From Nitrospirales bacterium (GTDB taxonomy: Bacteria; Nitrospirota; Nitrospiria; Nitrospirales; UBA8639): DNA of 63,947 bases. Made by a program: the position numbers and the translations under genes. Of this stretch, positions 1 to 63,947 are shown piece by piece; position 1 is the stretch's first letter, and each line of letters opens with the position of its first letter. The notes below the pieces were generated by a model. The model made no database searches, was not told the DNA's origin, and saw only the letters and a list, made by a program, of their open reading frames with translations. The DNA is taken from contig BQIW01000013.1 of the NCBI GenBank assembly GCA_021604105.1, positions 1-63,947 of the forward strand, read 5' to 3'.

Positions 1-87
1 TTCAACAAATCGGGCAAGGAAGCGGTGCGGCAGCAGGTGGAAGAGCCGATTTACATCCGCCCGGCCGAGCGGGTGAACTGGCTGTAA
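1..87 (+). CDS. nxrB: Nitrite oxidoreductase beta subunit, C-terminal fragment (partial)
   Basis: Frame 1 is open from the window edge to TAA at 85-87 and gives 28 residues ending in PAERVNWL. From memory, this tail (FNKSGKE near the start, EEPIYIRPAERVNWL at the end) matches the C-terminus of the iron-sulfur beta subunit of Nitrospira nitrite oxidoreductase, which carries electrons from the NxrA molybdenum centre. None of the Fe-S cysteine motifs lies inside the window, so the call rests only on the tail. A strong terminator follows 28 bases after the stop, so this is the end of a transcription unit. A different molybdopterin-family beta subunit cannot be excluded. Confidence 0.6.
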   Translation, partial: FNKSGKEAVRQQVEEPIYIRPAERVNWL

Positions 88-115
88 GCGGGAGCCCACA
101 AGGGAAACCGAAGAG

Positions 116-150
116 CAGGGGGCGACATTTGTCGCCCCCTGTTTTTTTTT
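116..150 (+). terminator. Rho-independent terminator after nxrB
   Basis: An 11-bp perfect stem (116-126 with 131-141, GGGGGCGAC core) with the 4-base loop ATTT is followed directly by nine T residues (142-150). This is an ideal intrinsic terminator for the upstream gene. Confidence 0.93.
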
Positions 151-475
151 GTAAATTTCCTCTCTTGCTCTGTTCATTGGCAGGCCGGAATGTATATTTG
201 GTGAACATTCCCACAGGTTTATGGTCCCCTTGATCTAAAAATGAATAGGCCTTGAATGAGTAAACCTTTATTATTCAACCTAAAAAAGCCATTTGCGCCA
301 TCTCACTATGATCAAATGTTTTTTCATATTTTTGCTTGAATATTCACTCATGTTTATTGAACTTTTCTAGCCGGAGGCGAGTTCGGTATAGTTATTCTGG
401 AGATTTAGAGAAAATTTTGAAAGTAGCTTGCGGTGAAATCACTCGCTGGACTATCTATGGCTGAGGAGAGGCGAC
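151..475. other. Non-coding A/T-rich spacer
   Basis: This 325-base stretch lies between the nxrB terminator and the EgtB-like gene. I see no credible gene on either strand. It is A/T-rich and should contain the promoter of the next gene, but I could not find a -35/-10 pair with good spacing. The only clear signal is the ribosome-binding site GGAGAGG at the right end. Confidence 0.5.
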
Positions 476-1699
476 ATGTCGCAATTGTCACGTTTGCAAA
501 ATGAATTAGAAGTTGCCAGGTCACGCACGGATGAGCTTTTTTCGTTTATGAGGGCTGAAGCGATGTATGAGCGCCCCATTCCTGAGCGGAACCGGATAAT
601 TTTTTACTTGGGACATCTTGAGGCATTTGATTGGAACCAGATTGGTCGGTGGACATTGGGTATGCCGTCCTTTCATGAATCTTTTGATCAATTATTTGAA
701 GCCGGCATTGATCCTTCCCATGGAAATCTTCCCGTTGACCAACCCTCCGATTGGCCAACGATCAATGAAGTGTACCGGTACAATTTTCGTGCTCGTGAAG
801 AAGTGGATCGCCTGTTAACTTCTGTTCCAGAATGGATTATTTATATGGCAATTGAACACCGCCTGATGCATGCTGAGACTAACGCCTATTTGTTGCACCA
901 TTTGGATTCGAAGTATAAGAAGTCTCCGTCCGATTTTTCTTACGTCTCATCTTTTTCCAATTCAGATGAAATGGCCAAGGATGAGATGATCGAAATCCCT
1001 GAGGGTATGGCATCTTTAGGGAAGGCCGATGAGGGGTTTGGTTGGGACAACGAATTCGCGCAACATGAAGTGGCTGTTCCTGGGTTTTTAATCAGCCGGT
1101 ATAAAGTGACGAATCAGCAATATTTGCGATTTGTCCAGGAGGGTGGGGAGCCCTCGGCCTTTTGGGTCAAACGAGGGGATGCCTGGTTTATGCGCACCAT
1201 GTTCCATGAGATCCCATTACCGAAATCTTGGCCGGTGTATGTGACGCATAGACAGGCCCAAGCGTATGCAAATTGGGTCGGGATGACCCTTCCCACCGAA
1301 GCGCAATTCCATCGCTCCGCCTTTGGCACTCCGGCCGGGATTGAACAATCGTTCCCTTGGGGTGATGAGACATCCCAGTTACAACAGGTGAATGTGGATT
1401 CTCAATCTTGGGATCCGGTTCCAGTCAACGCCCCGTCTTACGAGCGCAATGGTTTTGGAGTGGCTCAGATGGTAGGAAACGGGTGGGAATGGACATCGAC
1501 CCTTTTTCATCCTTTTCACGGTTTTTCGCCCCATTCCACCTATCCTGGCTATTCCGCCAGATTTTTTGACCAGGATCATTATGTGGTGAAAGGTGGGGGG
1601 CCTCATACCGCTAGACGGCTTTTGCGCCGGTCATTTCGAAACTGGTTCCGACAAAGTTACCCCTATGCGCATATCGGGTTTCGTTGTGTGCAATCCTAA
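476..1699 (+). CDS. EgtB-like non-heme iron sulfoxide synthase (DinB + FGE-sulfatase domains)
   Basis: The 407-residue protein has an N-terminal DinB-like four-helix domain (about 1-170) and a C-terminal formylglycine-generating/SUMF1-type domain (about 175-407, with GNGWEW and RRSFRNW). Three histidines that fit the EgtB iron site are visible: H47 in GHLEAFD, and H128 and H132 in EHRLMHAE, with the four-residue spacing of the family. EgtB-type enzymes use O2 to join a thiol to the imidazole of (trimethyl)histidine in ergothioneine-like thiol-histidine synthesis. No EgtD methyltransferase is adjacent, so the substrate (ergothioneine, ovothiol-like or selenium analogue) is open. The start is supported by GGAGAGG seven bases before ATG. 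The 3' end comes close to the next gene, suggesting co-transcription. Confidence 0.8.
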   Translation: MSQLSRLQNELEVARSRTDELFSFMRAEAMYERPIPERNRIIFYLGHLEAFDWNQIGRWTLGMPSFHESFDQLFEAGIDPSHGNLPVDQPSDWPTINEVYRYNFRAREEVDRLLTSVPEWIIYMAIEHRLMHAETNAYLLHHLDSKYKKSPSDFSYVSSFSNSDEMAKDEMIEIPEGMASLGKADEGFGWDNEFAQHEVAVPGFLISRYKVTNQQYLRFVQEGGEPSAFWVKRGDAWFMRTMFHEIPLPKSWPVYVTHRQAQAYANWVGMTLPTEAQFHRSAFGTPAGIEQSFPWGDETSQLQQVNVDSQSWDPVPVNAPSYERNGFGVAQMVGNGWEWTSTLFHPFHGFSPHSTYPGYSARFFDQDHYVVKGGGPHTARRLLRRSFRNWFRQSYPYAHIGFRCVQS

Positions 1700-1743
1700 C
1701 GCGTGAGGCTGGGTTTCTAACCTGTGTCGAATCGAACCGTTGT

Positions 1744-3300
1744 ATGCGACTGATCCTACAAAGAGCAGCGTATTGGGGGTCTTTCCTCCTTGTCTTGATT
1801 TTCTGTGGAGATCCAGCTTACGCGATCGACAGATTGGTGATTTTGCATTCAAGTGAACATCACGGGGTGGCCCTTCCGCTTGGTCAAGCCGGCGAAACTA
1901 ACATTGGGGGGTTGGCCAGGCGAGCCACAATTGTCGAAGAAGTTCGGCGAGAAGGCATGCCGGTTTTGTTGGTGGATTCCGGGGATATCCTTATTGGTAC
2001 CGCTTTATCTTCCTGGTTTCGCGGTGAACCGGATATTCGGGCCATGAATCTGATCCGCTATGACGCGATGGTGGCTGGAAATCATGATTTTGATTATGGA
2101 ATAGACCATCTTCGCACATTGGGCGAGTTGGCCGATTTCCCAATTTTATGCACGAATCTCCAGTCCGAGGGATCTCGGCTGCCTTGCCGACGTTCGTTTG
2201 TCACTCGTTTGGGGAATGTAGTCGTCGGGGTTTTAGGAATTGTCGGGAAAAGTAATTTTCCTGGCACTTTCAATCGGGATGTGGCAAAGGAATTATCGTT
2301 GGTCGATCCAATCGGCTCTCTTCAAGCGGAGGCCCTGCGATTACGAACGATGGGAGAAGTTGATCTGATCATTGCCCTCACACATCAGGACAGTGAGGAA
2401 GACTTGAGTATTCTGGAGACCGTTGAGGGGGTGGATGTGCTCATCGGCGGACATACCGAAGGATTTGACGGATTGTATGCTCCTGGATTGACGGCGCCGG
2501 TTGAAACCGTGACCCGACCCCGATCGGTGTATGTGAAGACGCATCGTCAGGGGCGGACAATCGGGCGATTAGATCTGACGATTGCAGACGGATCGGTGGT
2601 CCAGGCGCATTCCTATAATATTCCAGTGACGGCGGGGGTTCCGGTAGAGCCGAAGGTCCAACAACTTCTGAGTGATTATCGACAGCGCTTTGCCCGGCAT
2701 GCCACCCAGGTGTTGGGTGAGGCATTGGTGCGGCTCCAGGGCGATCGACCGATTATCAGGACCCAAGAAGCCAATTTGGGCAATCTGTTGGCCGATCGTA
2801 TGCGAAGCACGTTGGGGACGGATATCGCCTTGATTAATGCCGGACAGATTCGCCGAAGTTTGGACCCCGGTCCAGTCACACTTGGCGATGTACTGTCGGT
2901 ACTGCCCTTTGATTCCGCTCTTGTAACCTTGAATGTGACGGGAGCGATGCTTCGTCAAGTGTTAGAGCATAGTGTGAGCCAATGGCCGAATCATTCTGGG
3001 CGGTTTTTCCAGATATCCGGTCTCCACATTACGTATCAAGGAAAGGCTCCGGTCGGATCTCGTGTAAGAAACGTCATGGTTAGTGGTGTGCCGTTAGAAA
3101 TTTCCAAAACCTATACCGTGGCGACGGACGCATTTGTGGCTGACGGCGGGGATGGCTATGACATGTTGACTCATGTCATACACCGAACGGATCATCAAAT
3201 CCCCTTGAGAGATCTGTTGCTGAATGCCCTAGCTGAGGGTCCACTGTATGCGGAGACTGATCAACGTATGGTGTTTATGTCTGGGGACGAAGAAAAATGA
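1744..3300 (+). CDS. Secreted 5'-nucleotidase/UshA-SoxB-family metallophosphatase
   Basis: The chosen ATG gives 518 residues beginning with a Sec signal peptide (hydrophobic 11-22, cleavage after AYA near 27). An upstream start at 1684 would overlap the previous gene and place 20 extra residues before the signal. Calcineurin-like motifs are present: VDSGD (about 77), GNHDFDYG (about 114), THQD, and GGHTE (about 235). The C-terminal 5'-nucleotidase domain contains GNLLADR, NAGQIR and ADGGDGYDM. Members hydrolyse nucleotides or related phosphoesters in the periplasm with two metals. The first metal motif reads HSSEHHG where the family normally has N-D-x-H, so the usual aspartate ligand is glutamate (E38). 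The substrate is unknown. Confidence 0.82.
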   Translation: MRLILQRAAYWGSFLLVLIFCGDPAYAIDRLVILHSSEHHGVALPLGQAGETNIGGLARRATIVEEVRREGMPVLLVDSGDILIGTALSSWFRGEPDIRAMNLIRYDAMVAGNHDFDYGIDHLRTLGELADFPILCTNLQSEGSRLPCRRSFVTRLGNVVVGVLGIVGKSNFPGTFNRDVAKELSLVDPIGSLQAEALRLRTMGEVDLIIALTHQDSEEDLSILETVEGVDVLIGGHTEGFDGLYAPGLTAPVETVTRPRSVYVKTHRQGRTIGRLDLTIADGSVVQAHSYNIPVTAGVPVEPKVQQLLSDYRQRFARHATQVLGEALVRLQGDRPIIRTQEANLGNLLADRMRSTLGTDIALINAGQIRRSLDPGPVTLGDVLSVLPFDSALVTLNVTGAMLRQVLEHSVSQWPNHSGRFFQISGLHITYQGKAPVGSRVRNVMVSGVPLEISKTYTVATDAFVADGGDGYDMLTHVIHRTDHQIPLRDLLLNALAEGPLYAETDQRMVFMSGDEEK

Positions 3301-3301
3301 C

Positions 3302-3393
3302 GCCAATGGCGTTTCCTTCCTTCCCTGAGCGGCTTCATGTCTTCACGCAAAGCGCTTTGGTGTAAGGAAGGGGCAGGAAGGTCGCTCATTGGC
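3302..3393 (+). other. Possible long imperfect hairpin in intergenic region
   Basis: GCCAATG (3302-3308) pairs with CATTGGC (3387-3393), and the TTCCTTCC tract near 3313-3320 can pair with the GGAAGG tract near 3376-3381, giving a long-range fold. It lies between the phosphatase stop and the ECF transporter and might be a 3'-end structure or an unrecognised leader. I do not recognise a riboswitch class in it. Confidence 0.3.
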
Positions 3394-3557
3394 TGGTCTC
3401 AAATTCCCTGTTTTACCCTCCTTTTGTCTGCATGATTCGGGCGTTACCTTTTTCTTGTTACATAGCTCTTCGGAAACCATATTTGAATCGACCATCAAAT
3501 ATTCCTAATTCATCAGTTATCTGCATAACTCCCGTCTAAGGGGCTTTTCATATATTT

Positions 3558-5972
3558 ATGTCTGTTCCTCAAGGTGCTCGAGATTCACGCAGATGGTGGG
3601 CTGACTTGCTGGCTGTCTGGCGGGATACCAGACAGATTGTTTTGACGGCTCAGATTGCCGCAATTTATGCAGCGATTCTTATTCCCTTTAAAGCCGGCAT
3701 TCCGATTGTTCCTGGTTTTGTGGAATTACGTCCGGCTAATGCGATTCCCATTGTCGCATCGCTGTTATTTGGCCCCGCTGCGGCATGGGGTGCAGGAATC
3801 GGCAATGTCATCGGAGATTGTTTCGGCACCTTGGGGCCGGCAAGTTTCTTTGGATTATTAGGCAATTTTATTTTTGGGTATCTTCCTTTTGTATTGTGGG
3901 GGCATTTGGGGTGGTTCTCATCTGGTCAGCCGCCTTTGGGGAAATCCTGGCGTCAGATGATGGAATATGGTGTGGTGTGTGTGATTGCTTCAGCTGCCTG
4001 TGCCGGAGTGATTGCGTGGGGAGTGGAGTGGTTGGGGTTGTTACCCTTCGTTATTCTCGCTCCAGCGATCTTTTTTAATAATGTGGTGATGGGCTTGCTC
4101 CTCGGTCCTCCAGTGTTGGGCTTTCTCTATCCGAGGGTGCAACGGTGGCAATTACGCTATGAAGATATTCGAGAATCAAATTCTTCCCATCTTCGCTCTT
4201 TCAAAACTCTGCGGTCACATGAATCGATAGGGAGCGAGGAGGCGAATAATGACGATCTCAACGATGCGATTGTGGATTGTCGGGAACTGTCCTTCCAATA
4301 TGCCGCGAGTTCAGCGCCGGTTCTCCGGAATGTTTCATTTTCTCTGGCTTCTGGGGAACTCGTGGTCCTGTTGGGCAGAAGTGGAAGTGGAAAATCCACC
4401 CTATGCTATGCCTGTAATGGTCTCATTCCTCACATGATCCCTGGAATTTTCTCCGGAACGATGATGGTGAAGGGGCACGGAACCATGGATAATCCCGTGT
4501 GGAAACAGGCCGGCCAAGTCGGCCTGGTGTTTCAAGATTTTGATACGCAACTTGTGGCGACGACTGTTGAGAGGGAATTGCTCCACCCATTGGAATATCG
4601 TGACCCTCTGCTTCCTGTGGACGAGGTCTGCCGGCGGGTTGTTCATGCCCTCAGTCAAATAGGGTTGGACAATTGTGCCAACCATGATCCCGTGAGAATG
4701 TCCGGTGGCCAGAGGCAACGTCTGGTAATGGCTTCTGTGCTCGTGCAGGAACCGGCGCTGTTGGTCTTAGATGAACCCGGTTCAGATTTTGATCCGGCAG
4801 GGCGAGCACAATTGCAGGAGGTTTTACGTAATCTTCAACAAGACGGGATGACTGTGCTTATGACTGAGCATGATGATGGCTATTTTTCGCAAGCGGATCG
4901 GGTTCTGGTTTTAGATCAAGAGCAAATCGTGTGGGAAGGGAAACCTGAAGCCTTGTTGCGACAGCCTCGGTTGATGCGGAATTATGGTCTTCGACCCTTT
5001 GATTTGACTGAATGTTTTGAAGAATGGGGCGTGGAAGACTTGCCTATTTCCGTTGAGGAAGCCTGGATCCAGTCTGAGGTATTGAATCTTCGTTTGTCTC
5101 CTCCGGCCGCGGTTCTGGATGACACGCTTCGGTTGGGTCAGATTCCTGGGGAAAAATCAACCATGGCTTTGCCCTTAATTGAGGTTGACCATGTTTCGTT
5201 CCGGTATGAAGAGCAGGCGGTCCTGGATGACGTGTCATTTACTATCCGTCCAGGAGACTTCCTGGCCTTGCTGGGTCAGAATGGATCAGGGAAAAGTACG
5301 CTTGCACGATTGCTTAATGGCCTATTGATGCCAACAGACGGCACCATTGTTGTGGACGGCATGGATACCCGCACCACATCGATGAATGAATTGGCCAGGC
5401 GCGTAGGATTAGTTTTTCAGAATCCTGATCATCAAATTTTTGCGGATACCGTTTGGGAAGAAGTTGCCTTCAGCGCGAAGAATATGGGTTGCTCAAAAGA
5501 GGAGATTGTCGATCGGGTACAGGAATCGCTAGATGCTGTAGGATTGCCCATTGAGGGAAGCCGAGATTTAGATCCGTTTTCCCTAAGAAAAGGAGAGCGA
5601 CAGCGAATTGCGGTCGCGTCTGTGTTAGCTACCAGACCGGGTGTGTTGATTGTTGATGAACCGACGACAGGGCTTGACCCGGATGAAACGGACCGGATGA
5701 TGGCGATGATTCGTCGATTGAACCAACAGGGGCATACGGTTGTGATGATCACCCACTCGATGAAGCTTGTTGCCGCCTATGCCCGCCGCTGTTTGTTAAT
5801 TCACAGTGGGAGGATTCTTGCGGATGGGAACCCGCGAGAAGTTTTTGCTGATCCGGGTTTGATCAAATCAGCATCATTGGAGATTCCGCCCATTTCCCGC
5901 TTTAGTCAACGATGGGGACAAACCTTGCTAACGGTTGAAGAAGTGAAGGCTTCCTGCAGACCAGGGCCATAA
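3558..5972 (+). CDS. ECF transporter: S component fused to two EcfA ATPase domains
   Basis: The 804-residue protein joins three parts. Residues about 20-200 form a polytopic membrane S-component-like region (ELRPANAIP, then LFGPAAAWGAGIGN). The first ABC ATPase follows (Walker A GRSGSGKST about 272-280, signature MSGGQRQR about 380, Walker B LVLDEP), then a second ABC ATPase (Walker A GQNGSGKST about 571-579, Walker B LIVDEPTTGLDPDE). The second signature is LRKGE instead of LSGGQ, which suggests asymmetric ATP sites. ECF importers take up vitamins or metals, with S binding the substrate, A and A' hydrolysing ATP, and T coupling them. The T component is the next gene. No substrate can be read from context. 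Confidence 0.85.
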   Translation: MSVPQGARDSRRWWADLLAVWRDTRQIVLTAQIAAIYAAILIPFKAGIPIVPGFVELRPANAIPIVASLLFGPAAAWGAGIGNVIGDCFGTLGPASFFGLLGNFIFGYLPFVLWGHLGWFSSGQPPLGKSWRQMMEYGVVCVIASAACAGVIAWGVEWLGLLPFVILAPAIFFNNVVMGLLLGPPVLGFLYPRVQRWQLRYEDIRESNSSHLRSFKTLRSHESIGSEEANNDDLNDAIVDCRELSFQYAASSAPVLRNVSFSLASGELVVLLGRSGSGKSTLCYACNGLIPHMIPGIFSGTMMVKGHGTMDNPVWKQAGQVGLVFQDFDTQLVATTVERELLHPLEYRDPLLPVDEVCRRVVHALSQIGLDNCANHDPVRMSGGQRQRLVMASVLVQEPALLVLDEPGSDFDPAGRAQLQEVLRNLQQDGMTVLMTEHDDGYFSQADRVLVLDQEQIVWEGKPEALLRQPRLMRNYGLRPFDLTECFEEWGVEDLPISVEEAWIQSEVLNLRLSPPAAVLDDTLRLGQIPGEKSTMALPLIEVDHVSFRYEEQAVLDDVSFTIRPGDFLALLGQNGSGKSTLARLLNGLLMPTDGTIVVDGMDTRTTSMNELARRVGLVFQNPDHQIFADTVWEEVAFSAKNMGCSKEEIVDRVQESLDAVGLPIEGSRDLDPFSLRKGERQRIAVASVLATRPGVLIVDEPTTGLDPDETDRMMAMIRRLNQQGHTVVMITHSMKLVAAYARRCLLIHSGRILADGNPREVFADPGLIKSASLEIPPISRFSQRWGQTLLTVEEVKASCRPGP

Positions 5973-6042
5973 GAAATGTGATCGATACTTGACAGATGAT
6001 GGAGAGGGTATTTGTGAGATTCGTAGGGTCTGGTAAAAACGG

Positions 6043-6831
6043 ATGATTGTATCTCTGTATCTTTCTAGAAAATCGTGGATGCATCGGTTAGATGGACGCA
6101 CCAAAGTTCTGACGGTACTTGGGGTGTTCGGGCTAGCTCTCTGTTTTTCTGATCCGTTTTACTTGCTGGTTGTATTTGGATTCGTAATGAGTGGGTTAGC
6201 CTTGTCCGGCGCGTGGGCTAATGTGAGGAAAATGGGGATGCTGACGGTTCTCCTATTTGGCTATAGCGTGGCTCTCTGGCCTTTCTTTGTCGAAGGCATA
6301 ACACCAGTGCCCTTCTTTGGCGGGCTTGGAGTGACCTGGGAAGGCGTCAGGGTTGGCTTAGGAATGGGCCTGCGATTGTTGATAATGCTCTGGGGTGGAA
6401 TTTGGCTACTCTCGACGATGTCGATTGAAGAACTCGCCCAGGCCTCTCAGCAATTAGGACTTCCTTCACGGGCAGCTTTTGTCTTCTCACTCGCGTTCCG
6501 GTGGGTGGGAATGTTATTGGGAGCAGGGGTGGGCGTAGTGCAAGCGCAGCGCTCACGCGGATTGGACGTGTCGACGGGCGGAATTCTGCAACGTATTCGT
6601 AAATACGTACCTCTGGTGATCCCATTGATCGGGCATGCCCTTCGTCAGACCAATCTTCTGGCGATGTCTTTAGAGTCCAAAGGGTTCCATCCCTTAGCGA
6701 AACGGCATTTTTACTCTACCGGGAAATTGGGAGCCCAAGACTATGGGGTCATGAGTATGATGTTGATTTTGGTCGGTGTAGGCATTTGGTTGCGATGGCA
6801 CGGGATTGGAACGCTCAAATTGCAATTTTGA
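6043..6831 (+). CDS. Energy-coupling factor transmembrane protein EcfT
   Basis: This 262-residue membrane protein begins 70 bases after the fused S-A-A' gene. It has about five hydrophobic segments and the two coupling-helix signatures of EcfT proteins: QRSRGLD near residue 170 and SLESKGF near residue 209. EcfT links ATPase movement to tilting of the S component. With the preceding gene it gives a complete two-gene ECF transporter. The ATG has only a weak Shine-Dalgarno sequence. Confidence 0.85.
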   Translation: MIVSLYLSRKSWMHRLDGRTKVLTVLGVFGLALCFSDPFYLLVVFGFVMSGLALSGAWANVRKMGMLTVLLFGYSVALWPFFVEGITPVPFFGGLGVTWEGVRVGLGMGLRLLIMLWGGIWLLSTMSIEELAQASQQLGLPSRAAFVFSLAFRWVGMLLGAGVGVVQAQRSRGLDVSTGGILQRIRKYVPLVIPLIGHALRQTNLLAMSLESKGFHPLAKRHFYSTGKLGAQDYGVMSMMLILVGVGIWLRWHGIGTLKLQF

Positions 6832-7065
6832 GAATTGGAGGTTTGCATAACGCGGGGTATACCCACTTGGACTTCCCTAAGCCAGGTACAACAATACGGG
6901 TCTTCTCATCCATTGCGAGATGCGGCAAGCGTTGGCTGAATAAGGTTGACCACGGAAAGAAGGGTTCTCCCAAAAGCTTTAGGGGAAATGCTTTTATCGT
7001 GGAGAAGGCAGGTGAAAGATTTCAGAAGGAATTACTGAGAATCGGATGTGGAGGTGGTGAAACAC

Positions 7066-7272
7066 CTAGCTTACCATGGGAATGTGCCGGCAGGACGTTT
7101 CTTCTTCGGCAAGTGCGACAAATTTAGATATCTTTTTGATGCAACGGCCACAGCACTGCCGTTTGTCATTGAGTTCGAGTGCGTCCGCAAGCTTTATGGG
7201 ACAAGTGACACCTGCTTGTCCAAGTTCACGGACATCGGATTCTTTGATACCTTTGCAAATACAGATAAACAT
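7066..7272 (-). CDS. Bfd-type [2Fe-2S] protein (bacterioferritin-associated ferredoxin-like)
   Basis: The 68-residue protein carries C4-x-C6 and C41-x2-C44 (MFICICKGI and RQCCGRC), the four-cysteine pattern of the BFD-like [2Fe-2S] fold, plus the typical helical middle. Bfd proteins reduce stored ferric iron in bacterioferritin for release; related domains sit in nitrite and sulfite reductases. No bacterioferritin gene is adjacent. The gene runs against its neighbours, and a perfect 7-1-7 Fur palindrome lies 36 bases upstream of its start, so iron-dependent repression is likely. The extra C40 next to C41 is not a usual ligand. Confidence 0.85.
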   Translation of the reverse strand: MFICICKGIKESDVRELGQAGVTCPIKLADALELNDKRQCCGRCIKKISKFVALAEEETSCRHIPMVS

Positions 7273-7308
7273 AAAAAATCCGTTACTTAATGAATGGCCT
7301 TTCGAAAA

Positions 7309-7323
7309 TGATAACCGTTATCA
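7309..7323 (-). promoter_or_regulatory. Fur box upstream of bfd
   Basis: TGATAAC-C-GTTATCA is a perfect 7-1-7 inverted repeat matching the Fur consensus TGATAAT-n-ATTATCA at 13 of 14 arm positions allowing the paired T-to-C change. It overlaps a TATCAT hexamer on the minus strand that may be the -10 of the bfd promoter. Repression by iron-loaded Fur is inferred. Confidence 0.75.
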
Positions 7324-7507
7324 ATCTAAGGACATTTTACTCACCAACTTTGTTCATGTCAAGATCTTGGTGTTTGATGTAAGGTATTGAAAATTATTAG
7401 GTTATTTCTGTTTATGTGATATTGTTTTTCGTTTAGCTCTATCGTATCAATACTTTTCTCTGACATAAAAAGGTCAAAAATTGGTATCGGTATCAAGGGG
7501 ATTTTAC

Positions 7508-7831
7508 ATGGAATGGGCCAGGTGTGTGATAGAACAATCGAAAGGTGTAGAAATTCGAATTTACATTCAGCCACGAGCATCAAAAACGGAGATTGTTGGG
7601 CTCCATGGGGAAGCCTTGAAGATTCGCGTAGCGTCTCCGCCGGTAGATGGTCAGGCGAATGTAGAATTATGTCGATTTTTGGCACGACATTTTGGTGTTC
7701 CCCGCCAAAATGTGCGGCTGAAATCGGGAACGAGTTCAAGACAGAAGCGAGTCTTTATTGAAGGGAAAATCTTAGCCGAGTTAGCAGCAAGCCTGACGGA
7801 AAGCCTTAAGGGACTAAAGGCAGATAGATAG
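7508..7831 (+). CDS. DUF167/YggU family protein
   Basis: The 107-residue protein matches the small DUF167 (UPF0235) family: IQPRASKTEIVG, LKIRVASPPVDGQAN and LKSGTSSRQKRV are its conserved blocks. These proteins have an alpha/beta fold and no settled function. The ATG at 7508 is preferred over an in-frame upstream codon at 7481 because AAGGGG lies eight bases before it and the domain starts just after. The gene stands alone. Confidence 0.85.
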   Translation: MEWARCVIEQSKGVEIRIYIQPRASKTEIVGLHGEALKIRVASPPVDGQANVELCRFLARHFGVPRQNVRLKSGTSSRQKRVFIEGKILAELAASLTESLKGLKADR

Positions 7832-8006
7832 ACGGGGGTGTTGGGGGTATTAAGAGAAGAATTAGTCAGATAGTAGGGTGAGTTTACAACCTTTGAAGCC
7901 ACTTTTATAATGCCGAGCCGTAGTTGTGGTTACAATGCGGTTTGGGATTGTGCTAGGCAAGAATCCTTCTTGTAGCCATTTGACACCCTCGGTTATTAAT
8001 CAATAC

Positions 8007-11000
8007 ATGTCTTCTTTTACCCCAAAAGACGAACTTCACGAGTTATTAGTCGACCGACTTGATCCGGCCACGGCGCATGGTCTTGATGAGCAACTCACGG
8101 ACCCTGGTCTCCGGGTGCCTATTCTAGAGCTACTCATTGAATTAAAAGAGATTTCGTCAAAAATACAGGGTGAAGCCGTATGGGCCCTGGGTGAGGTGAA
8201 TCGAAAAAAATGCTTAGGCAGTGCCATCTCATGGTTGGATTTAGGGATAACATTCGCACAGGCCTCTGGCGCACTTGGCCTGCGATATTTCAAGGAAAGC
8301 CCTGTGATTCTCGGATTTCTTGAAAAAGAGTCGAATCGGGACGAATTGTTGGCTCATGTTTTGGAATTGGCCGATGGGCCAAATGATGCCAGTCCACAAT
8401 GTGCCTATGAATGGTTCAAGGTCCTTCCCCAATTGGCCGGGGAGGTCGCCCTTCCTGAGATTCGTGAATGGGCTCGACTAGGAATGGAGCTGGCCGAATG
8501 GAATTATGTGTTAGGAAATGAATTTTTACGGGAATGTCCCTCCATTGCTAAAGCGGTTCCGTTGGGTTTGGCAAAATCCTGGATTGGGTTTGGCATGAAG
8601 CTCATGGTTCAAAACAGCTTTGGAAAGCCTGATTATATTGGAACCTTAGAGTTTTTTCGAGCCAGTCCAAGTTTGTTGCTTGAGATCCATGATGAGAATG
8701 TCAAGCAAGGGGTGATTGATCTAGGGACAAGCCTCGCAGATCATTCTCCCGAGCAGGCGGTAGTTTTTTTGGCGAAGGCTCCAGGAATTTTGGCTTCGGT
8801 CTCAACGGTCGAGTGGAAGATTCGAATCTTAAAATTCGGCCTTCTTGTGGCGGATCGGGATCCCGAGGCAACTCTCGCGTATTTTACTCAGGTTTCCGAA
8901 GTGGTCGTCCTGGCTGGCAAAGAGGACGATACCGGTGTGTTTGACACATGGTTTGGCCAAGGGATGGAGGCCCTTGAGTATAGCGTTGAAGCTGGACGGG
9001 CCTTCTTTGGCCTTGAGACGCGACAGGCCTGTTCGGCCGTAGAGCAGGCAATGAGTGGCGTGTCGCTTCGTCAAGTCACCAGATCGTTGAAGATGTTTGC
9101 CAGGGCGTTGTGTGGAGAGGATGTGGCCATAGAGGGGCTTCCCGGGAGAGGAAGTCCGGGCGGTGCCAATCACATGCCGACGAGTCCTGTCTCCGGCAAA
9201 GCTCAGGTGAGCGCGGATGGAAAAACGGTGTATCTTCCCCTGGTCATGAGGCGATCGGAGACCCGGGAAGGAAACCGACGATGGTATACGGTCATGGTCG
9301 CACATGAAGTCGGGCATGTGGAATTTGGAACATATGCGCTCTCGACCGAAGTATTGCAGCGTGTGGCTACCCGAGCGCACACCCGATACCATGAAAAAGT
9401 TCTTAGCTCCAATAGGACCATTCATACATTGGGAGATCTCTTTCAACGCTACCCTCAACCCGAAATTATCAGGGATTTGTGGGAAATTGTGGAAGATGCT
9501 CGAATTGACTTTTTGCTCAGTCATGAATACCCAGGATTGCACGAGGATTTGACGTCTTTGACAAAGGAAGCCATGGAGCTTCGCACGCTTTCCCATGGGA
9601 TGACGGCCCGTGAAATTGTGCTGGATGCATTGTTGTTGTTGTTTGCAGGGTTCACCAAGGAGGAATTTACTCGTCCTGGACTTCAAGAGGTGATTGATGA
9701 AATCTGGCAGATGGCCCGCACGATCTTACATCCCACTGCGACCGTCGATGAATCCGTTGAACTTGCCGACCGGCTCTACCTGGAATTGGAGCGCCACATT
9801 GGAACACTGGAAAAGCACCATCAAGAACTTGAACCCTTTTCCAATTCTTCCGGGGTCTCTGATTCCGGAGGCCAGCCTGAAGCGGCTGAACACTTAGAGG
9901 AGGCGTATCAGCCTTTGAGTAACTGGGGATATCGGGGCATTCTCAATCCAGACCACGTCAAAGGAGAGGATGAGGGAGAACAGGCATCGAAAGGTCAGAC
10001 AGGAGGGCAGCTGAATCAAGTTGCCGCAATGGGGGAACATGCCGGGGGAGACTCACCCAGCCAATCTGAGCGTCCATCTCATCACCAATCCGATCTTTCG
10101 CAAGATCCTAAAAAGCCGACCTTTGGTGAATCACCTATGCAGCAGTGGTTTCAACCTACATTTCGTCCGAGCGATGGACAACAGGGGGCTCGCCTCCGTG
10201 AGGGAGAGTATCTGTATGAAGAGTGGGATGGAACGGTGCGTGACTATCGACCCCAATGGTGTCGTGTGATCGAACAGGCGGGCCGTGAAGGGTCACCAGA
10301 CTTTGTCGATGAAACGTTTCAGACATACAGCCCGATCGTGCGACTCATCCGCCGTTATTTTGAAGCGATTCGTCCGGAAGCCTTTCGTCGAATGGGGCGC
10401 CAACCTCACGGGGAGGACATTGATTTGGATGCCTTGGTGAATTGGATGGTTGATCGACGGCAAGGAAACGATTCTTCTGATCAGGTGTATGCCACCAGAC
10501 AAAAACGTGATCGACAGGTTGCGGTGGCATTTCTGGTAGACATGAGCGGGTCGACCGGACGGCAGATTGGAACTCGGGCGCGTTCCGTCATCGAGGTTGA
10601 AAAGGAGGGCTTGCTCTTGCTCTCCGAAGCGTTAGCCGCGATTGGCGATCAATACGCGATGTATGGTTTTTCCGGGCAATCCCGGCAATCGGTAGACATC
10701 CACGTGTTAAAAGATTTTGACCAACGTCCCGGAGGACGTGTCGGTTTGAAAATCAGCGGAGTAACTTCCAAACAGCAGAACCGTGATGGAGCGGCGATAC
10801 GACATGCCACGCAACGATTGAAACAGCAAGCAGCAAAAGTCCGGCTTCTCATCCTGATCAGTGATGGGAAACCGTTAGATGACGACTATGCGGATGAATA
10901 TTCCTTGGAAGACACCAAAATGGCTCTTCGTGAAGCCCGTCTTCAGGGCATTCATCCTTTCTGCATTACTATTGATCAGGCTCCAACCGATTATGTGAAA

Positions 11001-11096
11001 CGGATGTATGGGGAGATCGGGTATGTGGTCGTCGATGAAGTCGAATCACTTCCGATGAAGTTGCCGAAAATTTATCAACGGCTTACAGCCAGATGA
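8007..11096 (+). CDS. NorD/CbbO-like VWA-domain protein with helical repeats and HExxH motif
   Basis: From ATG 8007 the protein has 1029 residues; the frame is open to a GTG at 7926, but those 27 residues look non-conserved. Residues about 60-350 are degenerate helical repeats of about 40 residues with a recurring F(F/L)xxSP-type core (YFKESP, FFRASP, FLAKAP), as in CbbO/NorD proteins. A metalloprotease-like HEVGH begins at H433, followed by EDARID. The middle is acidic and Gln/Pro-rich. The C-terminus is a von Willebrand A domain with the metal-binding MIDAS motif DMSGS starting at D845. Family members work with a MoxR/CbbQ/NorQ AAA+ ATPase to activate metalloenzymes (nitric oxide reductase, Rubisco). 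No such ATPase is in this window, so the client is unknown. Confidence 0.75.
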   Translation: MSSFTPKDELHELLVDRLDPATAHGLDEQLTDPGLRVPILELLIELKEISSKIQGEAVWALGEVNRKKCLGSAISWLDLGITFAQASGALGLRYFKESPVILGFLEKESNRDELLAHVLELADGPNDASPQCAYEWFKVLPQLAGEVALPEIREWARLGMELAEWNYVLGNEFLRECPSIAKAVPLGLAKSWIGFGMKLMVQNSFGKPDYIGTLEFFRASPSLLLEIHDENVKQGVIDLGTSLADHSPEQAVVFLAKAPGILASVSTVEWKIRILKFGLLVADRDPEATLAYFTQVSEVVVLAGKEDDTGVFDTWFGQGMEALEYSVEAGRAFFGLETRQACSAVEQAMSGVSLRQVTRSLKMFARALCGEDVAIEGLPGRGSPGGANHMPTSPVSGKAQVSADGKTVYLPLVMRRSETREGNRRWYTVMVAHEVGHVEFGTYALSTEVLQRVATRAHTRYHEKVLSSNRTIHTLGDLFQRYPQPEIIRDLWEIVEDARIDFLLSHEYPGLHEDLTSLTKEAMELRTLSHGMTAREIVLDALLLLFAGFTKEEFTRPGLQEVIDEIWQMARTILHPTATVDESVELADRLYLELERHIGTLEKHHQELEPFSNSSGVSDSGGQPEAAEHLEEAYQPLSNWGYRGILNPDHVKGEDEGEQASKGQTGGQLNQVAAMGEHAGGDSPSQSERPSHHQSDLSQDPKKPTFGESPMQQWFQPTFRPSDGQQGARLREGEYLYEEWDGTVRDYRPQWCRVIEQAGREGSPDFVDETFQTYSPIVRLIRRYFEAIRPEAFRRMGRQPHGEDIDLDALVNWMVDRRQGNDSSDQVYATRQKRDRQVAVAFLVDMSGSTGRQIGTRARSVIEVEKEGLLLLSEALAAIGDQYAMYGFSGQSRQSVDIHVLKDFDQRPGGRVGLKISGVTSKQQNRDGAAIRHATQRLKQQAAKVRLLILISDGKPLDDDYADEYSLEDTKMALREARLQGIHPFCITIDQAPTDYVKRMYGEIGYVVVDEVESLPMKLPKIYQRLTAR

Positions 11097-11113
11097 GCGG
11101 ATAGGGGAGATAT

Positions 11114-11524
11114 ATGACCAGTTTACCTTCACACCCTGATGTGCCCACTTGGCTGTATAAGTTGTTTACCGGCCATCAGTACCCTTATGTTCGACGGCAG
11201 GCCAAATTTGATCGGAAGGACCGGCAGGAGGACGGAGAACGGTTTGAGCCAACCCAAGAAGATATCCGTAAAAAATTTTGGGAAATCTTTCCTCGTTGCT
11301 CGACCAAAATGCTACAGGAGGTCAAGGTCGGGATGATTGTCGCGTTTAAGGAATTAGGAGGGTATGAGGCGGGAACCTACCAGGAGTTTATCGACCATCC
11401 GGAAGAGTTTTTGAGTCGGGAATACGGAAAGAAAAAAATTAAGGTCAATTTTTATGATGGGGATAATTTTGTGTGTACGATCAATTTTAAAGTCGCAGGG
11501 TGGACGAGCCATGACGATGATTGA
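11114..11524 (+). CDS. Hypothetical protein downstream of the NorD-like gene
   Basis: This 136-residue protein starts 18 bases after the NorD-like stop with a good Shine-Dalgarno (AGGGGAGA). I do not recognise its family. It is charged, with Lys/Arg-rich stretches and an acidic C-terminus (SHDDD), and has no signal peptide or membrane segment. It contains single Cys residues near 61 (FPRCSTKM) and 123 but no metal motif. Tight spacing suggests it is co-expressed with, and may assist, the VWA protein. The next gene, mdh, starts 43 bases later and may share the transcript. Confidence 0.7.
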   Translation: MTSLPSHPDVPTWLYKLFTGHQYPYVRRQAKFDRKDRQEDGERFEPTQEDIRKKFWEIFPRCSTKMLQEVKVGMIVAFKELGGYEAGTYQEFIDHPEEFLSREYGKKKIKVNFYDGDNFVCTINFKVAGWTSHDDD

Positions 11525-11566
11525 ACCCGTATGGCTGGAAACCCTTTCAAAGGGATGGGTGGTTTC

Positions 11567-12514
11567 ATGAGCCGTATCAAAGTGACTGTCGTAGGGGCTG
11601 GAAATGTTGGTGGATCCATCGCGCAACGGTTGGCGGAAAAAAATTGGTACGACATTGTGCTGGTCGATATCGTCGAGGGTCTGCCGCAGGGCAAAGCCTT
11701 GGACCTGGTCGAAGCCGGCCCAATTTGTGCCTACGATTCCGCCGTGACGGGTACGAATCAATATGAGGCGACCAAAGATTCCGACATTGTGGTGATCACG
11801 TCAGGCGTACCTCGCCGGCCAGGGATGAGCCGGGATGAATTATTGGAAACCAATACCAATATTGTATCAGCTGTAGTCCGTGAGACGGCCAAACGTTCCC
11901 CTGATGCCATTCTCATTATAGTGTCCAATCCTCTTGATGTGATGACCCACGTCGCGCATCGGGTGAGTGGATTTCCCAGGAACCGGGTCATCGGGATGGC
12001 CGGCGTGTTGGACTCGGCGCGATTCCGGTCCTTTATTGCGGAAGCCTTGCAGGTCTCGGTCGAAAATATTCATGCGATGGTCCTGGGTGGACATGGCGAT
12101 TCGATGGTGCCGTTGAATCGATATACCACGGTGGCTGGAAGGCCAGTGACCGAATGGTTGTCGGCAGAGGCATTGGAGGCCCTCATCAAGCGAACTCGCG
12201 AGGGTGGAATCGAAATCGTCAATCTACTCAAGACAGGGAGTGCCTATTATGCCCCGGCTGCCTCAGTCGTAGAAATGGTTGAGGCTATCGCTAAAGATCA
12301 AAAGAAAATTCTTCCCTGTGCGGCTTTATGTGCCGGGGAATATGGTTTTAACGATCTCTTTCTGGGTGTGCCGGTGAAATTAGGGACAGGCGGTGCGGAA
12401 GAGATTATTGAGTATGCACTCACTCCTCAGGAACTGGCGGCTCTGGAGTCGTCAGCCATGGCCGTTCGGGAATTGTGTGGACAGGTCGACAAAATGATGA
12501 AAGAGGCCTTCTAA
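11567..12514 (+). CDS. mdh: Malate dehydrogenase (LDH-like type)
   Basis: The 315-residue NAD-dependent enzyme interconverts malate and oxaloacetate in the (reductive) TCA cycle. Visible motifs are the Rossmann [10 protein letters not shown] at the N-terminus, the substrate loop [13 protein letters not shown] whose arginines bind the dicarboxylate (arginine here rather than glutamine favours malate over lactate), NPLDVMTH, and the catalytic histidine in [12 protein letters not shown] 11567 is chosen because the conserved fold begins there and AGGGATGGG precedes it; a start at 11531 would add 12 residues. It fits Nitrospira carbon fixation through the reductive TCA cycle (established for the genus). 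Confidence 0.93.
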
Positions 12515-12590
12515 CGGGATTGATGGCATGACGAACTTGCCCATCTTTTTTCTTCACTAAATTGATGCGCGTTCTGTTTCTCCTCTTACC

Positions 12591-12620
12591 TTGACGACTT
12601 TAGCGACCCATTCGTATAGT
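12591..12620 (+). promoter_or_regulatory. Candidate sigma-70 promoter for the nuoF-ferredoxin pair
   Basis: TTGACG (12591-12596), 18 bp, then TATAGT (12615-12620). Both hexamers match the consensus at five of six positions. The site lies about 165 bases before the nuoF start, leaving a long leader that contains a weak GTGGGT/ACCCAC inverted repeat. Confidence 0.5.
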
Positions 12621-12786
12621 GGGTGGTGAGCGTACGCTGGACCCACCTTGACGCCTGATTTCCATTGGGAACTTGGAAGGAAGTTTGGTTTTTCGAGGAA
12701 GGGATTTGTGAAAAAAAGCATCGTCCGAATGTTGAAACTAATGGAAAAACGTATGTGGGTCCAAAACATTGATCAAGGGGGCTTCG

Positions 12787-14082
12787 GTGGATAACGCATT
12801 CGCACCTCGAGTGTTGCGGGAGGTAAAGGGTGAACCAGGGGACATGGAGTCATACCGCCGGCAAGGGGGGTATGAAGCGTGGGTCCAGTGTGTCACAAAG
12901 AATGATCCCCATGCCATAATCGCACAATTAAAAGAGGCCCATCTGCGAGGACGGGGGGGCGCGGGATTTCCAACCGGGCTCAAATGGGACAAGGTGGTCA
13001 ATCATCGTGTCAAAGAGCGATACTTTGTCTGTAATGCCGGGGAGCATGAACCCGGAACCTTCAAAGATCGATATCTACTTCGGCATCATCCTCACCAGGT
13101 TCTCGAAGGATGCCTGATTGCCGCGTTTACCGTTAAAGCGAAGGCGGCGTATATCTATTTAAATCATGAATTTGCCGAAGAGCGAGCCATCTTAGAGCGA
13201 GCTAAACAGCAGGCCGCAGATCAAGGCTTATTGGGAAAGAATTTCCTTGGCACAGACCTCACCCTGGATATTGAAATATTTGACGGATATGGCAGTTATG
13301 TGGCGGGTGAAGAGACCGCGATGTTGGAATCGATGCAAGGTCGTCCAGCCCAGCCCAAGCAAAAGCCACCGTTTTATCCCACGGAGTTTGGACTGCATGG
13401 CAAGCCCACACTTGTTAATAATGTTGAAACGCTGTCGAATATTCCCCAACTCTTACGGAACGGACCAGAATGGTTTCGTCAAGTCGGTACCAGTACCACT
13501 CCGGGAACGATGTTGTTTTCGCTCAGTGGAGCGGTGAATCGACCCGGTGTCTATGAACTGCCGTTGGGAACATCCATCAGACATCTGGTTGAGGAGTGTG
13601 GGCAGGGCGTGCCGAACGGACATGGTGTCAAGGCCGTGTTCCCCGGTGGTCCATCCTTTTCCATGGTGGGAGCGGATCAATTGGATTTACCCATGGATTT
13701 CGATTCGCTTAAGAAAGCCGGTACTGGATTGGGGTCTGCCGGCGTCATTGTGGTCGATGATGCGACGTGCATGGTGGAGCAAACGCTCAAATTTTCCGGA
13801 TTTTTTGAACGGGAAAGTTGTGGGCAATGCCCACCCTGCCGGATTGGTACTCAAGAATTAGCGATCTTAATGAGAAAAATCGAAGATGGATCAGGAGAAG
13901 AGCGCGATCTGGCCAAACTTTTGCAGATTTGTGGATTTGTCAAAGGCACCGGATTTTGTACCCTGGTGACGGGTGCTGCGGTATTGGTGCAAAATAGTCT
14001 ACGGCTGTTTCGTCAGGAATTCGAAGATCATATTCGCCTTGGACGATGTCCGTTCAAGCCTGTTCCAGTTGGTGCTGAGTAA
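12787..14082 (+). CDS. nuoF: NuoF-like NADH dehydrogenase flavoprotein subunit
   Basis: The 431-residue protein has the FMN site GRGGAGFPTGLKW, the NuoF signature NAGEHEPGTFKDR, the NADH-site segment around EETAMLESMQGRP, and a C-terminal [4Fe-4S] cluster set (SCGQCPPCRIGT plus a later cysteine in GTGFC). NuoF oxidises NADH and passes electrons to Fe-S clusters. The GTG at 12787 is chosen over a TTG at 12769 because CAAGGGGG lies just before it. No NuoE or other complex I subunit is adjacent; a [2Fe-2S] ferredoxin follows after 12 bases. The pair may be a soluble NADH:ferredoxin module or feed another dehydrogenase. Confidence 0.88.
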   Translation: MDNAFAPRVLREVKGEPGDMESYRRQGGYEAWVQCVTKNDPHAIIAQLKEAHLRGRGGAGFPTGLKWDKVVNHRVKERYFVCNAGEHEPGTFKDRYLLRHHPHQVLEGCLIAAFTVKAKAAYIYLNHEFAEERAILERAKQQAADQGLLGKNFLGTDLTLDIEIFDGYGSYVAGEETAMLESMQGRPAQPKQKPPFYPTEFGLHGKPTLVNNVETLSNIPQLLRNGPEWFRQVGTSTTPGTMLFSLSGAVNRPGVYELPLGTSIRHLVEECGQGVPNGHGVKAVFPGGPSFSMVGADQLDLPMDFDSLKKAGTGLGSAGVIVVDDATCMVEQTLKFSGFFERESCGQCPPCRIGTQELAILMRKIEDGSGEERDLAKLLQICGFVKGTGFCTLVTGAAVLVQNSLRLFRQEFEDHIRLGRCPFKPVPVGAE

Positions 14083-14094
14083 GGAGGAGACTGT

Positions 14095-14421
14095 ATGCCT
14101 CGCGTCACATTTCTTCATCCGGAAGGTAAGTCTGGAGAAGTTTCTGAAGGCCTTTCCCTCTTAGAAGTCGCGGAGAAACTCGGGTTCCCATTGAATCATG
14201 ATTGTGGTGGCAACGCCTCCTGCACGACCTGTCGAGTTGATGTGATTGCGGGAGAAGGGAATCTTTCTGATATCGATTTTGATGAGCAGGATTTGCTCGA
14301 TCGGGAAGCACTGACCGAGCCTTACCATCGGTTGGGTTGTCAGGCACGAGTGTTAGGGGATGTGGTTGTGCAAGTCCCCGAAGAAAAATGGGGTGAGGCC
14401 GAAGTTGAACGATCTGCGTGA
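14095..14421 (+). CDS. [2Fe-2S] ferredoxin (adrenodoxin/plant-like fold)
   Basis: The 108-residue protein has cluster ligands C37, C43 and C46 (DCGGNASCTTC) and C82 (RLGCQA), the C-x5-C-x2-C...C spacing of adrenodoxin-type [2Fe-2S] ferredoxins. It starts 12 bases after nuoF with a GGAGGA ribosome-binding site, so the two are surely co-translated. It is probably the electron acceptor or donor partner of the NuoF-like flavoprotein; its further partner is unknown. Confidence 0.9.
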   Translation: MPRVTFLHPEGKSGEVSEGLSLLEVAEKLGFPLNHDCGGNASCTTCRVDVIAGEGNLSDIDFDEQDLLDREALTEPYHRLGCQARVLGDVVVQVPEEKWGEAEVERSA

Positions 14422-14509
14422 TATTGCCATTTTCCCAAGCGGAAAGATCGGGAGTAAGGACACCTGCCGCAATCGTATTTTTCCGAACATCCCTTGCTAA
14501 AGTAAAAGA

Positions 14510-14989
14510 ATGCAGAAATCGACGGATATGCGGACCGCATCCTCCATCACCCGAACCTATCGGTTTTGCGCTGCCCATCGTCTGCATACCGATCAATTAC
14601 CAGACGAAACCAATAAAAAGATTTTTGGAAAATGTAATAATCTGAATGGCCATGGGCATAATTATACGATTCTCGTGACGGTGACCGGAGAATTAGATTC
14701 ACGAACAGGGTTGATCACAAATGTTGACGCCTTGAATCAACTTGTGAAAGACAAGATTGTTGATCGTTTTGATCATCAACATCTCAATTTTGATCCCGCC
14801 TTTGCACAAGTCACCACAACCGGTGAGAATTTAGCGCGTTTGATTTGGGATCTCCTGGTTGATCAGATTCCTTCCGGGCAATTGGAGAAAATCGGGGTGA
14901 TTGAAACCAGAGATAACTTCTTTGAATATAGTGGTACTCCCAGCGTGTCCAGCAATTCTGCCTATAAAAACAGAATAAAGGAGAACTAA
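14510..14989 (+). CDS. 6-pyruvoyl-tetrahydropterin synthase / QueD family protein
   Basis: The 159-residue protein has the zinc ligands H23 (CAAHRL), H48 and H50 (GHGHNY), the candidate catalytic C42 in [11 protein letters not shown], and the glutamate region TRDNFFEY. The [11 protein letters not shown] block is the classic PTPS form. The enzyme acts on dihydroneopterin triphosphate, giving 6-pyruvoyl-tetrahydropterin, or 6-carboxy-tetrahydropterin if it is a QueD. It overlaps the folE start by one base, so FolE supplies its substrate. Which product is made, tetrahydrobiopterin-like or preQ0, cannot be read here. Confidence 0.87.
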
Positions 14990-15642
14990 TGTCGACCAAG
15001 CCGAAGCGGCCTTCATCGATCAAGCCACGGGCGGTCGATCAAGAAAACAGCCTCCCAGTTCAAAAACCTAATCTCGCGAATCTGGAAATCATTGTAAAGC
15101 AACTCCTGGAAAATTTGGGTGAAAATCCTCAACGCCATGGTTTGACCGATACGCCCAAGCGGGTAGCCAAATCCATGGCTTTTCTTACCAAAGGCTATCA
15201 ACAGGATATCGATGAATTGCTAAATGGGGCGTTGTTCCCAATCGAATATGATGAGATGGTCATCGTGCGCGATATCGATTTTTTTAGCCTTTGTGAGCAC
15301 CACCTTCTGCCGTTTTTTGGAAAATGTCATATCGGGTATATTCCCAATAAGCATGTAGTGGGCTTGAGCAAAATCCCACGGGTTGTCGATGCCTTTAGTC
15401 GTCGGCTGCAAGTCCAGGAACGGTTGACGGTCCAGATTGCCGACACCCTTCACACAAAGCTCAAGCCGCGTGGGGTGGCTGTTGTCATGGAAGCACGTCA
15501 TCTGTGTATGAGTATGCGTGGAGTAGAGAGACAGAATACTGTTGCGGTTACCAGTGAAATGCTGGGTGTGTTTCGCAAACAACAGCAAACCCGTGACGAA
15601 TTCCTTAAGCTCATCCGTCAGCGTGGATGCGACGGCGATTAG
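14989..15642 (+). CDS. folE: GTP cyclohydrolase I (FolE)
   Basis: The 217-residue enzyme converts GTP to dihydroneopterin triphosphate, the entry step to folate, biopterin and queuosine precursors. Zinc ligands are visible at C102 and H105 (LCEHHLLPF) and in [10 protein letters not shown] near residue 173. Further conserved blocks are [26 protein letters not shown] and QERLT. A basic extension of about 28 residues precedes the core. The TAATG overlap with the PTPS gene implies translational coupling, forming a two-step pterin operon. Confidence 0.95.
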
Positions 15643-15904
15643 ATGTGTTCCTCCATTTTATCTTTCCCGTTCAAAAAGAGCTGAGGGCGGGATTTGTTCA
15701 GATATTTGATTCTTATAATGGAATCAGGTTTAATGACACATTATTGATGTGTGTATAAGTGTTCCCACGGAAGGGCATGTCGCGCAGGAGGCGCCGGTCT
15801 TATCCTTATTTTTTGTGGTCTTGTATTGGGTCCGGGGTGATATCGTCTCTTTTTGAATTTTCCTAAAATTCCTTCCTGTTCGGCTCGTCTTTTTTTCTAA
15901 TCCC

Positions 15905-15931
15905 CATCCTACTCCTTCATAGGATGTTTTT
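15905..15931 (+). terminator. Candidate terminator between folE and the convergent hydrolase
   Basis: CATCCTA (15905-15911) pairs with TAGGATG (15920-15926), loop of 8, followed by TTTTT. It ends the plus-strand transcript in the 316-base gap after folE (15643-15958). The rest of the gap is T-rich with no credible gene; a small ACACAT/ATGTGT inverted repeat lies near 15738-15755. Confidence 0.45.
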
Positions 15932-15958
15932 CTAATCTGTTTGACGTTTCGACAATCC

Positions 15959-16753
15959 TTATAACTGGTGTGTCGTGAGGAAACTCCGAAGAGCTTCATT
16001 GAAGGCGGCTGGTCGTTCGAAGTTCGAGAGATGGCCGGCTTCAGGGATGGTGACCAAGGTTGAGCCGGGTATCCGGTTGGCCATGTACTGAGATTCTGAG
16101 ACCGGGGTAGCGACATCATCCTCGCCCACAATGATCAAAGTCGGGCAGGTGATTGTGGATAAAAGGTCGGTTGAATCAGGTCTAGCGGCCATAGCCACCA
16201 AATCGACGACAATTCCCCCCGTTGATGTTTGAAGAATCATCTGTCGAACCTGCTCCACAATTTCAGAATGACGCTCAATGGTGGAAGGGGCCAGAAGTTT
16301 AGGAAGCATGAGGTCGGCAATGGCTGGTGCTCCATCGGTAAAAGCGACTTGAGCCATCGACCCACGTCCAGCTTTCCCTTCTTCACTATCCGCTTGAGCT
16401 CTTGTATCTGCCAAAACCATGCCTTTTACCCGATCAGCATAATGTCGATAGATTGCAAAGAGGGTATATCCGCCCATTGACAAGCCCACAAACACGGCCT
16501 GGGCAATTCCCAAATGATCGAGCAGGTGGATGACATCTTTGGCATAAGCATCCAGCGTATCATTCCATGGCACGATGTCGGATTCTCCATGTCCTCCCAG
16601 GTCAATAGTGATCACTCGATAGGTGTCCTTCAGTCCATCGACTTGAGGTTGCCACATGGTTTTTGAAAGTGGAAAGGCATGGATGAAGACGAGAGGCGTG
16701 CCGTTCCCGTGATCGGAATATCCCACGGTAACCCCATGAATGACCGCTTTCAC
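15959..16753 (-). CDS. Alpha/beta-fold hydrolase
   Basis: The 264-residue protein has the full hydrolase triad: nucleophile S92 in GLSMGG, the acid in GEDDVATP near residue 214, and the histidine in AGHLSNFE near 242. The oxyanion region FIHAFPLS lies near 24. It resembles enol-lactonase (PcaD) and BioH-like esterases, but no substrate can be named. Start is GTG at 16753, with AAGGAG seven bases upstream. It is a single gene converging on folE. Confidence 0.85.
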   Translation of the reverse strand: MKAVIHGVTVGYSDHGNGTPLVFIHAFPLSKTMWQPQVDGLKDTYRVITIDLGGHGESDIVPWNDTLDAYAKDVIHLLDHLGIAQAVFVGLSMGGYTLFAIYRHYADRVKGMVLADTRAQADSEEGKAGRGSMAQVAFTDGAPAIADLMLPKLLAPSTIERHSEIVEQVRQMILQTSTGGIVVDLVAMAARPDSTDLLSTITCPTLIIVGEDDVATPVSESQYMANRIPGSTLVTIPEAGHLSNFERPAAFNEALRSFLTTHQL

Positions 16754-16833
16754 CGTGCTCTCCTTTTTTGTCTACGGGAGCCACATCGATTTTTTTCGAG
16801 AGATGCCATTAAAGAGCTATTTTCTGATTTCAT

Positions 16834-16863
16834 TTGCGGGTCCATGACCGGTGGTTATAGCAT
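16834..16863 (+). promoter_or_regulatory. Weak candidate promoter for rarA
   Basis: TTGCGG (16834-16839), 18 bp, TAGCAT (16858-16863), about 65 bases before the rarA ATG. TAGCAT is the same -10 hexamer seen at stronger promoters in this window; the -35 is poor. Confidence 0.3.
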
Positions 16864-16928
16864 ATTGCAAAGATTGAGGTAATCCCAGAATCGACTGTCA
16901 GAAATTCCGAAAGGGTAAGTGCCTTGTT

Positions 16929-18266
16929 ATGGAATCCTTTGAGTCACAGTCCCAGGAAGATCTTTTCCCTGCTCAAGAATCTAACGATACTCGCCGGACT
17001 CCGTTAGCCGAGAGGATGCGGCCGCTGGACTTTGATGAGTTTGTGGGACAGGAAGACGTCCTGGCCGAAGGTCAGCCGCTGCGTGTGGCCATTGAACATG
17101 ATCGTGTGCCCTCACTTATTCTATGGGGACCGCCGGGGACGGGGAAGACGACCCTAGCAAGTTTAATTGCCAACAAAACCCGGGCGACATTTGTCCCGTT
17201 TTCAGCGGTGCTCAGTGGCGTGCCGGAGTTGCGCGGATTGCTGAAAACGGCTCAACAACGCCGAAAGGTGTCCGGACAGCGTACACTTCTTTTTGTGGAT
17301 GAAATCCATCGATTCAATAAAGCGCAACAGGATGCCTTCCTCCCCTATGTTGAACGGGGAGATATCATACTCATTGGAGCCACCACACAGAATCCTTCCT
17401 TCGAAGTGATTGCGCCTTTGTTGTCCCGGTCTATGGTGGTGGTGCTTCAATCCTTAAATGAAGAGGCGTTGAAGCATATCTTGAATCGTGCCCTTTCGGA
17501 TACGAAACGGGGGCTCGGTTCCTCACGCGTCACCCTCACTCCAGCTGCGAAGCAGTTATTAATCGGCTATGGCAATGGCGATGCGCGTTCGATGCTAACG
17601 GGCCTGGAATTTGTTGTTGGCCAATTTGCAAAGCCTGGCAAACCTACGACCATTGATCAACCCCAAGTAGAGCAGGCCCTGAAGCAGAAGGCCTTACGGT
17701 ACGACCGGGATGGGGAAGAGCATTACAATCTGATTTCGGCCTTTATTAAAAGTATGCGGGATTCCGATCCGGATGGGGCGTTGTATTGGCTGGCGAGAAT
17801 GTTGGAAGGTGGAGAAGATCCCAAATTTATTGCCAGGCGAATGATGATTTTTGCGTCGGAAGATATCGGGATGGCAGATCCGCAGGGTCTTTTGATTGCC
17901 TCGGCGGTTTTTCATGCGGTGGAGGTCATTGGGTTACCCGAGGCACAAATCAACATGGCCCATGGGGTGACCTATTTGGCTACTGCCCCAAAAAGTAATG
18001 CATCGTATGTGGGGCTCCTGGCCGCCAGAAAAGATGCCAAGGAAAAAGGTAATCTGCCCGTCCCGCTGCATTTGCGTAATGCGGTGACTTCGTTAATGAA
18101 GGATCTGGATTATGGCAAAAACTACCTTTATGCCCATGACAATCCGGAAGGGGCTAAACAACAAACCCATCTTCCTAAAGAATTAGAAGGCCGCCGGTAT
18201 TATCTACCCAAGAAATCTTCTTCTCCTTCTGCTGATGACGAAGAAGATCTTAACTCGCCCTGGTAA
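16929..18266 (+). CDS. rarA: Replication-associated recombination ATPase RarA (MgsA)
   Basis: The 445-residue AAA+ ATPase has Walker A GPPGTGKTT at 67-75, Walker B with LFVDEIHRFNKAQQDAFLP near 120, sensor GATTQNPSFE, and the MgsA C-terminal block (KSMRDSDPDGALYWLARML, MIFASEDIG). RarA is a clamp-loader-like tetramer that acts at stalled replication forks. N-terminal residues 8-16 (SQEDLFPAQ) resemble a SSB- or clamp-interacting tail. The 165-bp repeat begins 44 bases after its stop. Confidence 0.95.
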   Translation: MESFESQSQEDLFPAQESNDTRRTPLAERMRPLDFDEFVGQEDVLAEGQPLRVAIEHDRVPSLILWGPPGTGKTTLASLIANKTRATFVPFSAVLSGVPELRGLLKTAQQRRKVSGQRTLLFVDEIHRFNKAQQDAFLPYVERGDIILIGATTQNPSFEVIAPLLSRSMVVVLQSLNEEALKHILNRALSDTKRGLGSSRVTLTPAAKQLLIGYGNGDARSMLTGLEFVVGQFAKPGKPTTIDQPQVEQALKQKALRYDRDGEEHYNLISAFIKSMRDSDPDGALYWLARMLEGGEDPKFIARRMMIFASEDIGMADPQGLLIASAVFHAVEVIGLPEAQINMAHGVTYLATAPKSNASYVGLLAARKDAKEKGNLPVPLHLRNAVTSLMKDLDYGKNYLYAHDNPEGAKQQTHLPKELEGRRYYLPKKSSSPSADDEEDLNSPW

Positions 18267-18309
18267 TTATGGAGTTCTGAAAAAGAGCTGGTTTTCGGAC
18301 CGGCAGCCG

Positions 18310-18474
18310 AGGTCCTTTTGTTTCGGCAAAAGGACCCAAAACCATTGACGCCCCGTCCGGCCTCATTGGAGGGGTCGGACGCAGGATACGGAGGGCGGAC
18401 CAACTCGCTCTGCTCAGACAAGGCCCGCCGAATTCAAAGAGCGTCCGACCCGATGGCCGGACGGCAGGCGTCGG
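18310..18474. repeat. 165-bp folded dispersed repeat, copy 1
   Basis: A second copy of the same length lies at 59827-59991; the first 52 bases are identical. Copy 1 has a 5' hairpin (TCCTTTTG, loop TTTCGG, CAAAAGGA) and then one long nested inverted repeat: 18347-18352 with 18467-18472, 18354-18362 with 18455-18463 (9 bp), 18372-18382 with 18441-18451 (11 bp) and 18394-18398 with 18425-18429. It has no coding potential of its own. It sits between rarA and an A/T-rich orphan gene. It behaves like a REP/MITE-like or structured-RNA element; its class is unknown to me. Confidence 0.85.
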
Positions 18475-18606
18475 AACACAGTGAGGGTGCCATGCAGACA
18501 AGCAGGCTTTGGAAATTATTGGAAGAACAAATTAAAAAAAGGCTAGTGATGCTTTTCTGCAGAAGCTGAGAAGAAAGCAGGGCGAGTACTCAAAGGCAAA
18601 AGGTAA

Positions 18607-18693
18607 GAGTTAGGTTTCGGTCCGGCGGCAGAGTTTATTGATTGGCGTGTCCCGAATGGCGCAACTTTTGTTATTAAATCCGTTTCAGGATAA
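18607..18693 (+). pseudogene. Possible truncated coding remnant
   Basis: A 28-codon frame with no start codon ends in TAA three bases before the next ATG. It reads like protein sequence (FGPAAEFIDWRVPNGATF). The upstream end runs into a stop at 18604-18606, about 130 bases after the repeat copy. It may be the 3' end of a gene lost when the repeat or island inserted. I cannot name a family, and chance coding is possible. Confidence 0.28.
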
Positions 18694-18696
18694 ATC

Positions 18697-19167
18697 ATGA
18701 CAGAACTTAATTTGTTCGATCTAAACAAGCCTGCAGATCTATTCAAAATTATTCATGAAGTGTATGTAGACTATATAAAAACCCCCACGGAAAAGGATTT
18801 CCTTATCCTGGCCCTGGGACTTACGCATCTTAGAGAATGGATTGCTGAGGGGGATTGGGAGGGTATCAAATGTAAAAAGCAATCAAAGTTGCCATTGACT
18901 GATGGAGAAAAGTTTTTTGAAGAAATTTATCACCTTGATGAATTTAAAGTTATTCAGGGGCTATGCAACAAAGGTAAGCATTTCATCACCACGCCTACTG
19001 GATGGACCCCTAATACATCTCAGGAAATCGGACTTCGTGCTGGAATTGGGAAAGCAGGGGACGGGTTGGATCAAAAGTATTTCTTAATCGACGGAAAGGA
19101 TTCAAGAGACTACTTTATTAAACTAATAGGAAAATATAACCAATGGTTTTCCAAACATGGACTATAG
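18697..19167 (+). CDS. Hypothetical A/T-rich orphan protein
   Basis: This 156-residue protein is not recognised. It has no signal peptide or membrane segment. It looks largely helical in the first half (LILALGLTHLREWI), contains CNKGKHF near residue 91, and is rich in Lys and Ile. It is visibly more A/T-rich than its neighbours and lies right behind the folded repeat and a coding remnant, both of which suggest horizontal acquisition. AGGA sits seven bases before the ATG. It converges on the ABC-F gene. Confidence 0.6.
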   Translation: MTELNLFDLNKPADLFKIIHEVYVDYIKTPTEKDFLILALGLTHLREWIAEGDWEGIKCKKQSKLPLTDGEKFFEEIYHLDEFKVIQGLCNKGKHFITTPTGWTPNTSQEIGLRAGIGKAGDGLDQKYFLIDGKDSRDYFIKLIGKYNQWFSKHGL

Positions 19168-19240
19168 AATTACCCAAAAAAGTGAGCAGTCTCCATCTAA
19201 TTCCTAAACCTTTGTTCTAGACCAAAAAATATGGGGAAAA

Positions 19241-21103
19241 TTAGGAAATTTGGGATTGTTGTTTTTCGAGTTGGGTGGTGAGGTCGGCCCATTTGTGAGT
19301 GAGACGATCGAGGTCGTGTCCCCATTGCTCGCGTTCGTGATGGAGGGCATTCCAGCGGGAGTAGTCTTGGTAGGTTGCCGGGTCGGCGAGTTCCACGTCC
19401 CGAGCCTTGATTTGTTCTTCGAGCTGACCAATTTCCTTTTCCAGCGAGGCGACCTGCTTTTCCAGGCGGGCGATGCTTTTTGAGAGGTCTCGTCGCGATG
19501 GAGCGTCAGGATTGACGACGGCGGTCTTGGCTTTCCCATTCGTGAGATGCTCGGTGGTGGGTTTTTCCTTTTGGGATTTCTCTTTTTTCTTGGATTTTTT
19601 CTTGTCGGGTGTGGCTTCCGGCGGAATCTGGTCTTCCAGTTCTTTGGCCCGTTTCCAGCAATAGTATTCATAATCGCCGATGTAATCTCGGGCTTGTCCG
19701 TCGTCTATTTCCACGACGCGTGTGGCTACTCGCATGAGGAATGTGGGGTCGTGCGAGATAAACACCATGGTTCCGGGGAATTGGAGCAGTGCGTCCGTTA
19801 ACATATCCACGGATGTGGGGTCCAAGTGGTTGGTCGGCTCATCTAAGAGCAGGGTGTTGGCCGGCTCGACTAACATGCGGGCTAAAGCGACTCGATTGCG
19901 TTCCCCCCCGCTCAAGGCTTTGATGGGTTTTTTCTGATCATCACCGGAGAATAAAAACGCGCCGGCCAATCCTCTTAAAAAATTTCGTTCAGTCAGGGGT
20001 GCGGCTTCTTCCAGTGAATCCAATATGGAATGTTCAGGTTTGAGGATTTCTGCCTGGTGCTGAGCAAAATAGTGGAGGGTGACCCCATGACCCAAGGTTC
20101 TGGACCCTTTTTCGAATTCCAGGACTCCAGCCAGGATCTTAAGAAGTGTAGATTTTCCAGCCCCGTTCTCCCCGACCAAGGCCACGCGTTGTCCCCGTTC
20201 GACCGAAAAATCCAAGCTATCATAGATGATTTTTTCGCCATAGCGTTTCCCGATATCCCGTAGTTCAAACACGTCTTTTCCACTGGCCGGCGGGTCCGGG
20301 AATTTAAATCGCAACCGTTTCGTGTCCCGTTGCAATTCAATGCGTTTCACTTTTTCAAGTTGTTTGATCCGGGATTGCACCTGACTGGCTTTGTTGGCCT
20401 GGTATCGGAATCGGTCGACGAAGTTTTGAACGCGGGCAATTTCTTTGGATTGTCGATTGGCAGCCGCCTCTTCCTGGGTGTCGCGCTCTGCCCGGAGTTT
20501 TTGAAACCGCGTATAATTCCCCCGGTATTCCTGCAAAGTATGGTTTCGGACTTCCCAAATATGAGTGACCATGTTGTCTAAGAAGCCAATGTCATGGCTG
20601 ATAATCAACAGTGTGAAATTCGAAGAGAGTAAAAATGATTCCAGCCAACGCTGCGTGGGTTTGTCGAGATGGTTGGTCGGCTCGTCCAGCATGAGGACGT
20701 CGGGGGCTGACAGCAATAAGTGGGCTAAGGCCACCCGCATGCGATACCCACCGGAGAGGGTGTCAATCTTGCGGTCCCAATCCGACTCTTGAAATCCCAA
20801 TCCGGCAAGAATCCGCTTGGCTTCGTGATCGGGAAATTGATTCCGGTGTGTGGCATCGAGAATAGTATTTCCCGGCAAAGACTCCAGTTCCTGTGGCAAA
20901 TAGCCAAGGCGAAGAAATGGACGTTGTCGAATCTTTCCGCTTTCTATCTCCTCCTCATTGAGGATCATGCGCATCAGTGAGGTTTTGCCTGACCCATTCG
21001 GACCAACGAGTCCCACACGGGTGTTGGGTTTGAGGTGTGCCGAAGCCTTAATGAACAGGGGTTTCGTGGGGTAGCTCTTTGAGATTTGTTCAATATGCAG
21101 CAT
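19241..21103 (-). CDS. ABC-F family ATPase (Uup/YheS-like)
   Basis: The 620-residue protein has two ABC ATPase domains and no membrane segment: Walker A GPNGSGKTS and GENGAGKST, signatures LSGGYRMR and LSGGERNR, and two Walker B LDEPTNHLD. Between them lies the helical ABC-F linker (about 215-270). The C-terminus (about 510-620) is a Lys-rich stretch followed by a coiled coil, as in YheS/Uup. ABC-F proteins bind the ribosomal E site and relieve stalling, or protect from antibiotics. The linker alone does not tell which role applies. Confidence 0.92.
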   Translation of the reverse strand: MLHIEQISKSYPTKPLFIKASAHLKPNTRVGLVGPNGSGKTSLMRMILNEEEIESGKIRQRPFLRLGYLPQELESLPGNTILDATHRNQFPDHEAKRILAGLGFQESDWDRKIDTLSGGYRMRVALAHLLLSAPDVLMLDEPTNHLDKPTQRWLESFLLSSNFTLLIISHDIGFLDNMVTHIWEVRNHTLQEYRGNYTRFQKLRAERDTQEEAAANRQSKEIARVQNFVDRFRYQANKASQVQSRIKQLEKVKRIELQRDTKRLRFKFPDPPASGKDVFELRDIGKRYGEKIIYDSLDFSVERGQRVALVGENGAGKSTLLKILAGVLEFEKGSRTLGHGVTLHYFAQHQAEILKPEHSILDSLEEAAPLTERNFLRGLAGAFLFSGDDQKKPIKALSGGERNRVALARMLVEPANTLLLDEPTNHLDPTSVDMLTDALLQFPGTMVFISHDPTFLMRVATRVVEIDDGQARDYIGDYEYYCWKRAKELEDQIPPEATPDKKKSKKKEKSQKEKPTTEHLTNGKAKTAVVNPDAPSRRDLSKSIARLEKQVASLEKEIGQLEEQIKARDVELADPATYQDYSRWNALHHEREQWGHDLDRLTHKWADLTTQLEKQQSQIS

Positions 21104-21188
21104 GCGGAAACACCATCCAAATTGTGAGATGAAAACCGAGTCAAAACCCCTTTGTCATGGTCAAAAAGACGGAAAGGAGGGATGAAAT

Positions 21189-21264
21189 TGGTGGAGCTGG
21201 CCGGGATTGAACCGGCGACCTCGTGAATGCCATTCACGCGCGCTCCCAACTGCGCTACAGCCCC
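21189..21264 (-). tRNA. tRNA-Ala (GGC anticodon)
   Basis: On the minus strand the cloverleaf folds fully: acceptor GGGGCTG with CAGCTCC (one G-U), D arm GCGC, anticodon stem CGTGA/TCACG around loop ATGGCAT giving anticodon GGC, and TTCAATC in the T loop. The CCA end is encoded (21189-21191). Confidence 0.97.
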
Positions 21265-21276
21265 ACAACGAAAATG

Positions 21277-21305
21277 ATGCTATCACGCGACCTCGGTTCG
21301 GTCAA
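21277..21305 (-). promoter_or_regulatory. Promoter of tRNA-Ala
   Basis: On the minus strand TTGACC (21305-21300), 17 bp, TAGCAT (21282-21277). The -10 ends 13 bases before the mature tRNA 5' end, an ideal distance for a tRNA promoter. Confidence 0.6.
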
Positions 21306-21339
21306 GAAAATCAGAGGTCATAAGGGTCTGGCTCCCTCG

Positions 21340-21368
21340 TTGACAAATTATGCGTTGAGACCTACGAT
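21340..21368 (+). promoter_or_regulatory. Candidate promoter of purA
   Basis: TTGACA (21340-21345), 17 bp, TACGAT (21363-21368), about 80 bases before the purA ATG. The -35 is perfect and the -10 has four of six consensus bases. Confidence 0.55.
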
Positions 21369-21448
21369 TCATCCTTGGAGCTCTGGCTAACCCGCTGGCC
21401 GAGTTTTTTTTTGTCCCGTGCTCTTGTCTTGTGCGTGTGGAGGAAGCT

Positions 21449-22756
21449 ATGGCCGCATTGGTTGTTGTCGGCTCCCAATGGGGAGATGAAGGAAAAGGAA
21501 AAATTGTGGACCTTCTGGCCAAGGATGCGGATGTCATTGTCCGCTATCAGGGAGGTTCCAATGCCGGCCATACGGTTATTACCAATAAAGGCACCTTTAT
21601 TTTTCATTTGATACCTTCGGGTATTCTCTATCGGGGGAAGGTATGCGCGCTGGGGAACGGGGTCGCCATTGATCCGGCTGGGTTGATCGAGGAGTTGGAT
21701 CGTTTGATTGTCAAGGGAATTCCGGTTGGGAAGCGATTTCTTATTAGTAATCGGGCCCATGTCATCATGCCCTATCATAAGGCCATTGATAAGGCGGCCG
21801 AGCAGGCGAAAGGGGCTCGGCGGATCGGTACGACAGGTCGGGGCATTGGGCCGGCGTATGTCGATAAAATGGCGCGTGTCGGCATTCGCATGGGGGATTT
21901 GTTAAATCCCGATGTGTTGCAACAAAAGATTCAGGAAAACCTGGTGGAAATTAATGCGTTCTTAGAACGCATTTACAATGTGGATGGGTTCACGGTTGAG
22001 AAAATTTTTAAAGATTATCAAGCCTATGGCGAGCGACTCCGACCTCACATTACGGATGTCGCGTTGGTTCTGGACCGGGCCTTTGAGCGAGAGAAACGGG
22101 TGTTATTTGAAGGGGCCCAAGGGACCCATTTAGATGTGGATTTTGGGACCTATCCCTATGTGACATCTTCCAGTTCTTGCTCGGGTGGGGCGTGCACCGG
22201 CAGTGGGGTCGGTCCCACTACGATTACGGGAGTCCTGGGTGTGACCAAGGCCTACACCACCCGAGTGGGGGGAGGTCCGTTTCCGACAGAGTTGACGGAT
22301 GAAATGGGTCAGCAACTTATGCAGCGTGGGAATGAGTATGGCTCAACAACAGGTCGAGCCCGCCGGTGTGGCTGGTTGGATATGGTGTTATTGCGTTATG
22401 CTGGTCGAATTAACGGACTGACTTCATTGGCCATTACTAAGTTGGATGTGCTGGATGGCTGCAAAGAATTGAAAATTTGTACCGGATACCGATATCAGGG
22501 GAAGCTCCACAAGGAAATGCCCGGTGATTTGCAAGTTTTGGCCGGGTGTGAACCGGTGTATGAACGATGGAAAGGGTGGACAGTCGACACGTCGGGTTTG
22601 AAGTCGTATCGAAGTCTACCGCCTGCTGCTAAACGGTATTTGGCCAGAATTGAGGAACTAACCGGGTGTCGCATTGATATGATCTCGACCGGTTCCAAGC
22701 GGGAAGATACCATTGTCGTGAGAAATCCAATGAATCGTTCCCGTAAAGGCTCATGA
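21449..22756 (+). CDS. purA: Adenylosuccinate synthetase
   Basis: The 435-residue enzyme joins IMP and aspartate using GTP to give adenylosuccinate on the AMP branch of purine synthesis. Motifs: VVGSQWGDEGKGKIVD at the N-terminus (GTP loop and catalytic Asp), GGSNAGHTV, the IMP loop TTGRGIGPAY, EGAQGTHLD, and TTGRARRCGW plus TKLDVLDG near the C-terminus. ATG 21449 is chosen because GGAGGA lies six bases upstream; an in-frame GTG at 21431 would put that site inside the gene. It is a single gene followed by tRNA-Lys. Confidence 0.97.
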   Translation: MAALVVVGSQWGDEGKGKIVDLLAKDADVIVRYQGGSNAGHTVITNKGTFIFHLIPSGILYRGKVCALGNGVAIDPAGLIEELDRLIVKGIPVGKRFLISNRAHVIMPYHKAIDKAAEQAKGARRIGTTGRGIGPAYVDKMARVGIRMGDLLNPDVLQQKIQENLVEINAFLERIYNVDGFTVEKIFKDYQAYGERLRPHITDVALVLDRAFEREKRVLFEGAQGTHLDVDFGTYPYVTSSSSCSGGACTGSGVGPTTITGVLGVTKAYTTRVGGGPFPTELTDEMGQQLMQRGNEYGSTTGRARRCGWLDMVLLRYAGRINGLTSLAITKLDVLDGCKELKICTGYRYQGKLHKEMPGDLQVLAGCEPVYERWKGWTVDTSGLKSYRSLPPAAKRYLARIEELTGCRIDMISTGSKREDTIVVRNPMNRSRKGS

Positions 22757-22792
22757 GGAAAGCGCATCTTTATGTCTTTCTCTGCTGTAAGT

Positions 22793-22821
22793 TTGACAAC
22801 ACCGGAATCCATTGTTAGCAT
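22793..22821 (+). promoter_or_regulatory. Promoter of tRNA-Lys
   Basis: TTGACA (22793-22798), 17 bp, TAGCAT (22816-22821), ending 11 bases before the mature tRNA. It has the same -10 hexamer and spacing as the tRNA-Ala promoter. Confidence 0.62.
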
Positions 22822-22832
22822 CGCGACCCGGT

Positions 22833-22908
22833 GAGCCGCTAGCTCAGTTGGTAGAGCATCGCCCTTTTAAGGCGAGGGTCGTGCGTTCGAGCCGCACGCG
22901 GCTCACCA
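22833..22908 (+). tRNA. tRNA-Lys (TTT anticodon)
   Basis: Full cloverleaf: acceptor GAGCCGC with GCGGCTC, D arm GCTC/GAGC, anticodon stem TCGCC/GGCGA around loop CTTTTAA giving TTT, T arm GTGCG-TTCGAGC-CGCAC, and an encoded CCA (22906-22908). Confidence 0.98.
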
Positions 22909-23450
22909 TAAGTAACTAAAAATTGCCCCTCCATCTCATTTCCTTTCGTGTGAAGGCGACAGGTTTTGGTTTCACCCTTTTATCCAAAATTTTCCCCAGA
23001 GAATCTTAGATTTACCAAGTGATGTTTAATGAAGGTGTCCTCAGGTGACCTGCTGTTAGGTTCATCTTAAAACATTTTGCCTTTCTCCTCATTGATTAGC
23101 TTTTCTACCCTATTGCACTGAATAACGGTCCGAGAAGAATACGCCCACTCCCTGGGTCTCATCCTTAACATTGCACTGGTTGACAATATCATTTTGGGCT
23201 CGATTTGGGGATTGGGAAGAATAGGGGATTGATCGAAAGGGAAGGCACGGCCTTTCTGGTATATGTGGAACCCCTTTTTTTCTTACACAATTGAAGGTAT
23301 AAGACATAATATTTTCAACTTTCTACCACTTAGGAGGGTGTGGTGAGGACATGATCATTTTCAAGGTTTCCTTCTGGGTACCTATTCTCTTGGTGAACAC
23401 TCCCTTCGCATGATCGTTTTGAAATGCCAGTCTCCGAGGGATGAAATACC
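22909..23450. other. Intergenic region without a clear gene
   Basis: The 542 bases between tRNA-Lys and the membrane-protein gene are A/T-rich. The only protein-like item is a 20-codon hydrophobic frame (23351-23413, MIIFKVSFWV at the start) behind a GAGGA; it could be a leader peptide but may be chance. No terminator, riboswitch or inverted repeat of note was seen. Confidence 0.4.
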
Positions 23451-24155
23451 ATGACAAAGGTATTACATAGCATGGGGTATGCCACGCCCCTGGTCATTGT
23501 TCTCGGGCTCCTATTGATCTACGTAATGGCACCGGAATTCTATTTGGCCTACATCCTGGAAGAAGTTCAACGCGAACAAGGCGCCGTGGAGATTGTGACC
23601 TTCTGGTCCGCAATAATCGGCGGGGCCATGTTGTTGGCGTCTAGCTGGACATTCTGGAAAAGCGGAAATTGGCCGGCGGCCGGTGTGATCGGAGCGGTTT
23701 CCGGCGCTTCGATTCTTTTTGCCGGAGAAGAAATTGGTTGGGGACAGATCCATTTTGGGTGGGAAACCCCTCTCTGGTGGAGTACGCGTTTTGGTGGATC
23801 AACAGACCTCCATAGCAGCCGGTTTCCTGTTCGCACATTGGCAGCCATATTTCTGTTCGTGATATTTTTTCTGTTACCGTTTGCCTGGAAGTTTCAGCTA
23901 CCTCTTCGGTTGCCGGCAAATTTACAACCGGCCATCCCGGAAGGGCCGGTCATTTTCACCATTGCGTTTGCTACCCTCTATCGGGAACTCAAAGGTATCT
24001 ACTTTTGGCTTACGCCGTATGGCTACCGAGATCGTTTTTATGAAGAATTTTTGTGGGGTCTGAATGAACAGAAAGAAATGTTGATTGGCATCGCCATGCT
24101 TCTGTATGCCCTCTACCGTCTGCCGTATCTTAAACAGATTCGTTCTCCGTCGTGA
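23451..24155 (+). CDS. Integral membrane protein with GEEIGWGQ motif
   Basis: The 234-residue protein has about six membrane segments (near 10-30, 50-68, 77-92, 128-148, 167-185 and 208-225). A charged motif inside the membrane region, GEEIGWGQIHFGW at 92-104, recurs in a widespread family of uncharacterised membrane proteins, where the two glutamates and the histidine could form an active or binding site. No function can be assigned. It is a single gene converging on the HDOD gene. Confidence 0.72.
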   Translation: MTKVLHSMGYATPLVIVLGLLLIYVMAPEFYLAYILEEVQREQGAVEIVTFWSAIIGGAMLLASSWTFWKSGNWPAAGVIGAVSGASILFAGEEIGWGQIHFGWETPLWWSTRFGGSTDLHSSRFPVRTLAAIFLFVIFFLLPFAWKFQLPLRLPANLQPAIPEGPVIFTIAFATLYRELKGIYFWLTPYGYRDRFYEEFLWGLNEQKEMLIGIAMLLYALYRLPYLKQIRSPS

Positions 24156-24238
24156 GTCATCGATTTCCTTCTTTGGTCCTCATCTTCTCACTTTCTTCCC
24201 GCATACACGGTTTATCTGGCTCCCATCAGTCCAGGGTG

Positions 24239-24258
24239 GAATGGTAAGGGTACCATTC
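24239..24258 (+). terminator. Possible terminator hairpin after the membrane-protein gene
   Basis: GAATGGTA (24239-24246), loop AGGG, TACCATTC (24251-24258), followed by TTATGGTTTTTC. The stem is a perfect 8 bp; the T tract is interrupted. Confidence 0.4.
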
Positions 24259-24339
24259 TTATGGTTTTTCATCGCGTCATGCGAGTACGACAATGAAGCA
24301 CTTTTGAACCGCAGAACTTCAGGTTGTGATGTCTAGTAC

Positions 24340-25908
24340 TTAGGGAAGTGGAGTTAATCGAGCCAGGTTGGCGTTGGTTTGTGACAACACCATGGCGAAG
24401 GCTGCGAAATCAATTTCTGTCAATGGTTTTCCATTGAAACCTCGATCTACTAAGATGAGACCTATGGGTTTTTTGGGAATGTAGAGCGTTCCTGCAAATC
24501 CAGGTTCCCCCCCCCAATATTGAAGGAAATCGGGGGGCATGTCTCCTTCTGCTCCTTCTCCTTCGATTAAGGAAGAAAATCGCAAAGGCTGGAATTGATG
24601 GATGAGTCGGTCCCAGAAATTCCCCTTTTTAATCGGACAGTGAAAGGTCGCCTGTATCGCTTCCGAGTTTCCTCCGTAGCCAATCTTGGCTTCGAGCTTG
24701 TCTTTTCCCGGTACCACCAATGCGAGCCAGACCCGTTCAAATCCGCAGGAAACAAAGAGGGTCCGGGCTGCAAGGGTGAGCACGGAGGAGGGTTCAGATA
24801 GTTTCATGACCTGAATCGCAAAATCTAGCAATGGCCTATCGCATGGGGGTGAAGAAGGCAGAGAAGATACTCCTTGCTGAGCTGATTCAACCAATTCTGC
24901 AGGAGGGGGCCCTTCAGGGTGAATGGCTTGATAGATTGTTTGGGTAAGGTGAAGTAAATGTTGATTGTGAGGAAAGGTGCCCCTGGCGTCAGATGCGGGA
25001 AGAAAGTGCTGTCGGTCGATGTTGATAGCCGAGGCGATTTCCGAGGCTTGCCTAAAGGCTTTGGCCACGGTGTGTTCTAATTGGATCATGGAGAGGCCAA
25101 ATGGGGGAAGAAACTGTTCGATCAAGCCATGAAGTACCTCTTCTTGTCCGGAAGCCAATGGGTTCAGGAGGCAATAACTCAATTCATTCGCGGCTCGAAC
25201 AATACTTTCCATAATCCGTTGATCTGCTTCGGGCCGAGATTTGGCCCAGACGGGCTTTTTCTCCAATAGTTGGACCAGGCTGTCCGGCAGATTCCAATGC
25301 CTGGCCATGGCGGAAGCGATGACCTGCAGCGGTCGTCCCAAAAGCGTGAGTTCGGCTTTGGGGACCTTGGCAGGATCTTCCCGGCGTATGACTTCTAGTT
25401 GTTCGGCGACGTCGGGTCGACAGAGGGCAAGGATGAGGTCTCCCAGTGAATAGAGCATGGCATTGGTAAATAACGATCCCGTCTCCCCGTAATTAATGGC
25501 TTTTCCCAGTTCTTGTGCCTGGGTCCCCGCCACCAGGGCACGAGCCAGAAGGTGTTTCAAATTGGTGGTATCGGCCCCAAAGGTGTCGGCCTGTTCGATT
25601 AATTGGGCAGAGACCACCATGGCGCGAATGACGTCAAACCCGATAAGGGCTACCGCATAGGTTGGGGTTTTGACGGGTGTGCGGGTATGATAAGCAGGGC
25701 TATTGGCGATTTTGATGACGTTGGCCATCATGGCTTGATCGCGCATGATGATTTCTCCAATATCGCTGGCATTTGAGCGTTTATCCTGAGTAAGATTTAA
25801 GACCTGGATACAACTTTGCCTGAGGATAGGCAGTGTTTCCGGGGCTTCGGCAAGCAGACTGTCCAGAAAGGAAGCGGGTGTATGGTCACTGGCGGTGGCG
25901 GGTTTCAT
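24340..25908 (-). CDS. HDOD-domain signalling protein
   Basis: The 522-residue protein has an N-terminal HDOD domain (about 15-215; LPILRQSCIQVLNL, IIMRDQAMMANVIKIANSPAYH, AVALIGFDVIRAMV). HDOD is a degenerate HD phosphohydrolase fold that usually lacks catalytic metal ligands and acts in signal transduction. The C-terminal part (about 330-520) looks like a GAF-type sensor region (LAARTLFVSCGFERVWLAL, and GLILVDRGFNGKPLTEIDF). It stands alone, with no kinase or receiver gene adjacent. The partner signal is unknown. Confidence 0.82.
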   Translation of the reverse strand: MKPATASDHTPASFLDSLLAEAPETLPILRQSCIQVLNLTQDKRSNASDIGEIIMRDQAMMANVIKIANSPAYHTRTPVKTPTYAVALIGFDVIRAMVVSAQLIEQADTFGADTTNLKHLLARALVAGTQAQELGKAINYGETGSLFTNAMLYSLGDLILALCRPDVAEQLEVIRREDPAKVPKAELTLLGRPLQVIASAMARHWNLPDSLVQLLEKKPVWAKSRPEADQRIMESIVRAANELSYCLLNPLASGQEEVLHGLIEQFLPPFGLSMIQLEHTVAKAFRQASEIASAINIDRQHFLPASDARGTFPHNQHLLHLTQTIYQAIHPEGPPPAELVESAQQGVSSLPSSPPCDRPLLDFAIQVMKLSEPSSVLTLAARTLFVSCGFERVWLALVVPGKDKLEAKIGYGGNSEAIQATFHCPIKKGNFWDRLIHQFQPLRFSSLIEGEGAEGDMPPDFLQYWGGEPGFAGTLYIPKKPIGLILVDRGFNGKPLTEIDFAAFAMVLSQTNANLARLTPLP

Positions 25909-26091
25909 GTTGGTACGTCCGGCAGAGCAGAGTGCCAGGCGGTAATTCTGTGGCGTGGAAGTTTTAGATCACGGTAATGGAGCTTGGTAGTTGGCTCTAA
26001 GGTTAATTCTCGGTAATATTTTCCGAAACATTAAACCGTTCTCACCTTCGGGGTAGGAGGCCGGTCTCATTTTTGATTGAGTGATACCTGT

Positions 26092-26853
26092 ATGAGAAAT
26101 AGAATATCCTGCTCCGCTCAGGAGTTGAACCAATTAGATGCGGACATGATTCAATCGGTGGTTGGGGGAACGGTTTTCGAAGAAGGCCAGCAATATTTTT
26201 CCACCCAACGAGTCAAGATCCTTGATGCGGACCAGACGCAAATCACGTCCGAGGTCACTGGTGTCTATGGCGTATATACGCAAACCATTAAGTTGCGAGC
26301 GGGGACATTGTCGACCAGGTGTTCCTGCCCATCGACTGAGCAACCTTTTTGTCGCCATTGTGTGGCGGTGTTACTGCACCAATTCCATAACGGTTCACCA
26401 CTTAAGCCAAGTGCTAAGGACAATTATAAGGACCCGGCTCCTCCTTCCGATCCGCGGGGACGGACCGGAGCACCCCAGGCGGAGGAATCTGCGGGTGCGG
26501 GTGATTTGAATTTTTGGGAAGCCATCCTGTTTATCGATTGGATACAGAAAGCGGTTGGTCTTTTAGGTAAGGAGGCCACCCTCCCGCCAGTTCCTGATTC
26601 GCTCGGGGGAGTGGCTCGAGAATGGGTCGGGGTGGTTGAACGCCTTAATTCACAATGTCTAGAAGGTGAGGAAGACCGTATGGATGCGTTGAGGAGCCTG
26701 CGATCAGCCGAAGGCATGGTCGAAAACCTCACGAAGAAGCTGGAATGTTTAAAGGAAGAAGCGGAGGTGGCTCAACAGAATTGCAGAGTGTTAGAGAAAA
26801 AAGTTCAACAATTACAAAAATCCTTGGCAGAGCTCTCGAAATCATCCAATTAG
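26092..26853 (+). CDS. SWIM zinc-finger protein with C-terminal coiled coil
   Basis: The 253-residue protein contains a SWIM zinc finger, C-x-C-x(n)-C-x-H (CSCPSTEQPFCRHC near 80-95). The C-terminal 70 residues are heptad-like and should form a coiled coil (KLECLKEEAEVAQQ region). SWIM domains bind nucleic acid or protein and often accompany SNF2 helicases, none of which is adjacent. The start is uncertain: ATG 26092 is used, but an in-frame TTG at 26077 exists and neither has a good ribosome-binding site. Confidence 0.75.
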   Translation: MRNRISCSAQELNQLDADMIQSVVGGTVFEEGQQYFSTQRVKILDADQTQITSEVTGVYGVYTQTIKLRAGTLSTRCSCPSTEQPFCRHCVAVLLHQFHNGSPLKPSAKDNYKDPAPPSDPRGRTGAPQAEESAGAGDLNFWEAILFIDWIQKAVGLLGKEATLPPVPDSLGGVAREWVGVVERLNSQCLEGEEDRMDALRSLRSAEGMVENLTKKLECLKEEAEVAQQNCRVLEKKVQQLQKSLAELSKSSN

Positions 26854-27009
26854 GTCAGTTGATTTGCGGTAGGCTTCATGGCCAATGTGATTTTTTACGC
26901 AAGGCGTGGACCAGTGAAAGGTTCGATTAGTCTTCCGACTTGTTCCCTAAAGGCAAAGACCCGACGGGTGGTTTAAAGAAATGCCAGGGTAATGAGGTCC
27001 GTAAATCAT

Positions 27010-27939
27010 TCATGCTCGAATCTTTCTGGGCTCTTCTATCCGGGCAATTGACCCAGCTGTTCGGCTCACCATCTCAAGGACATTGTCGGCAATTTGGTCC
27101 AGCGCGATGATCGCTGGGGAAGTCGGAACCAATTCTACCACTGGAAGATATTTTAAGATGGATTGTTGCACGTGCATGTCTTCCGGGATGTGTCCTAAGA
27201 TAGAGAGGTCGGTTCCGACATATTGCTTAAGTAGATGTTGTAAGTGCAGGGTATTGATTCTGGATTTGGGAGTCATGCGATTGAGGATGAGAGCGGGTTG
27301 AAATTTATTTAAAGCTTCTTGAGCATAGGCCACACCTGATTCGTTCGTTCTTCCAACTGCTTCCAGAACGGCTGTGACACTATGGAAGTCTTTGTCCAGA
27401 AGGGCGTTCGCCACTGGGTCGCGGGCTAAAAAAGCCGTAAGAACTTTTCGAATGGCGGCAAGTTTAATGAATCGATAGAGATCTAAGACTGAGGTCGGGT
27501 CAGGAGTGGCCACAGCCAAAAAATAGTCCGCGAGGAGAAAAAAGTCCAGTGCGTGATAACTGGTGCCCGCGCCAACATCAACCAGAATGATATCTGCATC
27601 CAGCTTTTGTAAGTGCCGAATAAGGCGTTTTTTTTTGGCATGTTGCATGTTTGCGGTAATCAGCGTTTCTCCGGTACCAGGAATGAGCTTCAGGGAAGAG
27701 AGGCTGGAAATTGGGTGGGCGATCTCATTTAAATTAGTAAGAGTGTTTGTCAAGAAATCTGTAAGAGTGGATGGGGGATGGAACATCCCGAACATGATGT
27801 GGAGATTAGCTCCCCCAATGTCCAGGTCGACCAGAGTGATGCGAAGTCCCTTTTTGGCGAGGAGGAGTCCAAGATTGCTGACGACCATGCTTTTTCCAAC
27901 CCCCCCCTTACCGGAGGCCACTGAAATTATACAAGGCAT
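27010..27939 (-). CDS. MinD/ParA-type ATPase, FlhG (YlxH)-like
   Basis: The 309-residue protein starts with the deviant Walker A GKGGVGKS, followed by VDLDIGGANLH and LVDVGAGT (Walker B region), typical of the MinD/FlhG branch. FlhG controls flagellar number and position; related proteins place other polar machines. No flagellar gene lies near it, so the cargo is unknown. A good GAGGAG lies nine bases before the ATG. It is divergent from rimP. Confidence 0.85.
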   Translation of the reverse strand: MPCIISVASGKGGVGKSMVVSNLGLLLAKKGLRITLVDLDIGGANLHIMFGMFHPPSTLTDFLTNTLTNLNEIAHPISSLSSLKLIPGTGETLITANMQHAKKKRLIRHLQKLDADIILVDVGAGTSYHALDFFLLADYFLAVATPDPTSVLDLYRFIKLAAIRKVLTAFLARDPVANALLDKDFHSVTAVLEAVGRTNESGVAYAQEALNKFQPALILNRMTPKSRINTLHLQHLLKQYVGTDLSILGHIPEDMHVQQSILKYLPVVELVPTSPAIIALDQIADNVLEMVSRTAGSIARIEEPRKIRA

Positions 27940-28098
27940 CGGTTAAACTCCTCTCTCGTTGATTTCACATGGAAATGAGTAATACGATACTCAGAAAATA
28001 GCTTATCATAGGGCCTGTCTTATGCCCATGGTTCGGACCTTCACGGGTTGTGAAAGAGTGAAAGAAAATATGCCATGTTAAGGTGAATCAGGTAGCTC

Positions 28099-28127
28099 TT
28101 GCCTTTAAAAATGGAAAGTGCTAGGTT
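28099..28127 (+). promoter_or_regulatory. Weak candidate promoter of the rimP-nusA-infB cluster
   Basis: TTGCCT (28099-28104), 17 bp, TAGGTT (28122-28127). A transcript from here would start just before the hairpin-plus-T8 at 28140-28164, as expected for a leader attenuator. Confidence 0.3.
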
Positions 28128-28139
28128 ATTTTCGAGTAG

Positions 28140-28164
28140 AGTGGGCGTGAGCCCACTTTTTTTT
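28140..28164 (+). terminator. Terminator-like hairpin in the rimP leader (likely attenuator)
   Basis: AGTGGGC (28140-28146), loop GTGA, GCCCACT (28151-28157), running into eight T (28157-28164), 38 bases before the rimP start. A terminator-like GTGGGC/GCCCAC hairpin in this position is known before rimP in many bacteria. It could tune expression of the whole translation cluster, for instance through NusA feedback; that role is inferred. Confidence 0.75.
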
Positions 28165-28201
28165 GGTCTAGGTTTGTGGCCGCTGGTAGTGAGGAATTGG
28201 G

Positions 28202-28681
28202 GTGGCCTTTACGGCTGACAATCTTGAGCAAGTGATTCGCCAAGTAGGCGAGCCTATTGCTCGAGCCTTAGGAGTAGATATTTTCGAGGTTCAGTGCAGC
28301 GGGAGACCCGCCAACCTTTTAGTTCGATTAACTCTTGACAAAAAGGGGGGAGTTGGAATTGAAGATTGTGAACAATTCCATCAATCTCTGCGTCGAACCT
28401 GGGAAGTTCTTCACCCAGAGCAAGCTGGGTATCGGTTTGAGGTTTCTTCGCCTGGCCTAGATCGACCGCTCCGAAATCCAAAAGATTTTGAACGAGTGGT
28501 TGGCGAACGACTTCGAATAACTTTGAAAACTTCGATCAACAAACAATCAGTTGTCTTAGGGCAATTGCTTGCTGTCACAGACATGGGGATTCATTTGGTA
28601 GATGACAAAAGCAAGAATCCTCAGGAAGTCGTTGTGGCCTGGGACGAAATTGCCAAAGCGAGATTAGAGGTTTCGTTCTAA
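28202..28681 (+). CDS. rimP: Ribosome maturation factor RimP
   Basis: The 159-residue protein assists 30S subunit maturation. Conserved blocks: GVDIFEVQCSG, VGIEDCEQFHQSLR and FEVSSPGLDRPLRNPKDF, with the C-terminal SH3-like domain from about 95. The start is GTG at 28202. It heads the classical rimP-nusA-infB operon, with nusA 72 bases downstream. Confidence 0.93.
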   Translation: MAFTADNLEQVIRQVGEPIARALGVDIFEVQCSGRPANLLVRLTLDKKGGVGIEDCEQFHQSLRRTWEVLHPEQAGYRFEVSSPGLDRPLRNPKDFERVVGERLRITLKTSINKQSVVLGQLLAVTDMGIHLVDDKSKNPQEVVVAWDEIAKARLEVSF

Positions 28682-28753
28682 CGTTTTACTGAAAATGTGC
28701 ACCAATTGCCGATATCCGTTTGAACCGCTCATCGTGCCTTGCGAGGAATACAT

Positions 28754-29959
28754 ATGAAAAGTGAACTCATGTTGGTCATTGATCAAATCGGTCGGGAGAA
28801 AGGAATCGATAAGGCCAAAGTTATTTTGGCCTTGGAGTCAGCGCTTCTCACGGCCGCGAAGAAACGATTTGGGCATGGTGAAAATATTCAAGTCGACATT
28901 GATATGGAAACCGGCGAAATTTCGATCGTGAAGAAAAAGACGATTGCCGAGAACGTGCTGGATTCTAAGACAGAGATTTCATTGGAAGATGCCAGGAAAA
29001 TTGACGATGAAGCTGAAATGGGAGACGAAATTGGCTCTCTCATTGATTTGGAAGAATTCGGGCGAATAGCTGCACAGGCCGCAAAACAGGTCATTTGTCA
29101 AAAAGTTCGAGAGGCTGAATGGGAATCGGTTGAACGGGAATATTCCAAAAAAGAGGGGGAGCTAGTTCATGGGGTAATTTTGGGCCAAGAGCGTCGGAAT
29201 TACCTGGTCGACATTGGAAAAACCGAGGCCCTTCTACCCATTCAGGAGCAAATCCCACGGGAAGCTCACAGACGTGGGGATCGAGTACGGGCATTGCTGC
29301 TGGAAGTTCGACGAACTCCAAAGGATGTGCAAGTTATTCTTTCACGAGCTCATCCCCAATTCGTGGTGAAATTGTTTGGTCTGGAAGTGCCCGAAATTAC
29401 AGAGAAAATTGTTGAAATTAAAGGGGTGGTACGTGAGCCAGGCGACCGGACAAAAATTTCAGTGGCCTCAAGGGACAAGGCGGTTGATCCGGTTGGCGCG
29501 TGCGTTGGCGTGAAAGGGTCACGTGTCCAGGCCATTGTTCGGGAACTGCATGGCGAAAAAATAGATATCATTCCATGGACAAATGATCCTCGTGTTTTTA
29601 TCGGGGAAGCTTTGAACCCTGCCTCCATTGAAAAAGTCGGGATTGACGAACAAAAGAAGTCGGCATTAGTGGTGGTGGCCGATTCCCAGCTCTCTTTGGC
29701 CATCGGAAAGAATGGGCAAAACGTACGATTGGCCGCCAAATTAACAGGTTGGAAGATTGATATTATTAGCTCCACAGAATACGAAAAGCAAAAGCTTGAA
29801 CGAGACCAGGAGATTAAAGCGGCTTTGGCTGAAGAGGCTGCTCAAATGACGGAAGAGCCGGCGGACAACGCCAAGGAAATTGAAAAATCCTCACAAGATG
29901 AAAACGTGGAGAATCCAGCGGTATTACCAACAGAGTCAGGGCAGACCTCGGGATCGTAA
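28754..29959 (+). CDS. nusA: Transcription termination/antitermination factor NusA
   Basis: The 401-residue protein has the N-terminal polymerase-binding domain (about 1-125), an S1 domain (HGVILGQERRNYLVDIGKTEALLP region) and two KH domains (GVKGSRVQAIVREL, then LAIGKNGQNVRLAAKL). The C-terminal 60 residues are acidic and replace the acidic repeats of enterobacterial NusA. ATG 28754 is chosen because GAGGAA lies six bases before it; an upstream codon at 28739 has no such signal. NusA modulates pausing and termination. Confidence 0.96.
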   Translation: MKSELMLVIDQIGREKGIDKAKVILALESALLTAAKKRFGHGENIQVDIDMETGEISIVKKKTIAENVLDSKTEISLEDARKIDDEAEMGDEIGSLIDLEEFGRIAAQAAKQVICQKVREAEWESVEREYSKKEGELVHGVILGQERRNYLVDIGKTEALLPIQEQIPREAHRRGDRVRALLLEVRRTPKDVQVILSRAHPQFVVKLFGLEVPEITEKIVEIKGVVREPGDRTKISVASRDKAVDPVGACVGVKGSRVQAIVRELHGEKIDIIPWTNDPRVFIGEALNPASIEKVGIDEQKKSALVVVADSQLSLAIGKNGQNVRLAAKLTGWKIDIISSTEYEKQKLERDQEIKAALAEEAAQMTEEPADNAKEIEKSSQDENVENPAVLPTESGQTSGS

Positions 29960-29991
29960 GTACGGATACGGCTTCACAGTAAAGGACGTGC

Positions 29992-32601
29992 ATGAGAGTT
30001 CATGAGATAGCCAAAAAAATTGGGATGGAGAGCCGTTTGCTTATTCCTGAATTGGTACGACTTGGCATTCAGGTTAGTTCCCATAGCAATACCGTGGAAG
30101 ACAATGTGGCCAAATGGGCGATGAATATTATACTTGGTAAAACTCCTGAAACAACGCCCAAGCCTGGGGATTCATCCGTTTCAGGGCATGTTGGTGTGAA
30201 AAGCTCTGAGGGAGGGCGTCTACTGAAAAAAGAATCGTCGACTTCCGGGAGGCATCGGTCTGAGGCAGTGGCCGAAGAGCCTAAAAAGGCCGGGAAAAAA
30301 CATATACTGATTAAGAAGAAAAAAACGGAAGAAGAAATTCTGGAAGAGATGGGCGAATTGTCTCCAGTCGGGGAAGGTGAGGGAGAAGAGTCACCGGTCG
30401 TCCAGGAGGAGTCAGAGTCTCCATTGGAGACGGGTCCTGTTTTGACTCAAAGTCCTGGGGTATCCCCCGTAGAATCTCATCAGGAGGTTCCCGACGTATT
30501 GCCCCCTGAATCGGGAGGGCTTCCTGGTGTGGTGATCCCTCCACCGGTTCCTGAAGAAAAAAGTGTTGTATCCCCTCCCCCTAGTAAATCTACTGAAAAA
30601 GAGAGGAAAGGCGAAGGGAAGACAGACAAGAAGGCTGCGATTCCATCGCGAGAGGGTCCAATAGAGGAAAAAGGCAAAAAAATCAAAAAAGTTGCACGTG
30701 TCAAAGACGAAGATCTCTTTGCTGCACGCTTTGAAGATGCGGCGGTCTGGCAGGATCTTCGACCATTACCAACGTTGCGACGTGAGGAACGTACCCGTCA
30801 GGTTCAACAGCCTTCGGTGGGTGAAGTCACCAAACCCCGGAAAAAAGTTATGAAGGTCACTGCTGGGATATCCGTGAAAGATTTTGCCGAAGTGATCGGC
30901 CAAAAACCTACGGAAATTATTCGGAAATTAATGGATTTAAATATTGCGAAAACTCTCAATCAACCCATGGATTTAGAAGCTGGAGTGCTCATTGCGGAGG
31001 GATATGGCCTCGTGGTTGAAGCAGTGGCTGCTAAGGGAGGAGAGGCCCTCTTGGATGAGGCGCTTGAGGGAGGAGAACAAGGACAATTAGAACCTCGCGC
31101 GCCGGTGGTAACGGTCATGGGACATGTCGATCATGGAAAAACTTCGTTGTTGGATGCCATTAGGCAGACCCAGGTGACCGATCAAGAGGCGGGAGGGATT
31201 ACTCAACACATTGGTGCTTCATTTGTGAAAGCCGGTGAACGTGGTGTGACGTTCTTGGATACCCCGGGCCATGAGGCCTTTACGGCCATGCGGGCTCGTG
31301 GGGCTCAGGTCACTGATATTGTGGTCTTGGTTGTAGCTGCAGACGATGGGCCGATGCCTCAGACCATTGAAGCCATTAACCATGCGCAAGCGGCCAACGT
31401 ACCGATTATTGTGGCTGTGAATAAAATGGACAAACCGGGGGCCAATCCTGATCGGGTCAAGCAAAGTTTAGCCGAGCATGGATTGCAACCCGAAGCATGG
31501 GGAGGCCAGACCATTTTTGTTGAAGTTTCGGCAAAGCAAAACAAGGGGTTAGACCAATTGCTTGACATGTTGTTACTTCAGGCAGAAATTATGGAATTGA
31601 AAGGCGACTCTACTTGTTCCGCTCGAGGGATTGTTTTGGAAGCGAAACTTGATAAGGGACGCGGACCTGTTGCCACGGCGTTGATTCAAACCGGAACCTT
31701 ACGGATCGGAGATGCGTTTGTCGTAGGGTCAGTGAGCGGCCGAGTGCGAGGTTTAACGTCGGACAAAGGCGAACGTTTAAAGGAAGCTGGGCCATCGATA
31801 CCGATTGAAGTCATTGGTTTATTGGGGGTTCCTGAGGCCGGGGATCAGTTGGTCGTGGTGAAGGATGAGCGGGCTGCGAGGGAAATTGCCCAAGCCCGAC
31901 AGCAAAAGCAAAAAGATATAGGTCTTGCATCCACTTCCAGAAGGACCCTTGAGGAGCTGTATGCAGAATCTAAAGAGGGGGAAATCAAGGAATTGCCCCT
32001 GCTTATCAAAGGGGATGTGCAAGGATCGGTGGGGGCGTTAGGCGATGCACTTCTGAAGATTTCTACCGACGCGGTTAAGCTTAAAATCATTCATAGTGGA
32101 GTAGGAGGCATTAACGAAACGGATGTCTTATTAGCGGCTGCCTCAAAGGCGATTATCATTGGATTTCATGTTCGTCCGGATTCGAAGGCGGCTGCTATTG
32201 CGGAACGTGAGGGCGTGGAAATCCGGTTGTACACCATTATTTATAATATTCTTGATGATATTCGTTCGGCTGCAGAGGGGCTCCTGGCTCCGACGATCAA
32301 GGAGCGAGTGATGGGGCATGCGGAGGTCCGGCAATTATTTTCCGTTCCGAAAATCGGCACCATTGCCGGCTGTTATGTGAATGATGGGTTCATATCCCGT
32401 TCGAATACCAAAGTAAGAGTCGTTCGTGATCAGGTGATGATCTTTGAAGGAAAAATTGGATCATTAAGACGGTTTAAGGACGATGCACGGGAAGTTCAGC
32501 AGGGCTATGAATGCGGAATTGGAGTTGAGAATTTTAATGATTTGAAAATCGGCGATGTGTTAGAGGCCTATGTATTGGAAGAGGAGGCCACAAAATTATA
32601 A
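29992..32601 (+). CDS. infB: Translation initiation factor IF-2
   Basis: The 869-residue GTPase delivers initiator tRNA to the 30S subunit. The N-terminus has an IF2-N domain (MRVHEIAKKIGM), then a long charged Pro/Glu/Lys-rich linker (about 50-240). The G domain has G1 GHVDHGKTS near 377, G3 DTPGHEAF and G4 NKMD, followed by domains II, III and IV (GSVGALGDALLKI; RVVRDQVMIFEGKIGSLRRF). It starts 32 bases after nusA. Confidence 0.98.
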   Translation: MRVHEIAKKIGMESRLLIPELVRLGIQVSSHSNTVEDNVAKWAMNIILGKTPETTPKPGDSSVSGHVGVKSSEGGRLLKKESSTSGRHRSEAVAEEPKKAGKKHILIKKKKTEEEILEEMGELSPVGEGEGEESPVVQEESESPLETGPVLTQSPGVSPVESHQEVPDVLPPESGGLPGVVIPPPVPEEKSVVSPPPSKSTEKERKGEGKTDKKAAIPSREGPIEEKGKKIKKVARVKDEDLFAARFEDAAVWQDLRPLPTLRREERTRQVQQPSVGEVTKPRKKVMKVTAGISVKDFAEVIGQKPTEIIRKLMDLNIAKTLNQPMDLEAGVLIAEGYGLVVEAVAAKGGEALLDEALEGGEQGQLEPRAPVVTVMGHVDHGKTSLLDAIRQTQVTDQEAGGITQHIGASFVKAGERGVTFLDTPGHEAFTAMRARGAQVTDIVVLVVAADDGPMPQTIEAINHAQAANVPIIVAVNKMDKPGANPDRVKQSLAEHGLQPEAWGGQTIFVEVSAKQNKGLDQLLDMLLLQAEIMELKGDSTCSARGIVLEAKLDKGRGPVATALIQTGTLRIGDAFVVGSVSGRVRGLTSDKGERLKEAGPSIPIEVIGLLGVPEAGDQLVVVKDERAAREIAQARQQKQKDIGLASTSRRTLEELYAESKEGEIKELPLLIKGDVQGSVGALGDALLKISTDAVKLKIIHSGVGGINETDVLLAAASKAIIIGFHVRPDSKAAAIAEREGVEIRLYTIIYNILDDIRSAAEGLLAPTIKERVMGHAEVRQLFSVPKIGTIAGCYVNDGFISRSNTKVRVVRDQVMIFEGKIGSLRRFKDDAREVQQGYECGIGVENFNDLKIGDVLEAYVLEEEATKL

Positions 32602-32626
32602 TGCTGAATGGATAAGGGAATTCTGA

Positions 32627-32914
32627 ATGGGGATGATCGTGGGGTTGTGCACGCTCGAACTCCATATCCCTGATGTCCAATCGTTGAAAGGGAAGCGTCA
32701 AGTTCTCTCAAGCTTGATTGTCCGGTTGCGAAATCGGTTTAATGTTTCCGTTGCTGAAATTGATGAACAAGACCTTTGGCAAAAAGCCATTCTGGGGGTG
32801 GTATGTGTGGCGAATGACACGGGAAGGGTCAATCAAGTCTTAGACCAAGTCCTCAACTTTATACGATCTCATCCCTCCCTCGAGATTTTACGATCTCAGA
32901 TTGAAGTCTTGTAA
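32627..32914 (+). CDS. DUF503 (YlxP-like) protein
   Basis: The 95-residue protein matches DUF503: LELHIPDVQSLKGKRQVLSSL and FNVSVAEIDEQDLWQKA are its hallmark blocks. Family members sit between infB and rbfA in many genomes and are presumed to take part in ribosome assembly or initiation. The location here is exactly that one, 25 bases after infB. Confidence 0.93.
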   Translation: MGMIVGLCTLELHIPDVQSLKGKRQVLSSLIVRLRNRFNVSVAEIDEQDLWQKAILGVVCVANDTGRVNQVLDQVLNFIRSHPSLEILRSQIEVL

Positions 32915-32934
32915 GCCTCCATTATTTTCACGTC

Positions 32935-33354
32935 ATGGCAAAAGCAAATAGTAGTCGGGCGACGCGGGTTGCTGATCAGATCCGGATGGAAGTGGCGGAG
33001 ATTCTTTCCAGAAAAACGAAAGATCCACGTATCCAATTCGTGACCGTGACAGGTGTGAAGATGACGGCTGATCTCAAAATTGCTCGGATATATGTGACCG
33101 CTTTGGATCAAGCACATTTTGATCAAGTGACGGGTCCGGGTCTAAAAAGCGCTGTGGGGTTTGTTCGATCGGAATTGGGCCGACGGTTGAATCTGCGCTA
33201 TACACCCGAAATAGTTTTTTATCGTGATACGAGTGCCGAGTATGGGAATCGAATTGAAAAGTTGCTGGATTCCCTTCATGAGGAATCTGGGGATTCCGCG
33301 AAAACTGAGGCATCCTCCTCTCTCCTCAACAAGAGTGAAAGTATGGAGGGGTAA
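32935..33354 (+). CDS. rbfA: Ribosome-binding factor A
   Basis: The 139-residue KH-fold protein is a 30S maturation and cold-adaptation factor. Visible blocks: RVADQIRMEVAEIL, DPRIQFVTVTGVKMTADLK, and LRYTPEIVFYRDTSAEYG. It has a Ser/Glu-rich C-terminal tail. Its TAA overlaps the ATG of truB by one base, so the two are translationally coupled. Confidence 0.95.
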   Translation: MAKANSSRATRVADQIRMEVAEILSRKTKDPRIQFVTVTGVKMTADLKIARIYVTALDQAHFDQVTGPGLKSAVGFVRSELGRRLNLRYTPEIVFYRDTSAEYGNRIEKLLDSLHEESGDSAKTEASSSLLNKSESMEG

Positions 33355-34343
33355 TGGCACCAGTGGCGTCTTTTGTCCACCATTCTAACACCGGGAAGGT
33401 AGCACAGGGGATGGCCTTTCATGGCGTCCTGAATGTTAATAAGCCTGAAGGATGGACGTCGCATGATGTGGTGCAACGCCTCAGGTCAGGTTTGGGCATT
33501 CAGAAAGTCGGGCACGCGGGTACCTTGGATCCCCATGCGACAGGTGTGTTACCGGTCTTAATTGGAAAAGGAACCAAAATTGCCCAGTATCTGTTGGGAT
33601 GGGAAAAAGAATATGGCGCTGTGCTTCAATTGGGCCAGCGGACTGATACCCAAGATGCGTGGGGTAGGGTATTAGAAGAATCTCCGGTGGAATCTGTGAC
33701 TGAAGATCGTATCCGGTCAGTGTTTGCGACCTTTCAAGGGTCAATTCAGCAAGTGCCACCCATGTACTCGGCTGTGAAAATCGGGGGCCAACCCTTGTAT
33801 AAAAAAGCCAGGAGAGGCGAGACGGTTGACCGACCCGCAAAAACCGTGGTGATCCATGAGTTAGAAATCCAAGAATTGAAGGTCCCTGAGGTCGCATTTC
33901 GGGTTGTCTGCTCTAAGGGTACCTATGTTCGAACGCTTTGCGAGGATATTGGAAACGTATTACAGGTAGGTGGACATTTGAAATGGCTTCAACGACGAAG
34001 GGTCGGGCCTATTCATGTTGATCAGGCCCTTGAGATAGAATCCTTGCTTGGGGGGCTTGAATTCTCCCAACGGGATGGGGCATTTTTGGGTTTGGACCAG
34101 GCTTTAGGAGGTTTTCCCGCCATTGAGGTCGATAGAGATGATGCTCGAAAGGTACTCCATGGGAATGCGATCTCCTGGGATCGTGTGGTCAACTCGTATT
34201 TGGAACCAAAAGCTTTACCCAGTGGCGAACATATGGTGAGGGTGAAGCAGAAAGATGGGCAATTACTTGCTTTGGGAAGAGGCCCGGTTTTCCAGACAGG
34301 CAGGGGGGGGGCCGTATTAGCGATTGAAACCGTGTTGGCCTAG
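33354..34343 (+). CDS. truB: tRNA pseudouridine(55) synthase TruB
   Basis: The 329-residue enzyme makes pseudouridine 55 in the tRNA T loop. The catalytic aspartate lies in HAGTLDPHATGVLPVLIG; further blocks are YSAVKIGGQPLYKKAR and CSKGTYVRTLCEDIG. A C-terminal PUA-like domain follows (about 250-329). The ATG overlapping the rbfA stop is used; an alternative ATG at 33411, where the conserved fold begins (MAFHGVLNVNKPEG), would remove 19 residues. Confidence 0.95.
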   Translation: MAPVASFVHHSNTGKVAQGMAFHGVLNVNKPEGWTSHDVVQRLRSGLGIQKVGHAGTLDPHATGVLPVLIGKGTKIAQYLLGWEKEYGAVLQLGQRTDTQDAWGRVLEESPVESVTEDRIRSVFATFQGSIQQVPPMYSAVKIGGQPLYKKARRGETVDRPAKTVVIHELEIQELKVPEVAFRVVCSKGTYVRTLCEDIGNVLQVGGHLKWLQRRRVGPIHVDQALEIESLLGGLEFSQRDGAFLGLDQALGGFPAIEVDRDDARKVLHGNAISWDRVVNSYLEPKALPSGEHMVRVKQKDGQLLALGRGPVFQTGRGGAVLAIETVLA

Positions 34344-34438
34344 GATAAAAAATAGTTTTGATTCATGGGGATTAGACGACATTTCTAGAAGGAATTTTTA
34401 CTGAATTCATGTAACCTTGAGGAACTGGAGGAGGAATT

Positions 34439-34708
34439 ATGGGCTTGACGAAAGAAGCAAAAACCGCCGCAATAGAATCGCATCGGATTCATGACAAGGA
34501 CACGGGTTCGTCTGAGGTGCAGATTTCCTTGTTGACGAATAGAATCATGGGTTTGACCGAACATTTTAAGACACACAAAAAGGACCATCATTCCCGACGG
34601 GGCCTTTTGCGATTGGTGAGTAAGCGGAGAAAGTTATTAGATTATTTGCGGCGTCGGGATGAGGGAAAATACCAATCCGTGATTGCTGCACTGGGCATAC
34701 GAAAATAA
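34439..34708 (+). CDS. rpsO: 30S ribosomal protein S15
   Basis: The 89-residue protein has the S15 hallmarks [39 protein letters not shown] and LLDYLRRRD. It binds the 16S rRNA central domain. A strong GGAGGAGG sits before the ATG. rpsO is followed by pnp, as in most bacteria. Confidence 0.98.
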
Positions 34709-34837
34709 GACAGAATGCGGGTTTTAGGGTGAGCAGAAGAATCAATGAAATGGGAGACAGATGCCCGGCTCTCAATGCGAAGCGAAGCCTCACGCTCCAT
34801 ATCAATATATCCACTTAAGGATCAGAAAGGTTGAAAC

Positions 34838-36943
34838 ATGATTCATTTCGTTGAAATGGAAGTTGGTGGTCGCCCGCTTCGATTGGAGACTGGTCGAATG
34901 GCTAAACAGGCGGATGGTGCCGTGTTGGCGACCTATGCCGATACAGTGGTGTTGGCCACGGCGGTTGCCTCAAAGACCTTGAAGCCTGACGCCGATTTCT
35001 TGCCTCTGACCGTGAACTATCAAGAAAAAGCCTATGCAGCTGGAAAAATTCCTGGAGGATTTTTCAAACGGGAAGGAGCTCCCAGCGAAAAAGAGGTGTT
35101 AACCAGCCGACTCATTGACCGTCCGATTCGCCCATTAATGCCGGAAGGGTACTTTTATGAAACCCAGATCATTGTATCGGTGCTCTCTATTGATCAGACC
35201 ATGTCTTCGGACGTCATCGGCATTGTAGCCGCGTCGGCAGCGCTCGCTGTTTCTGATATTCCCGGTTCCGGGTTATTGGCAGGGGTACGAATTGGAAAAG
35301 TGAACGGCCAATTTGTGGTCAATCCCGATAGAAAGGCACAGGAGAAAAGCGAGTTAAATCTTGTGGTGGCCGGAACGAAGGATGCGGTGATGATGGTCGA
35401 AGCTGGGGCGGATGGGCTTTCAGAAGATACGATGATTGACGCGATCGAACTGGCTCATGGTGAAATCAAGAATATCGTCGCCAAAATTGAAGAATTACAA
35501 GCGAAAGCGGGGAAAGCCAAGCGGGTATTGCAGATGGAAGCCATTGATTCTGAACTTGAGCAAGCTGTACGCCAGGTCGCAGCTGCTCCCATTTGTGAGG
35601 CCATGTATATAGCGGCAAAAGCCGAACGCCAGGATCGGTTTGCCCAAATTCTTCAAGAAGCGATTGAAACGGTTGCCGGAGAGGATGCCGACCGGAAGGC
35701 CAAGGTTAAAAAAGTGTTTGCCGATTTGGAATATTCCGAGGTCAGGAGAATGATTTTGGAAAAAAAGAAGAGAGCCGATGGCCGGGGTCTATCCGACATT
35801 CGTCCCATATCTTCTGAGGCAGGGATTCTTCCCCGGACTCATGGGTCGGCGTTATTTACCAGAGGGGAAACCCAGGCATTGGCGGTCGTGACCTTGGGCA
35901 CTTCAGATGATGAGCAACGGATTGATGCGTTGGAAGGAGAGTATTTCCGGTCATTTCTATTGCATTATAATTTTCCGCCTTTTAGCGTGGGTGAGGCAAA
36001 AATGCTTCGAGGGCCGGGACGGCGTGAAGTCGGCCATGGCAAATTAGCCGAACGCGCGTTAGCGGCCGTGCTTCCTACCAAGGACGAGTTCCCCTATACC
36101 ATTCGACTAGTCTCCGATATTTTGGAATCAAACGGGTCCTCTTCAATGGCGACGATTTGTGGCGGGGCATTAGCCTTAATGGATGCGGGAGTACCTATCA
36201 AAACGCCAGTAGCAGGAATTGCGATGGGTTTAATTTTGGAACAGGGGGGCGTCGCGATTCTTTCAGATATTTTGGGAATGGAAGACCATCTTGGCGATAT
36301 GGATTTCAAAGTGGCTGGTACACGAGATGGAGTTACAGCACTGCAGATGGATATTAAGATTGCAGGAATTACCCCTGACCTGATGCGACAGGCTCTGGCG
36401 CAAGCCCGTGAGGGGCGATTGCACATCCTTGGGAAAATGGATGAATGCTTGGCTGTCCCTCGTACCGGGCTGGCAGCCTATGCGCCACGCATCACCACAC
36501 TTCAGATCAAACAAGATAAAATCCGGGATGTGATTGGGCCTGGGGGCAAAATGATCCGTAGCATCATTGCCGATTGTGGGGTGAAAGTGAATGTCGATGA
36601 CTCAGGAGTGGTTACGATTGCAGCGGTAGACGGGGAGTCGGCCCAAAAGGCAATGGATATGGTTCAGCGGATCGTTGAAGAAGCAGAGGTTGGGAAAATC
36701 TATCTCGGGACGGTGCGAAAGATTGTAGATTTTGGCGCCTTCGTGGAAATTCTCCCTGGTATGGATGGGCTTGTGCACATTTCCCAATTGGCCCCCCACC
36801 GCGTGGCATCGGTTACAGACGAAATTTCTGAAGGAGAGCAAATTTTGGTGAAAGTTTTGGAAATCGATCGACAAGGGAAGATTCGTCTTAGCCGAAAAGA
36901 CGCCATGGCCGAACAGACCGATAAAGATCAACTCACCTCTTAA
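34838..36943 (+). CDS. pnp: Polynucleotide phosphorylase
   Basis: The 701-residue phosphorolytic 3'-5' exoribonuclease has two RNase PH-like domains (first with YQEKAYAAGKIPGGFFKREG; second with the catalytic region SDILESNGSSSMATICGG), then a KH domain (VIGPGGKMIRSI) and an S1 domain (GTVRKIVDFGAFVEILPG). It acts in mRNA decay and RNA processing, and AAAGG lies before the ATG. S15 and PNPase are commonly co-transcribed. Confidence 0.98.
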   Translation: MIHFVEMEVGGRPLRLETGRMAKQADGAVLATYADTVVLATAVASKTLKPDADFLPLTVNYQEKAYAAGKIPGGFFKREGAPSEKEVLTSRLIDRPIRPLMPEGYFYETQIIVSVLSIDQTMSSDVIGIVAASAALAVSDIPGSGLLAGVRIGKVNGQFVVNPDRKAQEKSELNLVVAGTKDAVMMVEAGADGLSEDTMIDAIELAHGEIKNIVAKIEELQAKAGKAKRVLQMEAIDSELEQAVRQVAAAPICEAMYIAAKAERQDRFAQILQEAIETVAGEDADRKAKVKKVFADLEYSEVRRMILEKKKRADGRGLSDIRPISSEAGILPRTHGSALFTRGETQALAVVTLGTSDDEQRIDALEGEYFRSFLLHYNFPPFSVGEAKMLRGPGRREVGHGKLAERALAAVLPTKDEFPYTIRLVSDILESNGSSSMATICGGALALMDAGVPIKTPVAGIAMGLILEQGGVAILSDILGMEDHLGDMDFKVAGTRDGVTALQMDIKIAGITPDLMRQALAQAREGRLHILGKMDECLAVPRTGLAAYAPRITTLQIKQDKIRDVIGPGGKMIRSIIADCGVKVNVDDSGVVTIAAVDGESAQKAMDMVQRIVEEAEVGKIYLGTVRKIVDFGAFVEILPGMDGLVHISQLAPHRVASVTDEISEGEQILVKVLEIDRQGKIRLSRKDAMAEQTDKDQLTS

Positions 36944-36963
36944 GCCTGCCTGAGTAACAACAC

Positions 36964-38232
36964 GTGTATAAAAAAGTCATTTTGGATAATGGAGTCCGGG
37001 TTGTCCTGGAGCGGATGTCATCTTTGAAATCCGTGGCCTTAGGAGTATGGGCTACGGTCGGCAGTCGTGATGAAGAAAAAAGTGAGGGTGGCCTCTCTCA
37101 TTTCATTGAGCATATGATGTTTAAGGGCACGCCAAAAAGGACGGCGTCCCAAATTTCCAATGAGATCGATGCCTTGGGTGGTGAAATGAATGCCTTTACT
37201 ACTCATGAGGCCACGGCTTTTTATGTAAAGGTGCTGGATCAGCAGATGAGGCTGGCTTTTGATCTCATTGCCGATCTATTTCACCATTCAAGATTTTCTG
37301 CCAAGGACATTGCCAAAGAAAAACAAATCGTTCTTGAGGAGATCCGTACGGTCCAGGACGACCCAGAGGACTATATTCATGAATTGCATGCCAAGGATAT
37401 TTTCGGCTCCCACCCGTTGGGGCGTCCAATTCTAGGGGACCCTGGGGTAATGAAAAGACTCAGCCGTCAAGTGCTCATGCAGTATAGGAAACAGCATTAT
37501 CGCCCTGAACACACCATTGTCGCAGTGGCCGGCAACTTCTCTTTTTCAGAAATTATTGATACCGTCAACGCATATTTTGGTAAGTGGAAGCAGGGTGGAT
37601 ACGCGAAGCCTTGCCCAAGCATCCAGAAAACACCATGGCCTGATCGGCCACAGGAACGCCAAAGTCTTCACGTTAAACCATTGGAGCAGGTTCATGTGTG
37701 TGTCGGGTTTAAAGGGTTGCCGGTGGGGCATCCGGATCGTTATGCGGCGTATGTCTTAAGCACTATCCTGGGAGGCGGGGTCAGTTCGCGATTGTTCCAG
37801 GAAATCCGGGAAAAACGGGGATTGGCCTATACCATTTATTCTCATCTTTCAGGTTTTTTGGATGGTGGGACCCTCACCGTCTATGCCGCCACTCGCCCGA
37901 ATGAAATGGCAGATGTTATTGATCGAATTTGTCAAGAAACCAAGAAATTATGTCGTCGGGAAGTGGCGAGGAATGAATTAGAGAGAACGAAAACCCAATT
38001 AAAGGGAAGTTTGATGTTGGGCTTGGAAGGAACGTATGGGCGGATGAATAAGTTGGCGAAAGACGAAATGTACCAAGGGCGTCATGTCACCCTCCAGGAG
38101 ATGGTGAAGGCCATTGATCGGATTACCCCTGAACAAATTCGTCATTTAAGCCAGAAATTATTTGATCTCCAGCAGTTTGTGGTCACGGCATTGGGACCCG
38201 TCCCAAAAAGGGGAATTCCGAGGTGGGGATGA
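36964..38232 (+). CDS. M16 family zinc peptidase (processing-peptidase-like)
   Basis: The 422-residue protein has the inverted zinc motif HFIEH at 46-50, with the third ligand in the KEKQIVLEEI segment near 120. The second half is the non-catalytic M16 domain with the RGLAYTIYS block. It resembles bacterial homologues of mitochondrial processing peptidase (PqqL/YmxG type), often encoded after pnp. The native substrate is unknown. The start is GTG at 36964, 20 bases after pnp. Confidence 0.92.
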   Translation: MYKKVILDNGVRVVLERMSSLKSVALGVWATVGSRDEEKSEGGLSHFIEHMMFKGTPKRTASQISNEIDALGGEMNAFTTHEATAFYVKVLDQQMRLAFDLIADLFHHSRFSAKDIAKEKQIVLEEIRTVQDDPEDYIHELHAKDIFGSHPLGRPILGDPGVMKRLSRQVLMQYRKQHYRPEHTIVAVAGNFSFSEIIDTVNAYFGKWKQGGYAKPCPSIQKTPWPDRPQERQSLHVKPLEQVHVCVGFKGLPVGHPDRYAAYVLSTILGGGVSSRLFQEIREKRGLAYTIYSHLSGFLDGGTLTVYAATRPNEMADVIDRICQETKKLCRREVARNELERTKTQLKGSLMLGLEGTYGRMNKLAKDEMYQGRHVTLQEMVKAIDRITPEQIRHLSQKLFDLQQFVVTALGPVPKRGIPRWG

Positions 38233-38257
38233 CCGTTAAAACCGCTTATTTTTTCGC

Positions 38258-38286
38258 TTGACAACCATGCCCTGGATGAGTAGCAT
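38258..38286 (+). promoter_or_regulatory. Promoter of the secreted-protein pair
   Basis: TTGACA (38258-38263), 17 bp, TAGCAT (38281-38286), 142 bases before the first ATG. It has the same hexamers and spacing as the tRNA-Lys promoter. It should separate the next two genes from the pnp cluster and leave a long, A/T-rich leader. Confidence 0.55.
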
Positions 38287-38427
38287 TGGACCCTCTCGAA
38301 TACCTCGTTTTCCTTTTTGGATTAGGGGTATGCAGAACTGGGGAAAAGTGGTTTTGTAAGATAAGATAAACAAAAGGTAAGTTGTTTTTTAATTTTTTGT
38401 CATTCTAACACTGTAAGGAGGGAGCAG

Positions 38428-38967
38428 ATGAAGAAGTCATCTCTACGTCGGGAATTGGTAGCTCTCTGTGCCTTTGGCCTGTTGAGTCTTGGATTAGTAA
38501 GCGTTGGGTATGCAGCTGGTCCTGGTCCTGACAAGTCAAAGGGTGACCCAAATGATATCACTCACCAGGGTGATATTTCTTTTAAAGGTGAGCCAGCTAC
38601 CAGTTTAAAGGGGCGGGTTTTTGGCCATTGGGCGGACAACCCTGAGGGAGAAATATTATTCGGAATTCAGTATTGGAACACCTCTGAACCAGCAGAAACA
38701 GGCAATCCTCCAGGCAGGGCTTCCGATGATCGAATTCAAACGCTTCCTGAGACATTGTTTTCCTGTTGTGCCTGGGGTTATCAGGGCGGAAACGAAAAGA
38801 ACAGTCCATATGCAGGATGGTATACCCCGCAAACGACAGTCCGGTTAGCAGTCAAGGACAAAGCGTTAATGGACCAAATCACGAAGGCTGCCCAAGACTT
38901 CGTAGCCATGGAAGTCCAATTAGATGGTCGTACGGTAACAGGATTTAAATTGTTACAGGCGGAATAA
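38428..38967 (+). CDS. Secreted hypothetical protein 1
   Basis: The 179-residue protein starts with a clear Sec signal peptide (KKSSLRRE basic region, hydrophobic 11-26, cleavage after GYAA near 30). The mature part is rich in Gly, Pro and Asp. It contains adjacent cysteines (FSCCAWGYQGG near 111-119) that might bind metal or form a disulfide. I do not recognise the family. A strong AAGGAGGGAG precedes the ATG. It is followed after 57 bases by another secreted protein; both share blocks like LKGRVFG and LQGRVAV after the signal. Confidence 0.7.
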   Translation: MKKSSLRRELVALCAFGLLSLGLVSVGYAAGPGPDKSKGDPNDITHQGDISFKGEPATSLKGRVFGHWADNPEGEILFGIQYWNTSEPAETGNPPGRASDDRIQTLPETLFSCCAWGYQGGNEKNSPYAGWYTPQTTVRLAVKDKALMDQITKAAQDFVAMEVQLDGRTVTGFKLLQAE

Positions 38968-39024
38968 ACCTTTGTCGATCATTCATAATTAGAATAAAAA
39001 TTTTAGTCGAGGAGGGAAGCCATT

Positions 39025-39690
39025 ATGAAAAGTGCTAAGAAGAAAGGGTTGGCCCTTGTTGGAGCCGTGGCGCTAGTTGGGGCTATGGCCTCGAGTGCAA
39101 TGGCGATTGAAGCCTTTCAGGAGCGGTTTGAGTGGGGTGATTTAAGCAAGCCGACGACCCTGCAAGGTCGCGTTGCTGTAGTAGATCCTTACGATAAGGC
39201 CGTCTGGATCAATGTTGCCGTATTTGGTGGGAATGCGGAGAGTGGATATTATTGGCAAAAATATTACCCGGGCAAAAACATCAAGGTGTATCCAGGGAGC
39301 GATGAGGTGTGGAATACCCTGGTCGCTGCTGGGAAGGACTCCTCGAGTCAAGCAGTGATGACGGACACAAAGCCATCAAATTATGGGTTGGTAGAGATTG
39401 TTGTTCAAGAAACCGAGCAAAACCATCGGGTGGTTTCATCAGCCAAGGCAGTTCCAGAGGTAGCAGGAACTCCAGAAAAACCACGAAGTGTTCATAGTCT
39501 TCGTTCAATGCCGGTATTGGAAGCCATGAGGGCCGATAGTTGGCCAAACAATCGAAAAATGCTCTATGATGTCTTGATTCCAGACGGGAAAGCTATTGTT
39601 GGAGTTATTCCAAACTCCGATCAGGGAACTGGCCAAATCTACGACCCGACAAAAGGGCAGTATGAAAAAGTAGAACCCTATAAGCAGTAA
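39025..39690 (+). CDS. Secreted hypothetical protein 2
   Basis: The 221-residue protein begins with a signal peptide (KSAKKKG, hydrophobic 10-26, cleavage after AMA near 28). The mature part is Tyr/Trp-rich, has no cysteine, and contains LQGRVAVVDPYDKAVWI near 49, partly like the preceding protein. Family unknown to me. GAGGAGGG lies nine bases before the ATG, suggesting high expression. The bidirectional terminator 52 bases downstream ends the unit. Confidence 0.7.
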   Translation: MKSAKKKGLALVGAVALVGAMASSAMAIEAFQERFEWGDLSKPTTLQGRVAVVDPYDKAVWINVAVFGGNAESGYYWQKYYPGKNIKVYPGSDEVWNTLVAAGKDSSSQAVMTDTKPSNYGLVEIVVQETEQNHRVVSSAKAVPEVAGTPEKPRSVHSLRSMPVLEAMRADSWPNNRKMLYDVLIPDGKAIVGVIPNSDQGTGQIYDPTKGQYEKVEPYKQ

Positions 39691-39741
39691 GGTTCAGGCA
39701 TTGATGAATTTACAAGAAACTCTTTACGAAAAGGGTTGAGT

Positions 39742-39777
39742 AAAAAAAGGCCTGCGGATATCCGCAGGCCTTTTTTT
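39742..39777. terminator. Bidirectional terminator, 36-bp perfect palindrome
   Basis: A7-GGCCTGCGGAT is followed directly by its exact reverse complement ending in T7, centred between 39759 and 39760. It provides a G/C-rich stem with a T tract on each strand and so serves both the secreted-protein genes (plus) and mutS (minus, ending at 39779). Confidence 0.93.
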
Positions 39778-39778
39778 G

Positions 39779-42424
39779 TTAATTGCCCGCATCATTCAAT
39801 CTGGCTTTGAATTCAGCAAGTCTATTGAGGGCCTCAAGAGGAGTCATTGAAAAAAGATCCATTTGTTTGACTTCATCTAATATAATATGAGGTTTTGGCG
39901 AGACTGGGTCGAGAGGAGGGGTAGGCAAGGTCCCCTCACAGACTGATACATTTGTAGAGGAGGTATCCTGTTCAAGCTGAGTCAGGATATTTTTTGCACG
40001 ATCCAGTACCTGTTTTGGAATCCCTGCCAGTTTGGCAACTTGAATTCCGTAGCTTCGATCGGCTTTTCCTTGGACAATCTTTCTGAGGAACAAAACATCC
40101 TGTCCTTTCTCCTGGACGAGGACCGTATAGTTTTTGATTCCTTCGCGCTGCGCCTCTAATTGAGTCATTTCATGGTAATGGGTGGCAAAAAGGGTTCGTG
40201 CTCCAAGATGTCCACGGTCTAAAATATATTCGGCCAATGCCCATGCGATACTCAGTCCGTCATAGGTGCTGGTTCCCCTGCCAACTTCATCCAGTAACAA
40301 TAAGCTTCGGGAAGTCGCGGTATCCAAAATTCTGGCTGTTTCACTCATTTCCACCATGAAGGTGCTTTGCCCGGCACTGAGATCGTCAGCGGCACCCACT
40401 CTCGTAAAAATCCGGTCCACGATGCCTATTCTGGCTGATACAGCCGGCACAAAGCTTCCCATTTGAGCCATCAGCACGATCAGGGCAACCTGCCGCAAAT
40501 ACGTACTTTTTCCGGCCATATTCGGACCGGTAATTAATAAAAGTCTATGGGTGTCCAAGTCTAGTCGTGTATCGTTGGGAATAAATCCTTCGCTTTGTTG
40601 AAGGTGTTCAATGACCGGATGGCGACCTTCCGTGATCTCGATTGTTCCGCCATCATGGACTGTTGGTGGATGATACCGGTTGACGGCAGCTGCCTCCGCC
40701 AAACCCGTCAGGACGTCCAACCTGGCCAGTTGCTGGGCCATTCCCTGGATTCTGCTGGTAGCAGATGCGACACGGAGACGGATTTCACCAAATAACTGCC
40801 CTTCAAGATTTTTTATCTTTTGGTCCGCGCTCGAGAGCCGACCTTCAAGATCTTGTAGCTCTCCGGTCGTAAAGCGTTCGGCGTTGACCAGGGTTTGTTT
40901 CCGGTGGTAATCGGCGGGAACTCGAGATAAATTCGCTTTCGTCACTTCAATGTAATAGCCAAAGACCTGATTGAATTTCACCTTAAGAGAGTCGATGCCA
41001 GTCCGGTTGCGTTCCCGAGTCTCCATTTCGGCAAGTAAACGGGTGCCTTCTTTTGCCAGAATTCGCAACTCATCCAGTTCCGCATTCACTCCTGTTTGAA
41101 TAATGCCCCCCTCCTTGGCGGAAAGGGGCGGATTGGGAATAATGGTGTCGGCAATCCAGGACGAGACATCCTGGAGGGGATCCCACGCCTCATGAATCTT
41201 TTGGAGCATAGGAGACTGGAGAGACGGTAAGAGTTTGTGCAGTACGAGTAAATTTTCCAGAGAGCGATGGAGATTAATGAGGTCTCGGGGATTGGCCACT
41301 TCCAGGACAATTCGACTATTCAGTCGTTCAAGGTCTTGTACCGTTTTCAGATGGTCACGGATCGTCATGCGAATCCCAAGAAGAAGGACCAGTTCTTTTA
41401 CGGCCTCCTGTCGTAGTTGTATGGCCGTGACCTGTGTCAGGGGACGGACGATCCATTCCCGCAAAAGTCTTGTTCCCATTGGAGTTTTGGTCTTGTCCAA
41501 TGTTGTGAGTAAAGTAGGGCTTTGGCGTTGTTCGGATACGGGCTTGAGCACTTCTAAATTTCGGAGGGTGGTCTGATCCAATTGCATTTCATGTTCGAGG
41601 AGTCGAATCCATGGCCGTCGTATATGGGCATGCACGAGAGTAGGCTGAGTGTCAGCCAAATAGTGTAAAAGGCCGCCTGCGGCCTGAAGTCCGGATTGGA
41701 GCCCATGTAGCTGGAGGTCTTCGACATGATTGACTTGAAAAATTCTGGTGAGGATCGTCTTGCTTTCCTCAAGGCCAAAGGTTGTGGTATCACGGGGCAC
41801 GATACGGGCGATAGGTAAGGATTGGAATGCGGAGGACATTGCCTCTTGTAGTCGAGCAGGAAAAAGCACTTCTTTGGGCTCAAGGCGGACCAGTTCATCG
41901 ACGACGCTTTGTAACGAATGCTTCATCCAGGATTCTGAGATCCAAAATTCGCCGGTTGAAAGGTCTAAGGAGGCCAGTCCGAAGCGCCTGGCAGAGGTAT
42001 TCTCCGTTGAGGATGACGGCGTGTAACATAGGGCTGACAGAAAATTGGCCTCTCCTGCCGGAAGCAATTCATGATCGTATAAGGTTCCAGGAGTAAAGAC
42101 ACGCACGACTTCCCGACGGACGAGCCCTTTGGCAAGCTTGGGGTCTTCGACTTGCTCGCATAAGGCCACGATTTTTCCAGCCTTTAAGAGTTTTGCGATA
42201 TATCCGGTTGAAGTGTGATAGGGAACCCCGCAAAGGGGAATGGCTTCCCCTTTGGCTTTGCCTCGTGCGGTTAATACGATGCCGAGGAGTTTCGAGGCTT
42301 CTTCCGCATCCTCAAAAAACATTTCATAAAAATCTCCAACACGAAAAAATACTATGGCATCAGGATGTTGAGCCTTTACATCCTGAAATTGGCGCATGAG
42401 TGGGGAGAGTTCTTGGTCTTTCAT
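39779..42424 (-). CDS. mutS: DNA mismatch repair protein MutS
   Basis: The 881-residue protein has the N-terminal mismatch-binding domain with the F-x-E reader motif (GDFYEMF near 30), connector, lever and clamp domains, and the C-terminal ABC-type ATPase (GPNMAGKST Walker A, LLDEVGRGTSTYDG Walker B, and ATHYHEM). The length is normal for MutS1. MutS recognises mispairs and recruits MutL, which is not in this window. Confidence 0.98.
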   Translation of the reverse strand: MKDQELSPLMRQFQDVKAQHPDAIVFFRVGDFYEMFFEDAEEASKLLGIVLTARGKAKGEAIPLCGVPYHTSTGYIAKLLKAGKIVALCEQVEDPKLAKGLVRREVVRVFTPGTLYDHELLPAGEANFLSALCYTPSSSTENTSARRFGLASLDLSTGEFWISESWMKHSLQSVVDELVRLEPKEVLFPARLQEAMSSAFQSLPIARIVPRDTTTFGLEESKTILTRIFQVNHVEDLQLHGLQSGLQAAGGLLHYLADTQPTLVHAHIRRPWIRLLEHEMQLDQTTLRNLEVLKPVSEQRQSPTLLTTLDKTKTPMGTRLLREWIVRPLTQVTAIQLRQEAVKELVLLLGIRMTIRDHLKTVQDLERLNSRIVLEVANPRDLINLHRSLENLLVLHKLLPSLQSPMLQKIHEAWDPLQDVSSWIADTIIPNPPLSAKEGGIIQTGVNAELDELRILAKEGTRLLAEMETRERNRTGIDSLKVKFNQVFGYYIEVTKANLSRVPADYHRKQTLVNAERFTTGELQDLEGRLSSADQKIKNLEGQLFGEIRLRVASATSRIQGMAQQLARLDVLTGLAEAAAVNRYHPPTVHDGGTIEITEGRHPVIEHLQQSEGFIPNDTRLDLDTHRLLLITGPNMAGKSTYLRQVALIVLMAQMGSFVPAVSARIGIVDRIFTRVGAADDLSAGQSTFMVEMSETARILDTATSRSLLLLDEVGRGTSTYDGLSIAWALAEYILDRGHLGARTLFATHYHEMTQLEAQREGIKNYTVLVQEKGQDVLFLRKIVQGKADRSYGIQVAKLAGIPKQVLDRAKNILTQLEQDTSSTNVSVCEGTLPTPPLDPVSPKPHIILDEVKQMDLFSMTPLEALNRLAEFKARLNDAGN

Positions 42425-42591
42425 CGGGTGAGCTGTTTAGTAAATATAATTATTAGGTGGTGCCGGAACCGTCTGAAATGAGTGTGCTGGTTATGTCATG
42501 TGTGGGTGGATGCCGAGTATTTTTTATTCCATTCGACCGGAGGGCCGCACAACTGTGTTGGTTCAGTTGTATGCGGTACCCATAAGTAGAG

Positions 42592-43119
42592 TCAATGTGG
42601 GTGTGACAAATTTCCTTGTATGTTGGACAATTTGCGGATAGTTTGGGGGCCGGTTCCAGAGAGGGTTACAAGGCGGCTGTTTTCTGCCTCTCCGTATTCC
42701 AAGCAAATGGTCATGTGGTCGGAGGGTAATATATGAGGGAATCGCTCCGCCCATTCAATGATAACAATGGTGTTTGGGGTGAAATATTCCTCCAATCCTA
42801 ATGTGGATACATCGGATGGCCCCTCAAGGCGATATAAATCCACATGAATAAGCGAAAGAGTACCTGGATATTCTTGAATTAGGGTAAACGTGGGACTGCT
42901 GACTTGATCCATTGGAATTCCTAGCCCAAGAGCAACCCCACAGGTGAGAACGGTTTTTCCTGCTCCCAAATCACCCGTTAGAGCCAACACGTCTCCTCCT
43001 GTTAATTGTTGACCTAACCGTTCACCGAATTTGATGGTTTCCTGGGCAGATGCCATGTGTAGTTGAAAAGCATCCCCGGTTGAGGTCTGAGATGTGAGGT
43101 GAGAGGGATCCAGATTCAT
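42592..43119 (-). CDS. tsaE: tRNA threonylcarbamoyladenosine biosynthesis ATPase TsaE
   Basis: The 175-residue protein has Walker A GDLGAGKT, the SSPTFTLIQEY block, HVDLYRLE, LGLEEYF and VIIEWAERF, all typical of TsaE (YjeE). It drives the TsaB-TsaD complex that makes t6A37 in ANN-decoding tRNAs. It begins nine bases after nnrDE on the minus strand, with AGGAA before its ATG, a gene pair common in bacteria. Confidence 0.94.
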   Translation of the reverse strand: MNLDPSHLTSQTSTGDAFQLHMASAQETIKFGERLGQQLTGGDVLALTGDLGAGKTVLTCGVALGLGIPMDQVSSPTFTLIQEYPGTLSLIHVDLYRLEGPSDVSTLGLEEYFTPNTIVIIEWAERFPHILPSDHMTICLEYGEAENSRLVTLSGTGPQTIRKLSNIQGNLSHPH

Positions 43120-43128
43120 GTGTTCCTG

Positions 43129-44679
43129 CTAATGAGAAAGTGTATGGGTCAATGCATGAGGAATAGCTGTCAACACATCCCCTGCGATCAGACCTGGTTC
43201 ACCGATGGTAGCCGCAGCCAGATCGCCTGCCAATCCATGCAGATAGACGCCAGCCCTGGCTGCATCCCACCCGTTTAAGCCCTGAGCTAATAAACCGGTA
43301 ATGATACCGGTTAGGACATCTCCCATTCCTGCGGAAGCCATTCCAGGATTCCCTGTCGGACAAATGGCCACTTGTCCATGGGGTTCGGCGATGATGGTTC
43401 GGGCACCTTTGAGTACCAGAATCACCTGATGTTGTGTGGCAAACCGTTTGCTTACGCCGATGCGATCCTCATTGACTTGTTTGGAGGTGCCTCCAAGTAG
43501 CCTGGCCATCTCTCCAGGATGTGGAGTCAGGATTGGCGGGCGTTTCAAGGCTGAAAATATTTGGGTATGTTGGGCTAATCCATTGAGAGCATCGGCATCT
43601 AAAACGCAGGGTGCCTCCAGTTTTGGAAGAAGATGACGCAAGACCTCGGTTGTATCAGGGGAAATCCCCAAGCCGGGTCCGAAAGCCAGAGCCGATTTTT
43701 GGGCGGCGAACGCAAGAAGGTCTGGGTAGGCCTCCATTCCCAGCAGGCGTTGGGACGATTCCGGCATGGGTGCAGTCATCACCTCTAGTAGCTTTGACTC
43801 TAAAATTGGGGAAATGCTTTGAGGAGCGGCCACGGTGGCCAGGCCGGCTCCAACACGAAGTGCCCCTAGTCCAGCCATAGCCGGAGCTCCCGTTTTTCCC
43901 TGTGAACCACCAACAATTCCTGCATGTCCAAAGGTCCCCTTATGTGAGGACAGAGGGCGATGAGGAATAAGGGGGCGAACCATTTTTTGAGACAGAAGGT
44001 GAATCTGGGGATTCAGGTCCAATATAAATTCCTGGGGAATTCCAATATCCACGGTCTGGATGGTTCCAACATTGTCAATGGCTGAACCCAGATACAAGCC
44101 GATTTTCGGGCATCCGAACGTCACGGTGAGATCGGCCTGAACAGCCCCTCCCAGTATGGCCCCGGTGTTGCTATCCAATCCGGACGGAATATCTATAGCC
44201 ACGGTAAAGGCCTGCGAGGCATTCATGGCACCGATGGCGGAGGAGTAGGGCGGGCGAACCACAGAAGAGAGGCCCGTACCAAGAAGTGCATCGACAAGAA
44301 TATCGGCGTCTTGGGTAAGGGAATGGAGAGATTCCTCTGAAGGATTCACGATTAACAGAGATGGTCTGTGAATTTTGCTAAGTCGTCGATACATAATCTT
44401 CGCATCGGGACTGAGTGCCTTGAGCGGAGCCATCAAGACGACCTTCAGTTTGGCACCTTTTTTTATCATGAGCCTGGCAACGACCAAACCATCTCCACCA
44501 TTATTCCCCTTGCCACAAAGAATGACGACCTTTTTGCCTTTAGGGGAGCCATAGGCTTCGATGAGATGGCTCATCGCACCGGTTCCCGCCCGCTCCATTA
44601 AGGTTATGCCGGGAACCTTGGTTTCTTGGATCGTGCGCCGATCAAGCGTTTGCATCTGTTCAGCCGTTACGACCCACAT
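43129..44679 (-). CDS. nnrD: Bifunctional NAD(P)HX epimerase/dehydratase
   Basis: The 516-residue fusion repairs hydrated NAD(P)H. The N-terminal YjeF_N epimerase domain (about 1-215) has MERAGTGA and LCGKGNNGGDGLVVAR. The C-terminal ADP-dependent dehydratase domain has GTFGHAGIVGGS, LTPHPGEMARLLG, and the catalytic GMASAGMGDVLTGII. ATG 44679 is used; a TTG two codons earlier is also in frame. tsaE follows in the same operon. Confidence 0.95.
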   Translation of the reverse strand: MWVVTAEQMQTLDRRTIQETKVPGITLMERAGTGAMSHLIEAYGSPKGKKVVILCGKGNNGGDGLVVARLMIKKGAKLKVVLMAPLKALSPDAKIMYRRLSKIHRPSLLIVNPSEESLHSLTQDADILVDALLGTGLSSVVRPPYSSAIGAMNASQAFTVAIDIPSGLDSNTGAILGGAVQADLTVTFGCPKIGLYLGSAIDNVGTIQTVDIGIPQEFILDLNPQIHLLSQKMVRPLIPHRPLSSHKGTFGHAGIVGGSQGKTGAPAMAGLGALRVGAGLATVAAPQSISPILESKLLEVMTAPMPESSQRLLGMEAYPDLLAFAAQKSALAFGPGLGISPDTTEVLRHLLPKLEAPCVLDADALNGLAQHTQIFSALKRPPILTPHPGEMARLLGGTSKQVNEDRIGVSKRFATQHQVILVLKGARTIIAEPHGQVAICPTGNPGMASAGMGDVLTGIITGLLAQGLNGWDAARAGVYLHGLAGDLAAATIGEPGLIAGDVLTAIPHALTHTLSH

Positions 44680-44852
44680 AAGCAAATCACAGGAATAAGG
44701 AAAAATGGTTGGTTAAAGCATGAGCCACAGCAAATCATGCGTAGATGGGTTCGGACGATATTTGGGTTCTACACGGTTGTTGAATTGACTCGTGGGTGTC
44801 TCCGGATTATTCACCGGTTACACGGATGAGATCCTGATTTTCCTCGAAGACG

Positions 44853-45566
44853 CTAACCCAGGAGGTGTTTCATGTCACGGACCGCTCGTTCAAGTCCGAC
44901 AAACATGGCATGAGCGATAATGCTATGACCGATATTGAATTCTTCAATTTCGGAAATGCCGGTCAGCCGCCTAATATTTCGGTAATTCAGCCCATGTCCC
45001 GCATTTACATGCAATCCTAATTTCGACGCAAGTTTGGCCGTTTGAACCAACGCGTCAAGCTCAACATCTTCTTCCTGCTGACGCCGGGTATTCGCATACC
45101 GACCGGTATGGATTTCTATGCAATCTGCTTGGACTTTGTGGGCGGCGCGAAGTTGATTGACATCAGGATCAATGAACAGACTGACGGGAATGCCCCCTTC
45201 ATGGAGCAATTGCACCATAGTCTGGATACGGTCACGATGTTCGATCACGTCCAACCCACCCTCTGTCGTGAGTTCCTGGCGCCGCTCGGGTACGAGGGTT
45301 ACCAGGTCGGGTTTAATGTTCAAGGCTATTTTGGCCACGGCATCGTCAGCGGCCATTTCTAAGTTGAGATGCGTCTGAACGGTTTCACGCAAAATAGTCA
45401 GGTCCCGGTCCTGAATATGCCGCCGGTCCTCCCGGAGATGCACCACAATGCCATCGGCCCCGGCCAGGTGAGCCAACGAAGCCGCGACAATGGGGTCTGG
45501 TTCATGTCCTCCGCGAGCTTGGCGAAGCGTAGCCACGTGGTCGATATTCACGCCAAGTCGTGCCAT
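44853..45566 (-). CDS. pdxJ: Pyridoxine 5'-phosphate synthase PdxJ
   Basis: The 237-residue TIM-barrel enzyme condenses deoxyxylulose 5-phosphate with aminoacetone phosphate to pyridoxine phosphate (vitamin B6). Blocks: [17 protein letters not shown] at the N-terminus, [15 protein letters not shown], and [11 protein letters not shown] plus [12 protein letters not shown] near the C-terminus. ATG 45566 is chosen because AAGGA lies six bases before it and the family starts there; the frame is open to 45641. Confidence 0.96.
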
Positions 45567-45709
45567 GGAAGTCCTTGGAGGTCCGGGTGAGTAATGAATC
45601 AACGAGATCTCATTATTGCAAAAGGGAAAATCTTCCTGCAATAAAGGAATTTTCAGTTCAGGGGGGAGTGATTCGGGAAAAATTGCCTGAAAAATCCCAT
45701 ACTCTGAAA

Positions 45710-45738
45710 TTGACTGGTCGCGTTACCTCATCTAGAAT
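45710..45738 (+). promoter_or_regulatory. Promoter of the alaC-hom-thrC operon
   Basis: TTGACT (45710-45715), 17 bp, TAGAAT (45733-45738). Both hexamers match five of six consensus positions. It lies 80 bases before the aminotransferase ATG, divergent from pdxJ. No leader-peptide attenuator rich in Thr or Ile codons was noticed. Confidence 0.55.
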
Positions 45739-45818
45739 TAAAACTCTATTAAATCGTACGATTATCTATCCATTTCCTTCCCAAACCATCAAGGACGATT
45801 CGTCATTTTACACAAACA

Positions 45819-47003
45819 ATGGAACCTTTTTACCGAATTCAACGTTTGCCAGGATATGTCTTCTCTCAGGTTCAAGAGTTAAAACTCCAAGCCCGGAAGC
45901 GGGGAGAAGATATCATTGATTTAGGCATGGGCAATCCTGACCAGCCCACACCCCGTCATATTGTAGATAAATTGATTGAAACCGCGCGACTTGGGCGCAA
46001 TCATCGCTATTCGGCTTCACGCGGTATTACGAAATTGCGTCATGCCATTTGCGATTGGTATCAACGAAATTACGAGGTTAGTCTCGATCCGGAGACCGAA
46101 GCCATTGTGACTCTGGGTGTGAAAGAAGGGTTGGCGCATTTAGCCCTGGCCATGGTGGGCCCGGGTGACGTGGTGCTGGCACCGACCCCGACGTATCCGA
46201 TTCATATGTACAGTGTGATTATCGCGGGCGGCGAAATCCGCGGGGTTGAATTAGGGCCGGATTCGGATTTTTTCGAAAATCTGAAAAAGGCCTTCAAGCA
46301 GACACAACCGGCTCCTCGAGCCTTGATCATCAGTTTTCCTCATAATCCAACCACTCGCGTGGTTGATTTGGAGTTTTTTAAAAAAGTCGTGGAGTTTGCC
46401 CTGGAACACCAGGTCTGGGTCATTCATGATCTGGCCTATGCCGATATCGTGTTCGATGGTTACAAAGCCCCCAGCCTTCTTCAAATTCCTGAAGCCAAAC
46501 ACATTGGCGTGGAATTTTACTCTCTCTCGAAAAGTTATAACATGCCGGGATGGCGAGTAGGATTTTGTGTCGGGAATCGTGAAGTTATTGGTGCGTTGAC
46601 GAAGATCAAAAGTTACCTGGATTATGGCATGTTCCAGCCTATCCAAATTGCCAGTATTATAGCCCTGAACGGTCCGCAGGATTGCGTGAAAGAAATTACC
46701 GGACGGTATGAGCGAAGGCGCAATGCTCTGGTCCGCGGCCTCAACCGAATTGGTTGGTCGATCGATTATCCCCGCGCCACCATGTTTGCCTGGGCAAAAA
46801 TTCCACAGCCCTACCTTGGAATGGGATCGTTGGAATTTTCCAAGTTATTGTTACGGGATGCCAAAGTTGCGGTTTCACCGGGCATAGGGTTCGGCGAAGG
46901 TGGCGATGACTATGTTCGCTTTGCATTGGTCGAAAATGAGCACCGGATTTTCCAGGCTGTTCGAGGAATTCGTCAGGCCTTAAAACTGGATGGAGACGCA
47001 TAA
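45819..47003 (+). CDS. Class I/II aminotransferase, AlaC-like
   Basis: The 394-residue PLP enzyme resembles glutamate-pyruvate aminotransferase AlaC. The Schiff-base lysine is in [12 protein letters not shown]. Other blocks are [19 protein letters not shown] (Asn binding the PLP ring hydroxyl), HDLAYADI and [10 protein letters not shown] (carboxylate-binding Arg). It probably makes alanine or another amino acid from glutamate. Its stop overlaps the hom ATG by one base, so it is coupled to aspartate-family synthesis; related operons occur in other phyla. Confidence 0.9.
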
Positions 47004-48313
47004 TGCAAAAGACAATCCAGGTTGGGCTGATCGGGTTTGGTACGGTGGGGACAGGAGTCGTAAAGATTCTTCAGGAAAATAGCAGCCTCATCACGAAACG
47101 TGTTGGAGTTCCGGTGTCACTTGTGCGAATTGCGGACTTGGATGTGAAAACACCTCGCGGGATTTCGGTCCCTCAAGGGGTACTCACGACGGATGTCAGG
47201 GATATTCTGGAGGATTCCGCTATTGATATTGTGGTGGAATTAATTGGCGGGCATGAACCGGCGAAAGGGTTTATTCTTCAAGCGCTTGAACGAAAAAAGT
47301 GTGTGGTCACGGCGAATAAGGCGTTGCTGGCCGATCATGGAGAAGAAATCTTTGAGGCGGCATTTAAGGCAGGCGTTGATCTCGGATTTGAAGCGAGTGT
47401 CGGGGGAGGCATACCCATCCTTCGATCACTCACCGAGGGCTTAGCTGCAAACCGGATCTTATCGATTACGGGGATCATGAATGGGACGTCAAATTATATT
47501 CTGACCCGGATGACCAATGAGCACCGTGATTTTGACGAAATATTACAGGAGGCAAAACAGGAAGGTTATGCCGAAGCCGATCCATCGCTGGATGTGAATG
47601 GCGTGGATGCCGCTCACAAACTGGCTATCATGGTGAACCTTGCGTATGGGACCCCCGTGCCCATGGGAGCCATCTTTACTGAGGGAATTTCCCATATTTC
47701 GACGGTGGACATCGAGTTTGCCCGTGAACTCGGGTTTACCATTAAATTGCTGGGAATCGCGAAACTTCAAGAGCATGCCATTGAGGCACGAGTGCATCCC
47801 GCCCTGGTTCCTGCCGGATCTCCCATTGCACAGGTTAATGGGGTCTACAATGCCATTCATTTGATTGGTGACGCGGTAGGAGATGTTGTGCTCTACGGCA
47901 AGGGGGCTGGATCGCTCCCCACAGCCAGTGCGGTGGTGGGGGACATTATTGATTTGGCACGGAATCGTCTGGCTGAAGTTGCCGGACGGGTCCCTGTGAC
48001 CTCATTCAAATGGGAATCGCGTGAGCCTATTGCCATAAGGCCGATGGACGACATTGAATGCCGGTATTATTTGCGGTGCATGGTCAAAGATCAACCCGGC
48101 GTTTTATCGTCCATATCGGGAATTCTTGGACAGCGTGGAATCAGCATCTCATCTGTTCTGCAAAAAGGGCGAAAGGAAGGTCAAACGGTGCCATTGGTCA
48201 TCCTGACCCATCGCTCGGTGGAGCGAGCCGTTCAATCGGCACTTCAGGAAATTAATGCACTTCCCATGGTGTCAGAGCCAACGACATTCCTTCGGATGGA
48301 AGGGGTGGAATAA
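47003..48313 (+). CDS. hom: Homoserine dehydrogenase
   Basis: The 436-residue enzyme reduces aspartate semialdehyde to homoserine. It has the N-terminal GFGTVGTGVVKIL dinucleotide fold, GIMNGTSNYILTRM and EAQ-region catalytic block YAEADPSLDVNGVDAAHKL, and a C-terminal ACT domain (about 355-430) that usually mediates threonine feedback. It overlaps the aminotransferase stop by one base and is followed by thrC. Confidence 0.96.
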   Translation: MQKTIQVGLIGFGTVGTGVVKILQENSSLITKRVGVPVSLVRIADLDVKTPRGISVPQGVLTTDVRDILEDSAIDIVVELIGGHEPAKGFILQALERKKCVVTANKALLADHGEEIFEAAFKAGVDLGFEASVGGGIPILRSLTEGLAANRILSITGIMNGTSNYILTRMTNEHRDFDEILQEAKQEGYAEADPSLDVNGVDAAHKLAIMVNLAYGTPVPMGAIFTEGISHISTVDIEFARELGFTIKLLGIAKLQEHAIEARVHPALVPAGSPIAQVNGVYNAIHLIGDAVGDVVLYGKGAGSLPTASAVVGDIIDLARNRLAEVAGRVPVTSFKWESREPIAIRPMDDIECRYYLRCMVKDQPGVLSSISGILGQRGISISSVLQKGRKEGQTVPLVILTHRSVERAVQSALQEINALPMVSEPTTFLRMEGVE

Positions 48314-48354
48314 GACATGAAACCAAATCGCGTCATGAAGGGGGACAAGCCATT

Positions 48355-49416
48355 ATGATTCCTTGGCGTGGCGTTATCGAGGAATATCGGAAATTCCTCC
48401 CGGTGGGAGAACAGACTCCGATTGTGTCGCTCCTGGAGGGGAATACTCCACTCATTCCGGCAAAGCGCTTAGCCGGGAAAATTTGTCCTGGTCTGGGTTT
48501 GTATCTGAAGATAGAAGGGGCCAATCCAACCGGTTCCTTTAAGGACCGGGGAATGACCATGGCCGTTTCCAAGGCCGTAGAAAGCAAGGCCAGAGGACTC
48601 ATGTGCGCCTCGACAGGCAACACCTCCGCTTCTGCGGCGGCCTATGGAGCGAAGGCGGGATTACCAGTCTATGTTGTTGTGCCGGCAGGGAATATTGCGT
48701 TGGGTAAGTTGACACAGGCGCTCATGCATGGAGGACGAGTCATTCAAATTGAAGGGAACTTTGATCAGGCCTTAACGATCGTAAAAGACTTGTGTCAGGA
48801 AACCGCCATTGAATTGGTCAATTCAATAAACCCGTTTCGTTTGGAGGGTCAAAAAACGGCGGCTATGGAAGTCTGTGACCAATTGGGGTATGCCCCGGTC
48901 ATCCATGCGCTACCGGTAGGGAATGCCGGTAATATTACCGCGTATTGGCGTGGGTATCGGGAGTATCACCGAGCCGGACAAACTCAAGGGTTGCCTCGTA
49001 TGTTCGGGTTTCAAGCGGAAGGAGCTGCACCATTGATCAGGGGTTATATCGTAGAGGAGCCGAAAACCATTGCCTCAGCCATTCGGATTGGCAATCCGGC
49101 CAGCTGGTGTTTTGCCATGGAAGCGGTGGAGGAGTCACACGGATATCTGGACATGGTGTCGGACGAAGAAATTCTTCGAGCCTACCAAATGGTGGCAAGT
49201 GAAGAAGGGGTTTTTTGCGAGCCCGCTTCCGCTGCCTCCCTTGCTGGGATTGACAAAATGAATCGCGCCGGGTTGTTGCCGAAAGAGGGGGACATTGTGT
49301 GTACCTTAACCGGACATGGATTAAAAGATCCGGATACGGCCATCTCCGTCTCCTATCGACCGGTCACAATTCCTGCAACGCATGAAGCGGTCAGAGCGCA
49401 GTTAACGAATGTATAA
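48355..49416 (+). CDS. thrC: Threonine synthase
   Basis: The 353-residue PLP enzyme converts O-phosphohomoserine to threonine. The PLP lysine is in PTGSFKDRGMT, with STGNTSASAAAYGAKAG, PVGNAGN and a C-terminal LTGHGLKDPD block; this is the short plant/archaeal-like class. AGGGGGAC precedes the ATG. It needs phosphohomoserine, yet no classical ThrB homoserine kinase lies in the operon. Confidence 0.96.
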   Translation: MIPWRGVIEEYRKFLPVGEQTPIVSLLEGNTPLIPAKRLAGKICPGLGLYLKIEGANPTGSFKDRGMTMAVSKAVESKARGLMCASTGNTSASAAAYGAKAGLPVYVVVPAGNIALGKLTQALMHGGRVIQIEGNFDQALTIVKDLCQETAIELVNSINPFRLEGQKTAAMEVCDQLGYAPVIHALPVGNAGNITAYWRGYREYHRAGQTQGLPRMFGFQAEGAAPLIRGYIVEEPKTIASAIRIGNPASWCFAMEAVEESHGYLDMVSDEEILRAYQMVASEEGVFCEPASAASLAGIDKMNRAGLLPKEGDIVCTLTGHGLKDPDTAISVSYRPVTIPATHEAVRAQLTNV

Positions 49417-49488
49417 TCCCTCAAGGTCTTCTGAACCCCAGATTGGTCGTACAACTACTTTTTAACTCAACACAGTGAGGCTTAGGTC

Positions 49489-50724
49489 GTGCGAAAAACG
49501 ATCGTGATTCACGTCGATGGATTGACGGGACAGTCGTATCAAGAATTAGGAGACCAAACCGTCTTACAATCGGCCCGGACACCGCACCTGGATGAATTGG
49601 CTGGACAGGGTGAACTGGGCCGCTTAGGAGTATCCCGAGAACCCCGTCCCTTCTGCGGGGAAATGGTCCTGCTTGCCTTATTAGGTTACGATACACACAA
49701 ATGGTATACCGGTCCTGGTGCCTTTGAGGCAGGGGGATTGGAGGTTGTTCTGGACTCTCATGATGTGGCTTATCTGTGTCATCTGGTGACTCTCCGCGGT
49801 CAGGATGGATGGGGGGATGGGAAAAAACTTGGTCCCCACCTGTTCATGGCCGACCCCTTTGGTGGAGGAATCGGGACGGAGGATGCCCGAGAGCTCATTG
49901 ATGCCGTCAATGAACAATTGATTTCCGAAAATATTCAATTTTACATGGGCAACCAGCATCGGCATCTTATGGTCTGGGTGGGCGCGAGCGGGAAAGTGGC
50001 CTGTCGCAACCCATACGAGGCCTTAGGACAATCGATCGAGGCGTATCTGCCCGACGGCGATGGATCGCAAATCCTACGTGAACTCATGGCGGCTTCTAGG
50101 GCGATCCTTTGCCATCATCCTGTGAATCAAGAGCGCCTTAGTGCCGGGTTAAAACCGGCCAATTGTTTATGGTTGTGGGGGGCGGGGAAACCTGTGGAAC
50201 TGCCTCAGTTCCAGGAGCGATGGCCGGTCAATGGTATCGTGATTTCGCCTGATGGGCCTTACGTCGGTGTTGGAATGGCCGCCGGACTTCAGACGGTCAA
50301 GCTTGAACATGGGGCAGGGGGAGATATCGCATGGTTGCAGGATATGGCCAATCGGGCTTCGACGGCCTTGGACAGGCATAGCCTGGTTTGTCTGCACATT
50401 CCCTTTTGCGAATGGGGATTGAAGGATGGACAGGCGGTGCCACCCTCACAATTAGTGGAATATCTCCAGCAGGTGGACGAACAGGTCATTGGAGCCATAC
50501 AGCAGTCCGTTGGACGCCACGACTCCATCCGGATCGTCGTCCTGGTTACGTCATGTCCGAATTGGCAGAAGAACGGAGGGTCTTCCATATCGCCCTATCT
50601 GGTGTTTGAAGGGGAAGGGGAAAAATCCGAACATCATGCGGTACCAATGAATGAACGTGAGGTAGCCAACCGCCCACTTCGTGATGCCACCAAACTCTTT
50701 GAGCGATTAATGGTCACTCACTAA
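49489..50724 (+). CDS. ApgM-like protein (proposed homoserine kinase family), active site degenerate
   Basis: The 411-residue protein aligns by eye with the archaeal-type cofactor-independent phosphoglycerate mutase family; a clade of this family found in threonine operons is annotated as proposed homoserine kinase. The fold markers are kept: [42 protein letters not shown]. Key residues are not. The usual nucleophile-plus-ligand P-G-S-D before xxxLLGYD reads F-C-G-E. The D-E-A-x-H metal motif reads E-W-G-L-K in [13 protein letters not shown]. The D-H-P-T-P motif reads S-C-P-N-W in VTSCPNW. Only the first aspartate (D9) remains. It sits between thrC and lysC. It may be a pseudoenzyme, a regulator, or a divergent enzyme. 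Confidence 0.75.
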
Positions 50725-50729
50725 AGCCT

Positions 50730-51965
50730 ATGGCGCTGTATATTCAAAAATTCGGCGGTACATCAGTAGGGAGCCTGGAACGTATCCAAAACGTGGCTCG
50801 ACTTATTGAAGGTACCTACAGGGAGGGGCATCAACTGGTGGTCGTGTTGTCCGCGATGAGCGGGGAAACGGATCGCCTCATGAAGATGGCCAAGGCCGTG
50901 AGTGTCGACCCTGATGATCGGGAGCTGGATGTGTTACTGTCTTCTGGAGAACGGGTCACGATTGCCTTGATGGCGATGACTCTCAAAAGTCTTGGGATCA
51001 GGGCGCAATCCTTTACGGGACGTCAGGTTGGGATTGTGACCGATAGCATGCATACCAAGGCCCGGGTCTCCCGTGTCGATACGGATCGGGTACGGGGAGC
51101 CTTGGGTGACGGGATTGTGCCCATCGTGGCCGGGTTTCAAGGTATTAACGCCGCCTCCGATGTGACGACGTTAGGGCGCGGCGGGTCGGATTTGACGGCC
51201 GTGGTCTTGGCGGCGGCGCTCAAGGCCGATACCTGCTTTATTTATACCGACGTGGATGGGGTATACACTGCCGATCCCAATGTGGTGCCGGGCGCGAGGC
51301 GGTTGGATAAAATCTCCTATGAAGAAATGTTAGAGTTAGCGAGTCTGGGTGCGAAGGTCCTCCAGTCTCGTTCGGTGGAATTGGCGGCTAAATATCAGGT
51401 GCCTGTGGAAGTGCGATCCAGCTTTCAAGGCGGGCCTGGAACCTGCGTGGTAAAAGAGGATGTCGATATGGAAGAAGTCCTGGTCTCGGGGGTCACGGGC
51501 GATCGGAATCAAGCCAAGGTCACGGTGGTCGGGGTGCCTGATCACCCTGGAATTGCGGCTACCTTGTTCTGCTCCATTGCCGACGCCGCCATCAATGTGG
51601 ATATGATTATTCAAAATGTGAGTCAGGATTCCCTGACGGATATTTCCTTTACCGTACCGAGAGCTGACCTTCCTCGAGGGATGAGTCTTATCAGGGATAT
51701 TGCCAAATCAGTGGAAGCTCGGACGGTCGGGGTGAATGAAGCCATTGCCAAAGTTTCATTAGTGGGAGTGGGAATGCGTTCGCATTCGGGTGTCGCAGCC
51801 AGGATGTTTCAGACGCTCTCACGTGAAGGCATTAATATCATGATGATCAGTACATCGGAAATTAAGATCTCTTGTGTAGTGGAAGAAAAATATATGGAAT
51901 TAGCAGTTCGGGCCTTGCACCAGGAGTTTGAATTAGAAGGACCTCCGGGGAGCGGAAAGGCCTAG
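50730..51965 (+). CDS. lysC: Aspartate kinase
   Basis: The 411-residue enzyme phosphorylates aspartate, the first step to lysine, methionine and threonine. Motifs: [13 protein letters not shown] at the N-terminus, [33 protein letters not shown], and two ACT regulatory domains from about 265 ([22 protein letters not shown] and [19 protein letters not shown]). It starts five bases after the ApgM-like gene, so they are tightly coupled. Confidence 0.97.
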
Positions 51966-51977
51966 GCATGGTGATGT

Positions 51978-53588
51978 GTGTCGATATTGATGTTGCGTAT
52001 GCGTGATATGAATTCTCAAATTCCAGTCATTGAAATCTACGATACGACCCTCCGGGATGGTGCGCAGGCGGAAGATGTCAGTTTTTCGGTGGAGGATAAG
52101 GTTCGTATCGCCCTTAAATTAGATGAGCTAGGGGTTCATTTCATAGAAGGAGGGTGGCCGGGAGCCAACCCCAAGGACATCGAGTTTTTCCAAGTCATGA
52201 AATCGACTCCATTGCAGCACGCTAAAATCGTGGCATTTGGTTCGACGCGAAAAGCCAAAAATACGGCAAAGGCCGATCCAACACTGGAAGCCCTCCTATC
52301 CGCTGAGACGGATATTGTGACCATCTTTGGAAAAAGCTGGACCCTCCATGTGACGGAAGCCTTGGAAACCACGTTGGCCATTAATTTAGAACTGATTGCC
52401 GATTCCATCTCCTATCTCCGGTCCAGGGGACGGCAGGTGTTTTACGATGCCGAACATTTTTTCGATGGCTATAAAACGGATCCCGTCTACGCGATAAAAA
52501 CTATCCAGGCTGCGGCGGAAGCCGGAGCGGAGCGGATCGTGTTGTGCGATACTAATGGGGGAACGATGCCATGGGATATTGGTGAGATCTTTGCGAAGGT
52601 CGGCAAGAACTGTTCTGTGCCGTTAGGCATCCACGCACACAATGATGCGGAGATGGGGGTTGCCAATTCATTGATTGCCGTGCAAGCGGGAGCGATCCAG
52701 GTCCAGGGCACGATCAATGGCATTGGAGAACGGTGCGGGAATGCCAACCTGTGCTCCGTCATGGCCAATTTGGAATTAAAAATGGAGCGAACAGCGCTGG
52801 GGAATGGACGGTTAGCACATCTTCGCACCATTTCTCATTATGTGGGCGAGATGGCCAATCTGACTCCCAATAAACGGCAGCCTTATGTGGGAGATACCGC
52901 GTTTGCTCATAAGGGGGGGGTGCATATTCATGCGGTACAAAAAAATCCGCTCACTTATGAACATGTGAATCCTGATATCGTCGGCAACCATCGCCGCGTA
53001 TTAATTTCCGATAGTAGTGGCCGGAGTGCCGTATTTGGAAAGATGGAAACTTTCGGCCTGGACCTGCCTCAGGATAATCCCAAGGTACTCGAATTACTGG
53101 ATTCCCTCAAAACGTTGGAATATGAAGGCTACCAATTTGAAGGCGCAGAAGGGTCTTTTGAATTATTAGTGCGGAAAGCCATGGGGACCTATACCCCATC
53201 TTTCGAATTTCTGGGGTGCCGGATCATTGTTGAAAAACGGAAAACCCATGAAGACCCTATTTCCGAGGCCACAATTATGGTCAAAGTCGGGGAGGTGGTT
53301 GAGCATACCGCGGCGGTCGGTGATGGGCCAGTGAATGCTCTCGATCATGCCCTTCGGAAAGCGTTGGAGCATTTCTATCCGCAGTTAAAGGAAGTCAAGC
53401 TTCTGGACTATAAGGTCCGTGTGTTGACCGGGCGGCATGGAACCGGTTCTCGTGTGCGAGTCCTGATTGAGTCGGGGGATCACAAGGAGAAATGGGGAAC
53501 GGTCGGGGTATCGGAGAACATCATTGAAGCCAGTTGGCAGGCTCTGGCCGACAGTATTGAGTATAAGCTCATGAAAGAGAAGCCGTAA
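51978..53588 (+). CDS. cimA: Citramalate synthase
   Basis: The 536-residue enzyme condenses pyruvate and acetyl-CoA to citramalate, opening a threonine-independent route to isoleucine. It has the HMGL-like TIM barrel (IYDTTLRDGAQAEDVSFS, HAHNDAEMGVANS, GTINGIGERCGNANL) and a C-terminal LeuA-type dimer/regulatory domain (about 400-530). Its full-length barrel with EGGWPGANPKD distinguishes it from 2-isopropylmalate synthase. The start is uncertain: GTG 51978 is given, but ATG 52008 is equally likely; neither has a good ribosome-binding site. Confidence 0.93.
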   Translation: MSILMLRMRDMNSQIPVIEIYDTTLRDGAQAEDVSFSVEDKVRIALKLDELGVHFIEGGWPGANPKDIEFFQVMKSTPLQHAKIVAFGSTRKAKNTAKADPTLEALLSAETDIVTIFGKSWTLHVTEALETTLAINLELIADSISYLRSRGRQVFYDAEHFFDGYKTDPVYAIKTIQAAAEAGAERIVLCDTNGGTMPWDIGEIFAKVGKNCSVPLGIHAHNDAEMGVANSLIAVQAGAIQVQGTINGIGERCGNANLCSVMANLELKMERTALGNGRLAHLRTISHYVGEMANLTPNKRQPYVGDTAFAHKGGVHIHAVQKNPLTYEHVNPDIVGNHRRVLISDSSGRSAVFGKMETFGLDLPQDNPKVLELLDSLKTLEYEGYQFEGAEGSFELLVRKAMGTYTPSFEFLGCRIIVEKRKTHEDPISEATIMVKVGEVVEHTAAVGDGPVNALDHALRKALEHFYPQLKEVKLLDYKVRVLTGRHGTGSRVRVLIESGDHKEKWGTVGVSENIIEASWQALADSIEYKLMKEKP

Positions 53589-53650
53589 AAGTGATGGCGG
53601 TCTCTCCGCGGGTAGGCGGACAAAGGGGAATCCTCTGAAGAGCCCGGTTC

Positions 53651-53679
53651 TTGACATCATCTGCGTTGCCCGTTACGTT
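53651..53679 (+). promoter_or_regulatory. Candidate promoter of ihfA
   Basis: TTGACA (53651-53656), 17 bp, TACGTT (53674-53679), 84 bases before the ATG. The -35 is perfect and the -10 is weak (T, A and final T match). Confidence 0.4.
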
Positions 53680-53762
53680 GCTGCCAGCAACAAGGGTCGG
53701 AGGCGTGAATTCACCATCCGTATGTACGGTCTTCGAGACCACTGGTGAGGGGGTTTTGATTT

Positions 53763-54038
53763 ATGCGCAAGGCTGACATTGCCGAAATTATCACAGAGAC
53801 GGCAGCTATCCAAAAAAACGATTCTATGGAAATGGTGGAGCACGTCTTGGATTTGATCAAGTCTATGCTTCAACAGGGGGAAGTCGTCAAAATTGCCGGG
53901 TTTGGAAACTTTGTTGTCCGGAACAAGGGAGAGCGAAAAGGGAGGAACCCAAGAACCGGAGAAGAAATTGCCATTACGCCCAGACGGGTGGTGACCTTCC
54001 GGCCAAGTCAACTCTTTAAGAAATATGTCAATTCTTGA
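53763..54038 (+). CDS. ihfA: Integration host factor alpha subunit (HU/IHF family)
   Basis: The 91-residue DNA-bending protein has the HU/IHF core: GEVVKIAGFGNFVVRNKGERKGRNP with the DNA-intercalating proline of the beta arm, and EIAITPRRVVTFRPSQLFK. The combination with a downstream MerR-type gene is the classic ihfA-merR pair. Its partner beta subunit is not in the window. HU cannot be fully excluded, but the RVVTFRPSQ tail favours IHF-alpha. Confidence 0.88.
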   Translation: MRKADIAEIITETAAIQKNDSMEMVEHVLDLIKSMLQQGEVVKIAGFGNFVVRNKGERKGRNPRTGEEIAITPRRVVTFRPSQLFKKYVNS

Positions 54039-54093
54039 CCGGCGAGAATCTCGCATTCGGTCTCGTTCACTCTCTTGCTAGACACACCGTGGG

Positions 54094-54456
54094 GTGAATG
54101 CCGGTATGGGGGTTGGAACCAAATACGAGGATAAGGCCTTTTATAAAATAGGGGAAGTCGCCGATCTGACGAATCTTCCCGCGTATGTCCTGCGGTTTTG
54201 GGAGTCGGAATTCATTTTTCTCAAACCTAAGAAAAGTCAGGGCAAACACCGGGTCTATTCGAAAGCCGACATTGAAACAATCTTTGAAATTAAACGGATG
54301 CTCTATGATGAAGGGTATACGATTGCCGGTCTGAAGCGATATTGGTACCGCAAAAAACGGTCGGAAAAAGCCGTGCAAGTCCCGAAAGACCGTGTGGAAA
54401 AAGCGAAAGTGGAACTACAGGGTATATTGAAGATTTTGGGGCGAACGACGGCATAG
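54094..54456 (+). CDS. MerR-family transcriptional regulator
   Basis: The 120-residue protein has an N-terminal MerR winged-helix ([25 protein letters not shown], then [20 protein letters not shown]). The C-terminal part is short and lysine-rich, without the cysteines of metal-sensing MerR proteins, as is usual for the MerR-like gene after ihfA. It probably binds DNA as a dimer; target and ligand are unknown. The start is GTG at 54094; an ATG at 54106 is an alternative. Confidence 0.85.
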
Positions 54457-54505
54457 GCTTTCGGACAATGACAACGGATGGGAATACGACTGATCAGAAT
54501 AATGT

Positions 54506-54582
<77 letters not shown>

Positions 54583-54664
54583 TGTGTTCTTTTCAGCAGA
54601 ATGTGTTTTGTTGTCCCCTTGATCGGTTAGAAGGGGATAGTCGATTGGGCAGTACGAAGGCTCG

Positions 54665-54919
54665 CTAGGCTTGTAAGTCCTCTTCTTCAGCCAGCTCCTC
54701 ACCCTCGGGCATTCCATACGCCACATATTTCGCATAGGAGAGATAAATTTGGCTGCTGTCTCTCATGGCCTTTGAGCCAGCCTTCATTCTCTGGAATCGG
54801 TTTTTAGATTCCGCATCGGTCTGTGTTTCGAGCTGGCTGACATGTTCCTGTAATAACATGGAATAGCGCTGCATCGCTTGCTCTATTTCCAAATAGGCTT
54901 GCAGAATGTCTTCTTGCAT
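54665..54919 (-). CDS. Small helical hypothetical protein
   Basis: The 84-residue acidic protein is mostly helical, with a likely coiled coil over residues 5-55 and a Glu-rich C-terminus ([12 protein letters not shown]). Family not recognised. AAGGAGGA lies seven bases before the ATG, which makes it a credible gene despite its size. There is no signal peptide. It stands alone between tRNA-Pro and the glycosyltransferase genes. Confidence 0.75.
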
Positions 54920-55157
54920 GAATGGTCCTCCTTCATAATGTCCTCCACCTTACAAAAGGCTGTTCCCAGGGTCAACTTGCGGTGACCGGTGGTTTGGAGT
55001 GTAGCATGACGATCACGGAATCTCGGGGAGAGCTTCTGGTGATGAAGGGCCGTTTGACCGATTTTTTAGATATTCAGTAAAATGGTGACTGGGTAGGAGG
55101 GTCCGCAACGTGTGTGCCGTCATTAATGTGAAGTCTGTAGCGTAGTCCTCGCGATCC

Positions 55158-55916
55158 ATGAGCCTCCATCCGCCGCGCCATTGGATTTCCGTTGTCATTC
55201 CTATAAAAGATGAGCGGGAAAACATCCCGCTATTGGCGAGTCAATTACTCAAGTTTTTTGAGTCAAGGCCTGAAAGTGGCTCTGCTGCCTTTGAACTCGT
55301 CTTTGTGGATGATGGGAGTGTGGACGGGAGTGGGCCGTTGCTGGATCAGGTAGCCGTCCAGTTTTCTGCGATACGCGTCATCCATTTAGACCGGAATCAC
55401 GGGCAAACGGCGGCATTCGATGCGGGTTTCCGGGAGGCGAGAGGAGAACTCGTGGCCACCATGGATGGTGATTTGCAATATGATCCGAATGACTTTGCTA
55501 ACCTTCTTCCATTCGTGGGTCGGTATGATTTAGTGTGTGGGCGACGACAAGCCAGACATGACAATCTGGTCCGTCGATGGTCCTCAAAAATTGCCAATCA
55601 GGTTCGCAATTGGGCGGTGCATGACGGTATATCAGATACCGGCTGTTCCATGAAGGTCTTTAAGCAGGCTGTGGTCAAACGACTTCCTCCATTTAAAAAC
55701 ATGCACCGGTTTTTTCCGGCCCTGGCACAAATGTATGGGTTTACGGTGACTGAAATCCCCGTCCAGCATTTTCCAAGGGCCCATGGGACATCAAAATACG
55801 GAATTGGCAACAGGCTGTTTGCCGGCCTGTATGATCTCTTCGCAGTCAGATGGATGCAAAAACGCTGTTTGAACTACACCATGAAGGATAGCCATCCCGA
55901 AAAATCCGAACCGTAG
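55158..55916 (+). CDS. Family 2 glycosyltransferase (polyprenyl-phosphate sugar transferase-like)
   Basis: The 252-residue GT-A enzyme has ISVVIPIKDERENIP, the nucleotide-sugar aspartates in FVDDGSVDGS and ATMDGDLQYDPNDF, and GRRQARHDNLVRRWSSKIAN near the acceptor site. It lacks the two C-terminal membrane segments of many ArnC/GtrB proteins. It likely loads a sugar on undecaprenyl phosphate. The next two genes (LAB_N and GT39) form with it a recurrent lipid or envelope glycosylation set. A TAGCAT hexamer (55002-55007) upstream may belong to its promoter. Confidence 0.88.
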   Translation: MSLHPPRHWISVVIPIKDERENIPLLASQLLKFFESRPESGSAAFELVFVDDGSVDGSGPLLDQVAVQFSAIRVIHLDRNHGQTAAFDAGFREARGELVATMDGDLQYDPNDFANLLPFVGRYDLVCGRRQARHDNLVRRWSSKIANQVRNWAVHDGISDTGCSMKVFKQAVVKRLPPFKNMHRFFPALAQMYGFTVTEIPVQHFPRAHGTSKYGIGNRLFAGLYDLFAVRWMQKRCLNYTMKDSHPEKSEP

Positions 55917-56037
55917 CATTCTTGAAGTGACCATCTGCTGAAAACGATTGACCTACCACAAACCTTAAACCTCTAATGCACCTGGAGGGATCTGAATTCA
56001 TGGACCCCTTTTGGCAATGCATTCCCTGTTGCTGACG

Positions 56038-56352
56038 ATGTTCGAATCCTTCACGCACGCTTTCCTGGCTATGTCGTCTGAGGAACTCCTCTGGATCGGA
56101 TTCGGGTTTTTGGGGCAGGGCATCTTTTTCTCACGCTGGTTGGTGCAATGGGTGGTGTCCGAACGCAATGAAGAAAGCCAAATTCCCATGTCGTTTTGGT
56201 ATATGAGTTTGGTCGGGAGTGTGATTGTGCTCACCTATGCCATTCATATCGCCGACCTGGTGTTTATGGCCGGCCAAAGTGTCGGCACTGTGGTATATGT
56301 CCGCAATATCATGCTGCTCCATCAGGCCAATAAGCGAGTCATGAGTGGATAG
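56038..56352 (+). CDS. LAB_N (lipid-A-disaccharide synthase N-terminal-like) membrane protein
   Basis: The 104-residue protein has three membrane segments and the LAB_N signature GQGIFFSRWLVQWVVSERNEESQIPMSFW. In other genomes such stand-alone domains pair with GT2 and GT39 enzymes and are thought to help move or present glycolipids. ATG 56038 is used; a TTG at 56011 is in frame. Its end overlaps the GT39 start by eight bases. Confidence 0.88.
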   Translation: MFESFTHAFLAMSSEELLWIGFGFLGQGIFFSRWLVQWVVSERNEESQIPMSFWYMSLVGSVIVLTYAIHIADLVFMAGQSVGTVVYVRNIMLLHQANKRVMSG

Positions 56353-58084
56353 CCCTCACCCTCCAGCACTCTTTCCGTCCTCTCTCCGTTCTTCCATCAC
56401 GCAATCTCCTCTTTTTCAAGTGGTATGTGTGCTGCTCCTGGCTACCTGGCTTTTGGGCGTAGATGGTGGATGGGTCTCTGGCCCGGATCTGGGCGCGCTG
56501 GGACTGACGGATCGGGATGAGGGGAGCAATGCCGAAGCGGCACGGGAAATGCTGGAGACCGGTGATTGGATTTCTCCCACTCTCAACTATGAACCTCGTT
56601 ATGCCAAACCGGCCTTTGTGTATTGGCTCATCAGCGGGTCGTATTCCCTGTTTGGCGTCAATGAATTTGCCGCGCGGTTGCCTTCGGCATTGTCCGGTCT
56701 CTGCCTGCTGTTGCTCCAGTACGTGTTTGTCCAAAGGTGGGCTGGCCCCACGGTGGCCCTGTTCGCTTCATGTATGTTGCTGCTGAATTTGGAGTTTTTG
56801 GGCATCAACCGCATGGTGCTGACTGATCCGGAACTGGTCGTGTTCACCACATTGGCCGGTTATAGCTTTTGGCACGCGCTCCACCATGACCGGACCAAGC
56901 GATGGCTTTTTGTCATATTTTACCTGGCCATGGGATGTGGCATGTTGGTCAAAGGGCCCGTGGGCATTATCATTCCGCTGGTGGGCGTGATCCCGTATCT
57001 CACCCTCACGCGCCAATGGGGAATCTTCTGGCAACGGGGCTTTCCCCTTGTCGGAATCGTTTTGGTCACCGCCGTGGCCGCTCCCTGGTATGTAATGATG
57101 TTTCAAATACATGGGGAAGCATACTGGGCTGCGGCGCAGGCCAATACCACCGGCCGGTTCATGAATCCCATGGAAGGCCATGGGGGAACGCTCTTGTTTT
57201 ATGTGCCGGTATTATTGGTGGGATTTTTTCCATGGAGTGCTTGTCTCCCTTCCGTGTTGTATCACACGTTCAAACGCTCAAAAGCATTCTGGCAGGGACA
57301 AGGCCTTGCCACGCAAGAGCAACATTTAGAGTGGTTCCTGAGCCTCTGGGTGGTGGGGTTGTTTGCGTTCTTTACGTTCTCGGCCACGCGGTTACCCCAT
57401 TATATCTATCCGGCGTTTCCAGCGGCAGCCATGCTGGTGGCCCTGTGGTGGAAACGTTTTCTAACAGAAGGAGAGCCAGTTGGACTGACCGCTTCCGCTC
57501 GAGTCCTCATTGGGGTGGGCTACCTCTTGGGTATCGCGATGATGTTTGTGCCGGCGGTCTTTCAATTGTTCATTAAGCCAATTGCCAAAGAATTCCCGGC
57601 TGCGGTCCAGGTGGACCTGGCGTGGCTTCCGTCGCTGGTAGGCCTCGTCATAGTAATAGGAACCATGCTCATGCGGCAGTGCATGCGATCTGAGACCAAG
57701 CGCCATCTGGCCTTTTGGGTGGGATGCGGGATGATGCTGATCTTTACCGTATTGGTCGCGCGAGGGGGGCTCTCGATCTACCACCAGTATTTCATCGGAC
57801 CACCGCAGGAATTAGCCGTCATCGCCGGCTACAACTTAGGCCCGGATGACCGATTGATTCAATTCGGCCGGAAGCGCCCATCGCTCAGTTTTTATGCCAA
57901 ACGCAAAGTATACTTTCTTGGGGTGAACGACGAAGAGCTCCCCCAACACCTCGCGGCTCCCGGCCGAAAAATGGCTATCATTCAAACTCAGCTTCGAGGA
58001 CAACTTCCCGAGGCCATGGCCCATTGGGAGGTCGTTCTGGATCACGGCGGTTTTTCTCTCCTCACCAACGAACCCTTGCTGTAA
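56345..58084 (+). CDS. ArnT-like family 39 glycosyltransferase
   Basis: The 579-residue polytopic enzyme has the GT39/PMT first-loop acidic motif DRDEGSNAEAAREM near 55-68 and the KPAFVYWL block near 95, with about 11-12 membrane segments. A soluble C-terminal part (about 490-579) follows. ArnT-type enzymes move a sugar from undecaprenyl phosphate to lipid A or other envelope acceptors in the periplasm. The start is GTG at 56345, overlapping the LAB_N gene, so they are coupled. The sugar is unknown. Confidence 0.9.
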   Translation: MDSPHPPALFPSSLRSSITQSPLFQVVCVLLLATWLLGVDGGWVSGPDLGALGLTDRDEGSNAEAAREMLETGDWISPTLNYEPRYAKPAFVYWLISGSYSLFGVNEFAARLPSALSGLCLLLLQYVFVQRWAGPTVALFASCMLLLNLEFLGINRMVLTDPELVVFTTLAGYSFWHALHHDRTKRWLFVIFYLAMGCGMLVKGPVGIIIPLVGVIPYLTLTRQWGIFWQRGFPLVGIVLVTAVAAPWYVMMFQIHGEAYWAAAQANTTGRFMNPMEGHGGTLLFYVPVLLVGFFPWSACLPSVLYHTFKRSKAFWQGQGLATQEQHLEWFLSLWVVGLFAFFTFSATRLPHYIYPAFPAAAMLVALWWKRFLTEGEPVGLTASARVLIGVGYLLGIAMMFVPAVFQLFIKPIAKEFPAAVQVDLAWLPSLVGLVIVIGTMLMRQCMRSETKRHLAFWVGCGMMLIFTVLVARGGLSIYHQYFIGPPQELAVIAGYNLGPDDRLIQFGRKRPSLSFYAKRKVYFLGVNDEELPQHLAAPGRKMAIIQTQLRGQLPEAMAHWEVVLDHGGFSLLTNEPLL

Positions 58085-58183
58085 AAGCCGTAAGGGAATG
58101 GTGGGAGTCTCCGGACTATCGACTTGGGCAAGTAGCCTGCGCACTGGTCAGGTGGGTTCAGGGCCAAATGATCCCAAGAAACC

Positions 58184-58402
58184 TATTGGGTCTGTTGAAA
58201 AAAGCCGCCAGCGGCGTTCTCGCCATTTTCCCGTGCTCACGTACTACGCGTACGCTCCGCGCGTAAAAACGTTTGCGGCCTTGCTGGACGGACCCTTCGG
58301 GAAGACTCAGGGCATGCTTTTTTGAACCGACCCGTAGCCTTTGATGAGGAATCTCATCCTGCGCAAATTTGCCCTTGAACATCCTTATTATTCAACACTC
58401 CC
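58184..58402. repeat. Dispersed repeat B, copy 1 (219 bp)
   Basis: An inverted, shorter copy lies at 63538-63719. Shared blocks include TATTGGGTCTGTTGAAAAAA, GCCGCCAGCGGCGTTCTCGC, and GCGCAAATTTGCCC near the right end. Copy 1 carries two insertions relative to copy 2 (about 26 and 12 bases). It fills most of the 327-base gap between the GT39 gene and the redoxin gene. It has no coding potential. Together with copy 2 it brackets the accessory segment. Confidence 0.85.
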
Positions 58403-58411
58403 CTATTCTGT

Positions 58412-58954
58412 TTATCTGATTGCACAGGAGTCATCTGCACACGAATGCTTCGACAAATGCTCGGGTGTTGCCGGGAGTTCGGCGGAGGATGTTGCGTGCT
58501 CCCGCAATAATCCAAGTTCCACTCCGAGAAGAAGATCGTCATGCATCCCGAAGACCTGTTGGTGCAGTCCGCCCTGTGCGTCAATCAACACCGTGGTTGG
58601 AGTTCCCCCCATCCCATACGCCCGCATGGTTCGGGGAAGCGGATCGCCATCCGGCCCTGGCTGGTCGACCGCAACGGGAAAACGAATGCGGTATTCATGC
58701 AGAAACGCGCGAAGCGACGACGACCCCATGGCCTCGTGGTGTTCGAACACCGTATGTAACCCGATGACCCGCACGTCGGGAAAGAGCTTGGCAACGCGCT
58801 GGGCCTGTGGCAGGCCATGCGACACGCAACCGGGGCAAAGCATCTGAAATGCGTGAAGCAGCACGACTTGTCCCCGAAGTCCGGACAGGCTGAGGGGCTC
58901 TGGAGTATTGAACCAGTCTGTGGTCTGCCATTCTGGAGCGAGTTGGATTGCCAT
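58412..58954 (-). CDS. Redoxin (peroxiredoxin/thioredoxin-like) family protein
   Basis: The 180-residue protein has a thioredoxin fold with CPGC in FQMLCPGCVSHGLPQA (near residue 42), GLHTVFEHHEAM, and the cis-proline region GGTPTTVLID. It resembles AhpC/TSA-type redoxins that reduce peroxides or disulfides. A C-terminal tail has two extra cysteines (SCADDSCAIR). ATG 58954 is chosen, with AAGGAGA eight bases upstream; the frame opens at 58999. It is divergent from an HxlR-type regulator 106 bases away, which probably controls it. Confidence 0.85.
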   Translation of the reverse strand: MAIQLAPEWQTTDWFNTPEPLSLSGLRGQVVLLHAFQMLCPGCVSHGLPQAQRVAKLFPDVRVIGLHTVFEHHEAMGSSSLRAFLHEYRIRFPVAVDQPGPDGDPLPRTMRAYGMGGTPTTVLIDAQGGLHQQVFGMHDDLLLGVELGLLREHATSSAELPATPEHLSKHSCADDSCAIR

Positions 58955-59060
58955 CAAATCTCTCCTTAGGTGATAGATGGTTGAGTAGTGGTCTTTCATG
59001 GAAGATACTAACCCTGCAGGAATCTCTCAAGAAGGCACTTTTTGGTAAGGGGGTGAGTGA

Positions 59061-59519
59061 ATGGTTCAAGATGATCCGTCGATGGAGATAGAGTCAGAGT
59101 CCCAGGATGGCACAAAAATTCCTGTGGCCTCGATGGTGGAGAGTATTGTCGGCTGTAAGTGGTCGGTCCGCTTACTCCAGCTTTGTGCCGAGGGGCACAA
59201 TCGCCCAGGTATGGTGCTCCGGGCCTGTCCAGGTCTGTCGGCCAAAGTCATGAATGAGCGATGGCGAAAGATGATCCGTTTCGGCATCATGCGTCGTAGG
59301 GTGTTTGGACAAAAGCCTCCGGTTGAAGTGGAATATCAATTGACTCCGTTCGGCCGTCGGTTTTTGAAAATTCTTGATGAAGTGCGCCGGCTGCAGGAGG
59401 CTGTGGATGTTGGGGGCATCTCGAAATCAAAACAGTCCAGCAAAAAAGAAAAATCGAGTGCTCCCAAAAAGTCTCCCAAAAAGGTGAACCGTCCCTCCGC
59501 GCCTGCTACACCTAAATAA
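59061..59519 (+). CDS. HxlR-family winged-helix regulator
   Basis: The 152-residue protein has the HxlR winged helix (CKWSVRLLQLCAEG, LSAKVMNERWRKMIRFGIMRRRVFG, VEYQLTPFGRRFLKIL). The C-terminal 30 residues are a Lys/Ser/Pro-rich tail. HxlR regulators sense aldehydes, quinones or oxidants, often through cysteines; here C32, C42 and C56 are candidates. The divergent redoxin gene is the likely target (inference). AAGGGGG lies before the ATG. Confidence 0.88.
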   Translation: MVQDDPSMEIESESQDGTKIPVASMVESIVGCKWSVRLLQLCAEGHNRPGMVLRACPGLSAKVMNERWRKMIRFGIMRRRVFGQKPPVEVEYQLTPFGRRFLKILDEVRRLQEAVDVGGISKSKQSSKKEKSSAPKKSPKKVNRPSAPATPK

Positions 59520-59826
59520 TACTAATGAAGCATTCACGATTATATCCCTCCATGTCGAGTGATATCGGGAATTCTCTTCCATCGATTTGTGGATGAAGGA
59601 AGGGAGGACAATATTCGGCCCGACTGCTGATTCCATTTTTTAACCCGCCGTCCGTTTTCTCTCATGATGATCCGGTACTCAATAAGTTCAGTGTAGAACA
59701 GGCATGATTTATCTTGACATATTTCGTCGATTGACGAAAAATTGCTGTACGTCATTCTGCAATTAAGGGGTTATTGTGATTTCAATTAATTTCTATCCAT
59801 GCTTTCCTGTGTTTTCATTTGGGGTG
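59520..59826. other. Non-coding spacer after the HxlR gene
   Basis: This A/T-rich stretch has no credible gene. It contains TTTCGTC-GATT-GACGAAA (59722-59739), a perfect 7-bp inverted repeat just after a TTGACA hexamer (59714-59719); this could be an operator, but no -10 follows at proper spacing. The folded repeat begins at 59827. Confidence 0.4.
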
Positions 59827-59991
59827 AGGTCCTTTTGTTTCGGCAAAAGGACCCAAAACCATTGACGCCCCGTCCGGCTTCATCGGATGGGACGGACGCA
59901 AGCCACGGAAGGGCGGACCAACTCGCTGCACTCAAACAAGGCCCGCCCATGATAAGAGCGTCAGCCCCTGGAGCCGGGCGGCAGGCGTCGG
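59827..59991. repeat. 165-bp folded dispersed repeat, copy 2
   Basis: It has the same length and orientation as the copy at 18310-18474; the left 52 bases are identical and the ends match. The outer stems are kept: GACGCC/GGCGTC and CGTCCGGC with GCCGGGCG, where a change gives a G-U pair. The 11-bp stem of copy 1 is partly broken. The rest of the region to 60216 shows no gene. As with copy 1, an A/T-rich orphan gene follows. Confidence 0.85.
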
Positions 59992-60216
59992 CCAAATCGG
60001 GAGAGGAAGGCGTATGAGGGGTTGGGTGCAATCTATGTTGCAATGGGGAATGTGCTCTAGGTGGTCGCGGGCAACCAATTGGAGAAAAAGATGTTCTTCG
60101 TCCGAGGCAGATTAGTCTTTGGATGGCTTAGCAGGGCAACAAGTCAACAAAAGTCTCCATAGTATGCGGATCCGTCCAATCAGTGTTATGCAGAAACCAA
60201 TAACTGAGGGCACTAA

Positions 60217-61017
60217 ATGTCTTGTCCAAGAATATTCGTAAGCTCTACATATTATGACCTCAAACATGTTAGGGAGATAATTCGTAAATTCATTGAAGAT
60301 CTCGGTTTTGAACCAGTTTTATCTGAGTTCTCAGATATTTTTTACCAACCAGGCGATACAGTTCAAAACTCCTGTCTGGGAGAAATTTCAAACTGTGATA
60401 TTTTTGTGCTAATAGTTGGAAAAAGGTATGGTTCATGTTTTCCAGGAGATACTTTATCGATAACCCATAAAGAATATATTGAAGCACAAAATCAATCGAT
60501 TCCCATATATTCCTTTGTTGATTTGGACGTCTTGCATGATTTCGAATTTCATAATAGGAATACCGGCTCAGCCAAATGTGAGTATAGGGTTGTAGATGAT
60601 GTTAAGGTTTTCGATCTCATCACGGACATTCAGAAGGCATCAACTAACAATGCGTTAATATCATTTACTTCAATCGCAGATATTCTTAATCACTTGAAGA
60701 AGCAGTGGGCAAGTCTATTAAAGAACTATCTGCAAGATGAATTATTGAAAGTGAGCAGGCAAAAACCAAAAGAGAAGAGTCATGAAAACTTTGCAGAATT
60801 CGAAAAGAAATTGAAGGATTTTATTGGCATTACAAACTTAACCCAAGCAACAGTAAACCAGGCTAATTCATTTATTGAACTTGTTAAATTATTAGGTGGA
60901 TCAATAGTTGATCTTGTCACTGATTATAAAATAACGGTTAATGGAAGCACCACAAACGTGGGTAAAGAAGTAGTTAGAATTTTTGATAGCGAGCTGGTAG
61001 CTATTAAAACCGAGTAA
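60217..61017 (+). CDS. DUF4062-domain protein
   Basis: The 266-residue protein begins with the DUF4062 block PRIFVSSTYYDLKHVR, then FSDIFYQPGDTVQNSCLGEISNCDIFVLIVGKRYG and SITHKEYIEA. DUF4062 is a TIR-like fold often found at the N-terminus of STAND/NLR-like proteins. Here it stands without an NTPase and is followed by a helical region (about 155-225) and a short C-terminal part. The gene is clearly more A/T-rich than its surroundings. A 59-residue zinc-ribbon ORF follows after 19 bases. A signalling or defence role is inferred only. Confidence 0.82.
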   Translation: MSCPRIFVSSTYYDLKHVREIIRKFIEDLGFEPVLSEFSDIFYQPGDTVQNSCLGEISNCDIFVLIVGKRYGSCFPGDTLSITHKEYIEAQNQSIPIYSFVDLDVLHDFEFHNRNTGSAKCEYRVVDDVKVFDLITDIQKASTNNALISFTSIADILNHLKKQWASLLKNYLQDELLKVSRQKPKEKSHENFAEFEKKLKDFIGITNLTQATVNQANSFIELVKLLGGSIVDLVTDYKITVNGSTTNVGKEVVRIFDSELVAIKTE

Positions 61018-61036
61018 ACACGAGGAATTTAATGGT

Positions 61037-61216
61037 ATGGCTGAGACACTAATTGTTTGCCCTAACTGCAAAAAAATATTTAAATCTCCAATTTCATTTG
61101 GTGATAGAAAATCATTTGAAAGTGCTATGTTGGCTGGAAATACTGTTAATTGTCCACAATGTAGACAAAGGGTGTTCTGTAACAAAGAAAATATGATTTT
61201 TAAAGAAGATAAATAG
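61037..61216 (+). CDS. Small zinc-ribbon protein paired with the DUF4062 gene
   Basis: This 59-residue ORF has two CxxC knuckles: CPNC near residues 8-11 and CPQC near 39-42, the pattern of a zinc ribbon, plus an extra cysteine at 48. GAGGAA lies about nine bases before the ATG, and the start is 19 bases after the DUF4062 stop. It shares the low GC of that gene. It probably binds zinc and works with the DUF4062 protein; function unknown. Confidence 0.7.
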   Translation: MAETLIVCPNCKKIFKSPISFGDRKSFESAMLAGNTVNCPQCRQRVFCNKENMIFKEDK

Positions 61217-61379
61217 ACTTATGACAGAACACTCCGTCCTGCCAGAATCAGTGAAGTAGTATTCATGAGTGGGGAAATATCGTTCCCAACCAACATGTAG
61301 GGCTTACTCTCGATAGACAAACAAAAAGCGTGATCGTTTTACAGGATTTTAGGTGTGTGCCTGCGATCGAAGTTGGTAT

Positions 61380-62117
61380 TTAAAGAATAGGAGCCCATTT
61401 CTTCGAACTCGCCCTACTGTCACCTTTGGTTTGGATTGGGGCAAATTCCAGGAAGTATTGGCGGGGGAGGAAGGTGTGTTCTTTGGTTAAGGTAAAGCCG
61501 GCTTGTTCCATGTCCTTGATCACTTGTTCTTTTGAGACAAGGTGTTGTTTGGAGAAGCCGAGTGTGCCGGACCGCGCATCGTTGTAGTAGTCGATGATGA
61601 CCACACGTCCGTTTGGCTTGAGCGCAGGCTTGGTGTTGGCCAGATAGTCGATCTGGTCTTCCAAGTGATGATAGACATCGCACAAGAATACGATGTCGGC
61701 GTTGTTCCCGGAAAAGATGGGACCTTCTTTTCCCGCCAGAATAAAACGGACTCTGTCGGCAAGCCCACGTTTTTCCACCTGCCGTTTGTTGTACTTCAAC
61801 ATTTTCTGTTCGACATCGATGGCGATGACCTGCCCATTGTCCCCCACGGCTTTTGCCAGTCGGCGCGTGAAATAACCCGAGCCTGCCCCGATATCGATCA
61901 CCATCATGCCAGGCGCGAGATTTAAGGCCTCAATGACTTTTTCGGGTTGTTGGTGCTGATCACGTTCCGGGCGTTCAAGAGCATGAATGTATCTGTTGAT
62001 ATCCCATGTTTTCTGCGCGCAACTTGCGGTAAGGCTTGCGAGAATAGCAAGAAACAGGAGGTAGAACATCGTTGGCCTTTTGGACGGGTGTACTGGAGGT
62101 GTCGATCGTTCGTTCAT
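61380..62117 (-). CDS. Exported SAM-dependent methyltransferase
   Basis: The 245-residue protein has an N-terminal hydrophobic segment (FYLLFLAILASLTASC, near 18-33) that is either a signal peptide, a membrane anchor or an imperfect lipobox, followed by a class I methyltransferase: VIDIGAGSGYFTRRLA (motif I), AIDVE, and FLCDVYHHLED. Related exported methyltransferases are known, but their substrates are not. ATG 62117 is chosen because AAGGA precedes it; the frame is open to 62138. Confidence 0.85.
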   Translation of the reverse strand: MNERSTPPVHPSKRPTMFYLLFLAILASLTASCAQKTWDINRYIHALERPERDQHQQPEKVIEALNLAPGMMVIDIGAGSGYFTRRLAKAVGDNGQVIAIDVEQKMLKYNKRQVEKRGLADRVRFILAGKEGPIFSGNNADIVFLCDVYHHLEDQIDYLANTKPALKPNGRVVIIDYYNDARSGTLGFSKQHLVSKEQVIKDMEQAGFTLTKEHTFLPRQYFLEFAPIQTKGDSRASSKKWAPIL

Positions 62118-62138
62118 ATTTATCATCCTTGCATTCAT

Positions 62139-63053
62139 GCCTGATTTTTTGGATAGGGGGAAACGGCAAATAATCTACTTTTATAACGATTGAGGAGACG
62201 AGTTTCAAGTAAAAGATGAAGCAATGAGCTTGAGAGAAAGTGTCAAAATCCAATGATCTGAGTCCACCCCATAGATGAAAGTGATTGAGGAAATCCCCTA
62301 TCTGCCAGATGGTCACCGTCACCAGACTTGCTCCTGGAAACACCGCACTTCCCGGTGTAGTTGCTGAACCAAGACTCATAAGCAGGCCACGGCTATTGAG
62401 GGGGGAACGTCTGTGAGACAGGTTCCCTTCGTGGGACAGTTCATGTATCTCCCAGAGTCTAAAGTCCTAAGCCAACCCCTATAGCTGTTAGTCCAAGGAA
62501 AAGTGAGAAGGACGGCGCTGATTCGAGTTCAAGGTGTGGAACACGGATCCATAACAGACCAAAGGCCATTCCCAAGGAGGAAGATTCTGAGAGAGGGGTT
62601 GCATATAGACCTTCTTCATTTGTTTAAAAGATGGATAGTGGCCATCTTGGAACAATTTCCACCAGCAGCCCGCCAGGAGCATCTGTAGGAATATGTAAAT
62701 ACATTCAACGGTTAAGCTAATGAGGCGTTCCTCTTCGCACTCGACATGCCCGATCAGCCGGACAATTCAAAAAAACCCAAAAATGGCTTTCAAGGGTTTT
62801 TGACAGTTACGTCTTTGCAAACGAGGTTTAGGATGAAATGAATACCATTAATTTTCTACCTGCTGGAGCCTCAACTTTTATCGCTTTTCGGGAAGGAGGC
62901 ATACACAAAGCATTCATCCTCTTCCTTAATTTTAACCTAGCGACACCGTTTTTCATTAGTGAGTGTTGAGAAGAGGAACATGAAGAGTGAGGATCCGGGA
63001 ATTGTATGGGTATTTCCAATCTTCTTTAAATATAAACTTGCTCAGGAGGCATT
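62139..63053. other. Long region without an intact gene
   Basis: The 915 bases before the small secreted protein hold no convincing intact gene. On the minus strand, 62459-62704 reads as a broken small gene, and 62240-62379 shows short protein-like stretches in shifting frames (for example ASLVTVTIW, faintly like ASLITGIIW in the partial gene at the window end). It may contain degraded copies of membrane-protein genes. The rest is A/T-rich. Confidence 0.4.
62459..62704 (-). pseudogene. Possible small membrane-protein gene broken by an in-frame TAA
   Basis: From an ATG at 62704 one frame reads 26 codons (TDAPGGLLVEIVPRWPLSIF), one TAA, then 54 more protein-like codons ending with a hydrophobic segment (SLFLGLTAIGVGLGL) and TAG. 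Both halves look coding and share a frame. It is either a nonsense pseudogene or chance. I do not recognise a family and see no good ribosome-binding site. Confidence 0.25.
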
Positions 63054-63401
63054 ATGAAAAACGTGATGAAAAATAAATCTCTCGTAATTTTGGGAAGTTT
63101 GGCCGGAATATGCTTATTAGGGACTGTCGCCTTTGCCAATCCATCCATGGTACCGGAACATCCCGGTTACCCGATGAAAGAATCGAAAAGTCCGGTGAGT
63201 GGTGTGTCCACGGCCAATGACCCGGGGCGAGAAAATTTGTATGGCCAAAATGCCTTAAACGCTGCGACTAAAGAATACACTCAAGATATGAAAACCCGTC
63301 GGTCCGGTGTAATGGAAGCCAACGAGTCAGAGAGTCAGAACCAGATGGGTGGACGGAATCAAATGAAGGGTCACAATCAGATGGGTGACCAGAAACAATA
63401 A
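63054..63401 (+). CDS. Small secreted protein with polar repeat tail
   Basis: The 115-residue protein has a Sec signal peptide (MKNVMKNKS basic region, hydrophobic to about 27, cleavage after AFA near 28). The mature part is polar and probably disordered, ending in repeats of Q-M-G/K-x-x-N (QMGGRNQMKGHNQMGDQKQ). Family unknown to me. AGGAGG lies seven bases before the ATG, so it is a real gene. Two adjacent hairpins follow its stop. Confidence 0.72.
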   Translation: MKNVMKNKSLVILGSLAGICLLGTVAFANPSMVPEHPGYPMKESKSPVSGVSTANDPGRENLYGQNALNAATKEYTQDMKTRRSGVMEANESESQNQMGGRNQMKGHNQMGDQKQ

Positions 63402-63437
63402 AGAGCCGCATAGAACGCGGGAATCACAGAGAGAATA

Positions 63438-63495
63438 AACCAGAGACTCGACCTATGACTCTGGTTCCGAGGAGGACTGACAAGGTCCTCCTCGG
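63438..63495. other. Two abutting perfect hairpins
   Basis: Hairpin 1: AACCAGAG (63438-63445) with CTCTGGTT (63459-63466), 13-base loop. Hairpin 2: CCGAGGAGGAC (63467-63477) with GTCCTCCTCGG (63485-63495), 7-base loop. They touch without a gap, 37 bases after the secreted-protein stop. No T tract follows, so they are not ordinary terminators; they may protect the mRNA 3' end or be part of a mobile element. Confidence 0.75.
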
Positions 63496-63537
63496 TAGGG
63501 AAGGTCATGCGGTTGATTGAAGAAAAGATTCCAATAT

Positions 63538-63719
63538 GGGAGTGTTGAATAATAAGGATGTTCAAGGGCAAATTTGCGCAGGATGAAGGCTCCGGGTCGG
63601 TTCAAAAACGTCCGCCCAGCAAGGCCGCAGCCGTTTTTACGCGCGGAGCGTACGCTGAGTACGTGAGCACAGGAAAATGGCGAGAACGCCGCTGGCGGCT
63701 TTTTTCAACAGACCCAATA
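63538..63719. repeat. Dispersed repeat B, copy 2 (182 bp, inverted)
   Basis: This is the reverse complement of the repeat at 58184-58402, shorter by 37 bases because two internal stretches are missing. Both ends match exactly. It lies between the double hairpin and the last gene and has no coding potential. Confidence 0.85.
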
Positions 63720-63748
63720 TGAATAGTCGATGAATGTTCTGAATTCTG

Positions 63749-63947
63749 TTAAGGAGAGACAACATTGACACCTGATCGGAGTGAAAAAATCAGGATTACG
63801 ATGAAAAACATCACGAGTCCTATAATCGCTTCAATCCAAATGGGCTTGAAGCCGTCGAAGGGGTTGTTTTTGACCTCTGTGGTTAATTCAAACTGAGTTC
63901 CCTGCCACCAGATAATTCCCGTTATCAGACTTGCTGCCAGTACGACA
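63749..63947 (-). CDS. Partial membrane protein at the window end
   Basis: Reading leftwards from the window edge, 65 codons are open and end in TAA at 63749-63751. They encode two hydrophobic segments (VVLAASLITGIIWW and AIIGLVMFFIVILIFSL) joined by a polar loop with KNNPFDGFKPIWIEA. The start lies outside the window. The family is not recognised. It may be a small two-pass membrane protein. Confidence 0.55.
   Translation of the reverse strand, partial: VVLAASLITGIIWWQGTQFELTTEVKNNPFDGFKPIWIEAIIGLVMFFIVILIFSLRSGVNVVSP

Follow-up and report, generated by a model that had tools for sequence, protein, structure and literature searches.

Whether the homoserine kinase of the Nitrospirales is encoded where one would expect it is the question raised by one gene of the contig analysed here, whose full 63,947 nucleotides we refer to as the window. 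The gene (49489..50724, + strand) encodes an ApgM/TIGR02535-type protein of 411 amino acids, with a GTG start and no internal stops and, as an earlier note on this DNA had it, lies between thrC (threonine synthase, 48355..49416, +; TIGR00260, 304 bits against a cut-off of 167) and lysC (aspartate kinase, 50730..51965, +). The conserved operon is opened by a DapL/AlaC-like aminotransferase gene (45819..47003, +), followed by hom, encoding homoserine dehydrogenase with an ACT domain (47003..48313, +), then thrC, the gene in question, lysC and the citramalate synthase gene cimA (51978..53588, +). In the Nitrospirales loci that bear it, the gene is always found in this same slot between thrC and lysC, that is, together with genes of threonine biosynthesis.

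By sequence comparison, the protein is assigned to the ApgM/TIGR02535 type within the alkaline phosphatase superfamily. Pfam PF10143 matches residues 39-213 (E 3e-33), and both this domain and the fold place the protein in the ApgM superfamily. Its scores fall below the thresholds of the narrower families: 237 bits against TIGR00306 (cut-off 320), 230 bits against TIGR02535 (curated cut-off 446.3, passed within the Nitrospirales only by genomes of the family we label f27), and just 81 bits against NF038358, the model for the phosphonoformyl transferase PhpG, a member of the same superfamily that belongs to another operon. The role of TIGR02535 proteins (ThrB2) as homoserine kinases is itself a proposal, for which GapMind reported genetic support along with a failed complementation: mutants in BT2402 of Bacteroides thetaiotaomicron are rescued by threonine, yet the gene failed to replace thrB in E. 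coli (PMC7311316). ThrB2 has been predicted in gut Bacteroidetes and Firmicutes, gut genomes are reported to carry thrB and thrB2 in a complementary pattern (PMC9026213), and BT2402 retains its zinc sites (PMC9765024). The window protein resembles ThrB2/BT2402 in sequence family, length, fold and operon position beside thrC and hom, but differs in its score, in its catalytic residues and in the shift of its conservation to the cap domain. With the archaeal 2,3-BPG-independent phosphoglycerate mutase ApgM (2zkt, 3kd8; TIGR00306) it shares the overall fold, while differing in sequence (about 24% identity), in its lack of the metal site and in its threonine operon context. An AlphaFold structure (mean pLDDT 89, pTM 0.90) finds its best solved match in the Pyrococcus horikoshii protein 2zkt (Foldseek E 2e-26), with a Z score of 35.8 over 358 residues and an rmsd of 4.2, and the complete ApgM fold is thus predicted to be retained.

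Seven alignment columns, which we take to be the ligands of the two metals and the serine that carries the phosphoryl group in iPGM chemistry, distinguish the window protein from its relatives. Mapped against 17 intact-site relatives and PDB 2zkt, these columns read D-S-D-H-D-H-H in the family, being invariant in all 17 relatives, which come from other families of the phylum, with 2zkt in agreement; in the window protein they read D-G-E-Q-T-S-G, so that one of the seven metal and nucleophile residues is retained. This residue is D10 (49516..49518, +), the first metal aspartate, which the earlier note had correctly described as kept, and it lies in the N-terminal part of the alkaline-phosphatase-type core (codons 1-78; 49489..49722, +). 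In the same part, column mapping bears out the proposed alteration of the PGSD segment, now F55-C56-G57-E58, with G57 (49657..49659, +) at the position of the phosphoryl-accepting serine. Next comes the cap domain (codons 79-235; 49723..50193, +), and then the C-terminal, metal-binding part of the core (codons 236-411; 50194..50721, +), which holds five of the seven columns and keeps none of them. There, E308-W-G-L-K312 (50410..50424, +) replaces DEAxH and TSCPNW (residues 354-359; 50548..50565, +) the DHPTP region, from which the Asp-His pair is absent, both as had been read by eye. This last third aligns at only 22% identity, and its columns may be shifted by a residue or a few; an alternative pairwise alignment sets K312 opposite the histidine and V353/T354 opposite Asp-His, and no placement brings the ligands back. 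A sequencing artefact is ruled out, as 16 additional genomes of the same genus (52-96% identity) all retain one of seven. With six of these seven residues replaced, classical phosphotransfer by this protein should not be possible.

The sequences indicate that residue decay is order-wide, graded and confined to one part of the protein, a pattern that the earlier note did not describe. All seven residues are found in the 17 relatives outside the order and in family f3, whereas the maximum among 80 named Nitrospirales genomes is five. Family f27 retains six and five ligands, with Asn for the Asp of the Asp-His pair; f2, the sister family of the window's own, ranges from five down to one; and in f1, the window's family, the count is always one in the window's genus and three to zero in the other genera. 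On our reading, f1 corresponds to the GTDB family UBA8639 and f2, which includes Nitrospira defluvii and N. moscoviensis, to the Nitrospiraceae. Which ligands were lost first varies by clade, being the first Asp and the Ser in genus g6 and the last His residues in g7, and the replacement at position 308 differs even among close relatives (E, A, I, P or S). The f2 copies with five ligands, among them those of N. defluvii and N. moscoviensis, could, judging from these residues, retain a one-metal or weak activity.

These two copies (L272:5001-6233 and L304:5001-6197) combine a partial metal site with TIGR00306 scores of 352 bits (N. defluvii) and 334 bits (N. moscoviensis), above the cut-off of 320, and automatic annotation may wrongly call them active phosphoglycerate mutases. 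Outside the order, a separate and complete loss of the metal site (0/7) is seen in G131 of family f4 (L145 / L088).

Purifying selection acts on the gene and is concentrated in the cap. In the window's own family, Nei-Gojobori estimates for pairs below saturation give a dN/dS of 0.07-0.26 (mostly 0.12-0.19) for the whole gene, two to three times the level of its neighbours (thrC about 0.02-0.10, lysC 0-0.08). Within the gene, the cap evolves at about 0.04-0.11 and the C-terminal metal domain at about 0.12-0.35, with most pairs at 0.24 or above; in f2 this contrast is weaker and noisy, and reversed in two of nine pairs. Intact relatives conserve all three segments to about the same degree (one representative pair: 58-60% identity). 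In the C-terminal domain, mean entropy rises from 1.20 bits in the intact set to 2.06 bits in the degenerate set (+0.85 bit), whereas in the cap it goes from 1.19 to 1.12 (-0.07). This contrast was reached in none of 20000 site permutations; the test is descriptive, since sites depend on one another and we drew the segment borders ourselves. Throughout the degenerate set, eight cap residues do not vary (K112, K113, G115, N141, E142, Q143, E147 and Q150); all are already present in f27, and several also in f3 and f4, and they thus predate the complete loss of ligands. The cap motifs HRHL, HPVNxxR and PANCLWLWG are likewise conserved. A predicted enzyme fold, lost catalytic residues and orthologues under purifying selection together mark the protein as a putative pseudoenzyme.

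The gene is missing from otherwise intact operons in f1/g2 (14 genomes without a match), f1/g4, f28 and f5, where thrC adjoins lysC, and no remnants are evident in the intervening gaps of about 20-180 bp. The presence and absence of the gene require four changes on a tree built from a concatenation of Hom, ThrC, LysC and CimA. In G197 the copy is disrupted by several stop codons; all other frames listed are open. Since several lineages have deleted it, the gene would seem to serve a useful but dispensable function. In the genera without it, the operon still contains hom and thrC (55-62% and 59-71% identical, respectively, to those of the window), and these genera must therefore have another route to threonine. 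Of the options raised at the outset, that the true kinase lies elsewhere is strongly favoured by these thrC-bearing operons from which the gene is absent and by its disruption in G197.

The search for such a kinase covered three known families (canonical GHMP-type ThrB, APH-type ThrB and the shikimate-kinase-like enzyme DvMF_0971, known from Desulfovibrio; PMC5764234), which catalyse the expected step but have folds unrelated to that of the window protein; in the Nitrospirales genomes sampled, none of them was clearly recognised. Canonical ThrB (TIGR00191, cut-off 168 bits) scores over the cut-off in none of 40 members of the order, and is absent at that level from the genomes of f1, f2 and f28. 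The thrB search that had been suggested for the window's own genome (G000) likewise gave no match over the cut-off, the best, at 48 bits, being an HddA-like gene beside an HddC-like gene, which we reject as the kinase on these grounds. APH-type ThrB (TIGR00938) has no match in G000 and none over the cut-off in f1, f2 and f28; every genome has an APH protein, which at both loci examined (G081 and G110) is followed by a MurU-like gene and is in that sense AmgK-like, and it was also rejected. A single SKI match, the usual number in f1, f2 and f28, is present in G065, G081, G189, G182, G133, G137 and G155, and G000 has, besides AroK, a second, weak one (37 bits); AroK adjoins AroE in both genomes examined. 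There is one GHMP kinase in G065, G081, G182, G133, G147 and G060, while larger genomes contain more than one such protein; that of G065 was discarded, being IspE-like and beside Prs. In general, the GHMP, APH and shikimate kinase proteins that we examined individually adjoin genes of other pathways. Other families of the class, f3, f4 and f5, do carry canonical ThrB over the cut-off, so that the gene's decay or loss in f4 and f5 is paired with a replacement kinase; the presence of ThrB in G131, with its 0/7 copy, and in G139, with no copy, shows that kinase replacement can accompany decay. Our literature search gave no relevant match for Nitrospira with homoserine kinase and no description of the situation in Nitrospira, and the main text of the N. 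moscoviensis model paper mentions neither threonine nor homoserine.

We conclude that the product of the window gene is very probably not the homoserine kinase. The explanation that we favour overall, and consider reasonably probable, is that it is a ThrB2-derived pseudoenzyme, kept for the binding of a ligand or partner through its cap. The gene would have descended vertically, in the same operon slot, from TIGR02535 proteins, the proposed phosphotransfer homoserine kinases. In the Nitrospirales ancestor, another enzyme would have taken over O-phosphohomoserine synthesis, and the piecemeal loss of ligands that we see may reflect the lifting of selection on the binuclear metal site that followed. 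The product, probably still ApgM-folded, would carry its remaining function in the cap domain, whose binding partner is most likely a metabolite of the pathway (homoserine, phosphohomoserine or threonine) or an enzyme of the operon, and the protein could thereby tune flux at Hom, ThrC or LysC. The earlier idea of a regulator or scaffold fits the cap-focused purifying selection, while the role itself stays conjectural: that the cap has a maintained function tied to the threonine pathway seems to us evenly balanced. Slightly more tentative is the combined proposal that Nitrospira and its relatives have an undescribed family of homoserine kinases and that their ThrB2 homologue has been turned into a sensor or scaffold for the aspartate-family operon, working through the cap domain and without catalysis.

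That the gene is instead a relic in plain decay, with polarity on lysC or mere chance keeping its frame open, is unlikely. It would account for the lost ligands, for a dN/dS above that of the neighbours, for four clean losses and for the stop codons in G197; however, the frame is open in nearly all genomes of two families, the cap evolves nearly as slowly as the housekeeping neighbours, and its conservation is not below that of intact enzymes, with new residues fixed. Polarity, moreover, would not preserve a single domain.

Another possibility, which we judge improbable, is that TIGR02535 proteins were never the kinase, so that even the intact members would have an accessory part in threonine synthesis, with the kinase generally being one not yet recognised. 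The behaviour of BT2402, needed for growth without threonine yet unable to replace E. coli thrB, is what such a role would predict. In our phylum survey, however, none of the 17 intact references falls among the 28 genomes with ThrB over the cut-off, the occurrence in gut genomes is reported to be complementary, and an accessory role would have no need of the seven catalytic residues that are invariant in intact members.

Least probable of all is that the protein is still a catalyst, producing phosphohomoserine (or performing another phosphotransfer) by a rebuilt active site without the seven canonical residues: it does occupy the exact slot of the kinase, with conserved cap motifs and in genomes where we recognised no further homoserine kinase of a known family, but genera without the gene need another route anyway, and the different mechanism that the earlier note had considered is disfavoured by residues of the old active site that vary within a genus and by a former catalytic domain that is the least conserved and fastest evolving part, the opposite of how an active site behaves.

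The Nitrospirales amount to a natural experiment on TIGR02535 function, in which a graded series from intact-site relatives to one residue of seven to absence is found in the same operon. The protein would also be an example of a pseudoenzyme in which one domain holds the constraint while the catalytic domain erodes, and it is a warning that these genes should not be annotated as phosphoglycerate mutase. More broadly, a threonine-pathway enzyme is missing from the recognised repertoire of globally important nitrite oxidisers, one of which, N. moscoviensis, has been studied in mineral medium, where it grows on nitrite and CO2 (PMC8407350).

Two further observations were made in the course of this analysis. 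A second ThrC-like protein (35-39% identity) is encoded in nearly all genomes of the class that we examined, in several of them roughly 2 kb away from a PLP protein resembling CysM (G000:C169:3698-4711 and C47:15563-16585; G141:C1:1132261-1133271; L123 in G065:C7). In the related genome G157, the second TIGR02535-type protein, rejected as a substitute for the window protein, is a true PhpG (570 bits against the NF038358 cut-off of 545). It is encoded in a cluster (L097:91-4499; G157:C1, about 1137590-1142000) of genes for an aldehyde dehydrogenase, an NMNAT-like nucleotidyltransferase, PhpG and an enolase-like protein, which resembles a phosphinothricin-type phosphonate module and is unexpected in the Nitrospirales.
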